From an uncultured Acidobacteriia bacterium (GTDB lineage: Bacteria > Acidobacteriota > Terriglobia > Bryobacterales > Bryobacteraceae), in assembly GCA_903876865.1 (NCBI GenBank), contig CAIRBY010000258.1, forward strand, positions 1 through 46,568: a DNA stretch of 46,568 nucleotides, read 5' to 3'. A program made the position numbers and the translations under genes. Positions 1 to 46,568 of the stretch are shown here, piece after piece. Every line of letters begins with the position of its first letter. Positions within the stretch are counted from its first letter, which is position 1. The notes under the pieces are model-generated. The model did no database searches and was not told where the DNA came from. It saw only the letters and a program-made list of their open reading frames with translations.

Positions 1-193
1 GCTCCGGTCGGCCCCGTAGGTCCCGTTGGCCCCTGCGGACCGCTCGCCCCAGTCGGACCCGTTGCTCCAGTCGGCCCCGTAGGTCCCGTTGGCCCCTGCG
101 GACCGCTCGCCCCAGTCGGACCCGTTGCTCCAGTCGGCCCCGTAGGTCCCGTTGGCCCCTGCGGACCGCTCGCCCCAGTCGGACCACTAGGAC
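1..193. repeat. 63-bp tandem repeat encoding a 21-aa collagen-like unit, three copies
   Basis: gttgctccagtcggccccgtaggtcccgttggcccctgcggaccgctcgccccagtcggaccc repeated; first unit carries a variant base (ccGgtcgg). Confidence 0.95.
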
Positions 194-668
194 CACCTCC
201 GCCTCCGCCCGCCGTCAGCCCCGTCACCGCGCCGCCGGCCACCGCCAGCGCATACGTCCCGTCTGGGTAGCTCCCCGCGTTAATCTGCGCCGGAGATACC
301 AGTATCCCCGGCGCCACGCTCGCTCCCCACAGCCCCTGGATTGTCAACACCGTCGCCGTCACCGGCACTACCCACGTCTCCGTATACGCCGAGGCCGGCT
401 TCCCCGCCGCGTCCACCAGCGCGTACCGCGCCGTGCAGCTTGCCGCCGTTCCGCCCTGCACCAGGAAGTCCACCAGCCCGCCCGTCCCAATCGGCACCGT
501 GATCTGGCTCGTCAGCACCGTCCCCGAGGTCCCCGCCTTCCGCGAGCAGCTCACGTAAATCTTCCCCTGCGCGGCCGTCACCCCGTCCGCCAGATACACG
601 TGATCCACCACATGCGTCTGCGCCGCCAGTCCCGCCGCCAAGCTCAACCCCACCAGTAGAATTTTCAT
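1..668 (-). CDS. Collagen-like secreted/tail-fibre-type protein, N-terminal part (continues across the contig ends into 46568..45796)
   Basis: ATG at 668 gives [41 protein letters not shown]..., open to position 1, ending in Gly-X-Y repeats ([21 protein letters not shown]). ATGA overlap with the upstream gene. Frame matches the 45796 ORF when the repeat overlap is used to circularise. Confidence 0.8.
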
Positions 669-1006
669 CCCTTCCTCCGTGCCGCCGTCACTAGTCGCAA
701 AATCGCCTCTACCGCCATCAGCGCCACCGGCGCTCCCAGGCCCCATAGCATCGCCCGCGCCGAATCCAGGTTCGCCTCGATCCGCGCAATCCGCACATCG
801 ATCCGGTCCGCCCGCGCTCCCATCTCGATCTGCGCCACCCGCCGCTCCACTTCCTCTAACTTCGCCCCGCGCGTCGCCGAGTCCAGCAGGTGCCGTTCGA
901 ACCGGTCCCGCAGCTCCTGGTAATTCTCCGTGGCCCCGAGCACGTACGTCCCGCCCAGCCACAACAGCGACAATGCGAACAATCCAATCCGTGCCCGTCT
1001 AAACAT
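665..1006 (-). CDS. Small membrane/coiled-coil protein (possible lysis-associated protein)
   Basis: [24 protein letters not shown]...; hydrophobic N-terminus, coiled-coil-like middle, hydrophobic C-terminus. Start at 1006 preferred over 1054 because of GGGAGGCGGG upstream. Confidence 0.65.
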
Positions 1007-1033
1007 GCTTCCCGCCTCCCATCCCTGCTCTTG

Positions 1034-1047
1034 TGCACGCGCGTGCA
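1034..1047. promoter_or_regulatory. Perfect 14-bp palindrome TGCACGCGCGTGCA (start-associated)
   Basis: Exact palindrome between stop 1051 and start 1006; 27 nt upstream of the ATG; recurs at 22772 and 29616. Confidence 0.75.
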
Positions 1048-1050
1048 TAA

Positions 1051-1308
1051 TCAACTTACCGGACCCGCCGGAGTGTTCGTCTCCCGCACCGTACTCGTCA
1101 CCGTGCTACTCCCGGCCGGCGGCTCCTGCGCCCCGTTCGTCACTCCGAACTTGAACCCGCAGGCCCCGCTCAGTGTCAACCCGATGGCCGCAAAGCCCGC
1201 GTCTACGGCCTTTTCGTATGCGGGGTTCACGAAGAATGCGATTAGCGTCAACCCGACCAGCGCTCCCAGCGCAACAAAGATAATCCGATCTGCCGTCCCG
1301 TGCATCAC
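1051..1308 (-). CDS. Two-TM small protein, holin-like
   Basis: MMHGTADRIIFVALGALVGLTLIAFFVNPAYEKAVDAGFAAIGLTLSGACGFKFG; two hydrophobic segments, charged tail. Confidence 0.5.
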   Translation of the reverse strand: MMHGTADRIIFVALGALVGLTLIAFFVNPAYEKAVDAGFAAIGLTLSGACGFKFGVTNGAQEPPAGSSTVTSTVRETNTPAGPVS

Positions 1309-1508
1309 ACCCCCTTCAACAGCGGCGCCAGGATGGCGCGCGTCTCGTCATCTACCCGAATCGTCCCCGCCGCGATCTGCGCCAGCGTGCCCGCGTGCCG
1401 TTTCTGAATCACGGCCTTGATCTCCTCCACTAGCGCGATCACCTCCGGCGCCAGTTTCACTGCCAGGTCCAGCGCCTGAATCGCCAGCGCAATCGTCGCC
1501 GGGTCCAT
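1305..1508 (-). CDS. Hypothetical protein
   Basis: 67-aa ORF, 4-bp overlap with the downstream gene. Confidence 0.6.
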   Translation of the reverse strand: MDPATIALAIQALDLAVKLAPEVIALVEEIKAVIQKRHAGTLAQIAAGTIRVDDETRAILAPLLKGV

Positions 1509-1511
1509 CGC

Positions 1512-1982
1512 CTAATTCCCTGCCGGCGACGCCTGCGCCATCTGCACCATAATCTTCACCGTCGATTCGATCCCGTCCAGCGCCGCGATCAGTCCCTGCC
1601 ATTGCAGATCCGTCTGCGCCCCGAACGTCCGGTACCCGCTCGGCGGCACCAGGCTTAGCGCCAGATTCTGAATCTGGACCGCCTTGTCCGTCCACGGCCC
1701 CGGAGCCTGCAAAATTCCCGCGATCCCCGTCGTCGCCTTCGCGATCGCCGCCTGATACTGCGCCACCGCCTGCCCCTGCGCCGTCGTGATCACCCCGGCC
1801 TGCACCAGGCTCGCCACTACCGTCGCCGCGTTCTGGTTCGCCGTGGAGATGATCTGGTTGTACTGCGCCACCCTCACCACCACCGGCACCGGAGCCGCCG
1901 TCGTCCCCACCGTCGCCGTCTTATGGCACCCGGATCCCACCAGCGCCAGGCAAACCACCGCCACCCGCAATCCGTTTCTCAT
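1512..1982 (-). CDS. Putative lipoprotein
   Basis: MRNGLRVAVVCLALVGSGCHKT: signal peptide plus lipobox-like LVGSGC. Confidence 0.6.
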   Translation of the reverse strand: MRNGLRVAVVCLALVGSGCHKTATVGTTAAPVPVVVRVAQYNQIISTANQNAATVVASLVQAGVITTAQGQAVAQYQAAIAKATTGIAGILQAPGPWTDKAVQIQNLALSLVPPSGYRTFGAQTDLQWQGLIAALDGIESTVKIMVQMAQASPAGN

Positions 1983-2401
1983 CGCTTTCCTCCGCTCTCC
2001 GGGATCACCGGCAACCCTTCAATCGGCCCCAGGTGCACCCCGTTCCATGCCCACGTCTTCCGCACCACCCGTAGCATCGCGTGCAGCGCGTCTTCCAGAT
2101 CGCCCGCGTCGAGCGTATCTTTCACCGTCAACAGCAGTTGATCCAGCGCGCCGCTCCCGGATTCGTGATCGTCCGGACCCAACGGCCGCAGGAACTCCGC
2201 GCGCAGCACAGCCAGGAGCCCATCGTGATATTTCTCGCCGCGGACTCCGAGGCGCGCTTGGCGCTCTTTCGCCTTCGCGTGCGCGCGCTTCCGCTTCCGC
2301 TCCTGAATCCGCGCGAAAAGCTTGAACTGGTTGTCCGGGTTGTCTGCCGCGTCCGCGTCCAGAATCGCGTCCAATTGCGCATCCGTCAGCGCCTGCGTCA
2401 T
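1979..2401 (-). CDS. Hypothetical protein
   Basis: MTQALTDAQLDAILDADAADNPDNQFKLF...; ATGA overlaps with neighbours at both ends. Confidence 0.65.
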   Translation of the reverse strand: MTQALTDAQLDAILDADAADNPDNQFKLFARIQERKRKRAHAKAKERQARLGVRGEKYHDGLLAVLRAEFLRPLGPDDHESGSGALDQLLLTVKDTLDAGDLEDALHAMLRVVRKTWAWNGVHLGPIEGLPVIPESGGKR

Positions 2402-2547
2402 ACCGGCCAACCCACCGCGCGTAGAATCGCCAGGACCGCTTCCCGCGCCGCCTCAATCTGCGCCACCGCCCAATCCGGCGCCACCGCGGCGAACACCGCG
2501 AGCGCCTGCGCCCATGCCCAAAACATCAATTGTGTTGCCGTGTCCAT
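2398..2547 (-). CDS. Small hypothetical protein (49 aa), absent from the ORF track
   Basis: MDTATQLMFWAWAQALAVFAAVAPDWAVAQIEAAREAVLAILRAVGWPV; GGAGCGAACG upstream of ATG; ATGA overlap with next gene. Confidence 0.55.
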   Translation of the reverse strand: MDTATQLMFWAWAQALAVFAAVAPDWAVAQIEAAREAVLAILRAVGWPV

Positions 2548-2557
2548 CGTTCGCTCC

Positions 2558-5449
2558 TTAGACCGAAAGTCCGTGATACTGCAAAATCGAAATCACATCC
2601 GCCAGCGTGGTCGGCGTCGAAGGCCACCGCGCCTTTACCACGTAATTGCCGTTGATCAGCATTCCGTTGTTCAAAATGTCCACGTATACGCCGCTATTGG
2701 CGACGCGCACACCACCCGCGTAATAGGTCGCGTATGGCCCACTGGTGCCACTTGATCCGCCGACCTGTAACCCAGTCCCCATCAACAGCGCTTGGTTCGC
2801 TCCGCCGCCAGATGTGACCGCCACTCCGTCCGCCGTGCCGAAGTAGGTCGAAAGCCCTGTTCCGATTTGCTGCACGTACCCAGACTTCGAGACCTTCAGA
2901 AAATTCGTTCCGTCCAGATTGATCGTCGTCGAGCCGCTCGTAATCGTCAGGCTCGGCGAGGTCATGCTAATCGCCGCCGCGATCGTTCCGGCCGTAATCT
3001 GCCCGGCCGTGATCGTCACGCCGGCTGCCACCGCTCCCGCCACCAGGTCCGTAGGGTCCGTACTCTTTGCCCATGCCGACCCCGTCGTATTCCGGTACAC
3101 CTTGTAATCCGCCGTATTCAGAATCACCGACCCCTGCGGATAGCTGGAGCTCGGCAGAGACGGCAGCCCGTAGATCGCTGGTAGATTGTTCAGTACAATC
3201 TGGTTGCTGCCGTTCAGCGCCATCGTGTAGCCCAGGCTCGGCTTCGGCTTATTCGACCCGTCCACGTCCATCCCTGCGCCCAGCGTCGAGGAGTCGATCA
3301 CATCCAGGCGCAGCGTGTTTCCCGGCGTGCCGAACCCCACCCGCAGATACCCGCCGCCGCCGAATGCCGTGCTTTGCTGGATGCAGTGCGTAGTGTCCTG
3401 GAAGTTGATCTTCGTCCGGTCGATATTGCGGTTCGCGCTGTACAGCTTGATCTGCGCGTATGTGTGCGTATCCCCCGCTGGCTGAAATCCGTAATCCGCG
3501 ATCATCGTGCAAATCGCCAGCTTGCCGTTATTCACAAACTCCTGCACTACCGCTTCCACGCCGCCGTTCTCCGCCGATGCCGGGTTGCCGCTCGCATCCA
3601 CCATCTGCACCGTCAGCACCGTGTACCAGGCATTCACATCGTTGCCGCCCGGTGTCGTGAACGTCACCGCGGAGATAGCCCAGTCCGGCACCCCATAGGC
3701 ATCCTTGTACTGGAACACCCCAATCGATAAGCTGAACGTCGCGCCGCTCCCGCCGCCGAAACTCCCGCTGAACGTGGGCGGAGATAAGTACCCCGCCCCG
3801 CAGTTCACAATCTTCGCCGAGGCCGCCACCCCGCTCGAACACGTCACCGCAATCTGCGCCCCGCCCGCGGCCGCCGTCACCGTGTACGTCCCGTTCGCGT
3901 ACCCCCCCCCGGACGTATTGATCGCAACCGTCGCGAGGCCCAGCCCGCCGTCCGTAATGGCCGTCGCGCTCGGCGCGCTCAACGTCGCCACCGTGAACCC
4001 CGCCGAGATCGCCGCGCTATACGGATACGCGCTCAGCGCCGCCTTCCCGATGCTCCCTGTATTCTTCACCGCGCCCGCCGCCGCCGCGATCATCCACGTC
4101 TGCGCCGCGCCCGGCACCAGCGAGTCAATCGGTAGCACTTGCCCCGTCGCCGTCGCCATCTGCCACCCGATGTAATCGAACATCGGCTCCACGGTCCCCG
4201 CCGCCCCGCTCCCGCCGCCGCTCGCAAATACCAGCGTCACCGTCGAGGTGTAGCTATCTCCCGCCGCCGTCAGACTGATCGCGGTCACCGCGTTGCCGCT
4301 CACCGTGTATGTCCCGGCAGCCCCGCTCCCGCCGCCTCCGCTGAACCCCAGCGCGTAGGTCCCATTCGTGTAGCCCGATCCGGCCGCTGAAATCACCGGA
4401 TTTCCCAGCGCGCCGGTGCTCCGCCAGTGCGTCACGTTCGCCGGAAAGTGCGTCGAGCCCCATGCCGGAACAGACCCGATCACCGTGTGCGTCAGTTGGT
4501 TCGAGAGATCGAGATACCTGCCGCCAGTGTCGCTCGCCGCTTCGCTCACCAGCCGCATCCCGTCCAGGTATAGCGACGCCGTCACCGGGCTCGTCGTCTC
4601 GCTCCCGGGCTCGTTTACCACCGTCGCGATGATCGTCCAGTACCCGATGTTGTTGGCCACCATCGGAATCCAGTTCAGCGCGTTCAGGTTTAGCGTGCTC
4701 CCCGAATACGGCGCATACCGCGTCGCCAGTTCGATCGCCGCGCCGCCGATCGGCCCCACTGCCGTCAGCTTGATCTTCGCCAGGTGTGAGTAGTTCGTGT
4801 CGCTCGTCGGCAGCCCGATGATCGCCTCCACCTGGACGAACGGGTCGTTGCCTACCATTTGCCATGAATACGAAACCGAAAGACTCGTCACGTTCGGAGC
4901 TGCCACGCCCGCCGTTCCCGCAGGCCCCGCAGGCCCCGCCGCGCCTGAGCCGCCCACTGTGATTAGCACCGTCCCTACCGCCGGCCACGTGATCAGGACC
5001 GCCCCGTTTGCCGCCGTCGCGTCTGGCAGCAGTAGCGTCGTGCCGCCGTTGGGGAATGTGTTCCCACTCGCCGCCGTCAATACTACGTAATTGATATCGC
5101 TACTCTTTTTCCGGAACAGCCGCGTCATGTTCCCGGAATCTGCAATCGAAAGCAGGTTGTACGTCAGCGCGCCGCCTACGTTTACCGTCGCCCCGTTCGA
5201 GTGCGTTGCCGCCGTGGTGCCCTGATACCCGCGCACCACCACCAGGCCCGTCGTCCCCGCGCCGCTCGATACGTACATCTGCTCCGTGCCGCAGCTGATC
5301 ACCGTTCCGTTCGCCACGCTTCCGGCCGCGCTCAACGTCACCGCCGTCGCCGTCGTCGTTGTGATCGCCGCGCCCAGCGTCACCGTGCTCCCCGTCACCG
5401 CACCCGTATCGAAGAGGACTGTCTTACTCCGCCGCCGCTGAATACTCAT
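2558..5449 (-). CDS. Tail fibre / baseplate protein with short collagen-like segment and repeated GSGYxNGTY motifs
   Basis: 963 aa; GPAGPAGTAG segment, repeated SGxGYxNGTY / GGGSGAAGT motifs; downstream of tail hub gene. Confidence 0.65.
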   Translation of the reverse strand: MSIQRRRSKTVLFDTGAVTGSTVTLGAAITTTTATAVTLSAAGSVANGTVISCGTEQMYVSSGAGTTGLVVVRGYQGTTAATHSNGATVNVGGALTYNLLSIADSGNMTRLFRKKSSDINYVVLTAASGNTFPNGGTTLLLPDATAANGAVLITWPAVGTVLITVGGSGAAGPAGPAGTAGVAAPNVTSLSVSYSWQMVGNDPFVQVEAIIGLPTSDTNYSHLAKIKLTAVGPIGGAAIELATRYAPYSGSTLNLNALNWIPMVANNIGYWTIIATVVNEPGSETTSPVTASLYLDGMRLVSEAASDTGGRYLDLSNQLTHTVIGSVPAWGSTHFPANVTHWRSTGALGNPVISAAGSGYTNGTYALGFSGGGGSGAAGTYTVSGNAVTAISLTAAGDSYTSTVTLVFASGGGSGAAGTVEPMFDYIGWQMATATGQVLPIDSLVPGAAQTWMIAAAAGAVKNTGSIGKAALSAYPYSAAISAGFTVATLSAPSATAITDGGLGLATVAINTSGGGYANGTYTVTAAAGGAQIAVTCSSGVAASAKIVNCGAGYLSPPTFSGSFGGGSGATFSLSIGVFQYKDAYGVPDWAISAVTFTTPGGNDVNAWYTVLTVQMVDASGNPASAENGGVEAVVQEFVNNGKLAICTMIADYGFQPAGDTHTYAQIKLYSANRNIDRTKINFQDTTHCIQQSTAFGGGGYLRVGFGTPGNTLRLDVIDSSTLGAGMDVDGSNKPKPSLGYTMALNGSNQIVLNNLPAIYGLPSLPSSSYPQGSVILNTADYKVYRNTTGSAWAKSTDPTDLVAGAVAAGVTITAGQITAGTIAAAISMTSPSLTITSGSTTINLDGTNFLKVSKSGYVQQIGTGLSTYFGTADGVAVTSGGGANQALLMGTGLQVGGSSGTSGPYATYYAGGVRVANSGVYVDILNNGMLINGNYVVKARWPSTPTTLADVISILQYHGLSV

Positions 5450-8400
5450 GAGGTCACCACCTGCGTCCCGTCCGCGCCGGGCACGTACAACATCCGCACC
5501 GGATTGTTCTGTGGCGCCGATTCCACGCCATTGCGATCCACTGTCACCACCTCAATCAGCAGCGTCTCTCCCGCGTAGTTCGCCACCGCCAGATCCAGCT
5601 CCACACCGGCAGTCGGATCTCCGTTTGGCGTCGCCGTCCACTGTGCCCGGTCCGGCAGGTCCGCGGCGTCCTCCACGATGTAACGCGATGTTGCGTCTGG
5701 CGTCACCACCCACGGCCCTACCACCGTGATGCTCGTCCTCGTGTTGTCCGCGATCGCGTACCGGTAGCCACGCCCGGTCCCGAGGATTAACCGCAGGATC
5801 CGCCCCTGCTCTTCGTGTGCCGTCAACCCGAGACCGGCATTTTCCAGTGAGTTGGCCCAGTTTGCGTCCGTCAGCGTCAACCCGCTCACGCTCGCCTTGC
5901 TCAACATCAACAGCACATCATTCGTCGTCACACCGAGCGCATTCGGGTCCGGCGACGTGCTCCCAATCGTCAGCGTGTCGCTCGTGTTGCTCGCCACCCG
6001 GAAGTTGAGCACGCCCACCGCGCTCAAATCGTCCTTCGCCACCACCGTACAGTCGTATCCCGCCCACTGGTTCGTCGTCCAGCCCGCGCCCGTAATCGTG
6101 ATCGCCCGTGTCGCCGTGCTCGCGATCGCCGCTCCGAAGACACCTCCGTGCCACACCAGTTTCGGCCTCGCCATTAACCCCGCCGCCTGCGTGTCCACCG
6201 CGCCCCACGTCCGCTCCGGAATCGCCGTCACCGTAACCGCCGCGGGCGATCCCGCATACCCTCCCGCATTCGTCGCCGCCAGCAGCGCCGGGGAGTGCCC
6301 CGCGAACACGAAGTACCCGTTTCCGTTTGGGTCCCAATACCGCACCGGCACCGTGACCACATTCGCCGATCCGCTCTGCGCCACCACGCACTGGCAAGGC
6401 TGTGACAAAGGCCCCGGCAGCCCGTTCGTGTCCCGGCTCGCCAAAGCTACAAAGTACACTGCCGGCACGCCGCTCGCCGCGCCCGGAATCGACCCTCCCG
6501 AACTCGCCGTGCTCCCCTGTGCGCCCACCACCGGAGCCGCCAGCGTACCCGGCGCATTCACTGGCTGCACCCCCGTCACTGCCACCACCGGAGCCAGGTC
6601 GCCACTCGCCAGCGGCTCGTAGCTCAACTGCATCCCGAACGTCAGCTCCGTCAACGGATACAGCGGGTCTCCGCTCTGCGGCGCCACCCCGTTCGGCTGC
6701 CATGCCCACGGTGGCCTCGACGTTCGCCCCGATCGCGCCGCCCCCGGCGTCGCTGGTGCCGATTGCGTCAGGTCCACCGCATACCACCCGTCATCATGCA
6801 GCGCCAGATCGATCGTGCACCGCGACCAGTTCTCCGCCGGCGCAACCTTCAGTACCCGCATCAATTGCATGCTGTAGCTGTATTTCGCCATGCTCAGCGC
6901 CACAATCTGCCCCACCATCAGCTTCACGGTCTTCGCCGTGCTCGTCAGCCGATAGACCTCGCCCCCGAGCTGCTCCGCCAGATACGCGCCGCCCACCCGT
7001 TGCGCCCGTTCCAGCGCCGAGACTCCCTCCACCGCCAGGCTCGCCGTGATCTCCTGCCCCATCAGATCAACGTCGTCCGGCTCGCTCACTTGCGCCGAAT
7101 CTCCGCTGTAATCGTTCTCCTCGTTCGAAAACGGCACCGTGACCACGTTCGGCAGTCCCGCGCCCGCCGCGCCCAGCCGCGAGAAGCTGCTCTTCGCCCC
7201 GTTGCGCACGATGCTCGATTCGTCGAAATGGTACGCCACGTATCCGCCCGCGATCGCCGTGGAATAATTCGATCCGTCCGGCAGCACCGGCTGCTGCTCC
7301 GCCAGCGACCCGCGGGCAAATAATCCCACCGTGCCCGTTGCCATGTCCCGCCCCAAATGCGAGTTGCACCCCCGCAGCATCCCCGTCAGCAGGTCCGCCG
7401 CTGTCCGCCGCTGCCGCACCACCAGGTTCACCGTGAACATCGCGTGCCAGCTGAGCGACCCCGAAACCGGAGTGATCGCCGGAGTCGCCGGAGTGATCTG
7501 CCACCAGTCCGGAGAAATGTCCGGCTGGTTCCCCTGGTTGCTGTCCTGCGTGCTCTGGTAAGAGTGCCCGCCGTAACTCACCAGATCCCCTACGTTGTAG
7601 CTGACGCCGCTCGCGTAGCTCGTCACATAGCTCGTCACGTACGGCACCACCGTCTGAAACCGCTGGTCCGCGTCGATAAAGCTCGGTAAGTGCGTGTCCC
7701 CCAACGCCAGGCCAACCCGCTCCAATACATCCCGAATCGCCCACGCCGGCGAATCGCTCCGCCCCACGTACTCCGCGTACCCGCCCGTCCCGCTCGCCGT
7801 CGTCCCCGCCAGCGTGACCGTTCCCGGAGGCCCCCACGCCCAGTCCGTCAATCCAAAGCTCGCGTTCAAGGCTCCATTCGAATTCCCGAAGATGCGCACC
7901 GTGAACGGAGAATTTCCTGCGCAGTCCTGATTCACGACCCCCGCCTGAAACGTCACCACGCCGCTGGTGATATGGTCGATCGGCAGGTACTTCTTCACCG
8001 GCCCGAACTGCACCAGCGCCCGCACCCGAGGCGTTGTCGCCGTCAGATTGTGATACACGCACCATTCGATCGTGCAGACCGACCCATGTGGATCACCCTG
8101 CCCGTTAAATGGCGTATCGTTGCAAACTGCCCCGGCCCGGTCCCCCGTCGAGATCACGTTGTACCGCATCAACGGATCTTTCACGCCAAACGTGTCCCCG
8201 TTCAGATCCTGCGCACACGGCAGAATCTCATCGTTCACCGTGACCTTGAGGATCGCCGCCGGGCGCCCCGCGCACACGATCGCTTCGCCGCGCGTCGAGT
8301 TCGCATCCGGATAGCTTTCCAGCACCAGGCAGTCCACCCACGCCGTCCCGTATCCGAACTGTACGAAGTCCCCGTACTTCGCCGCGTTATTGTCGCTGAC

Positions 8401-9096
8401 CAGGTTAATCAGCCAGTTCCCGCTCGTGTACTCCCGCGAGCTGCTCGCCGGCGGAACCTCGTACGGAAACCCGCCGAACCGGCTCGAGTTCGCGTTCGCC
8501 GCGCACCCCGCCTTGTCATAGGTGCAGAACAGCTTCGTCGGGTCCGTCACCCCACATGCGTAGTAGATGCTCCCTGGAATCGCCGCCAGCGCCTTCGCCG
8601 CCGTCGTCCCCGGAAACAGCTTTGGACACCGCGCCTGTATCGGATAACTCGGCAGCATCTTCGCCTCGAGGTTGAGGATGAAGCTCGCCGTCACCTTCAG
8701 CGTCTCGTCATCCACCTCCGGCCGGTTGCACCGTCCCAGGAACGGTACAATCACTTCGCTCCACGTCCCGTCGTCGAAATTGTAGAACCCGAACGTCACC
8801 TGCACCCGCGCCCCGCGGAACCCGTCCGATAGCTCAATCGCCCACAGCGACTTGTCCGCGTCCGCCAGCGTCAATTGAATCGACCCCGGCACATCGATCC
8901 CGTGCGGACTCAGCGCCTGGATCGCGTCTACCTGCTGCTGCATCACCCGCGCCTCGTAAGCCACCGACCCGTACGTGACCGGATGCGAGCACACCGAAAG
9001 CGTCCCGCCGCCCGCAAATGCGAAATCGAACAGAAAGAGCGGGCAGAGTCCTACTGCCCGCTCTTTCACATCGTTGATAGTGGGCGGAGTCGGCAT
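5446..9096 (-). CDS. Tail tip/hub protein (DUF2163-like N-terminus)
   Basis: 1216 aa; N-terminus PTPPTINDVKERAVGLCPLFLFDFAF... and tail-tip position after TMP and distal tail genes. Confidence 0.65.
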   Translation of the reverse strand: MPTPPTINDVKERAVGLCPLFLFDFAFAGGGTLSVCSHPVTYGSVAYEARVMQQQVDAIQALSPHGIDVPGSIQLTLADADKSLWAIELSDGFRGARVQVTFGFYNFDDGTWSEVIVPFLGRCNRPEVDDETLKVTASFILNLEAKMLPSYPIQARCPKLFPGTTAAKALAAIPGSIYYACGVTDPTKLFCTYDKAGCAANANSSRFGGFPYEVPPASSSREYTSGNWLINLVSDNNAAKYGDFVQFGYGTAWVDCLVLESYPDANSTRGEAIVCAGRPAAILKVTVNDEILPCAQDLNGDTFGVKDPLMRYNVISTGDRAGAVCNDTPFNGQGDPHGSVCTIEWCVYHNLTATTPRVRALVQFGPVKKYLPIDHITSGVVTFQAGVVNQDCAGNSPFTVRIFGNSNGALNASFGLTDWAWGPPGTVTLAGTTASGTGGYAEYVGRSDSPAWAIRDVLERVGLALGDTHLPSFIDADQRFQTVVPYVTSYVTSYASGVSYNVGDLVSYGGHSYQSTQDSNQGNQPDISPDWWQITPATPAITPVSGSLSWHAMFTVNLVVRQRRTAADLLTGMLRGCNSHLGRDMATGTVGLFARGSLAEQQPVLPDGSNYSTAIAGGYVAYHFDESSIVRNGAKSSFSRLGAAGAGLPNVVTVPFSNEENDYSGDSAQVSEPDDVDLMGQEITASLAVEGVSALERAQRVGGAYLAEQLGGEVYRLTSTAKTVKLMVGQIVALSMAKYSYSMQLMRVLKVAPAENWSRCTIDLALHDDGWYAVDLTQSAPATPGAARSGRTSRPPWAWQPNGVAPQSGDPLYPLTELTFGMQLSYEPLASGDLAPVVAVTGVQPVNAPGTLAAPVVGAQGSTASSGGSIPGAASGVPAVYFVALASRDTNGLPGPLSQPCQCVVAQSGSANVVTVPVRYWDPNGNGYFVFAGHSPALLAATNAGGYAGSPAAVTVTAIPERTWGAVDTQAAGLMARPKLVWHGGVFGAAIASTATRAITITGAGWTTNQWAGYDCTVVAKDDLSAVGVLNFRVASNTSDTLTIGSTSPDPNALGVTTNDVLLMLSKASVSGLTLTDANWANSLENAGLGLTAHEEQGRILRLILGTGRGYRYAIADNTRTSITVVGPWVVTPDATSRYIVEDAADLPDRAQWTATPNGDPTAGVELDLAVANYAGETLLIEVVTVDRNGVESAPQNNPVRMLYVPGADGTQVVTS

Positions 9097-9100
9097 GCGT

Positions 9101-9643
9101 TTAGCTCAGCAGGTAATTCCGCTTCTCCAGGTTTTCGTCGTTCCGCGTCTCGATCGCCTTCGTATCCCGCAACTCCTTCAACGCTGGGTATACCTGCGCC
9201 GCCGTCCGTCCCTTCGGCTTGAGCAGCCCGATAATCTGCACCGAAGTCAGCGGGCGCGCCTTCAGCACCTCGATGCACTCCGCCTTCACCGCTTCCGTAA
9301 TCGTTCTCGGCCGTTCCTGCAAGTGGGACAGGCCATCGTTTTTCGTGGCCGGTCTAGCTACTGTTCTTTTCGCCGCAGGCGCTTTACCCTGTATGCCGCC
9401 GCCTGCCGCCCCGCGAATCTCCGCCACCGGAGCCGCTAGATCCGCCGGCAGCGTATACGTCGACCCAGCCACCGACCCAGCCCCCAGAATCTCCGTCTCC
9501 GCCGCCCGTTCCGCCGCCCGCACTTCGCGCGCCAGATCCACCGTCGTTAGCTCCCGTTCTGCACCCGCGTGCAAAAACTCCGCCACCAGCCGCGCCATCC
9601 CGTCTGACCAGTCCCCATCCATCGCTAACACTCGAATCTTCAT
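9101..9643 (-). CDS. Hypothetical protein with C-terminal winged-helix-like region
   Basis: MKIRVLAMDGDWSDGMARL...; C-terminus TSVQIIGLLKPKGRTAAQVYPALKELRDTKAIETRNDENLEKRNYL resembles a wHTH. Contains dispersed repeat copy A. Confidence 0.55.
   Translation of the reverse strand: MKIRVLAMDGDWSDGMARLVAEFLHAGAERELTTVDLAREVRAAERAAETEILGAGSVAGSTYTLPADLAAPVAEIRGAAGGGIQGKAPAAKRTVARPATKNDGLSHLQERPRTITEAVKAECIEVLKARPLTSVQIIGLLKPKGRTAAQVYPALKELRDTKAIETRNDENLEKRNYLLS
9321..9400. repeat. Dispersed ~80-bp repeat, copy A
   Basis: 75/80 identity by eye to 42182-42261; includes GACAGGCCA...TGGCCGGTC imperfect inverted repeat. Confidence 0.85.
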
Positions 9644-9897
9644 ACCCAAACCTCCGCCGCCAATTCTTCGTACTTCTTCCTGCACGCAGCCACATGCGCC
9701 TCAAACGCCCGGCCGCCATCTCCCGCGAAGATTACATGCGCCGTCGCCTGTGTCTGTTCGTTCACCCGGTACAGCGCCACGTACTGCCGCCGCTCGCCGC
9801 TAGTCCGCACCTCAAACCAAACCTCGCGCCCCTCGATCCGCGCCTTCGCGGCCTCGCCCAGGCGTTGCTCCACCACCATGCTCAATTCGACGTTCAT
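9640..9897 (-). CDS. Hypothetical protein
   Basis: MNVELSMVVEQRLGEAAKARIEGREVWFEVRTSGERRQYVALYRVNEQ...; overlaps both neighbours by 4 bp. Confidence 0.6.
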   Translation of the reverse strand: MNVELSMVVEQRLGEAAKARIEGREVWFEVRTSGERRQYVALYRVNEQTQATAHVIFAGDGGRAFEAHVAACRKKYEELAAEVWV

Positions 9898-10622
9898 ACC
9901 AGATACTCCGCAATTTCCACCGTCACCGAACACTGCCCCGCCCCCAACCACCGCACCGCCAGCGAATCCATATCCAACCGGCAGTTCGCGTGCGTGACGC
10001 CCGTATTCGGATCGGTGAAACTGAACCCTCGCAATTTCCCGCCTTGCGCGATGAAGAACGCCAGCCGCGCCGCCAGTTCCGCAGCCGTCAGGCACGGATG
10101 CTCGATCGTCCACGCCCACTTCGCGGCCGTGCGCTCCGCCCACGCATACCGAGGCCCGCTCGCCAGATCGTTCCGCGTCGTCAGCCACTTCGGCTTCGCC
10201 GTGAACGGCCGCTGTCCCACCACCGCCCCGTACAGCGCCGGATACGCCGCCACCGGAGTCCCCGTATACGTCCCATGTGTCACCGTCTGCCGCATCTTCA
10301 CCGTGACGCTGGTCTTCTCCGCCTTCGCCTCGACCTCCGTGAAGTCGTCCGCCTCCAGCCCGAGGTCCGCGTAACTGGTGCCCTGGAACGTGAAGCTGAA
10401 CCCGGAATCAAAGCGCCCCTTCACCGTGTTCCAGAATGTCCGCAGGTCCGCCAGGTCCGCTAGCGGAACATCCGGAAACGTCAGTTCGAATCCCTGTAAC
10501 CCATCCGCCGTTCGCCACCGCTGCTCTGTCCCATCTAGGAACTCCGCCACATCCACCGGTATCGCCACCGTCTGCGTCACCGGGTACCGCAGCGCTACCG
10601 TGGTCGGAAACGTCGCCGGCAT
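9894..10622 (-). CDS. Distal tail-type protein (DUF2460-like)
   Basis: MPATFPTTVALRYPVTQTVAIPVDVAEFLDGTEQRWR...; located between TMP and tail tip. Confidence 0.55.
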   Translation of the reverse strand: MPATFPTTVALRYPVTQTVAIPVDVAEFLDGTEQRWRTADGLQGFELTFPDVPLADLADLRTFWNTVKGRFDSGFSFTFQGTSYADLGLEADDFTEVEAKAEKTSVTVKMRQTVTHGTYTGTPVAAYPALYGAVVGQRPFTAKPKWLTTRNDLASGPRYAWAERTAAKWAWTIEHPCLTAAELAARLAFFIAQGGKLRGFSFTDPNTGVTHANCRLDMDSLAVRWLGAGQCSVTVEIAEYLV

Positions 10623-10948
10623 CAGTCCCCCTCCGTCAATCGCCCGCACCCATCCGGCGTAGGATAGGCCTCCCGGCCTGTCCCGCTAATCTCTTTTTCG
10701 TCGGCGTCCCGCGCCGGCGCTTCGCCCTCAGCCCGCAACTCCTCCACCACCTCGCACCGAAACCCCGCCCCGCAGATCCCGCACTTCCCCACCACCGAAT
10801 CCGCACCAATCCGCTGCAGATACATCGCCGATGATCCATCGATCAGGCCCGCCAGCCCCTCCGCCGCCTCACGGCCGAACCCGCCCTCCATCCGTAGCGC
10901 CATCGAGTGCCCCGTGTCACACACCGCGACTATCACGTATTCCCTCAT
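10622..10948 (-). CDS. Small protein with possible zinc-ribbon (CGICGAGFRC)
   Basis: MREYVIVAVCDTGHSMALRMEGG...; ATGA overlaps at both ends. Confidence 0.55.
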   Translation of the reverse strand: MREYVIVAVCDTGHSMALRMEGGFGREAAEGLAGLIDGSSAMYLQRIGADSVVGKCGICGAGFRCEVVEELRAEGEAPARDADEKEISGTGREAYPTPDGCGRLTEGD

Positions 10949-13887
10949 CGCCCCGTCGCCACATTCCGCAGGTTCGTCGCCAGCCGCGGCGAAATCCGCC
11001 CTTCCAGCGCCAGGCTCAGCGCATCCGCAATCGCCGGAGCCCGCGCAATTACATCTGTCGAATCCATCGCGCTCACCGGCAGATTCACCTGAATAATCGG
11101 CCGCATATTCCCGCTCATATCGCGGTCCGTCACGTTCCCGTACCGGTCCCTCGCATAGCTCGTCGCCGTCGGCATCGTGTACTGCGAATCCGTCAGCAGT
11201 GTGTTCTCCGCCTTCGTCCGCAGCTGCTTCGGATCGCCCAATAAACTCGCCACCAGCCCCAGAGCCATTCCGACGCCCGCGACGATCGGCGCCGCCGGTC
11301 CCGCCACCCCGCTCAGCGCCATAATCGCGCCCGCCCCGCCGGCCAGCGCTCCCGTCCCCGATAGCGCACCCTGCGCTCCCCCGGCCTTGAATCCCGAGTA
11401 CGCGCCGAACGCCCCGGCCGCCGCCGCCATCCCGATCCCCACGCCCTTCGCCGCCCCGGCAGCCATCCCGCCGCCACTGCTCGCGCTCGCCGTCGCCGAC
11501 TGGCCGCCCGTCCATCCCGCGTCCGGACCCCACGCGCTCGAATCCTTCAGGCTCGCCCACGCCTGGTCCAACTCCGCCGGGCTCAGGTCGCTTGCCGATC
11601 CCCCGCCGTCGAACACCTTCGACCATGCTCCGCCGCTCGGCATTCCGCCGCCGCCCCCGCTCCGTGACGTGGCCAGCGCCCGCGCCGCCATCATCAACTG
11701 TTGCGCCGCCGTCGAAAGCTGGCCGCCTGCCGCCGTCAGCTTCATCGCCCCGCCATCCTTCAGTGGATCGGTCCCGAATGGCGTCCCTCGCAGCACTTTC
11801 CCCAAAAATGTCGGATCTTCCGCCGTACCCTGCCCCGGCAGCGCCAGATGCCCGCTCTGCCCCTGTAGTAGCGTCACTGCCGCGTTCTGGAACATCGTGC
11901 GGCCCCAGCCCAACGCCATACCCTTTAGGAAGTCCTCGACGCCCTTCCCGCCCCGCAACAGCGCATCGAACGCCTGCCCGCTCAAGTTCCGCAGATCGTC
12001 CAGCCGCTTCCGCTGCAACTCCGCCAGCATCAGTTCGTGCTGCTCGTCAGCGTCGAACGTAGCCTGCTTCAGCGCGAGGTACGCTTCCGCCGTCTCCAGC
12101 TGCGCCTTGCCCGCATCCCGCTCAGTCCGCGCCTCGTCCATCGAGATTTTGTGCAGTTCGTTCGCTAGCGCGATCCGCCGGCTGTACATCGCGTTCGCCA
12201 GCTCCACTTCCTGCCCCGGCTGCGCCGCGAGCCCAAGCATCGCAATGTCCTGCCCCGCGCTCGACTCCCGCCGCCGCAGTTGCCCGGTTTTACTGAGCTC
12301 CCGAATCCGATCCGCCGCCTTGATCCACGCGTCCGTATAGCGCACTGCGGCCTCATTGCCGCCCTGCACCATTTCATCGCCCATCTTTGCGACCGCGTCA
12401 CGGTTCTCGCGTGTGAGCTTCGCCCAACCCTCCGCCAGGTCCGCGGCCTGCTTATTCACTACCGCGGCAACTTCCAGGTTTGCCGCATACCCCGCGCGCA
12501 GTGGGCTCGCCCCCTTCGCTACCTCCGCATCCCGCCGCTCGTAGATCTTATCGATTTCGCTCTTGCCCTTGTCCCCCGCCTCTTTCTCGAACGCCGCCAG
12601 CGACTTCTCCGCCGCCTCCAGATCCTTCGTGTGCTGGATCTGCGCCTTCAGCCCATCCACCTTCTTCATGGCGCGCTCATACGCCGCCACGTCCTCGGCC
12701 GAACTCTTTCCAGCCGTTGGTTCGCCCATCCCCTTCAGCGCATCTTCCGCCGCCTTCAGTTGGTACTGCAGGTCCGCCCCGCGGCGCGATTGGAACCCCT
12801 TAACCGCCGCATCCCCGCGCTCCCTGGCGAAGATCAGTCGGTCCGCCGCATCCTGCCGCTCCAGGCTCACTGGAAGATTCCACGCGTCCCGCTGGTCCAC
12901 CAGGCCGCCGAACCCGGCGCCGCGCAGCACCTGATTCTTCTGGTAGCCGCTGTCCTGCGTATACCCGCCGAAGTTAATCCCTCGCTTAACCAGATCCTCG
13001 TACGTGTACTGCTTCCCGCTCGTATCCTTCAGCGCGAACGTGATCACCGCCGCCAGCGGCTCTTTGAACTTGCGCCCGAGGCGCTCCCACAAAACCTCCA
13101 CTTCGGTGATTGCCCGGTGGTAGTTTTCCCACCGCTTGACATCCTCTTCCCCGGCCCCGAGCCCCATCTCCTTCGCCCGCGCCACATTCTCCGCCAGGCC
13201 CAAAATCACCGGGATGCCTTCGATTCCGACCCGGTTGAAGATCGCCCGCGCTGCGGTCGCCCGCTCCAGCGCGTTCTTCATCCCGCCCAACCCCTCCGAA
13301 ATGTCCAGCAATAGTGTCGAGGTCGGCTTCAGTTCGCCATTGGCGCCGCGCATCTCGATGCCCATGCCCTTGATGACATCGCGCGCCTTCTGTCCCTTCT
13401 CGGAATTATCGTCGGTCGCATCCGTCAGGCCGCGCATCATCTTTTCATAGATGCTCACGTCCTGCCCGGTCATGCGCGCCGCATACCCAAACTGCCCCAC
13501 TTCTTTCGTGGTCAGCCCCGTCCGCAACGCTACATTCTGAATCTGTAGCCCATACTCGCCCAGCGAATGCGCCGCCTCGAATGCCACCGCGCTCAGCGCT
13601 CCGAATACGGCGCCGCCCACAGTGAGTCCCGCGCCCAGCGGCCCCATCCCCTTCAAGAGGTTTTCAATCGCTGCGCCGGCCGTGCCCAGCGGATCCTCAA
13701 TCCCCGACTTCACCTTTGCCGCGAAATTGTCGAACCCCGGATGCTCCGAGACCTTCTTCGAACTCTCGCTCGCTTTATCGATCGAGGCCGCCACCCGGTC
13801 GAAACTCTGCGCCAACTTCTCCACATCGGCCGTGCCGACGCTCTGCGCCTCCACTACCGATAAAAACCGCGTTGTCGCCGTACCCAT
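10945..13887 (-). CDS. Tail tape measure protein
   Basis: 980 aa, helical N-terminal half, long Gly/Ala-rich hydrophobic segment (GGGMAAGAAKGVGIGMAAAAGAFGAYSG...), downstream of tail chaperones. Confidence 0.85.
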   Translation of the reverse strand: MGTATTRFLSVVEAQSVGTADVEKLAQSFDRVAASIDKASESSKKVSEHPGFDNFAAKVKSGIEDPLGTAGAAIENLLKGMGPLGAGLTVGGAVFGALSAVAFEAAHSLGEYGLQIQNVALRTGLTTKEVGQFGYAARMTGQDVSIYEKMMRGLTDATDDNSEKGQKARDVIKGMGIEMRGANGELKPTSTLLLDISEGLGGMKNALERATAARAIFNRVGIEGIPVILGLAENVARAKEMGLGAGEEDVKRWENYHRAITEVEVLWERLGRKFKEPLAAVITFALKDTSGKQYTYEDLVKRGINFGGYTQDSGYQKNQVLRGAGFGGLVDQRDAWNLPVSLERQDAADRLIFARERGDAAVKGFQSRRGADLQYQLKAAEDALKGMGEPTAGKSSAEDVAAYERAMKKVDGLKAQIQHTKDLEAAEKSLAAFEKEAGDKGKSEIDKIYERRDAEVAKGASPLRAGYAANLEVAAVVNKQAADLAEGWAKLTRENRDAVAKMGDEMVQGGNEAAVRYTDAWIKAADRIRELSKTGQLRRRESSAGQDIAMLGLAAQPGQEVELANAMYSRRIALANELHKISMDEARTERDAGKAQLETAEAYLALKQATFDADEQHELMLAELQRKRLDDLRNLSGQAFDALLRGGKGVEDFLKGMALGWGRTMFQNAAVTLLQGQSGHLALPGQGTAEDPTFLGKVLRGTPFGTDPLKDGGAMKLTAAGGQLSTAAQQLMMAARALATSRSGGGGGMPSGGAWSKVFDGGGSASDLSPAELDQAWASLKDSSAWGPDAGWTGGQSATASASSGGGMAAGAAKGVGIGMAAAAGAFGAYSGFKAGGAQGALSGTGALAGGAGAIMALSGVAGPAAPIVAGVGMALGLVASLLGDPKQLRTKAENTLLTDSQYTMPTATSYARDRYGNVTDRDMSGNMRPIIQVNLPVSAMDSTDVIARAPAIADALSLALEGRISPRLATNLRNVATGR

Positions 13888-14493
13888 TTACGCGACCCTC
13901 CGCAGCATCCGCCCCGCCCCGCTCATCGACGTCGCCCCTGCCAGCCCCAGCGTCATCAGCCGCTCCGCCACGCCCTGCGGGAAAATCTCCCCGCTCCGCT
14001 GTGCCAGCGCCCGCACGCTCGCCGGCGACCATCCCCACCAGGGCGAGCGCCGTTCGTTCGCCAGTGCCTTGATCCGGCCCGCATTCCGCGTGATCGCGAA
14101 CGTCGCCCGCTTGTCGTCCACATAGTTGACGCGGATATCGTCGAGCATGTGTCCGTCTTTCCCCGGACCCCGCAGATCGCGGATCGGCGCCAGTCCGTGC
14201 GCTGCCTTCCACTGCCCATAGCCTTCCCGACGGAACCCCTTGGCCTCTTTGTCGTACCGGACCACCGACCCGCTCAGAGCCTTCATCGGCGCGCCGCCGC
14301 TTCCGATCCCCGCCGCCGCCTGCTGTAGCTGCAGCTGAATGCCGTACTCCGCCAGCAGCCGCACCTTCTCCGCCTTCACCCAGCCGGCGCCGATCACCCC
14401 GACGCTCGTCCGCACGATCCCCGCCTGCTCGCGAAACCACGCCACCGGCCGCCCGTCCTTCGTTTTCTTGATCGTGATCGTCGGCATCGGCAT
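13888..14493 (-). CDS. Minor tail / virion morphogenesis-type protein
   Basis: 201 aa immediately upstream of TMP; HMLDDIRVNYVDDKRATFAITRNA segment. Confidence 0.5.
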   Translation of the reverse strand: MPMPTITIKKTKDGRPVAWFREQAGIVRTSVGVIGAGWVKAEKVRLLAEYGIQLQLQQAAAGIGSGGAPMKALSGSVVRYDKEAKGFRREGYGQWKAAHGLAPIRDLRGPGKDGHMLDDIRVNYVDDKRATFAITRNAGRIKALANERRSPWWGWSPASVRALAQRSGEIFPQGVAERLMTLGLAGATSMSGAGRMLRRVA

Positions 14494-14499
14494 CGTGGT

Positions 14500-14742
14500 T
14501 TACTCCCTTGCTCCCATCGCCTGCACTCGCGCATTTTCTTGCGCCATTAACTCGCCCTGGATCGTCTCCACCGCGTCAAACCACCGCGCGGACCACCGGG
14601 ATGCGTCCATGCCACCCACTACTCCGCCCGTCGCTTCATGCACCCGGCGTGCCTTCATGAATTTCGCAATCCACTTCAGGCTCGCCTCCGTAATCCGCGC
14701 CACCGGACACTCGCAACTCTCGACGTCCACCTCGTACGTCAT
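14500..14742 (-). CDS. Tail assembly chaperone, T-type segment (probable -1 frameshift partner)
   Basis: 80-aa ORF in the -1 frame of the 14784 ORF; that frame is open upstream through the overlap; weak SD at its own ATG. Confidence 0.5.
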   Translation of the reverse strand: MTYEVDVESCECPVARITEASLKWIAKFMKARRVHEATGGVVGGMDASRWSARWFDAVETIQGELMAQENARVQAMGARE

Positions 14743-14783
14743 CTCGCTCTTGCCGCTGCCTTCGCGGTAATGAGCCCGCCAGA

Positions 14784-15437
14784 CTACGCTGCCGTCGTCG
14801 ACTGCGCTCCGGCTGTGACCGTCGCATTCACATTTTCCAGGACCGTGGTACTTGGTACACCCGCGCCGGTAATCGTGACCAGCCTGCCGGCAGCATCCGC
14901 ACTCCCACTCTTCGCGCCCCCATCCACCGCTGCGGCCGAAGTGGAGGGCGACTCTAAATTTTCGACCTCGTCCGGTTCCAGGCCCAGTTCCCGCCGCACC
15001 GCCCGGGCGATCTCAAAGTACAACACGTCCGGCCCGCGATCCCGCAGCAGTTCCAGCGTCGGCGCCAGCACCGTCGTCTCTTCATCGTCCTGGTAAGACA
15101 GTCCGATGATCCGCACCAGCCCGTACGCCACGCGCATCGGCGTCAGTCGCGTCGTGTCGATCCGGTTGATTTTCTCCCCGAGCTCGACCATCTCTTTCAA
15201 GCGATCTTCTGGGAAGGTGAACTCCGCCCCGGTCGTCTTCGCCGTTTCCACCGCCGCTTGGTATTCCTTGACCAGCGGCTGCATCTGTTCCCGCAGCGGC
15301 CGCGCCTCTTCCAGCGCCTCGGCCATCCGCTCGTCCAGCGCTTCCCGCCGTGCCGCGGTCATCTTGCGAATGACGAAGGCGACCCCCGGGACCGCCTTCG
15401 ATTCGATCTGCAACGTGCTCGAATGCACCACCATCAC
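14784..15437 (-). CDS. Tail assembly chaperone, G-type
   Basis: 217 aa between tail tube and TMP genes; helical, acidic; contains AAATTTA in frame X XXY YYZ. Confidence 0.6.
   Translation of the reverse strand: MMVVHSSTLQIESKAVPGVAFVIRKMTAARREALDERMAEALEEARPLREQMQPLVKEYQAAVETAKTTGAEFTFPEDRLKEMVELGEKINRIDTTRLTPMRVAYGLVRIIGLSYQDDEETTVLAPTLELLRDRGPDVLYFEIARAVRRELGLEPDEVENLESPSTSAAAVDGGAKSGSADAAGRLVTITGAGVPSTTVLENVNATVTAGAQSTTAA
14955..14961 (-). promoter_or_regulatory. Candidate -1 ribosomal frameshift heptamer A AAT TTA
   Basis: Minus strand GA-A AAT TTA-GAG; codons GAA AAT TTA in frame; -1 frame continues open to 14500. Confidence 0.5.
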
Positions 15438-15449
15438 AACCCCCGCGAA

Positions 15450-16472
15450 CTACGTCGCCTTCAACGTATACTGATCCTTCGCGCTGATGCTCGAGGGATA
15501 TGCCACCGCGCCACTGAAGTTCACTACCCGGCGCGTGCCCTGCGCCGAGTACGTCGGCTTCGGCACGATGATATTGTTCAGCTGGTGCGTCCAGATGTTG
15601 CCCGCCACCGTCCCGATCACAAACGTCGCATTCACCGGCGTGCGCGTGAACGCCTTCTGCTTCAGCGTCCGCAAGTTTGCGGAGTCGTTATCCGCCATGC
15701 TCCAGTCCAGGTTCACCAGGCGATCGCCCGGCACGCCTGCCGTCGCGAATTCGGTATTGCCCGTCTTCAGTAGCTCGCGCATCACCGACAGCGCCACTTT
15801 GCCGCTCACGATATTCGTGTAGGCGTTCGAATCGATCGTCGCCGTCACCTTGAAGCCCTGCGGAAACGTGCCGTTTACCACTGGCGAACTCGGTACGCTC
15901 GGCCACGCCGTCAGCCCGCCCTTCGCCGCCGTCGGCGTTGTGCCGTCCGCGGCCTGGTCGTTGTCGTACACCCACGAGCCCTCACCGCTAAAACTGAACG
16001 TTGGCACATCGCCGCCGAACGCCGCCTCGAACTTCTGAACTAGGGAGTTGAAGCAACATTTCTGTGTCGCGTTCGGCACCAGATTCATGAAGTCCCAGAT
16101 CGCCAGGTAAAACAACGCGTCCGCCAGGGAGTACGTCACCGAGGTCGAGGCCACCACCGTCCCCGCCGCGCCAAAGATCCCCTGCAGGAAGTTCTTGCAG
16201 TCCGGCGCCGTCCCCGCCGCGCCGTTCGGAGCCGCCGACATCGATGCCGCCCAGCTCGCGATGCGCCGGCCGCCCTGCGCCACGATCCGGTCCAGTGAGC
16301 CCGTCAAGTCCGGCCGCTCGATCTCGTTGACCTTTGCCTCCGTCGTCAGGCTCGTGATCAGGCAGCAGTCGGAGTTGCTGACCGTCGCCGTTCCCGTTGT
16401 GTTCGGAATCGCGTCGAACGCGCTCTGCAGCTGCGGGAAGCATTGTTGATTTCTTACGAAAACGTCAGACAT
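15450..16472 (-). CDS. Major tail (tube) protein
   Basis: 340 aa; MSDVFVRNQQCFPQLQSAFDAIPNTTGTATVSNSDCCLIT...; position before chaperones. Confidence 0.7.
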   Translation of the reverse strand: MSDVFVRNQQCFPQLQSAFDAIPNTTGTATVSNSDCCLITSLTTEAKVNEIERPDLTGSLDRIVAQGGRRIASWAASMSAAPNGAAGTAPDCKNFLQGIFGAAGTVVASTSVTYSLADALFYLAIWDFMNLVPNATQKCCFNSLVQKFEAAFGGDVPTFSFSGEGSWVYDNDQAADGTTPTAAKGGLTAWPSVPSSPVVNGTFPQGFKVTATIDSNAYTNIVSGKVALSVMRELLKTGNTEFATAGVPGDRLVNLDWSMADNDSANLRTLKQKAFTRTPVNATFVIGTVAGNIWTHQLNNIIVPKPTYSAQGTRRVVNFSGAVAYPSSISAKDQYTLKAT

Positions 16473-16784
16473 TTACTTGCCCTCCTCCGGACCCGCCAAC
16501 TCTTCGCGCAGCGCGTGTACCGCCAGCAGCGCCGCCTTCCGCTTCGCCGTGAATTCGGCCGGCGCCGTCTCGTGCGCGCCAAACGGCCCGTACTTCCGCT
16601 GCTCCTCCGCCGTCACGCCGAGCGCGTCGAACTCCTCCGCCTTCACCAGCGCCGACCCGCCCAGCACCGCGTCCTTAGCCTGCTCTTCCGTCAGCGAAAC
16701 CCGCTGCCCGAATTCGCGCATCGAAAAAACGCCCATCATGTGGGAGGGCGCCGACCCCACAAACACGTATACGGCAGTCGTCAT
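16473..16784 (-). CDS. Hypothetical structural-module protein
   Basis: 103 aa; SMREFGQRVSLTEEQAKDAVLGGSALVKAEEFDALGVT. Confidence 0.55.
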   Translation of the reverse strand: MTTAVYVFVGSAPSHMMGVFSMREFGQRVSLTEEQAKDAVLGGSALVKAEEFDALGVTAEEQRKYGPFGAHETAPAEFTAKRKAALLAVHALREELAGPEEGK

Positions 16785-17344
16785 ACATTCACCTCGAAAG
16801 ATGCCCGGTAAGTCACGCTTTGCACCAGGCTCAATTTGTCTTCATCCTGGCTCACCACCCGCGGCTCCGAAGGCGGGTCCCAGGATAGATCGCCTCGATA
16901 ACTCGCCACCACCAACTCCGCGTCCAGGCACGCCAGCATCGCCGCCTCGGTCGCCTCCCGCAGATCTACCAGGCCCGACATCCGCATCGGAATCGGCAGG
17001 AAGATCCGCCAGAACACCTCGAGGTAGCCGCTGAACGTCCGCGGCATCTGCAGGTGTAGGTTCTGTCCGCTCCCCGTCCACATCGCCAGCACCGGAAAAT
17101 CCGGCTCCCGGATCGCCAGCAGTTCGTCCAGTGACCAGTCCCCCCGGAAATAGTTCTGCGTCGGAACCTGGTCCGGTCCGGTAGCGGGCTCCAGCGCCGG
17201 CTCCGTCCCGCTGAAATCGATCACATACGCCAGTTGCGGAATCCCAAACTCCGCACAAGCTGCGGCGAGTGCAGTGCTAAACACCGCATCGAACCGCGTT
17301 TCGAGCGCGCTCCGCACCAGCCGCGAGACCTGAATCGCGCTCAC
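16781..17344 (-). CDS. Neck/tail completion-type protein
   Basis: 187 aa; GTG start at 17344; between head-tail joining and tail tube genes. Confidence 0.5.
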   Translation of the reverse strand: MSAIQVSRLVRSALETRFDAVFSTALAAACAEFGIPQLAYVIDFSGTEPALEPATGPDQVPTQNYFRGDWSLDELLAIREPDFPVLAMWTGSGQNLHLQMPRTFSGYLEVFWRIFLPIPMRMSGLVDLREATEAAMLACLDAELVVASYRGDLSWDPPSEPRVVSQDEDKLSLVQSVTYRASFEVNV

Positions 17345-17673
17345 AGTGCCCCGCCATGTGCGCGCGCCTGCACTCTGCGATGTAGCGTCAGGTTGCAGAG
17401 CCCGCGCGGCGGATTGATCACCGCCTTCACCACATATATCCCCCCGTCAGCCCAGACCACCGTGTCCCCCATCCTCGGATTCGTCACGATGCTCGGGTCC
17501 ACTTCGATCTCCCCGAAATACGCCGGCGCCGCGCCCTGCGGTACCGTCGGCTTCGCCAGCCAGCAATACGTCTCGATCGCATCCCCGATCAGCGGCTGGT
17601 ACGTGATAGGCAACCCCATCACCTCCAGACACGCCGAATTCGAATCCGCAATCGCATCATCCAAGTCGCTCAT
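17341..17673 (-). CDS. Head-tail joining-type protein
   Basis: 110 aa; MSDLDDAIADSNSACLEVMGLPITYQPLIGDAIETYCWL; just downstream of capsid gene. Confidence 0.5.
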   Translation of the reverse strand: MSDLDDAIADSNSACLEVMGLPITYQPLIGDAIETYCWLAKPTVPQGAAPAYFGEIEVDPSIVTNPRMGDTVVWADGGIYVVKAVINPPRGLCNLTLHRRVQARAHGGAL

Positions 17674-17742
17674 CGTTCACCCTCGGAAAATCGGGGAGAC
17701 GCCCGCGCGCCTCCCCAAGTCACAGGAGAATCACAGGAGAAA

Positions 17743-18801
17743 CTACGTCTTCGTGAGCTGTTGCACGCACGCCGGTTTGAGGCAGATCGGCAACGGGTTC
17801 GACTGGCACTCCAGCTCGATCCCCTTGTCGTACTTCATCCGCTCCTGCTTGGCGTAGAACGGGAGACCGTCCGTGTTGACGGTCTCGATGTAATCCGCCG
17901 GTGCGTAGAACTCCTTGAACACGCTGGTGCCCAAGGGCAGCATGTAGGCGGAATCTGTATCCACTAGCGCCTGCGCGGAACCACTCGAATCCGGCACAGT
18001 GCCCGTGTAGTTGATCCAGGTCACCGGCAGTTCGTTGCCGCCGAACGTGAATCCGCGCACCTGGCCGGCTGGCGCCGAACCACCCGAGTAGTCCTGCGAA
18101 AGATTCTGCCCGTTGTTGTTCTGGAAATACGTGAAGGCCGCCTTCACGTTCGCGTGGGAAACGAACGCGTCATAGAACGAGTCGGAGCAGATCGCCAGGA
18201 ATCCGGTGATCATTTCGCCGCGCAGCGCGTTGATGATATTGCGCTTCACGGCGGCGATCTTACCCATGACATCCGTCGTGCTGGTGCCGAGCGCGAAGCC
18301 GGTCGCTATCTGGCTGATCCCGAAGTCGGAGTAGATATCCAGAATCAGGTTGCCCGCGCCATCCTTCACCTGGCCGGACCGCAACACGCCCAGCCGCATC
18401 CACTCCTGCTGCTGCTCGAGCTTCACGCGCAGCTCGCGCATCTTCTTCGCCGTGACATACTGCATGTCCTGCACCATGTCGGAACCCGGACGGCGGCGGC
18501 CTTGCAAGTCGGCCGCCAGCATCAGATCGTTCATCGCGAAGTGCGGGATCTGGAAGCTCTTCGACTTGCTCAGCGCCGATTTGTTGGCGGTGCCCGGACC
18601 GCCCCACTGCGACTGCGGAACCAGCGCATTCGTGATCGGGTCGAAGTCCACCGCTACCGTGCGCTGGGTAACACCTTCCTGCGTGAAGATTCCCAGCGCG
18701 CCCAGCCGGCCGTAGGTCGGCGTGATGTCGTTCACCGCGTTCGAAAGCGATACCGCGTTGAACGCGTCCTGTTTGAATACGTCTAAGATTTCAATGCTCA
18801 T
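17743..18801 (-). CDS. Major capsid protein (phage capsid E family)
   Basis: 352 aa; MSIEILDVFKQDAFNAVSLSNAVNDITPTYGRLGALGIFTQEGVTQRTVAVDF; typical gpE-like N-terminus. Confidence 0.85.
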   Translation of the reverse strand: MSIEILDVFKQDAFNAVSLSNAVNDITPTYGRLGALGIFTQEGVTQRTVAVDFDPITNALVPQSQWGGPGTANKSALSKSKSFQIPHFAMNDLMLAADLQGRRRPGSDMVQDMQYVTAKKMRELRVKLEQQQEWMRLGVLRSGQVKDGAGNLILDIYSDFGISQIATGFALGTSTTDVMGKIAAVKRNIINALRGEMITGFLAICSDSFYDAFVSHANVKAAFTYFQNNNGQNLSQDYSGGSAPAGQVRGFTFGGNELPVTWINYTGTVPDSSGSAQALVDTDSAYMLPLGTSVFKEFYAPADYIETVNTDGLPFYAKQERMKYDKGIELECQSNPLPICLKPACVQQLTKT

Positions 18802-18825
18802 CGATTGATTCCCCTTTCGGAGCGC

Positions 18826-19629
18826 CTAAGCGCCCACGGCCGTCCTCGTCGGCATCCCCAACGCCTGCAGCTGCGCGGTCGCTGTGGTCTTCTGCGGAGT
18901 TGTCATACCGCTCGTCCACACCAACCCCGTCGATTTGAAGATCGCCGGCGGCCGCGTCACCGCCACTGCGGTCACATCTGCCGAGGCCGGATTCGCCGCC
19001 TGCAACAGCACCGCGCATGCGACTGCCGAACCGTCCACCGCGGCCGGCGTCACCTGCGTGTATTTGCCGGAACCCACAGCCACCGTCACGTCGAACCCAT
19101 CGCCTGCCACGAAGTGCGTCGATGCGTTGTCCGTCAGCAGGAACTTGATTCGGTCGGTCCACGTCGAGGTGCCGCCCGAGGCGAACGTTGCCTCGCCCAA
19201 AGATAGGCCTTTCGGATCTGTCACCTGGTACAGACCCGTCGAAACCACTCGGACTTGATAAATGCCAGCGATCGCGTTCGCCTGCACCGGTGCCGTGCCG
19301 TCCACCGCCAGCGTTCCCGTACCGGTGTTGCCGCCGGATTTAGTCGCGCTGGTCGCCGTTCCGATCGTAATCTCCCCAAGCACCTGCCCCACCACGCACG
19401 CCGCCGTCCCGGATACCAGGACTACTGCGTCGCGGATGAAATTGACATCCTCTTCGCCCTCGAACAGTAATACGTCCGAGATGCGGGAATTTTCCGTGAT
19501 CGTGGTTCCCACCAGGCCGAGGCCCAGCCCCGCCGCGAGCACAAAACCAGATACCCCGGGTACCAGCACAAGCGCCAGGAGCGCCAGCAGCCCCACCAAT
19601 CCGAAGCAGACTTTCCGTGTTTTCGTCAT
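18826..19629 (-). CDS. Head decoration protein (gpD-like) with N-terminal hydrophobic leader
   Basis: ISDVLLFEGEEDVNFIRDAVVLVSG and GKYTQVTPAAVDGSAVACAVLL segments; start preceded by GGGGGTGG; hydrophobic residues ~9-42. Confidence 0.65.
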   Translation of the reverse strand: MTKTRKVCFGLVGLLALLALVLVPGVSGFVLAAGLGLGLVGTTITENSRISDVLLFEGEEDVNFIRDAVVLVSGTAACVVGQVLGEITIGTATSATKSGGNTGTGTLAVDGTAPVQANAIAGIYQVRVVSTGLYQVTDPKGLSLGEATFASGGTSTWTDRIKFLLTDNASTHFVAGDGFDVTVAVGSGKYTQVTPAAVDGSAVACAVLLQAANPASADVTAVAVTRPPAIFKSTGLVWTSGMTTPQKTTATAQLQALGMPTRTAVGA

Positions 19630-19631
19630 TG

Positions 19632-20006
19632 CTAGACCACCCCCTTTTTCTTCAGGCCCACGGCCTCCAGTACCTGCGACCAGGGCTTTGCCTTTCCGTG
19701 GCTTTCCCCTGCGGTTGCATCGGTCCCCGGCATCACGCCCGTCTGCAGCTCGGCCGGAGCACCGGTCTTACTGCTGATTCCCGCGTTTGCCTTCACCCGC
19801 TCCTGCAGCAGCGTCGCTTTCACGTCTGCCGCGCTTTTCTTTGCGCCGATGAACTCCACCGTGCGCGCCGGCGAACCCGCAATCGCGCACAGATCTGCAA
19901 TCTGTTGCGCTTCCGCGTAGCCTGCCGCCCGGGCCAACTCCACCCGTGCCTCGATCTCAGCGGCCGTCGGTACTGTGGCCTCCGCCGCTCCCGTCGTTCC
20001 TTCCAT
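19632..20006 (-). CDS. Predicted nested scaffold protein (Nu3-like) from internal start
   Basis: In-frame ATG at 20006 preceded by GGAGGAAGCG; encodes the C-terminal ~124 aa of the protease gene. Confidence 0.5.
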   Translation of the reverse strand: MEGTTGAAEATVPTAAEIEARVELARAAGYAEAQQIADLCAIAGSPARTVEFIGAKKSAADVKATLLQERVKANAGISSKTGAPAELQTGVMPGTDATAGESHGKAKPWSQVLEAVGLKKKGVV

Positions 20007-20963
20007 CGCTTCCTCCATCCTCGCGGCGGATGCCGCAGAGCTTTCTAAAATTGGTAGTGCTGCCGGTGCCTCCGGCTGCTGCGCGCTTGCCAGCAGCGCC
20101 TCGTGAACTCTTCCCTTCACCATTCGGGTATGTCCTGCCTGCGTCGTACTCCCTAACAGTGCGAGAGCCGCCTCGAATGTCCCGACCTCGTCCACCAGGC
20201 CAGGTGCCAGCCCATCCGAGCCTACGTAGACCGCCGATTCCATCTTCTGGATCGCCGCCGCCGGGATACCGCGATTCCGCGCCACCGCCGCGGTGAACAT
20301 CCCGTACATTTTGTCTACGGTCGCGCGTAGCCAGCCCAGAGCCTCCGGTGATAGCGGCTCATGCGGATTTCCGTCGTTTTTTCGCGCGCCGGCATACACC
20401 GCTGTGTACTTCAATCCGGCCATCTCATCCGCGCCGGATTCGTCCAGTTGCATGGCAATGATGCCCACCGAGCCGGTCCACGCATCCCGCGGCGCCACCA
20501 CATAATCCGCCGTACTCGCTAGCAGGTAGGCCGCCGAGCACGCCTGCGATGCAAATGCGCAGGTCGGCTTCGTCCCGCGCGCCGCGTACATCTCGTCCGC
20601 CAGGTCGAACATCCCCTGTACTTCGCCGCCAGGTGAATCCAGGTCGAGTAGGATTGCCCGAACTCGACCGTCCGCCAGCGCCCGCTGGAAATCCGCCCGT
20701 ACGTCTGCGTAACTCCGTAGGCCGCTCAACGCGTCCATCCCTGAAGTCTTGCTGACCAGCGTCCCCTGGATACCGATCACCGCGATCCCATCCGCCGTCA
20801 CCTGGTAGCACGATTCGCTCCGGTCGGCCCCGCCGCCCATGTCGGCCATTGGCATGCCCTGCAGGCGCGGACCCACCGCCGCCACAATCGCCGCGAGCTT
20901 GCTCTGCTCGATCGCCAGCGGCGTTCCGAAAATCCGTCCTGCCAGTCTTGGCAACGTGATCAT
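19632..20963 (-). CDS. S49-family capsid maturation protease (gpC-like)
   Basis: 443 aa; GTLVSKTSGMDALSGLRSYADVRADFQRALADGRVRAILLDLDSPGGEVQGMFDLADEMYAARGTKPTCAFASQACSAAYLLASTADYVV. Confidence 0.85.
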   Translation of the reverse strand: MITLPRLAGRIFGTPLAIEQSKLAAIVAAVGPRLQGMPMADMGGGADRSESCYQVTADGIAVIGIQGTLVSKTSGMDALSGLRSYADVRADFQRALADGRVRAILLDLDSPGGEVQGMFDLADEMYAARGTKPTCAFASQACSAAYLLASTADYVVAPRDAWTGSVGIIAMQLDESGADEMAGLKYTAVYAGARKNDGNPHEPLSPEALGWLRATVDKMYGMFTAAVARNRGIPAAAIQKMESAVYVGSDGLAPGLVDEVGTFEAALALLGSTTQAGHTRMVKGRVHEALLASAQQPEAPAALPILESSAASAARMEEAMEGTTGAAEATVPTAAEIEARVELARAAGYAEAQQIADLCAIAGSPARTVEFIGAKKSAADVKATLLQERVKANAGISSKTGAPAELQTGVMPGTDATAGESHGKAKPWSQVLEAVGLKKKGVV

Positions 20964-22543
20964 TTCTTCACTCCCGGCGCCGGCTCCGTCCCTGCCAGCT
21001 CCTCGTTATCGCCCGGCGGGACCGTCTCCGATACCCGCGAATTCCCGTATACCGGCACGATGCCCAGTTGCTTCTCGCGATCGTGATCGCGCTTGATTTC
21101 CTCGTCCACCACCTGGACGTCGCGGCCTCGCGCCGCCACTTCCGCCTCCCTGCTCGTCAACCCGGCCTCGATCTCCATCCGTACGCTCGTCACGTCCTTC
21201 ACCGGGTCCACCCACTCCCAGGGCTGCCCGCTCCACTCCACGTCCAGATAGAAGTCCGGATTCTTCCGGTAATCCGCCGTATCGATCACACCCGCGATCG
21301 CCGCCGCGTCCAGCCACGCCCGCCATAGCGGCCGGCAGAACTGCTCCTGAATCACGCTGAACTGGAACTTCTTCCAGATCCGCCGCAGCGTCAGCAGGCG
21401 GACTCGCGCGCTGCTGTAATTGACCTGGTTCATGTCCCCGGTCAACATCTCGTAGCTAATGCGCATCACCACGGCTTGACTCTGCCGCTGGATCCGCATG
21501 AATGTCTCGTATGTGTTCGTGACGCCAGGATGCGCCCAGAATCCGAACTCCTCACCCGCGTTCGTGTCCAGCATCGTCAACGTGCCGGCTTGCGCATTCA
21601 CGTACCCCGCCCCGTCCGGCGCCAGGTCCGTCCCGACCTGGTCAGTGTTCTCCATGTTCGGATCGTCCGGCGTTAGCGATTTCCGCCACGCGAACAGGTA
21701 AGCGCCCAGCTTCTGCCGCAGCCGCTCCGCGTCGTCGTAATCCTTCACGTCCGCCAGCTGTAGGATGATCGGAGCCAGCGGCGTAATCCCGCGGATCTGG
21801 CTCCCGCGCGAGTACTCCATCACGTGCAGCACGCTCTCCGCTGGCACGCGAACTACTTCAAAGGCGTTCGGCCAGATGGTCGAGTCGCCCGGATGCTGGC
21901 GGTAGAAATGGTACGCCACCCGCTGCTGGATCTGGTCGAACTCGATTCCGCCGCGGATGAGGTTGGTCGGCGAGCTCATGTCGCCGCTCATCTTCCAGAA
22001 CGGCAACTGCTCCGGCTCGATCAAATCGACTTGCAACGGAACCCTCAAGCCCATCGGAGACAGGTCATCGGCCAGCCGCGGGCGAAGCCGGGCAAATGCT
22101 TCTCCGGCCTCGATCACATTGCGGCAGATGAGATCCTGTAGCGTGTAAAAATTCTGTAGGCTGTCCGGTTTTCCGCCCGGCCCCACTTTCCGCGCCGCGC
22201 TCGCTTGCGACGTCCACAACGAAAATTCCCGCTCGAGCCGGCGGCGTTGGTCCAGATTCGGATGCCGCGAGTGCGGCCGGATCCCGGTCCCAATCACCTC
22301 GGCAATAAAACTCGCCACGCCGTTCGACGCCATCGCGTCGTCCATCGCCGCTTTGCGCGCCCGCGCCGTCAGCATCGGACCATCGCTTAACGCCAGACTG
22401 CTCGCGCCGCGCGTGCTCGCGCCCACGTTCACCAGGCGGCGCCCGCCGGATGCTCCCTGGTAGCCGCCCGGATTGATTGCCGAGGGCTTTCCTAGAAATG
22501 CCCTGCCGAGATTTTGTAGATAGCTCAGATGCCGCCTCCCCAC
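20960..22543 (-). CDS. Portal protein (lambda gpB family)
   Basis: 527 aa; DAMASNGVASFIAEVIGTGIRPHSRHPN..., QAVVMRISYEMLTGDMNQVNYSSARVRLL. Confidence 0.85.
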   Translation of the reverse strand: MGRRHLSYLQNLGRAFLGKPSAINPGGYQGASGGRRLVNVGASTRGASSLALSDGPMLTARARKAAMDDAMASNGVASFIAEVIGTGIRPHSRHPNLDQRRRLEREFSLWTSQASAARKVGPGGKPDSLQNFYTLQDLICRNVIEAGEAFARLRPRLADDLSPMGLRVPLQVDLIEPEQLPFWKMSGDMSSPTNLIRGGIEFDQIQQRVAYHFYRQHPGDSTIWPNAFEVVRVPAESVLHVMEYSRGSQIRGITPLAPIILQLADVKDYDDAERLRQKLGAYLFAWRKSLTPDDPNMENTDQVGTDLAPDGAGYVNAQAGTLTMLDTNAGEEFGFWAHPGVTNTYETFMRIQRQSQAVVMRISYEMLTGDMNQVNYSSARVRLLTLRRIWKKFQFSVIQEQFCRPLWRAWLDAAAIAGVIDTADYRKNPDFYLDVEWSGQPWEWVDPVKDVTSVRMEIEAGLTSREAEVAARGRDVQVVDEEIKRDHDREKQLGIVPVYGNSRVSETVPPGDNEELAGTEPAPGVKK

Positions 22544-22755
22544 ATGAAGAACTGCCGCTTCTTCGGAGTCGTCGAAGTGGGCGCGTCCGTGGCATCGTTG
22601 TACAGCGATTTGAAGTACGCGATCGCTTTGAGGATATCCGCCGGGCTCCGGTACACCAGGCGATTACCCTCGTGTGTCACCTCGGCGTAACCCTTCGCCA
22701 GTGACCCTTCCAGCTTCACGATGATCACGTCGAGATCGGCTGTTGCGTAGGCCAT
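22525..22755 (-). CDS. gpW-like head-tail joining protein
   Basis: MAYATADLDVIIVKLEGSLAKGYAEVTHEGNRLVYRSPADILKAIAYFKSLYND; CGGGAGGAA upstream; between TerL and portal. Confidence 0.65.
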   Translation of the reverse strand: MAYATADLDVIIVKLEGSLAKGYAEVTHEGNRLVYRSPADILKAIAYFKSLYNDATDAPTSTTPKKRQFFMWGGGI

Positions 22756-22771
22756 CAGGCATTCCTCCCGT

Positions 22772-22785
22772 TGCACGCGCGTGCA
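22772..22785. promoter_or_regulatory. Perfect 14-bp palindrome TGCACGCGCGTGCA (start-associated)
   Basis: Between TerL stop (22787) and the gpW-like start (22755); 16 nt upstream of the ATG. Confidence 0.75.
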
Positions 22786-22786
22786 C

Positions 22787-24739
22787 TCAACATAACCGCA
22801 CCTGCATCCTCCGGCGCGGCGCGACCAGCATCGCCGGAACCGTCGGTAGTGGAGGCGCGGGGGGATGTGGCGCGGGCGGTAATTCCACTGGCGCCGAGTC
22901 TGCCGCCGCTGTTGGTTCTGGCGAAAATAACTCGCCCTGTAAAAGTGCCTCCAACTGTGCCCAGTGATGTTCCGCAAATCGGTCCATCCCCAGGTCGTAT
23001 GCCGCGGCTCGTGCGTATACCCGGCAATCCAGCGCCTCGTTGCGCGGCCGCTTCTGTTTCCAGTCCCGGTGTACCCGCCCGCTCCGGTCCTGCCAGGTCA
23101 CCAACTGCTCGGAGCAGAGCTGCCGGAAATGTTCCTCGCCGTAGTACTGCCCTTTCGGAAAATGGCAATACCCGTTGGGGATTTCCTCCTCGATCGACTT
23201 TTTCAGGTCCGCGTACAGCTCGCCCTTGAAGAATCCGCTGAGTACGTGCCGGATGCGCAGCCCGTGTTTGATCTTTCGGCCCGCGATGGTCACATCCACC
23301 GCGGAAGGCTGGCTCACCGGCAGCAGGCCCTTGTGCGCGCCCTTGATCGCCACCACACGGTTCGAGGGCTGCCGCCGCACCTGGTCGTACACCACGTGCG
23401 ACTGATCGCCAGAGTCCAGGAAGAATCGCGAGCACGGCATCACCGCGCCGCCCTGCGTGGGCCAAGTCGAGTGCACGAAGGTCCAGAACCGCTCCCACAC
23501 CTCCGGCCGCGACGTATCCCCCTCGAAGACCCGGTAGTCGATGCTCCAACTCTCCCGGCGCCGGCCCCACGCCACCATCTCGGCCTCGATCCGGTCGTGC
23601 TGCACATCTCCGCCGCCCGTCAGAAATAGTCCGCCCCTCGGCACGATCCCCACCGGGTACTCTTCGCACCGCTTCAGCAGCCCTTCCCACTCCACCGTCT
23701 CCCCAGGCTCGACCCAGTTCTCCGCCAGCGTCTCGTTGACGAAGGTCATGTACTCGATCGGATTGTCCTTTTTTGCCAGAAAATCCATTACGATTTCCGG
23801 CAAGGTCTTCCAGGGAGAATAAAGCTTTGAAATCCAATACCCGGCGATCCCGTTGAATGGCGCCTGCGCGATCCACTGCCCGCGATCCACGGCTTCCGTC
23901 CGCTGCACGTCGTCCCACGGCTGGTCGCAATCCTCGCAGTAATACCGCGCCGAGGCTGCCTGCTCTTCGCGCGTCAACAGTGTCTCGTCCCACCGCACCT
24001 GCGTGAAGAACTTCTCCATCATGCTCTGCATCGCGCCACAATGTGGGCAGGGCACGAAAAGTTCCCGCTGGTCCGAATCCTGATAGGCCCGGTCGATTGC
24101 CGAATTCACCTTCGAAGGCGAGCTGGATCGGATCACCTTTTTCCGGCCGCGATACGTATCCGTGCGGCTCAACGCCATCGCGAACGGATTGCCCCTGCCG
24201 CCCGAACTCGCCGGCCACTTGTCCTCCTCCTCGCAGATCAGATACCGGATGGATCGCCGCGCTAGGTTGCCCGGCGCGCTCGCAAACGTGATCGCCAGCA
24301 TCCCGCCCGGAAACCACTTCTCCCGCAGCGTGTTCTTGCTCCGCCGGCTGCCCGAGTCGGATAGTTTCCCCTGTAGCCGCGGCGTGTCCCGCGTCATCGG
24401 CCCGATGCGCTCTTTGCCGAATGCGTCCGCATCCGATTCGCGCTCGTTCACCACCAACACAGGCCCCGGATCGGTATCGATGATCCACGCGATCACCGCC
24501 TGGTTGACCAGCGTCTTCAGAATCTGCGTGGCGCCCTTGATCACCACCTGCCACGTATCCGGCGAGCTGAAGCTGTCCATCGGCCCGCGCTGGAACGGAT
24601 AGCAGGTGAACTTTCCCGGCTTCGCTGCGTACTCCGGCGACAGGTACAGATACCGGTCTGCCCACTCCGAAACAGAGATATGCCGCGGCGGCGCAAACAG
24701 TCGCGATAAGTCCCGTACGATTTGCTCTCCGCGTGTCAT
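22787..24739 (-). CDS. Terminase large subunit (GpA family)
   Basis: GEQIVRDLSRLFAPPRHISVSEWADRYLYLSPEYAAKPGKFTCYPFQRGPMDSFSSPDTWQVVIKGATQILKT; ICEEEDKWPA. Confidence 0.9.
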   Translation of the reverse strand: MTRGEQIVRDLSRLFAPPRHISVSEWADRYLYLSPEYAAKPGKFTCYPFQRGPMDSFSSPDTWQVVIKGATQILKTLVNQAVIAWIIDTDPGPVLVVNERESDADAFGKERIGPMTRDTPRLQGKLSDSGSRRSKNTLREKWFPGGMLAITFASAPGNLARRSIRYLICEEEDKWPASSGGRGNPFAMALSRTDTYRGRKKVIRSSSPSKVNSAIDRAYQDSDQRELFVPCPHCGAMQSMMEKFFTQVRWDETLLTREEQAASARYYCEDCDQPWDDVQRTEAVDRGQWIAQAPFNGIAGYWISKLYSPWKTLPEIVMDFLAKKDNPIEYMTFVNETLAENWVEPGETVEWEGLLKRCEEYPVGIVPRGGLFLTGGGDVQHDRIEAEMVAWGRRRESWSIDYRVFEGDTSRPEVWERFWTFVHSTWPTQGGAVMPCSRFFLDSGDQSHVVYDQVRRQPSNRVVAIKGAHKGLLPVSQPSAVDVTIAGRKIKHGLRIRHVLSGFFKGELYADLKKSIEEEIPNGYCHFPKGQYYGEEHFRQLCSEQLVTWQDRSGRVHRDWKQKRPRNEALDCRVYARAAAYDLGMDRFAEHHWAQLEALLQGELFSPEPTAAADSAPVELPPAPHPPAPPLPTVPAMLVAPRRRMQVRLC

Positions 24740-25212
24740 GCAGCATTCGCACTCTCCGGCTCCCACTGGCTCAGCTCAGTCAGGGCTGCGCGAATCTCCC
24801 CGTCTAAAATGCGCTCGCAGGCCGTCACGTCGTTCGTGACCGCGAGCTTGAATCCCAGTTGGCTCGGCATCAGCAGCAGCTTGGTTTGCACCTGCGTGAT
24901 CATTGCGCCCAGCGCCCGCTGCACGTCCTTGACGGAGACCAGCTCGCCCTTGATCCGGCGCGCCTCCATCTCCGTGATGTCTGCCCTGGCCTGCTCCCGC
25001 CGCCGCTCCGCGTCCGCCTTCGTGTTGAGCATCACCGGCGCGCTCGCCTCCGGCTTCGCGATCTCCCGCCGCCGCTCTTCCCAGGCGTTCGGGGCCTCGG
25101 CGTCGATCTTCCCGTCCACCAGCGGAATCTCGCCCTTGTTCACGGCCTTGTTGATCGCCGTGTGGCTCACGCCCTTCAGCGCCGCGTACTCGTTTCTGGA
25201 GACCAATGCCAT
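24736..25212 (-). CDS. Terminase small subunit (Nu1-like)
   Basis: MALVSRNEYAALKGVSHTAINKAVNKGEIPLVDGKIDAEAPNAW: N-terminal HTH; upstream of TerL. Confidence 0.8.
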   Translation of the reverse strand: MALVSRNEYAALKGVSHTAINKAVNKGEIPLVDGKIDAEAPNAWEERRREIAKPEASAPVMLNTKADAERRREQARADITEMEARRIKGELVSVKDVQRALGAMITQVQTKLLLMPSQLGFKLAVTNDVTACERILDGEIRAALTELSQWEPESANAA

Positions 25213-25216
25213 AGCC

Positions 25217-25275
25217 TGAAACCGAAACCGCTAAACCCTTGAAACCCTTGAAACCCAGTTTTCAAACCTTCAAAG
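25217..25275. repeat. GGTTTC(AAG) direct repeats upstream of the terminase small subunit
   Basis: Minus strand GGGTTTCAAGGGTTTCAAGGGTTTAGCGGTTTCGGTTTCAGG. Confidence 0.6.
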
Positions 25276-25647
25276 CCCGTCGCCCCGCCATCAATTTACC
25301 CGCGCGGGCTACCCCCCCCTGGGAAGGACCCAAGGGGTTGGGGAATCCTAAGTTGTCTGTTTGTCTTGGAAGAGGCTTCGACCGCCGCTCGACTTACAGC
25401 GTCGGAGTCGTGTCGCGCCCAGGTGAAGGAGAGTTATGCACAACCCAGTGTGCTCGATTCGGGCAAGTACACCGGACACCAAGGAAGTTACCACCAACCA
25501 ATTTGGGTTGTCAAGCACATCCCGCTGCCGATGGTGGCTCGCTTGTTCCAGGCTCCAGGATTCGCGCACGTATAGGCGCACGTTATATGTGCGTGTATTC
25601 ACCCCACCACCCAACCATATCTATACTTCCCGAACGGTTCCAGTTTT

Positions 25648-25822
25648 AGACAAGACAGACAAGACAAGTAAGACAATCTTTGTTCTCACTAAGTTGCGCT
25701 GTCTTGTAACTCCGTATGTCTTGTGACGCTGTAAGACAATAAAAAACCGCTCGTCTTGTGACGAACGGTTTTGTCTTACGTGTCTTGTGACTGTCTTGTG
25801 AGTTTGTCTTGTGACGCAAGAC
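25648..25822. repeat. Iteron-like cluster of GTCTTGT / ACAAGAC (about ten or more copies, both orientations)
   Basis: Plus-strand GTCTTGT at 25701, 25718, 25753, 25782, 25793, 25806; ACAAGAC at 25650, 25659; GTAAGAC/GTCTTAC variants at 25668, 25731, 25773. Confidence 0.85.
25739..25772 (-). terminator. Intrinsic terminator downstream of the VapE-like gene
   Basis: Minus strand CCGTTCGTC-ACAA-GACGAGCGG followed by TTTTTTATT; one stem mismatch. Confidence 0.75.
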
Positions 25823-25825
25823 AAG

Positions 25826-27964
25826 TTATTTTCCTGCGATTGCCGCCGCTGCCTCCGGCCACTCGAATCGATATGGCCGAAGCTGCTTGCCGTTCGGTCC
25901 CAAAACCGGCTTACCGTCACTATCGAACTGCCGCACCTGCTTCAGCTCAAATCCCCGCATCCGCATGATCGCCACCACGCGCGTACGGTCAAACCGGGTC
26001 CACGCCTCGGCTTTTTTCTTGATCCCCTTCTCGAGGATTTCTTCGACGCCGACCCCAAACGCCTCCAGCGGATTCCCGCCCTGCAGCCACGCAGCGCGAG
26101 CCCCCTCCATATAATCCCACACAAGCTGGTCCCACGGATCAACTTCGAACCGTTTTTCTTGCTCAGTCTCCGCTGCGGACGTCAACTCCGGCGAGTCCAA
26201 CCACCACGGTTCCCCGGCCTCATATCGCGACCGGGCCTCCGCCCACAGCTGGTCACGATCGCGCGCCAGCCCGCGCACATCCGCCTTTGTACACTTCACC
26301 GGCCAGAATCGTCTGGCCCCGGTCTCATCGCGCAAATATTCCTCTTTGTTAATGCTCCCCGCGAACACACACTGCCGCGGGAAATCCGCCGTGCGTCGCC
26401 CGTAAGGCGGCCTGAAATGGTCGATCCGCCGCGTGATAAACGCCTTCACCCGCGACATCTCGCTGCGCGCGCTGACCACCGCATCCAGCTCGCCCAGCTC
26501 AATGATCCACTTCCCGTGGATCTGCATCGCCGAGTCCTTCGACCCCAGATCCTCAATGTCATCGTTGAACCAATCGTCGCCCGCAAGCGTGCGCAATGCC
26601 GTCGATTTCCCCAGCCCCTGCAACCCCTGGAAGATCAGGCAGTGATCCGCCTGGCAGCCCGGCTCCATCACTCGCGCCACCGCCGATATCATCCACTTCG
26701 CTCCCACCGCTCGCGCGTATCCACCCGCATCGTCTTTCGCGCCGAAGTAGCGAATCATCATCTCGTCCAGGCGCCGCTCGCCGTCCCACTCCTGCCTCCG
26801 CAGATACTCCCGCACGGGATGAAATGGCCGGTCGCGCGCCACAACCTCCACCGCCTGCGTACACACCGCCGGCGATACGTCGATCCGCTGGTGCTGCATC
26901 CAATCCGCCAGCTTTGCATCGTGAAAGTCCGTCCAGTCGCATGGCTCCGCGTCCCAGATCGTCCCGCGCGTCGCCACCGTGCGCACTGAGAATTCATCAA
27001 ACGCCAGTGCGTCCTTGAACTCTTCCGACCACCTGAGCGCGATCATGACGTTTGCCAGTAGCGGCTTTGGCCCGCGATCGCCCTCTAGTAGCTTCGCCCC
27101 CCACCCTGGCGCCACGGCCTCCGCCGCCGTCGGCTTCCGCTTCGCCTTATCGCGGATCACCTTCGCCTTCGCGAATAGCTTGATCACCGGCTCCGGCCCG
27201 CGCGCCGCCAGCAGATCGTCGATCCCGTTAATCTCCGCTTCCAACTCCGCCGGCCAGCCGAACCACGCCACCTCGCCGACGTGCCGCTCCATCAATTCGT
27301 TGGCCAGCAATTTCCGAGCATACGCCACGTCCATGTTCGTCCCGACGTTCTTGTCGAAGACGATCACCACCCGCCGCCCCTCCCAGAGAATCCGCGCCAT
27401 GTCCGCGATCACGCCCTTCACGTTCACGCGGCTGCCATGCTCGTCGTTCGTCTTCCCGACCACCCCCCGCCAATTCCACACGCCCTGCAGGCCCACCGGC
27501 AGAAACGCCGGCGATTCCGCCGACTCGCCCAACCCGTGCCACGCCAGCCGCCATAGTGCAAGGGTCTTGAACTCGCCCTCCACAATCACGATCGGCATGC
27601 GCGAATCGTGCAGGTACCACTCCGCCACGCCTGGCGGAATGTACAGGATATTTCCGCACCCCGGCGGCCCCATGTATTTGCCCCGCTCCCGCAGCTTCCC
27701 ATCGTGCCCCTGCTCGCGATCCGGATGGTCGCGCCGGATGCGCTCTAGCCGCACCGATGCCTCGCCCGGCCAGATGTACGGAATCACAATTCCCGAATAA
27801 TCCCCAGCGCGGCCGCTCTTCCCGACTATCTCCGCCCCGTCGACCGATACCACCCGTCGCAACAGCGCCGCGTCCGCGCACTGTTTCGAGATCCATCGCC
27901 CGTCCAGCGATTGATAATCGGATTCACTCAGCGGCCCTCCCGCCAATCGTGGTTGGATGCTCAC
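25826..27964 (-). CDS. VapE-like helicase / primase replication protein
   Basis: LIFQGLQGLGKSTALRTLAGDDWFNDDIEDLGSKDSAMQIHGKWIIELGELDAV...RRIDHFRPPYGRRTADFPRQCVFAGSINKEEYLRDETGARRFWPV; N-terminal TOPRIM/DUF3854-like VIVEGEFKTLAL. GTG start overlapping the upstream stop. Confidence 0.85.
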   Translation of the reverse strand: MSIQPRLAGGPLSESDYQSLDGRWISKQCADAALLRRVVSVDGAEIVGKSGRAGDYSGIVIPYIWPGEASVRLERIRRDHPDREQGHDGKLRERGKYMGPPGCGNILYIPPGVAEWYLHDSRMPIVIVEGEFKTLALWRLAWHGLGESAESPAFLPVGLQGVWNWRGVVGKTNDEHGSRVNVKGVIADMARILWEGRRVVIVFDKNVGTNMDVAYARKLLANELMERHVGEVAWFGWPAELEAEINGIDDLLAARGPEPVIKLFAKAKVIRDKAKRKPTAAEAVAPGWGAKLLEGDRGPKPLLANVMIALRWSEEFKDALAFDEFSVRTVATRGTIWDAEPCDWTDFHDAKLADWMQHQRIDVSPAVCTQAVEVVARDRPFHPVREYLRRQEWDGERRLDEMMIRYFGAKDDAGGYARAVGAKWMISAVARVMEPGCQADHCLIFQGLQGLGKSTALRTLAGDDWFNDDIEDLGSKDSAMQIHGKWIIELGELDAVVSARSEMSRVKAFITRRIDHFRPPYGRRTADFPRQCVFAGSINKEEYLRDETGARRFWPVKCTKADVRGLARDRDQLWAEARSRYEAGEPWWLDSPELTSAAETEQEKRFEVDPWDQLVWDYMEGARAAWLQGGNPLEAFGVGVEEILEKGIKKKAEAWTRFDRTRVVAIMRMRGFELKQVRQFDSDGKPVLGPNGKQLRPYRFEWPEAAAAIAGK

Positions 27965-28707
27965 CCCGCCTCCCCGATCTGCTGCACGTCCACGTAACCC
28001 CGCGCCATGCCGACGCCTGAAATATGCCCGAAGTAACCTCCCTCGTCCGCCGCCATCACGACGCTCGCCGCGTGGCTCTGCGCCTCCGCCACTGACTCCG
28101 CCTCCACCACCAAATCCACCCGCAACCTGTATGTCACGTGAAATCCTCCCCGCCTGAATCTTCGATACAGCCTCTCCACTCGCGACGCCGACCGCGCCGT
28201 CATACGCGTCTTGCCCAGCTGCAAGCCCGCCCCATGCTGGCCCAACTGCCTCGCCAGCCACACCTTCGTGTACCCATCCGCGACCAACTGATCGATACAC
28301 CGCCAGGCCGGACGTGCATCCACCAACGACCCATCCGCCGCGCCTTCGAACGTCACCCCCAGAATCGCCCGCTCGGTGGACGCCCGGATCTTCACCGCCC
28401 GCCCTGAGCGGACCGCCTGGACCACGCTGCGCCCCAATCCGGCGGCATCAGCCACGGCCTTATAGCCCACGCCCCGCCGGCTCAGTCGGAGCAGGTGTGC
28501 ATGCGCCGCGGCAGGCTCAACCAGGTCGCGCACATCCCCCTGCGATCGCGCGGCCGTCCGCTCCGTGTTGTACCGGGAATTCGCTGCCCGGCACAGCAGA
28601 CATTTGCAGCCCCCGACGTACCGCGCCCGGCTGCCGTGCTCCCGCTGGCTCGATGCCGCCCGCATCGCCGTGACCCTCACACCCAACGCCTCGCGCGCCG
28701 CCATCAC
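27961..28707 (-). CDS. HTH DNA-binding protein with HGSRARYVGGCKCLLCRAANSRY motif
   Basis: 248 aa; C-x-C-x2-C motif plus HTH-like GVGYKAVADAAGLGRSVVQAVRSGR. Confidence 0.6.
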   Translation of the reverse strand: MMAAREALGVRVTAMRAASSQREHGSRARYVGGCKCLLCRAANSRYNTERTAARSQGDVRDLVEPAAAHAHLLRLSRRGVGYKAVADAAGLGRSVVQAVRSGRAVKIRASTERAILGVTFEGAADGSLVDARPAWRCIDQLVADGYTKVWLARQLGQHGAGLQLGKTRMTARSASRVERLYRRFRRGGFHVTYRLRVDLVVEAESVAEAQSHAASVVMAADEGGYFGHISGVGMARGYVDVQQIGEAG

Positions 28708-29597
28708 ACCTTCCTCCCGACCTGGACAACGTAGTCAGCCATGACGCGCCCCAACTCGGCATCGCCCCGCTTGTGCTCCTGGATCCATATGAGTTGGTTG
28801 ATCCGTCCAAATAGCCCAGCGCCCCTTCGGTAGTCCGCCCGATGCGCTCGAACCCAATGCTCCCGCCTCGCAATAGCGCCCTCGCCGTCCACTGCGCCTG
28901 CCGACCTGCGTGACGGCTGCCTGCCGCCGACGGAGATCGTATGCCAGACTGAAAAACGCTTTCTGTCCGGGCTGGCAGCACGGACAGGGGACTTCTCCCA
29001 AGGTGGATCGATCCGTGTCCCGGCTGTATTCATGTGGACGAGTGCCTCTAGCGCAGTCAGTTGACATTGGACAAAAAACGGTTGCGCCTCGTCGGCATGG
29101 CAGCCAAGAGCGTTCCCGTGTGAGGCCTCTACAATCTCCCCGAAGGCATCGAGCAGATAAACGGCGTCGAAAGCCAGGGAGATATTGAGGGAAGCATCCC
29201 GGATGAAGAAACGGAGTATTTGGGCGGAGACGGCAACGCTACCGCTCAAACGCTCAAACGTCCCCGGAGGCCCCATCGCAGCACGAAGCGACGTGGTTGC
29301 TCTCTCAGTGAGAGCGTCCCTCGTTGCAAGCACCCCGGCCTTTATTCCCGTGCCCGGCGGCGTCATCTCCATCCACATAGCCTGAAATGGCAGGCGCACG
29401 TCCTCTAAGCGCGCAGAGCTCAATGAAATCCCTTCCCATTGCTCGAATATGAGCTCCGCAATCGGCTGGATATTAACTTTTGGCGTGTCTGGCGACGTGA
29501 CCCTGGATGTTAGATATCTCTGGAATGCGTCGCCACGCACCATTGACGACGGCACCCTGAGTCGCCCATCTTTGACCGCAGCGAGCAGCGACGCCAT
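28704..29597 (-). CDS. Conserved-type phage hypothetical protein
   Basis: MASLLAAVKDGRLRVPSSMVRGDAFQRYL...REHWVRAHRADYRRGAGLFGRINQLIW; SD GGAGAGGG upstream. Confidence 0.65.
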   Translation of the reverse strand: MASLLAAVKDGRLRVPSSMVRGDAFQRYLTSRVTSPDTPKVNIQPIAELIFEQWEGISLSSARLEDVRLPFQAMWMEMTPPGTGIKAGVLATRDALTERATTSLRAAMGPPGTFERLSGSVAVSAQILRFFIRDASLNISLAFDAVYLLDAFGEIVEASHGNALGCHADEAQPFFVQCQLTALEALVHMNTAGTRIDPPWEKSPVRAASPDRKRFSVWHTISVGGRQPSRRSAGAVDGEGAIARREHWVRAHRADYRRGAGLFGRINQLIWIQEHKRGDAELGRVMADYVVQVGRKV

Positions 29598-29615
29598 CAC
29601 GCAGCCCTCTCCATG

Positions 29616-29629
29616 TGCACGCGCGTGCA
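29616..29629. promoter_or_regulatory. Perfect 14-bp palindrome TGCACGCGCGTGCA (start-associated)
   Basis: 18 nt upstream of ATG at 29597. Confidence 0.75.
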
Positions 29630-29637
29630 AATTCCGC

Positions 29638-29689
29638 CTTGGACCGCGCCCGAAAAACTTGGACCGACCCTTGGACCGCGCTTGGACCG
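29638..29689. repeat. Four direct copies of CTTGGACCG (candidate integrase/Xis arm-type sites)
   Basis: Starts at 29638, 29658, 29670, 29681; inverted GGTCCAA at 29733; adjacent to attP core. Confidence 0.7.
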
Positions 29690-29803
29690 AGACGGTACTA
29701 TCCGTGCGATACCCTGGGTTTTAGTGCCTTCAGGTCCAATTCCGCGCGCACTATCGCCGTGAGTGGATGCCTGTATCTGATTGTATGGATGGAAGTTAGA
29801 GGA

Positions 29804-29851
29804 TGGAGGCGCGGGACGGAGTCGAACCGACGTATAAAGGTTTTGCAGACC
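29804..29851 (-). other. attP: attP core: 3' half of a tRNA-Cys(GCA)-like sequence
   Basis: Minus strand GGTCTGCAAAACCTTTATACGTCGGTTCGACTCCGTCCCGCGCCTCCA: anticodon loop CTGCAAA, T-arm TTCGACT, U73-CCA; immediately 3' of the integrase gene; no 5' half present. Confidence 0.8.
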
Positions 29852-29898
29852 ACCTGCGCGCCCTGATTCCAGAATACTTCCATCTCCGGTCCGGTATA

Positions 29899-31002
29899 TC
29901 ATCCCGCCCTCCGCACATTCGCCGCCGTCTGATACCTCACCATCGCCTCCCGCTGCGCATCCTCCGTCGGATGCACGTACCGCCCAATCGTCCGCAAGCT
30001 CCCATGCCCGAGAATCGCCGCCACTACCGCCGACGGCACGCCCGCCTCGATCGCCCGCGTCGCGAACGTATGCCGCCAGTCGTACAGCCGGAAGCTCACC
30101 CCCGCCTCCCGGCAGACCCGGTCGTGCGTCGTATTCAACTGCCCCAAATGATGCCCCGGGCGCCGATCGCTCGGGAACAACCACTCCCCGCCCCACGCCG
30201 CCCGCCTCACCAGAATCTCCCGCGCCGGCGCCGTCACGTACAGCACCCGCCGCGCCGCCCGCGACTTCCCGCCCGCGATCCGCAGCGTCCCCGCTGCCGC
30301 ATCCCAATTCGCCGACCGCGCCGACACCAATTCGTCCGGACGCGCCCCCGTCTCCAGCATCAGCCGCGCCAGGTCCGCCAGATTCGGCGGCGCGCCCTTC
30401 ACCTGCTTGCAATGCGCCGCATGCAGCCCCGCCGCAGCCGCGAAGTATGCCGCCTCTTCCGCCGCCGTCACCACGTGCTCCTGGATCGATTCCGCATCGC
30501 TCGGCACCGTTACCGTCCGCACCGGATTCGCCTTCGCCAGCCCCCGCGGAATTGCCCACTTCCGGTAAAAAACCGAAAGCGCGTGCAGATCGTGCCGCAC
30601 CGTCACCGCCTGCACCATGTGCTCCCCGAACCGCCACGCCTTGAACCCCTCGATTTGCGGCCCATCCACACTCGCCACCGCCTGCCCGCCGAAGAAATCC
30701 CGAAGCGCCGCGAAGCTCCCCCGCAGCCGCGCGGCCGTACTCGCCTTCTCGCGATACTCCACGTTCTCGCACCAATCCAGAAATGCCTCCGCCGCCTCCC
30801 CGAAGTTCAGCGACACGCTCACCACCCGCTTCACCACCGCCCGCGGCTTCACCTGGCGCAATTCCTCACGCCGCGCCATTTCCACCACCGCCGCGGCCAT
30901 CGCATTTTCTTCGCAGTCGGCGTACCCCGTGCATCCGGAGTACTCCCGGCCCCGGAAACTGAATCGGTAATGCCACTGCCCCCGCCGTCGTCTGATCGCC
31001 AT
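29899..31002 (-). CDS. int: Tyrosine-family integrase
   Basis: MLETGARPDELVSAR... and YDWRHTFATRAIEAG...LGHGSLRTIGRYVH (R..HxxR..H..Y). Confidence 0.9.
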   Translation of the reverse strand: MAIRRRRGQWHYRFSFRGREYSGCTGYADCEENAMAAAVVEMARREELRQVKPRAVVKRVVSVSLNFGEAAEAFLDWCENVEYREKASTAARLRGSFAALRDFFGGQAVASVDGPQIEGFKAWRFGEHMVQAVTVRHDLHALSVFYRKWAIPRGLAKANPVRTVTVPSDAESIQEHVVTAAEEAAYFAAAAGLHAAHCKQVKGAPPNLADLARLMLETGARPDELVSARSANWDAAAGTLRIAGGKSRAARRVLYVTAPAREILVRRAAWGGEWLFPSDRRPGHHLGQLNTTHDRVCREAGVSFRLYDWRHTFATRAIEAGVPSAVVAAILGHGSLRTIGRYVHPTEDAQREAMVRYQTAANVRRAG

Positions 31003-31192
31003 TGCTCGCACCTCGGCACAATTGTAGCCACGCCTCCACATCGCCAGCGAGATACCGAACCGTCCGATGTCCGAACCGCACCACCGCCGGACCGCGCTGC
31101 TGTGCCCGCCACGTCTCCAGCGTCCTCTCAGCCACCCCCAACAGCGCCGCCGCCTCCGCCGCCGTGTACAGCTTCTGCCCCACCAGACTCAT
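30866..31192 (-). CDS. Excisionase/AlpA-like HTH protein overlapping int
   Basis: MSLVGQKLYTAAEAAALLGVAERTLETWRAQQRGPAVVRFGHRTVRYLAGDVEAWLQLCRG: MerR/Xis-type HTH; ORF runs 137 nt into int in another frame. Confidence 0.65.
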   Translation of the reverse strand: MSLVGQKLYTAAEAAALLGVAERTLETWRAQQRGPAVVRFGHRTVRYLAGDVEAWLQLCRGASNGDQTTAGAVALPIQFPGPGVLRMHGVRRLRRKCDGRGGGGNGAA

Positions 31193-31479
31193 AGCGCATC
31201 CCCCCGCGACGCCGTGACTCGCCGCAACCGCGCTATGGCTGCGTCGCTCTTGTCCATCGCCTGCCGGACGTCGCTAGCGGCCGGAATTGTATACGCGGTT
31301 CCGTGCCGCCGCCATTGCTCTGCCTCGTTGGACAGCGCCTCAATGGCTTCCCTGATGGCTGGCGCGTGCTGCACGAGCCACCACGAGTAATCGGCATCGT
31401 AGCGGTGCTGGTTATCATCGCGGGCGGCTTTCTCGCGGGCTTCCCACGCGGTGAGAAAGTCGGGCAGGCTATTCGGCAT
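31189..31479 (-). CDS. Hypothetical protein
   Basis: MPNSLPDFLTAWEAREKAARDDNQHRYDADYSWWLVQ...; overlaps neighbours. Confidence 0.6.
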   Translation of the reverse strand: MPNSLPDFLTAWEAREKAARDDNQHRYDADYSWWLVQHAPAIREAIEALSNEAEQWRRHGTAYTIPAASDVRQAMDKSDAAIARLRRVTASRGDAL

Positions 31480-31810
31480 CGCGCCCTCCGCAGTCTGGGC
31501 AGGGAATGTCCAGAAATCCATTTTCGGAGTGCCAAACTTTTATACCGCCGCACCTCGCGCACTTCAGCGCTGACTCTTCCGCCACTATTGCGGCCTCCAT
31601 TGCCGAATCAGAGTTGGCGGGAACTTGCTTCGCCGTCCGCTGTCTATGAAGTTCCTTCTCGCAATCCCGTCTTGCGTCGGCAGCGATTCCACCGCGCGCT
31701 TCGCTTTCGTTGTAGAGCGCGAACAGTACAAGTTCACGCTCATCACTGCTCAACTCCTTGCCGATTCCGTTGTAGCGAACGAGTAACCTACGAATGTCAA
31801 CTACCATCAC
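31469..31810 (-). CDS. Hypothetical protein with zinc-ribbon-like C-terminus
   Basis: CARCGGIKVWHSENGFLDIPCPDCG. Confidence 0.6.
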   Translation of the reverse strand: MMVVDIRRLLVRYNGIGKELSSDERELVLFALYNESEARGGIAADARRDCEKELHRQRTAKQVPANSDSAMEAAIVAEESALKCARCGGIKVWHSENGFLDIPCPDCGGRDAE

Positions 31811-32301
31811 TCACCTTCCTTCGCCGGGGAGAGCAGGGCGGCGGCAACATCCCGATACTTAATTGCGCCCTCAAGAGTGTTGCTCCATGCGACGTTACGT
31901 GCCAGTTCCTCCAACTCCGCGATGCGCTTTTGTGCTGAGGCAAGGTCGGCGCGGAGGTGATCGTACGTCGTTTCCGCTGCACGCTTCGCCATCAGGTTAT
32001 GGATGTTCGCTTCCACAGCGAGATCGCGGACAAAGTAAGCGCGGCGGGCATCGGTGGCGCGCTTCTCCACTTCCGCCCTGAGTGCATCGCACGCCCCGCA
32101 CTCTGCGGGCTGCGTGGGCTGAACCGTTGCATTTTCTGCAACAGTTGAAGTAGCCGCCAGCTGCGCCTCGATGCGGTCCAGAGCGGCGAGGGCAAACTCC
32201 ATCTCTAGGATATAATCGGCATCCCCGCCCTCCTCCCGCTGCTCCAACTCCCGCGTCATCACGTCGCGCAGCAGCGTGCAGTTGCTCGTGAATACCGTCA
32301 C
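31807..32301 (-). CDS. Hypothetical coiled-coil protein
   Basis: GTG start VTVFTSNCTLLRDVMTRELEQREEGGDADYILEMEFALAALDRI...; GTGA overlap with the upstream small gene. Confidence 0.6.
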   Translation of the reverse strand: MTVFTSNCTLLRDVMTRELEQREEGGDADYILEMEFALAALDRIEAQLAATSTVAENATVQPTQPAECGACDALRAEVEKRATDARRAYFVRDLAVEANIHNLMAKRAAETTYDHLRADLASAQKRIAELEELARNVAWSNTLEGAIKYRDVAAALLSPAKEGE

Positions 32302-32462
32302 CCCTCCACCTCCACCACCAGCACCCCATCCTCGCCCGTCACCCTTACCGCCTCGCCCTTCGCCGCCCGCGCGATAATCGAATCCACCGCGACCGTCTCG
32401 ATCGCGTCCGCCGGCGTCAACCGCACCTGCAATTTCCCGTTCTTCCGAATCTCGACTTTCAT
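32298..32462 (-). CDS. Small hypothetical protein (54 aa), absent from the ORF track
   Basis: MKVEIRKNGKLQVRLTPADAIETVAVDSIIARAAKGEAVRVTGEDGVLVVEVEG; GGGAGGCAT SD. Confidence 0.65.
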   Translation of the reverse strand: MKVEIRKNGKLQVRLTPADAIETVAVDSIIARAAKGEAVRVTGEDGVLVVEVEG

Positions 32463-32561
32463 ATGCCTCCCAAATCAAGCGCGCCGCCGTCAACCGCACC
32501 TGCAATTTCCCGTTCTTCCGAATCTCGACTTTCATATGCCTCCCAAATCAAGCGCGCCGCC
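32416..32561. repeat. Perfect 73-bp tandem duplication (2 copies)
   Basis: 32416-32488 and 32489-32561 identical; each holds an RBS, ATG and 15 codons. Confidence 0.95.
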
Positions 32562-32659
32562 GTCCAAAGGTTCGCCTCCGTAGGGTGTGTGCGACCCGGC
32601 AGCCGCGGCGCGCTCCTCCCGCCCGGCAGTTCAACCCGCCCGGCGAAACTCGCTCCAAC

Positions 32660-34534
32660 TCATGCCGCCACCAGCGGCCCCTGCGCCTGCGCCCACTCCG
32701 CGATCTTCCGCGCCTGCGCCCGATTCTTCTTGCTCCCCTCGATCGCCGCCGTCCACTCCATCAACTCCGCAATCGCCGCCCCCATCGCCTCTTCCCGCGT
32801 CGCCGAGGGCTTCTGTGTCGCCTCCGGCAGCAGGTACACTCCGTCGCTCTCCGTCTGCGCCTCGAACGCGCCACGCCACCCGCCCGGCGAACGCACCAGT
32901 AACAGCGCCGCCTGTCCCGGCGCCGGCATCTCGATCACCTCGCACTGCTCGCGCGCCCAAATCCCGTCTTCATCCGCCAGCGGCAAGGGGTACACGAACG
33001 GACGCGGCAACGGCTCCGCTCCAGCCACCCCCGCCGCCTTCTTCCCGCGAACCTTCGGCGCCTGCACCTCCGCGCTCGCCCGCGCCGCCAGCTCGGCCCA
33101 ATTCACCCCGGCCGCATTCGCCGCCTCCACCAGGCCTCCGGGCACTTCCTCCGCATTGCGGTCCCAGCTCGGCAACTGTAACTCCCGCGCCAGGGCGAAC
33201 TCGATCAGCAGCGTGACCAGCCCCTCCTCCGGCAGGTCTCCGATTGGCAGAATATCCGCATCCCACTCCGGATGCCGCTTGCGCACGATCTCCCGCAGCT
33301 CGCCGCCCATCGCCTTCCAGAACGCCTCCGCCACCAGCTCCAGGTCCGCCGACAATCGTTGACTCGGACCCTTCGCCAGTACCGCATCCAGAATCCGGCC
33401 GCGCCCCAGCTTCGCCCCCTCGATCCGCGCCTTCGCCTCCCGTGCCTCGTCCTTCTCCGCCTGGCTCTTCTCTACCTTCGAATACGCCGAACCGCCACCG
33501 CCGTGCCCGCCGGTGAAATGCTTCTTGCAACTCCCGTTCGCACAGACATCCACGATCTGCCCCACGCCCGCGCCGCTCACCACAATCGCCCGCGACTCCC
33601 CGCCGCACCGCTGCGTCTTGCCGCCGATCTCCTTGTACTGGTGGTCCGCCAGCGTCCCCTTCGGCAGGTTCGGATGGTAGCCGTACCCGCGCTTGATCTT
33701 CACCAGCTCCGGGTCCGCCTTCAACTCCCGCGCCATATGCGCCGCCACCTTGCCCCGGTAGCATTCCGCATCCAGGCAATTGTTCGGGCTCCGCATATCC
33801 GCGCACAAGTCCGGCTGGTTCCCGCTCCGCTTCGGACACTCCACGCACGTCCCCGCCGCCTTCACTAGCTTCGCGTCGTCTTTCGGAAACGCCGCCGCGT
33901 CCAGGTTCAGTACCAGCTCTTCCTTGATCCACCGGTCCAGCGCCCGCAGGCTGAGCTCTCGCCCTTGCTCGCGCCGCTCCTCAATCTCCCGCACTGCCTC
34001 GGCCTGCCCGCTCTCCCCCAGCCGCGCGATCCGCGCCGCCTTCGCCTGCGTCACCAGGCCGCTCTCCATCGCCTCGCGCAACACCGCCGATACCGTCAGC
34101 AGCTGCAGCCGCTGATAGATGTACCGCTTGCTTTTCCCCACCCGCTCCGCGATCCGCGCCACGTCGTACCCGTGCTCGTCGATGAGCCGCTGGAACCCCT
34201 CCGCCTCCTCCAGCCGCGTTACGTCCTCGCGCTGCGCATTCTCCACCAGTTGCACCTCGGCCGCCTCCGCCGCCGTACACTCGCGCACCGTAACCGGCAC
34301 CTCCGCTAGGCCGGCCAGCCGCGCCGCCCGCAGTCGCCGCTCTCCCGCGATCAGGATGTACTCGCCCTCTACATCACCCGGCCGCACCACCAGCGCCTGC
34401 ACGATCCCATTCCCCCGGATCGATTCCGCCAGCTCCGCCAGCTTCCCCTCGTCGAACCGCTTCCGCGGATTCGTCCCGCTCTCCCGCACCGCGCCGATCG
34501 CAACGCTCATTCCTACAATCCCAGCCGTATCCAT
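32660..34534 (-). CDS. ParB/Spo0J-like protein with long C-terminal extension
   Basis: NPRKRFDEGKLAELAESIRGNGIVQALVVRPGDVEGEYILIAGERRLRAARLAGLAEVPVTVRECTAAEAAEVQLVENAQREDVTRLEEAEGFQRLI: ParB N-terminal boxes; ~625 aa. Confidence 0.85.
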   Translation of the reverse strand: MDTAGIVGMSVAIGAVRESGTNPRKRFDEGKLAELAESIRGNGIVQALVVRPGDVEGEYILIAGERRLRAARLAGLAEVPVTVRECTAAEAAEVQLVENAQREDVTRLEEAEGFQRLIDEHGYDVARIAERVGKSKRYIYQRLQLLTVSAVLREAMESGLVTQAKAARIARLGESGQAEAVREIEERREQGRELSLRALDRWIKEELVLNLDAAAFPKDDAKLVKAAGTCVECPKRSGNQPDLCADMRSPNNCLDAECYRGKVAAHMARELKADPELVKIKRGYGYHPNLPKGTLADHQYKEIGGKTQRCGGESRAIVVSGAGVGQIVDVCANGSCKKHFTGGHGGGGSAYSKVEKSQAEKDEAREAKARIEGAKLGRGRILDAVLAKGPSQRLSADLELVAEAFWKAMGGELREIVRKRHPEWDADILPIGDLPEEGLVTLLIEFALARELQLPSWDRNAEEVPGGLVEAANAAGVNWAELAARASAEVQAPKVRGKKAAGVAGAEPLPRPFVYPLPLADEDGIWAREQCEVIEMPAPGQAALLLVRSPGGWRGAFEAQTESDGVYLLPEATQKPSATREEAMGAAIAELMEWTAAIEGSKKNRAQARKIAEWAQAQGPLVAA

Positions 34535-34842
34535 CGCTCGCCTCCCAACTGCACCAGCTTCATAGCCCACATCACCGCCAGCAACACCGCCGCAGCCCGC
34601 CACTTCTCCCGCGACACCCGCAGCCGGCAGTACCGCCGCCACAACCCCCGCTTCCGCTTCCGCTGCTCGCGCTCCGCCACCAGTGCCCGCTCCGCCCCGC
34701 TCACGGCCATCATGTATTGATCCACGCTCACCATCGGCACCGGCTCCGGCTCCGGCATCGGGTCGTCCTCGCGTGCCCCCATCGCCCCCAGCCACCGCCG
34801 GTCCATCGCTGTCAATTTCAACTCCCCGCTGCGCGCCTTCAT
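34513..34842 (-). CDS. Small protein with predicted TM segment
   Basis: 109 aa; AAAVLLAVMWAMKLVQLGG. Confidence 0.5.
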   Translation of the reverse strand: MKARSGELKLTAMDRRWLGAMGAREDDPMPEPEPVPMVSVDQYMMAVSGAERALVAEREQRKRKRGLWRRYCRLRVSREKWRAAAVLLAVMWAMKLVQLGGERWIRLGL

Positions 34843-35228
34843 ATCCCCAACCCCGCAATGTCATCCACCACCAGCCCCGTCACCCGGAACCCCGCCTCCG
34901 GCCCGATCCAGAACACCGCCACATCCGAGTACGGCACCCCACTGGCCGCGCCCTTCACATTCCGCGCCAGCACCTGCTCGTACTCCACCTCCGTCCCATC
35001 CGCCAGCGTCACCGTCAGCGCGATCCGCCAACCCGTCACCCGGCCGCCCACCGCGCCCACGAACACCTGCACCCCGTACACCGTCTCCGGCGTCGCCGTC
35101 TCCGCCACTCCCGGCACATTTGTCGCCGTCAATAGCCACAAGTGCCGCGATTCCGCCCGCAGCCCCGTCACCCCCATCAGCCCCGCGCATACCAGCGCCG
35201 CCACACTACACCGTTCCATCGCTCGCAT
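34839..35228 (-). CDS. Putative secreted protein
   Basis: MRAMERCSVAALVCAGLMGVTGLRAES signal peptide; TAATG overlap. Confidence 0.55.
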   Translation of the reverse strand: MRAMERCSVAALVCAGLMGVTGLRAESRHLWLLTATNVPGVAETATPETVYGVQVFVGAVGGRVTGWRIALTVTLADGTEVEYEQVLARNVKGAASGVPYSDVAVFWIGPEAGFRVTGLVVDDIAGLGI

Positions 35229-35485
35229 TACACGCCTCCTCGCAACCACGCCAGCACGCTCCGCCCTTCGCGCCGCGTACTCACCGCCAACCCATGCCGC
35301 CGCGCCGTCAGGTAGATATTCCCCTGCAGCGCCTGCATCGAAATGTCCGTCACCGGACGAAACACCACCGCCTTCCCGCGCGGCGTGCTCCGCAGCCGCT
35401 CCACAATCCGGTACGGGCTATCGTGCCCTCGCACCTTGCGCACCTCGGGAATTTCCACCACCTCACCTGCAGGAAAACTGTTCAT
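35228..35485 (-). CDS. Hypothetical protein
   Basis: 85 aa; GRKVRGHDSPYRIVERLRSTPRGKAVVFRPV-type basic region. Confidence 0.55.
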   Translation of the reverse strand: MNSFPAGEVVEIPEVRKVRGHDSPYRIVERLRSTPRGKAVVFRPVTDISMQALQGNIYLTARRHGLAVSTRREGRSVLAWLRGGV

Positions 35486-35687
35486 AAATTTCCTCCGCGT
35501 CCCGCCGCCGTCCCGCCACCCGGTCGATCAGCGCCAGCATTCGCCCCCGGTGGCACTCACACCGCCGCGGACCCGCCTCCGCCAGCGCCCACAATCCGTC
35601 CTGCGCCCTGCATTCCTCGCACGGCGCGATCGCTTTCACTTGCCGCCGCAGCCTCTCCATGTATCCGCTCTTTTGCGCGTGTCCCAT
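35463..35687 (-). CDS. Small Cys-rich hypothetical protein
   Basis: MGHAQKSGYMERLRRQVKAIAPCEECRAQDGLWALAEAGPRRCECHRG. Confidence 0.5.
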   Translation of the reverse strand: MGHAQKSGYMERLRRQVKAIAPCEECRAQDGLWALAEAGPRRCECHRGRMLALIDRVAGRRRDAEEIYEQFSCR

Positions 35688-35762
35688 GAATCTGAAAACG
35701 ACGGCGACCAGACCCGAATCCAATCGCCGCCCAGGCTCCTTCAACCGCCAAGTAAAACCCCG

Positions 35763-36062
35763 CTACGACGCCATCCGCTTGCGCGGCACCAGCGCCTTCC
35801 GGAACTCCACCACGGCCCGCGGCGTCAGTTCGACACCCGCCATCGCCGCCGCTTCGCTCCAGGAAAAATAGTCCCGGTCCGGCAGGTGCGCCCACCGCCG
35901 CACGCTCACTCCCCGGTAATACGGCCAGATCCCGAAGTACTTCCCGCACCGCACCAGCCCCACCAGCACCCGTGCCCGGTCCGCCTCGCTCGGTAGCGGC
36001 TTCGGCCGTCCGAACCCCCCCGCGCGCATCCGCTCCGCCACCAGGCGCAAGCTCGCCTTCAT
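35763..36062 (-). CDS. Hypothetical protein
   Basis: MKASLRLVAERMRAGGFGRPKPLPSEADRARVLVGLVRCGKYFGIWPYYRGVSVRRWAHL. Confidence 0.55.
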   Translation of the reverse strand: MKASLRLVAERMRAGGFGRPKPLPSEADRARVLVGLVRCGKYFGIWPYYRGVSVRRWAHLPDRDYFSWSEAAAMAGVELTPRAVVEFRKALVPRKRMAS

Positions 36063-36205
36063 CGCAGCCACCATTCCGCTACGTCCGCGCGCTGGCACAA
36101 CCACGCCATTCCAAACGCCGCCAGAATCACCGCGCCCATCGCGACCAGATAGAACCCGACCACCACCCCACACCACCCCGCCAGCCGCCGGTTCATTCCC
36201 CTCAT
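36059..36205 (-). CDS. Small TM protein
   Basis: MRGMNRRLAGWCGVVVGFYLVAMGAVILAAFGMAWLCQRADVAEWWLR; ATGA overlaps. Confidence 0.5.
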   Translation of the reverse strand: MRGMNRRLAGWCGVVVGFYLVAMGAVILAAFGMAWLCQRADVAEWWLR

Positions 36206-36486
36206 GCCGATGCCCTCGTCCGCACGCGCCGGTATTCCGCCAGCGCCGCGTCCAACATCGCCCGCACGCTCATCGGGTTGCCCTCCATCGCAGGCCGCGC
36301 CGGAATCAGGAACGGAATCCGCTCCATCGCATCCATCGGCAACTCCACCAGCTGCGCCAGCGCATTCGCCGCGTAGCACTCCGCCGCCCACTTCTCCCGG
36401 TCGCCGTCCTGGCTCGCCAGCGCCGCGTACTTTTCGTAATGGCCCTTGAGCCTTACGATCTTTGAAGGTGTAATCACACTCGGCAT
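36202..36486 (-). CDS. Hypothetical protein
   Basis: 94 aa; MPSVITPSKIVRLKGHYEKYAALASQDGDREKWAAECYAANALAQLV. Confidence 0.55.
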   Translation of the reverse strand: MPSVITPSKIVRLKGHYEKYAALASQDGDREKWAAECYAANALAQLVELPMDAMERIPFLIPARPAMEGNPMSVRAMLDAALAEYRRVRTRASA

Positions 36487-36585
36487 CGAACTCTCCCGTC
36501 ACTCCCCACCGGCCCAGGCCTCCAGGGCAGCCCAGCGCGTCCTCCCCCGAGGAACCTGTCCGCCCCTGCCTGGGCCAATGAGAAC

Positions 36586-36834
36586 TTAGAATGAACTTGC
36601 CCGCCCCAGCCGGAACGCCTCGAGCAGTAGCGTATCCGTCACCGCCCGCACGGGGATGCTTAGGTCGTCCGCCACATCCTCGCTGCTCCGCTTAGCCCGG
36701 AAACTGTCACAGATGACTTGCCTCAAGATCGGAGACAGATGCCGCGCTTTTACCCGGCATTTCCCACTCTTCGAAGCTTTGTCCTGAACGGACTCCCGCT
36801 CCGGCCCTTGAAATCCATCTATCCCTAAAGACAT
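36586..36834 (-). CDS. Putative HTH regulator
   Basis: MSLGIDGFQGPERESV...SEDVADDLSIPVRAVTDTLLLEAFRLGR. Confidence 0.5.
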   Translation of the reverse strand: MSLGIDGFQGPERESVQDKASKSGKCRVKARHLSPILRQVICDSFRAKRSSEDVADDLSIPVRAVTDTLLLEAFRLGRASSF

Positions 36835-37052
36835 ACTTTCCCCATGTCCGACACGTTGCACGCGCGCGCACTTTCCGCCGCGTCCGGACCCACAATCCAG
36901 CGCTCCAGCGCCCCTTCAACCGCCAGCGCTGGAGTTACGCCGCGTCGCGCCGCGGCGATCTGTAGCTGCTCCCACGTCTCGGCCCGAACCGCGACCAGCG
37001 CCAGCTGCGGACGCCCCGGCGCCGCGGCATCCGCCTGGAATACCCCCGTCAT
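36825..37052 (-). CDS. Small ribbon-helix-helix-like protein
   Basis: VRAETWEQLQIAAARRGVTPALAVEGALERWIV. Confidence 0.5.
   Translation of the reverse strand: MTGVFQADAAAPGRPQLALVAVRAETWEQLQIAAARRGVTPALAVEGALERWIVGPDAAESARACNVSDMGKVCL
36857..36870. promoter_or_regulatory. One-mismatch copy of the 14-bp palindrome (TGCACGCGCGCGCA)
   Basis: 22 nt upstream of ATG at 36834. Confidence 0.55.
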
Positions 37053-37244
37053 TTACGCAGCCCTCCCGGCTTCGGACTGCGCGCCGGACTGCACCCATAA
37101 CTCAATCGCCCGCTCCACCGCATCGCCCGTCGTCAGTCCGCGCTGGATGGCGGCAATCTTCATCTGCGCCCATAGCGCCCCGTCTACGTTCAGACTCGTG
37201 CGCTTTATCTGCTTTGCTGGTAGATTTGTCTTTGCGGTATCCAC
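37053..37244 (-). CDS. Small ribbon-helix-helix-like regulator
   Basis: IKRTSLNVDGALWAQMKIAAIQRGLTTGDAVERAIELWVQ; GTG start at 37244. Confidence 0.6.
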   Translation of the reverse strand: MDTAKTNLPAKQIKRTSLNVDGALWAQMKIAAIQRGLTTGDAVERAIELWVQSGAQSEAGRAA

Positions 37245-37313
37245 GTGAATTACAGTACAAGATTGCTAGCTAACTTGCAAGCAAAATTTATAGAATATTT
37301 GCGGAACTAATAG
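37245..37313. promoter_or_regulatory. Divergent AT-rich promoter/operator region
   Basis: Only clearly divergent gene pair; imperfect inverted repeat TTGCTAGC-TAACTT-GCAAGCAA at 37263-37284. Confidence 0.65.
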
Positions 37314-37694
37314 ATGGAGACAGTTGCATTAAACGCGCGCATCCCAAAAGATCTGAAAAAACGCCTGGAGATCGCCAAGGTGGAGCGCGACGTCAACATT
37401 CAGGATGCCGTAACCGCTGCCATTGAAGCCTGGGTTGACGGCGCCGCCGACACTCCATCAATCCCATCGCCGCGCGCCATCCCCGGGCCGATGGATGGTC
37501 TCACCGCCGACCAATACTGGACAATCCAAAACCTCTCTGAGATACTAACCGCTCACCCATCGGGAGCTGAATTCCGGATGCTGTATAGCGCTCTCGAAAT
37601 CGCCGTTTCCGAATGGCGAAAAATTAGGAGCGAGTATCATGGAACGCAAGCCCCCAGCTCGGGTCCGCGCCATCGACGGAAAAGGGCCGTCTGA
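37314..37694 (+). CDS. Ribbon-helix-helix protein, candidate lysogeny regulator
   Basis: METVALNARIPKDLKKRLEIAKVERDVNIQDAVTAAIEAWVDG. Confidence 0.6.
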   Translation: METVALNARIPKDLKKRLEIAKVERDVNIQDAVTAAIEAWVDGAADTPSIPSPRAIPGPMDGLTADQYWTIQNLSEILTAHPSGAEFRMLYSALEIAVSEWRKIRSEYHGTQAPSSGPRHRRKRAV

Positions 37695-37893
37695 AGACGT
37701 GATTACCGAATCGGAATATGCTGAGATCGTCAGGGCGCAGGATGCCACTCTCTACGCCCAGGCTTACGAACGTAAGCTGCTCGGTCGCCTCACGGCTCGC
37801 CTTATCAATGGCGCCCGCGCCGCCAGCGGCCGCTATTACTTCGATCCCGACCGCGGCATCGTCCGCCGCCTCGAATCCCGCTCTGGGTCGTAA
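37639..37893 (+). CDS. Hypothetical protein
   Basis: MERKPPARVRAIDGKGPSEDVITESEYAEIVRAQDATLYAQAYERKLLGRL; AGGAGCG upstream. Confidence 0.6.
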   Translation: MERKPPARVRAIDGKGPSEDVITESEYAEIVRAQDATLYAQAYERKLLGRLTARLINGARAASGRYYFDPDRGIVRRLESRSGS

Positions 37894-37898
37894 TCGCC

Positions 37899-38294
37899 AT
37901 GTCCGGCATCGTCATTTTAATCATCGGCGCGCTTGTCTACTTCCTCCCCTCGATTCTGGGCCACGAGAAACGCAACGCAGCCGCTATCCTTGCCCTGAAC
38001 ATCTTCCTTGGATGGACGGTGGTTGGTTGGGTGGTCGCTCTCGTATGGGCGGTCAGCGTGGAAGCTCCGCTTCCGGCCGCCGCGCCGGCGGCGCCATCCT
38101 ATCTCTGCGGGGCCTGCAGGGCTCCAGTGCGGGCCGGACAGGTTAAGTGCGTCGCGTGCGGAAAGCCCTTAAACTGGCCCGCGCCCGCCGGTTTGAAGAA
38201 GTGCCCCGACTGCGCCGAGCAAATTCAATCCGACGCGCGAAAATGCCGTTTTTGCGGCCTGGAATTTATGCCAGAGAAAAGGACAAAGGTATGA
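37899..38294 (+). CDS. Superinfection-immunity-like membrane protein with C-terminal zinc ribbons
   Basis: IVILIIGALVYFLPSILGHEKRNAAAILALNIFLGWTVVGWVVALVWAV (Imm_superinfect-like) + CGAC-x-CVACG and CPDC-x-CRFCG ribbons. Confidence 0.75.
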   Translation: MSGIVILIIGALVYFLPSILGHEKRNAAAILALNIFLGWTVVGWVVALVWAVSVEAPLPAAAPAAPSYLCGACRAPVRAGQVKCVACGKPLNWPAPAGLKKCPDCAEQIQSDARKCRFCGLEFMPEKRTKV

Positions 38295-38476
38295 TCGAAC
38301 TCACGTATGCCGCATATGTCGTTCTCATTGTTATCAGCGCGCTCCTCGCAATCGCTCTCATCCTCGCGCCGCTGAAACTCTATGCCATCCACCGCGAGCT
38401 TCGCTGGCAAAACGAAGAGTTGCGCACGCAGACCCGCCTCCTCGCCGAACTTGCCAATAAAGACGCTACTCCATGA
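38291..38476 (+). CDS. Small single-TM protein
   Basis: MIELTYAAYVVLIVISALLAIALILAPLKLYAIHRELRWQNEELRTQTRLLAELANKDATP. Confidence 0.55.
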   Translation: MIELTYAAYVVLIVISALLAIALILAPLKLYAIHRELRWQNEELRTQTRLLAELANKDATP

Positions 38477-38994
38477 AACCCCTCCCCCTCGCCCTCTTCG
38501 CCCTCACCCTCACCGCCCAATCCGGACCCGATCCCAACGGCTGGCAATCCATCACCTGGCAGATGTCCCTCGCCGAGGCCCGCGCCGCCCTCGACCCCTC
38601 CGCCTCCTGCCCCGTCGATCCGCCCGGTAGCCCGGCCATCGAGCTCATCGACCGCCTCTGCACCCGCGTGCAACTCGCCGGCGACTCCGTCCCCGCCTAC
38701 ATCCAGACCGCCCGGAGCTCCAACCACATCGCCGCCATCACCATCCGCGCCGCCGATATCGGCGACCCGCACCAGGAGGCCACCTACCTCGAGCTCAAGC
38801 GCCTCCTCCTCGAAAAGTACGCCGCGCCCAAAGACGAACACACCACCCGCAGTGCCAATGGCATGGTCGAATCCACCGCTCTCTGGACCTTCCCCCATAC
38901 CTCCATCACCCTCACCCGCTACTACGACCCCCGCGAGTCCACTCTCTCCCTCATCACCATCCGCTACCGCCCCGTCACCCCCAGCCCGCTATGA
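38473..38994 (+). CDS. Putative secreted protein
   Basis: MKPLPLALFALTLTAQSGPDPNGWQSITWQMSLAEARAALD; signal-peptide-like N-terminus. Confidence 0.6.
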   Translation: MKPLPLALFALTLTAQSGPDPNGWQSITWQMSLAEARAALDPSASCPVDPPGSPAIELIDRLCTRVQLAGDSVPAYIQTARSSNHIAAITIRAADIGDPHQEATYLELKRLLLEKYAAPKDEHTTRSANGMVESTALWTFPHTSITLTRYYDPRESTLSLITIRYRPVTPSPL

Positions 38995-39890
38995 TCAGCA
39001 TATTCCGCCCGTTGAAACAAGTTCCCCTGCGGCCTCAAGCAATGCGGGCTGAACCAGATCGTTTCGCGCTTCGCATTCTCGCGGCCCCGCCCGTCCGCTT
39101 GCGATCCGTACCCGCCGCTCGCCTTCCATGCAATCGCTTCCCATTCCGTCGGCATCTCGTGTTCCCCGTCGTAACCGCACAGAGCGATTCGTAGCAGCGG
39201 ATTCTCGCCATTTGCGAGCGCCCATTCACGCACCGCCGCGCTCACATTCGAGTGCGCGGAGTACTTCACGGCATGTTCCGCTTCGGCGTAGGGCGGGTCG
39301 AGAAACACTCCAGTGATTCCGTGTTTCACTGTGACCGATTCCCCGAGCACCCGATCCCATTCGCCCTGGCAGATCCGCACATCCCGCAGCCGCGTCGAAA
39401 GCGCCTCGAAATACTCGCGGATGCGTTCGCCCCTCCCCGCGTCGCCCAGGTGCGGCAACTGCTCTGGTAGCGCTTCTTTTTGCACGCACCAGCCCGATCC
39501 GATCCACGAGCACAGCCCCCACGCCCACCAGCCCGCCACCATTGCGTCGTAATACTCGGCCTGCGTCCGCAGCGCCTGCAGCCGCTCCGTACCCGTCTCC
39601 AGTAGCCATCGGTGCCGCGCCAGTAGATCCGCCTCCGAAACAGGCCAGTCTGCCCATGCCGCCGTATTCTCCGGATCGTACTTGACCGATCTCCAGAAAT
39701 TCGCCAGATACGCGTCTAGATCGTTCACTGTCTCCGTGCCGCCCCCCCCCCTTGGCCTCCCTAGCAGCACCGCGCCGCTCCCAAAGAATGGCTCGACGTA
39801 GTTCGGTACATTGCCAAATCGCTCCCACACCAGATGCGCCACCCGCGACTTCCCCCCGAACCACGGAAACGGCGCCTTCAGTTCGCTCAC
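38964..39890 (-). CDS. D12-class DNA N6-adenine methyltransferase (Dam-like)
   Basis: KAPFPWFGGKSRVAHLVWERFGNVPNYVEPFFGSGAVLLGRP...VFLDPPYAEAEHAVKYS: FxGG, FFGSGAV and DPPY motifs. Confidence 0.85.
   Translation of the reverse strand: MSELKAPFPWFGGKSRVAHLVWERFGNVPNYVEPFFGSGAVLLGRPRGGGGTETVNDLDAYLANFWRSVKYDPENTAAWADWPVSEADLLARHRWLLETGTERLQALRTQAEYYDAMVAGWWAWGLCSWIGSGWCVQKEALPEQLPHLGDAGRGERIREYFEALSTRLRDVRICQGEWDRVLGESVTVKHGITGVFLDPPYAEAEHAVKYSAHSNVSAAVREWALANGENPLLRIALCGYDGEHEMPTEWEAIAWKASGGYGSQADGRGRENAKRETIWFSPHCLRPQGNLFQRAEYADHSGLGVTGR
39742..39751. repeat. C10 homopolymer inside the methyltransferase gene
   Basis: gccgCCCCCCCCCCttgg; encodes part of RPRGGGGTETVND in frame. Confidence 0.9.
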
Positions 39891-40186
39891 GCCATCCCTC
39901 GCTCTAGCGCCATCTCCTTGCACTGGTCCTGCTCGCCCAACACCGCCATCTCGGCATCCACCATCCGGTGCGCCATATCGCCACCTTCCCGCAACTTCTC
40001 CAGTGCCGTGAACGCGTACATCCACTGGTCGATGCACTCCTCCATCACCTGCTCCAGCAGCCACGCCGGCGAATGCTCCCACAAATTCCCCCCGTGCTCG
40101 CGAACCCCGGCCCGGTACTTCGCGTCCGCCGCCACCCGGAACGCCGCCTGCGCCCGCGCCAGATGCCGCTCCTGCTCGTCTGTCAT
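39887..40186 (-). CDS. Hypothetical protein
   Basis: MTDEQERHLARAQAAFRVAADAKYRAGVREHGGNLWEHSPAWLLEQVMEECIDQWMYAF. Confidence 0.55.
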   Translation of the reverse strand: MTDEQERHLARAQAAFRVAADAKYRAGVREHGGNLWEHSPAWLLEQVMEECIDQWMYAFTALEKLREGGDMAHRMVDAEMAVLGEQDQCKEMALERGMA

Positions 40187-40575
40187 CCCATGATCTCCAG
40201 ATACGTCGTGATCTTCCACCCCGCGAACCCCTCCGGCCATCGCTCGCCCGGATCGTAAATCTGCCCGTCCCAACTCACCATCCAGTGCGATCGCGTCGGT
40301 TGCCGCTCTCCGTCCGCGTCTGGCCTGTACTGGATAATCGCCACTAGGCACCGCGCCGGCAGCACCGGCCGTGCCCGGCTCACCCGCCTGAGCCTCCCAC
40401 TGCACCGCACCCCCAGAGCCCGCAGCCCCGCCACAATCTGCCGCGTCTCCGTGCCCCGCTCTGTGAATTCAACCCCCACCGCCGCGATCGCCCGCCGCAG
40501 CGACACCCCAGCCACCATCGCCACGCAGCACTGCCCGCACAGCGCCGAGCCCTCCGGCTGCCGCACCAGCCTCAT
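40183..40575 (-). CDS. C39/papain-like peptidase-fold protein
   Basis: QPEGSALCGQCCVAMVAGVSLRRAIAAVG (Cys motif) and RSHWMVSWDGQIYDPGE (His/Asp motif). Confidence 0.55.
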   Translation of the reverse strand: MRLVRQPEGSALCGQCCVAMVAGVSLRRAIAAVGVEFTERGTETRQIVAGLRALGVRCSGRLRRVSRARPVLPARCLVAIIQYRPDADGERQPTRSHWMVSWDGQIYDPGERWPEGFAGWKITTYLEIMG

Positions 40576-40790
40576 TCCGCAATCCAGTACACGTTCGCCA
40601 GCACCGTATTCAGCACCGCGACCCCGCGACATAGCCTCCCCGCCTTCACCATCTCCTCCAGCTGCCTCCGCGCCGCCGAGTACCCCAGCCCATACCGCTC
40701 CCCATATTCCGCGATCGTGAAGCTACCAGCCGGCGGCAACTCACCGCGGCGCAGCCCCTCCCGCACCTTGTCCAACCGCTTTGGTATCAC
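40572..40790 (-). CDS. Small HTH protein
   Basis: FTIAEYGERYGLGYSAARRQLEEMVKAGRLCR. Confidence 0.55.
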   Translation of the reverse strand: MIPKRLDKVREGLRRGELPPAGSFTIAEYGERYGLGYSAARRQLEEMVKAGRLCRGVAVLNTVLANVYWIAE

Positions 40791-41872
40791 CTCTCCCAGC
40801 CCTCCTTCTCCGCCTTCACGAAAATCGGAGCCTCGATTGTGATCCCGTGCTCCGGTGTAACCAGCATCAAACTCTGCACTGGCTCCTGGAACTTAAAGTT
40901 GCCCCGGTACGCATATTCGTCGATTCCCTTCAGCGACCCGTTCCCCTTGATCGAAGGCAGGCACACCCGCCAGTGCCAGTGCCCCATGATCAGCACATCG
41001 TACGGCTGCTTCACCGCCTGGTACCGCTCCCGCTTCCGCGCGTCCCCGATGAACCACGGCGATAGTGCCGCCGAGATCCCGCCACCGCCGCGGAACTGGT
41101 CTCCATGCGTCTGCAATACCCGCAGCCCGTACACGTTGAATTGGTGGTCGAACGAGTCGCTGATTTCGAACGTGACCCGCTTATCCCCGGCCCGCGCGAA
41201 ATCCCGCGCCAGCATCGACCCCAACAACCAGTCGAAGTTATCCCGCACCCCGCCCTTCGCCCGCGGCTTCTTCTCCAGCCGTGGATGATTCCCCACCACC
41301 CACGGCACCCGTACCTTTCCGAACCGCTCCGCCAGCATCTGGATCCCCGCGTACAGCGGATCGATCCAGTACCGCAGCGACTCGCACAACCCCGCCTCGT
41401 TCGTCTCTTTCAACTCTTCGTGAATCGACCCCGAGAACATATCCCCGCTCACCGCGCAGACCACGCCCGGATAATCCACGCCTTTCAGGTAGTCGTCGCA
41501 TATTGCCACGCCTTTTTCGAAGAATCGCCGCAGCCGCCCCAACGCAATCTCGCGCGTGTAGCAGTTCAACCCGCCCACCTGTGCCGCGTCCACCACTTCA
41601 TCGAAATGCGCATCGCTCAGATGCAGCAGCGGAATTGCCTGCCGCGCCCGGTGCGGCTTCGCCTTCACGCACCACGCCGGCGGCGCCGCCCGCAGCTTCG
41701 CCACCTCCGCCACGAACTGCTGGTACTCCTGATTCAGCACCACCGTGCCCACTTGTGCCCGCAGCTGCTCGCGTAACTCCCGCAACTCCCGGCGCAGCTT
41801 GTGTTCCTGTTGCAGTGTCAGCTTCTCCGCTGGCTCTGGCATCGCCACCTGCTTCACGGCCGCGCGCTTCAC
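40787..41872 (-). CDS. Calcineurin-like metallophosphoesterase
   Basis: LSDAHFDEV, SGDMFSG, VVGNHPR, GHWHWR motifs. Confidence 0.8.
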   Translation of the reverse strand: MKRAAVKQVAMPEPAEKLTLQQEHKLRRELRELREQLRAQVGTVVLNQEYQQFVAEVAKLRAAPPAWCVKAKPHRARQAIPLLHLSDAHFDEVVDAAQVGGLNCYTREIALGRLRRFFEKGVAICDDYLKGVDYPGVVCAVSGDMFSGSIHEELKETNEAGLCESLRYWIDPLYAGIQMLAERFGKVRVPWVVGNHPRLEKKPRAKGGVRDNFDWLLGSMLARDFARAGDKRVTFEISDSFDHQFNVYGLRVLQTHGDQFRGGGGISAALSPWFIGDARKRERYQAVKQPYDVLIMGHWHWRVCLPSIKGNGSLKGIDEYAYRGNFKFQEPVQSLMLVTPEHGITIEAPIFVKAEKEGWER

Positions 41873-42165
41873 GCGCCCGGCTCCGGACCCAGTGCGATCG
41901 TCACCTTCGCCCCGTCGATCCGCCGCGCCAGGCCCACAATCTCCTGCACGCTCGCGTCCACCGTCAGCGTCAGTGTATTCACCCCGTCCACCGCCTGCTG
42001 CACCATCGGCGCCAGCCCCGCCAGTACCCGGTCCGCGATCGCCGCCGCATCCTTCGCCGATTGCGCCTCCGCCTGCATTACCCGGTCCATCAACGCTTCC
42101 ATCACCGGCCGCAACTCCGCCGGCAGCTTCGCCACTTCCCCCGCCAACCCGCCCGTCACGTCCAT
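41869..42165 (-). CDS. Hypothetical protein
   Basis: MDVTGGLAGEVAKLPAELRPVMEALMDRVMQAEAQ...; SD GGGAGGGAT before ATG 42165. Confidence 0.55.
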   Translation of the reverse strand: MDVTGGLAGEVAKLPAELRPVMEALMDRVMQAEAQSAKDAAAIADRVLAGLAPMVQQAVDGVNTLTLTVDASVQEIVGLARRIDGAKVTIALGPEPGA

Positions 42166-42169
42166 TTTT

Positions 42170-42433
42170 TTATCCCTCCCGAAGTGGGACAGGCCATCGT
42201 TTTTCGTGGCCTGTCTCGCTACTGTTCTTTTCGCCACAGGCGCTTTGCCCTGTACGCCGCCCTGCACCTCGCCACCCGCCTGCCGCAATCTCCGCCATCT
42301 CCGCTGCCGTCCGAACCCCGGCCTCCGCCGCCAGCCGGTCCAACTCCGCCATCTCCACTTCCTTCTCCACTAGCCGCGCGTCCGTTTTCACCGTCACCGG
42401 CGCCGGAGTCAACTCCATCGGCTGCTCGCTCAT
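42170..42433 (-). CDS. Hypothetical protein ending inside dispersed repeat copy B
   Basis: MSEQPMELTPAPVTVKTDARLVEKEVEMAELDRLAAEAGVRTAAEMAEIAAGG...; ATGA overlap with the M23 gene. Confidence 0.5.
   Translation of the reverse strand: MSEQPMELTPAPVTVKTDARLVEKEVEMAELDRLAAEAGVRTAAEMAEIAAGGWRGAGRRTGQSACGEKNSSETGHEKRWPVPLREG
42182..42261. repeat. Dispersed ~80-bp repeat, copy B
   Basis: 75/80 identity to 9321-9400; perfect 9-bp inverted repeat GACAGGCCA-TCGTTTTTCG-TGGCCTGTC. Confidence 0.85.
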
Positions 42434-42921
42434 CCCACCGCCGCCAGGCACGAATCCAGGTACCCCGTCGGGTCCACCAGATCTGTCCGCCTCTCGAACG
42501 GCCGGATGCTCCGATCCGTCAGCTGCCCGCTTCCCGCGCCGCCGTACATCTCAAAGTGCAGCATCGCCGCGAGCTGCTTCGTAATCGGATCGATCGGCGC
42601 ATGGATCAGCGCCGCCACTGTCCCGATCGTCTGCCCCGCACCCACCCGCACCCCGGCGTGAATCCCCGGAGCCGCATGAATCTCCCCGTACCGCACCACC
42701 CCGCTCGGATGCCGCACCTCGAGCGCGCCCACTCCGTCGTAGAACGGATACGGCCCGCGCACCACCACCCCGTCCTCCACCGCCAGCACCTCGGTCCCGG
42801 CCTTCGCGTACAGATCACAGCCCGCGTGCGATCGCGCCCCGTCATCCCGAGGCGACCCGAACGCCCGCGGCCGCTCGTGATAACTCACCGCCGGCCGCCG
42901 CCGCAATGGAAACACGCTCAT
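42430..42921 (-). CDS. M23-like metallopeptidase (lysin candidate)
   Basis: RSHAGCDLYAKAGTEVLAVEDGVVVRGPYPFYDGVGALEVRHPSGVVRYGEI...LHFEMY. Confidence 0.7.
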   Translation of the reverse strand: MSVFPLRRRPAVSYHERPRAFGSPRDDGARSHAGCDLYAKAGTEVLAVEDGVVVRGPYPFYDGVGALEVRHPSGVVRYGEIHAAPGIHAGVRVGAGQTIGTVAALIHAPIDPITKQLAAMLHFEMYGGAGSGQLTDRSIRPFERRTDLVDPTGYLDSCLAAVG

Positions 42922-43190
42922 ACGATTTCGCTCCTGCACCGCTCCACTGCCGCCTGCCACCCGCGCACCTGCGCCGCCGCGGCCGCCGACTGCGGCCCCA
43001 CCCCCGCCGCATACTCCGCCGCTCGATCCCGGCACCACTCCGCCACCAGCAGCAGAGCCAGCCGCACCACCTCCCTCGCGCCCCACCGAACCATCGCCAG
43101 CGAAAGCAACTCGTGCAGCCACGCGGGCAACCCGTCGAGATGCGATATCTCCTCCCCACTCGGCCCGATGGTGAGGTGATATGTCTTCAT
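42918..43190 (-). CDS. Hypothetical protein
   Basis: MKTYHLTIGPSGEEISHLDGLPAWLHELLSLAMVRWG. Confidence 0.55.
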   Translation of the reverse strand: MKTYHLTIGPSGEEISHLDGLPAWLHELLSLAMVRWGAREVVRLALLLVAEWCRDRAAEYAAGVGPQSAAAAAQVRGWQAAVERCRSEIV

Positions 43191-45796
43191 GGCAGCGCAA
43201 TCCCGCGCAGCGCCATAGAGCTTTTCATCACCGTGTAGAGATGCTTCACTTCGGAGGCGTTCAGCACTCGATTCCAGATGCCAACAGATGCAATCAGCAT
43301 TTGCGGCTCCTGATATGCACCGCCATCGCTGCCAATCCACATTTGTGCGGACGTCATCACGGGCGTTGTGCCGCCGCCACCGCCATATGTGAAGTTGTAG
43401 TACGTGCTGCTTTCCACCCCGTTGATGTAGATTTTCACGCTGCCCGCGATGACGCCAGTGCCGCGAGTCATGACCACATGCGCCCACGTCGCACCAGTGA
43501 TCAAGCTACCAGCCGAGCACACGCCGCGATTCACGTTCAAAGCTGTATTCCAGATCGCGCAGACCGACCCCGGATTCGTCGTGCTCGCGTTACTGTCGGT
43601 CCAGAACCATAGACCGGATGATCCGCCAGTATTCCCCGCACCAAACCATCGGTATTGCGTACTTGCGCTCGGCCACTGCACCACGCCAGAAAAACTCCAC
43701 GGCAGATCACTCGCGAATAGAGCGGGCTTGATCACTGCCCCATTCGGAGTGAGGTCGTATAGCGTCAGGCCCTGGCTTCCAGTCGGCAGCGAAATGCCAG
43801 TGGATGCCCACATCGTGGAATTTTGCTTAAACCCGCACCCTGTGTATGATCCCGCGTAGCACGGCCAGAGTACCGCCGTCGGTTGCGCGTTAAATATACA
43901 TGTCGCAGCCGTAGTGCATCCGCTGGCACCGGAGTTGATGACCCTCGCTTGGTCGATGGTGCCGACGAACGGCCACGACGTATTTCCCCGATGCTCGTAG
44001 AAATCGAAATAATATTCGAGCCCTTTTCGCGGAATCGCATTAGACACACTGCCCGTTGAGAACCTTATCCCGCTGTTACCTAGGTTGGCCGACCCTTGCG
44101 CTGGTGCGGGAACTACCAGTTCGACTGGCTGATAGAATGCGACAGCCTTGGTCTCGGCGTGATATGCCTGGAACAAGGGAGAACCAATGCCGCCAGTACA
44201 CGCGCTGGTGTCGTGTGTCCCACCGTTCAGTTGAATCTGATATTGGTTCCCGATGATGGCTGTTCCAGCCGCTGCGGTTCCATTGATGGCAGCCCAACAC
44301 CCAGTAGCGCCTGAAATGTTCAATGCCGTCGTACCCGTCCAGTACCCTGGCATCGTAGCGGACAGGGTGAGGATCGGATTGGTCGCGGCTGTGATCGAGG
44401 CGATGGTGTAGTTGTTGCTGCTGTACCAGTAATAGGCATCGAACAAGTCCAAGCATTTGAAATGCATGGAATCATTGCCCTGCGCGGCGCACGTCTCGCG
44501 CATGATGTTGACGAAATCGTGGCCCTGTCCTGCGGCAATGGAATGCAGTGGGGTCCACGGACCCCAAGGAGCAGGAGAAGTTTCTACCCACATCTGCCCA
44601 CCGTAACTGTTCGTGGCGTAAGCATTGTCCCAGAGTTGCGAGGTCATGACGAAGGTGCACTTGCTCTGTCCGTCGCAAAGCCAAACGGGCGCACGCCACG
44701 TCACACCGAAATTCGCAAACGGGATCGACCCATTTCCAGTAGAAGGTTGTTTTACCCAAAGTGGAGTTGCACTGGCCTGAGTCTGCGTCCAGTTGGCTCC
44801 GGCTCCGCAGTTCCCGCTGATCGACAGCGCAGACGCGGGTGTGTAGTTGGAGTTGACGTAATACCAGTATTGAGCAGGGTCCAGAACTGATCCAATCGAG
44901 TTGCTGACGCAAACGAGATATGCGGTGGCTCGATTTCCGTTTGAAGTAATCGCGTACAGATACGGACCGAACGGCAGCGTGCAGTCGTTCCCTTGGCAGA
45001 AATCAAACACGTGAAGCTGCTGCATGATCCCTGTGCTGCCATTGTATGGAGATGGCTCTTTCCACATCATCGACGAGTGCGTCCCGTCGAGGTACGCCGT
45101 GTTGGTGCATGTCGCCGTTCCACTCGCTGCATCGCACTTCGGCGCGTCGCCCGTCGCGCTCCAATTCGTCGCGTCGCATCCAGCCCCACCCGAGCGGTTG
45201 AAGTAGGTGTAGGGATTGCACCAGTGTGCGCCACCGTCCGGTGAGCACACAAGAGTATTGTCGTGACCTTCAAAGAGACCACCGTAATCGTTCTGGCGAT
45301 TTGGGGATATACACACGTAACCACCAGCCACCGCAAACGGCTCTGACGATTTCCATGTGCCGTGGTTCACATTGGCGACATCAGCAGACGTATACTTGCC
45401 AAACCACCCCGCAGGTACGTCCGTCGTTACTGGACCGCCATAGCTAGACATCGCGTTCACCAGCGACATCGACACGCTATAGCCAGACAAATCCAGCGTA
45501 CCAATGGTGTACGCTACGATGTTGCCTTGTGTCCCCTTCACGTTGGTGTCGTTCGTGGTGCACAACTGCGCAGTGATCGTGTGGTTCCCCGTTCCATCGC
45601 CCCTGTTGAGCGTCATAGTCGCCGGAGTGCCGCCGCTTGCGAACGTGGTCGGGAGTTGAACGCAGTACGGAGTGTCTCCCTGAACGTCGAATGTGGAGGC
45701 CCAATAGTCCAGTGCTGGGCCGTTCACTGGAAGCGGAGGAAGCACCCCTTGAGCGAACGCCGGAAGGGAGGCTAAGAGCAGAATCAAGATGCGCAT
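43187..45796 (-). CDS. Large secreted LamG-containing protein
   Basis: Signal peptide [18 protein letters not shown]-terminal GSVKIYINGVESSTYY...MWIGSDGGAYQEPQMLIASVGIWNRVLNASEVKHLY (LamG/concanavalin-like). Confidence 0.65.
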   Translation of the reverse strand: MRILILLLASLPAFAQGVLPPLPVNGPALDYWASTFDVQGDTPYCVQLPTTFASGGTPATMTLNRGDGTGNHTITAQLCTTNDTNVKGTQGNIVAYTIGTLDLSGYSVSMSLVNAMSSYGGPVTTDVPAGWFGKYTSADVANVNHGTWKSSEPFAVAGGYVCISPNRQNDYGGLFEGHDNTLVCSPDGGAHWCNPYTYFNRSGGAGCDATNWSATGDAPKCDAASGTATCTNTAYLDGTHSSMMWKEPSPYNGSTGIMQQLHVFDFCQGNDCTLPFGPYLYAITSNGNRATAYLVCVSNSIGSVLDPAQYWYYVNSNYTPASALSISGNCGAGANWTQTQASATPLWVKQPSTGNGSIPFANFGVTWRAPVWLCDGQSKCTFVMTSQLWDNAYATNSYGGQMWVETSPAPWGPWTPLHSIAAGQGHDFVNIMRETCAAQGNDSMHFKCLDLFDAYYWYSSNNYTIASITAATNPILTLSATMPGYWTGTTALNISGATGCWAAINGTAAAGTAIIGNQYQIQLNGGTHDTSACTGGIGSPLFQAYHAETKAVAFYQPVELVVPAPAQGSANLGNSGIRFSTGSVSNAIPRKGLEYYFDFYEHRGNTSWPFVGTIDQARVINSGASGCTTAATCIFNAQPTAVLWPCYAGSYTGCGFKQNSTMWASTGISLPTGSQGLTLYDLTPNGAVIKPALFASDLPWSFSGVVQWPSASTQYRWFGAGNTGGSSGLWFWTDSNASTTNPGSVCAIWNTALNVNRGVCSAGSLITGATWAHVVMTRGTGVIAGSVKIYINGVESSTYYNFTYGGGGGTTPVMTSAQMWIGSDGGAYQEPQMLIASVGIWNRVLNASEVKHLYTVMKSSMALRGIALP

Positions 45797-46568
45797 TAGT
45801 GCACCACCTTCGATCCGCGAAGTTCAAAATAGAGTGCGCCTGCCGTGAGATAGGTGGAGCTTCCGTTACCCAGGTTGCCGCCGGATTGAGCGCACAGCTG
45901 CGCCGCAATGTTATAGGTACTCCCCGTATTTAAGACAGGCGGATCGGGCGCGGACTCATACCAGTGGTTCTGTCCACCAGCGACGCCCAACAGAAACAGC
46001 GGCACCAAGTTAGCATAGGTGCTGCTGGTTCCCACGCTGCCATACAAGTTGGTGATAGTGCCGTAAGTGAACTGCGTCGTTTCCTGCATCAGCACTGATT
46101 CAAACCGCCACGCCGCATCCACGCCAGAGAGCAGCGTCACTTGAGCACAGTTCGACGCAACGATGAATGCCGCGTTGCTGTAGCTCAGCGTGGTGGTGTA
46201 CGTTTCGATAGCGTTCTGGAAGCTGGTGGATGTGCCACCCGCACCAGTCAACACAAACGCCTGTTGTGTGGGAAGCGCACTAGCGCCAGCACCCATCACC
46301 ATCGCCCCATTCGTCCACGTTGCCGCCGAAGCGACGCCGCTCGACACCACCACAGGTCCAGTACCGCTCGGCGCGGGTCCAGTTGGTCCAGTTGCTCCGG
46401 TCGGCCCCGCAACTCCAGTCGCTCCAGTCGGACCCGTTGCTCCGGTCGGCCCCGTAGGTCCCGTTGGCCCCTGCGGACCGCTCGCCCCAGTCGGACCCGT
46501 TGCTCCAGTCGGCCCCGTAGGTCCCGTTGGCCCCTGCGGACCGCTCGCCCCAGTCGGACCACTAGGAC
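45796..46568 (-). CDS. Collagen-like secreted/tail-fibre-type protein, C-terminal part (continues from 668..1)
   Basis: Gly-X-Y repeats then [58 protein letters not shown] overlap with the LamG gene. Confidence 0.8.
46439..46568. repeat. Same 63-bp collagen repeat array, two copies at the contig end
   Basis: 46439-46560 identical to 1-122; 46445-46568 identical to 70-193. Confidence 0.95.

Follow-up and report, generated by a model that had tools for sequence, protein, structure and literature searches.

Iteron arrays 3' of VapE-type helicase genes: a probable replication origin in an acidobacterial lambda-type prophage and a candidate code for its specificity

Introduction

Replication origins placed beside the gene of their own initiator have been described in phage satellites, and putative ones in SCC elements. 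In the PICIs, the initiator gene is followed directly by an AT-rich region with a set of iterons on either side, and a segment carrying such an origin sustained plasmid replication in E. coli (PMC6092414). In the SCC elements, Cch2 binds short direct repeats 3' of its own gene via its C-terminal domain, its unwinding activity requires the repeat, and recognition of iterons via a C-terminal domain is likewise reported for SaPI Rep (PMC7581432). The origin type itself is already known. Here, we describe a repeat cluster found between a helicase gene and the terminase genes of an acidobacterial element, within a DNA stretch of 46,568 bp (the window), and its counterparts next to related helicase genes.

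Results

A repeat cluster between helicase and terminase genes

The genes surrounding the cluster are mostly on the minus strand, along which the order is VapE-type helicase, array, Nu1-type small terminase, GpA large terminase, portal, protease and major head protein, with integrase and ParB-family genes upstream of VapE. The neighbours named in the preliminary description were confirmed by profile matches, namely a VapE-like helicase (PF05272, 4.5e-81, 271.9 bits for a gathering cut-off of 25), a Nu1-type small terminase (phrog_57, 7e-26) and a GpA large terminase. Since genes for portal, protease, major head protein, tail tape measure and terminase are all present on the contig, the element is not a satellite of the PICI kind; it is a lambda-type (Nu1/GpA) prophage or phage. 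No exact overlap of 20-399 bases, the sign of a circular genome, was found between the contig ends. At its far end, the contig has a tail-side gene with collagen-like Gly-Pro-Thr repeats (window 45796-46566), and repeat DNA resembling them opens the contig (window 1-60); because similar repeat DNA is present at both ends, the assembly probably broke in this repeat.

All 8 exact copies of GTCTTGT in the window fall at 25650-25812 (6 on the plus strand, 2 on the minus), compared with 3.0 expected on average from shuffles of the entire window, and half of the GTCTTR sites (GTCTTA/GTCTTG; 12 of 24) lie within 25650-25824. Within the 250-bp region, the top 7-mer reaches 8 copies, a count that never exceeded 4 when the region was dinucleotide-shuffled 2000 times. 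The GTCTTGT cluster first noted between the VapE-like and terminase genes is therefore real, as is the AT-richness of the gap (50-65% AT, against 36% for the contig), but the "ten or more copies" were an overcount, and the start-to-start spacings, given as 9-20 bp, are in fact 9, 42, 17, 35, 29, 11 and 13. Read along the VapE gene, the iteron unit is GTCACAAGACA, which occurs three times exactly and three times with a single mismatch. A host-wide dispersed repeat was considered and rejected: the pattern of three spaced copies has no second occurrence anywhere in the 7.27 Mb (1052 contigs) of the host assembly, and a stricter version of this pattern is absent from all 150 related genomes. A search for DNA-level relatives of the window array found none.

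The array starts a few bp from the VapE stop and comprises two sets of short iterons, seven one way and three the other (Table 1). It is less regular than the arrays of relatives: its two sets are separated by only ~25-40 bp of moderately AT-rich DNA, and the alternating purine-pyrimidine stretch lies beyond the second array, whereas in relatives it lies between the two.

Table 1. Features of the array and its neighbourhood (window coordinates)
Feature	Position	Strand	Remarks
Proximal iteron array (nearest VapE stop)	25700..25815	-	Seven sites, VapE direction, consensus GTCACAAGACA
Proximal array sites	25805-25815, 25792-25802, 25781-25791, 25752-25762, 25717-25727, 25700-25710	-	Plus variant GTAAGACA ending at 25773
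Distal iteron array, opposed direction	25647..25674	+	AAGACA at 25651, 25660, 25669 (ACAAGACA, ACAAGACA, GTAAGACA)
Opposite-direction iteron variant within proximal array	25731..25737	+	GTAAGAC
Opposite-direction iteron variant adjoining VapE stop	25813..25823	+	GACGCAAGACA
Inverted repeat, 8-bp stem	25804-25824		TTGTCTTG-TGACG-CAAGACAA; variant GACGCAAGACA paired with neighbouring site
Alternating purine-pyrimidine/TATA stretch, candidate melting region	25565..25605	.	Alternation 0.74 in 25572-25611; putative function
Intrinsic-terminator-like hairpin for VapE	25743..25772	-	AAAACCGTTCGTC-ACAA-GACGAGCGGTTTT then TTATT; 13 pairs; DNA fold z -6.6
Larger inverted repeat enclosing the hairpin	25731-25779		GTAAGACAA/TTGTCTTAC
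C-terminal winged-helix domain of VapE, proposed iteron reader	25862..26047	-	Structure model
Codon of wing residue X (Gln384 of modelled segment)	25937..25939	-	End of first wing strand
VapE-type helicase gene, proposed initiator	25826..28300	-	DUF3854 in N-terminal half, then VapE domain
Nu1-type small terminase gene	24736..25212	-	Neighbour outside origin; phrog_57, 7e-26
GpA-type large terminase gene	22787..24766	-	Neighbour

The 13-pair hairpin with its T-rich tail, embedded in the array with an iteron copy in its loop region, suggests that part of the array's palindromic structure has another role. It could be argued from this hairpin that the repeats are mainly a transcription terminator or regulatory repeats closing the VapE operon. 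One hairpin would suffice for that purpose, however, and the array has at least 12 copies in two sets, is element-specific and covaries with the helicase wing (see below), so that we consider such a reading highly improbable as the main function. Terminator and origin functions can coexist at the array.

Repeat clusters accompany VapE-type helicases

Loci were gathered from bacteria and viral contigs as relatives of either the terminase or VapE; among the viral contigs, no small-terminase relative was confirmed by the search. In 54% of 169 loci, the 400 bp that follow the VapE stop contain a 7-mer in at least five copies, compared with 1.5% of 1864 control windows, and several of the control matches are the same iteron type in a displaced position. 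When each distinct C-terminus is counted once and the downstream DNA is long enough to be searched, 125 of 183 VapE loci have a downstream iteron cluster, either proximal (74, no more than 450 bp past the stop codon) or displaced by up to 4 kb (51), and the remaining 58 are below both cluster thresholds, some of them with visible arrays of fewer copies (e.g. L140, L014). An upstream cluster was found in 1 of the 198 VapE loci for which sufficient upstream sequence was available, the stretch searched on that side being shorter (2.5 kb). The loci with such clusters 3' of the VapE-type helicase gene range over Acidobacteriota and Proteobacteria, and their repeats are element-specific (for instance TGTTCCCAGT, GTGTTCCAGT, GTGTACCAGT, TGTCACCA, GTCCCAAC, GGTCCGGGT and GGTGCACGT). 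In most relatives the layout is a regular +++/−−−, with near copies one way, ~90-120 bp of often alternating purine-pyrimidine, AT-rich DNA, then far copies in the opposite direction, at recurring spacings.

Several variations on this organisation were observed. In L196, L199, L201, L213, L222, L225 and other loci of alphaproteobacterial type, the array follows VapE at a distance of 1.8-3.9 kb, as though other genes had come to lie between the initiator and its origin. L197, L202, L203 and L208 have another repeat array, GGTTTCCA, beside the VapE-type iterons or replacing them. Short-repeat clusters also occur at or near the 3' ends of helicase or primase genes of other families (L057, L099, L103, L047, L077), namely D5_N, DUF3854 with AAA_25, DUF3854 with D5_N and some without a match. 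An isolated phage, Marinobacter phage PS3, has a two-armed array of GGTCACCCC right after its annotated DNA primase gene (L443 4284-4542, MF959999.1).

The preliminary description had left the choice between a replication origin and a cos/pac recognition region. In lambda, the cosB R-sites are short repeats that sit upstream of Nu1, and a comparable set of sites for the Nu1-type small terminase might be seen here, as the array lies ~440 bp upstream of the Nu1-type gene and the array of the closest VapE relative (L088/L445, 52-53% identity, iteron TGAGTCA) also adjoins a small terminase gene (phrog_57), in the same order VapE - iterons - small terminase. Most relatives, however, have the array after VapE with no terminase nearby; for instance, in L059, which belongs to the same bacterial family, ~6 kb separate the array and the terminase. 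Terminase loci devoid of VapE have no comparable non-coding cluster by the small terminase gene (L074 being left out) unless another helicase gene precedes, as does a D5-type gene in L057; the other repeats there are assumed to be coding repeats of lysine codons. The repeats thus do not accompany the Nu1-type gene across relatives, and iteron identity tracks a residue of VapE. Because the clusters follow VapE, the terminase is distant in L059 and VapE-less terminase loci are without them, the cluster belongs to the helicase and not to the terminase, which makes a cos/pac function very unlikely. Of the two proposals, the origin is the one that is strongly supported. The GC-skew analysis put forward as a check gave no sign change at the site and says nothing either way, because nearly all genes are on one strand. 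Short repeats of the GGGTTTCAA/GGTTTC type lie shortly before the start of the small terminase gene, on the strand of that gene (window 25222-25275), and are a better place to seek cosB-like terminase sites than the iteron cluster.

A tyrosine integrase gene (29899-31041) and a ParB-family gene (32660-34864) share the contig with the array, and the element may exist in a plasmid-like state as well. As centromeres can consist of repeat arrays, a parS-like partition site for this ParB-family protein was also weighed; yet the ParB gene is ~7 kb away, and the array adjoins VapE both here and in relatives from many hosts, which leaves partition as the least probable of the readings considered.

Structure of the VapE-type helicase

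A 420-aa segment of VapE (25829-27088) was modelled with a mean pLDDT of 84.6 and a pTM of 0.70. The model aligns with PriRep1 bound to dsDNA (PDB 7PDS, deposited as 'Similar to D. nodosus vapE') with a TM-score of 0.78 by query length and ~26% identity over the structural alignment, and the profile match between the two has an E-value of 1.7e-77. The VapE-type helicase core is common to both proteins, whereas the sequence match does not extend over the C-terminal DNA-binding region. In the model the C-terminus folds as a small winged helix, with helices at 348-355 and 365-377 and wing strands at 381-384 and 406-409.

A wing residue covaries with one iteron base

We designated as X the residue that follows R(Y/F) where the wing of the C-terminal winged helix begins. 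In an alignment of 91 loci with proximal arrays, X pairs with one base of the iteron as follows: Q and H with A, R and K with C, N with T, and Y with G. The association is complete in the 66 non-redundant members, with base classes that we assigned ourselves. When pairs of proteins were matched by core identity, which partly controls for ancestry, the contrast was 0.992 for X and 0.324 for the next best of 376 columns; leaving out families of ambiguous register gave 0.986 and 0.328, respectively. In the unmatched pairwise contrast of all columns against iteron family, X comes no higher than 10th among 376, since the pairs whose iterons differ are also the more distant ones; it is with identity matching and base class that X takes the first rank. 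All 58 pairs with 75-90% core identity and a different base also differ at X, and of the 12 changes of base class on a tree of the helicase core, 9 fall on branches where X changes too. Close pairs that switch X and base together are L114/L115, L106/L108 and L145/L214 (all 86-89% identical). L106 and L108 belong to one genome (G044) and are 89% identical over 136 residues; they have Q and R at X and the iterons TGTCACC and TGTTCCC, respectively.

Base class and register had been chosen after the first set of loci, and the rule was therefore written down before new loci were examined, although the displaced clusters of L111-L270, and X for a few of these loci, were already known by then. The new set comprised 46 non-redundant loci: 38 classified, 7 with a predicting residue that were left unclassified, and 1 with a residue lacking a prediction. 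The rule held in 38/38 classified loci (Q-A 14/14, R-C 22/22, K-C 2/2). This set tests the Q, R and K arms, and the predictions for N, H and Y rest on the derivation set. The classes being broad and class C the commonest iteron type, the R/K arm is a weak test and the Q arm carries most weight. Two distant proteins seem to be exceptions, L436 (R with TGACCAACC) and that of Marinobacter phage PS3 (R with its GGTCACCCC repeat). In the window, which is part of the derivation set and has a wing longer than most, X is Gln384 and the unit contains GTCAC, as the rule expects.

Discussion

Based on the location and layout of the repeats, the homology of the helicase and the covariation of its wing with the iteron, we propose, with a probability of roughly 0.86, that an acidobacterial prophage of the lambda type (Nu1/GpA) has its replication origin in this cluster, with iterons bound by the adjacent VapE-type product. 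Such a protein would bind the iterons with its C-terminal winged helix, its hexamers would load onto the two opposed arrays and melt nearby DNA, and VapE would then act as the replicative helicase. Each element's iteron would be matched by wing residues of its own helicase, and co-resident elements would therefore not need to fire each other's origins.

The closest counterpart is the PICI/SaPI rep-ori (PMC6092414), which shares the location of the origin 3' of an initiator helicase gene, the two iteron sets and the element-specific iteron sequence. The site immediately 3' of the gene for a putatively self-loading initiator helicase, seen in the window, is general among VapE relatives. The satellite origin flanks its melting region with the iteron sets; in the window, moderately AT-rich DNA lies between the sets, and the alternating stretch is outside them. 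The arrays of the window are less regular, and the carriers differ, being satellites in one case and, in the other, a complete prophage of the lambda type that has portal, capsid and tail genes and a different iteron. Cch2 is of the D5/Primase_Cterm family, not VapE, and has only three 5-nt iterons (AAGTG). The lambda cos site shares the short repeats upstream of a Nu1-type gene, but repeats of the window type track the helicase in relatives, and neither a cosN nor a cosQ was found. The feature is very probably an origin of a known type in a new setting, to which a candidate specificity rule is added. In the papers that could be searched, there was no mention of the pairing between X and the iteron base, nor of the spread of the VapE-linked origin type in complete prophages.

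From the covariation in sequence, we consider it fairly likely that the VapE-family phage initiators follow a recognition code in which X sets one base of the iteron, Gln and His specifying A, Arg and Lys C, Asn T, and perhaps Tyr G. Swapping wing and iteron together would change origin specificity, which may let related prophages share a cell without cross-firing.

Most origins of environmental phages are unmapped, and recognising two-armed, helicase-linked origins from sequence alone would place many of them, for instance in prophages of Acidobacteriota and Proteobacteria. An origin organisation described as unique to phage satellites may also be shared with complete phages. The pairing of X with an iteron base would allow the iteron to be predicted from the protein sequence; it makes origin specificity directly testable and predicts which co-resident elements can replicate each other.
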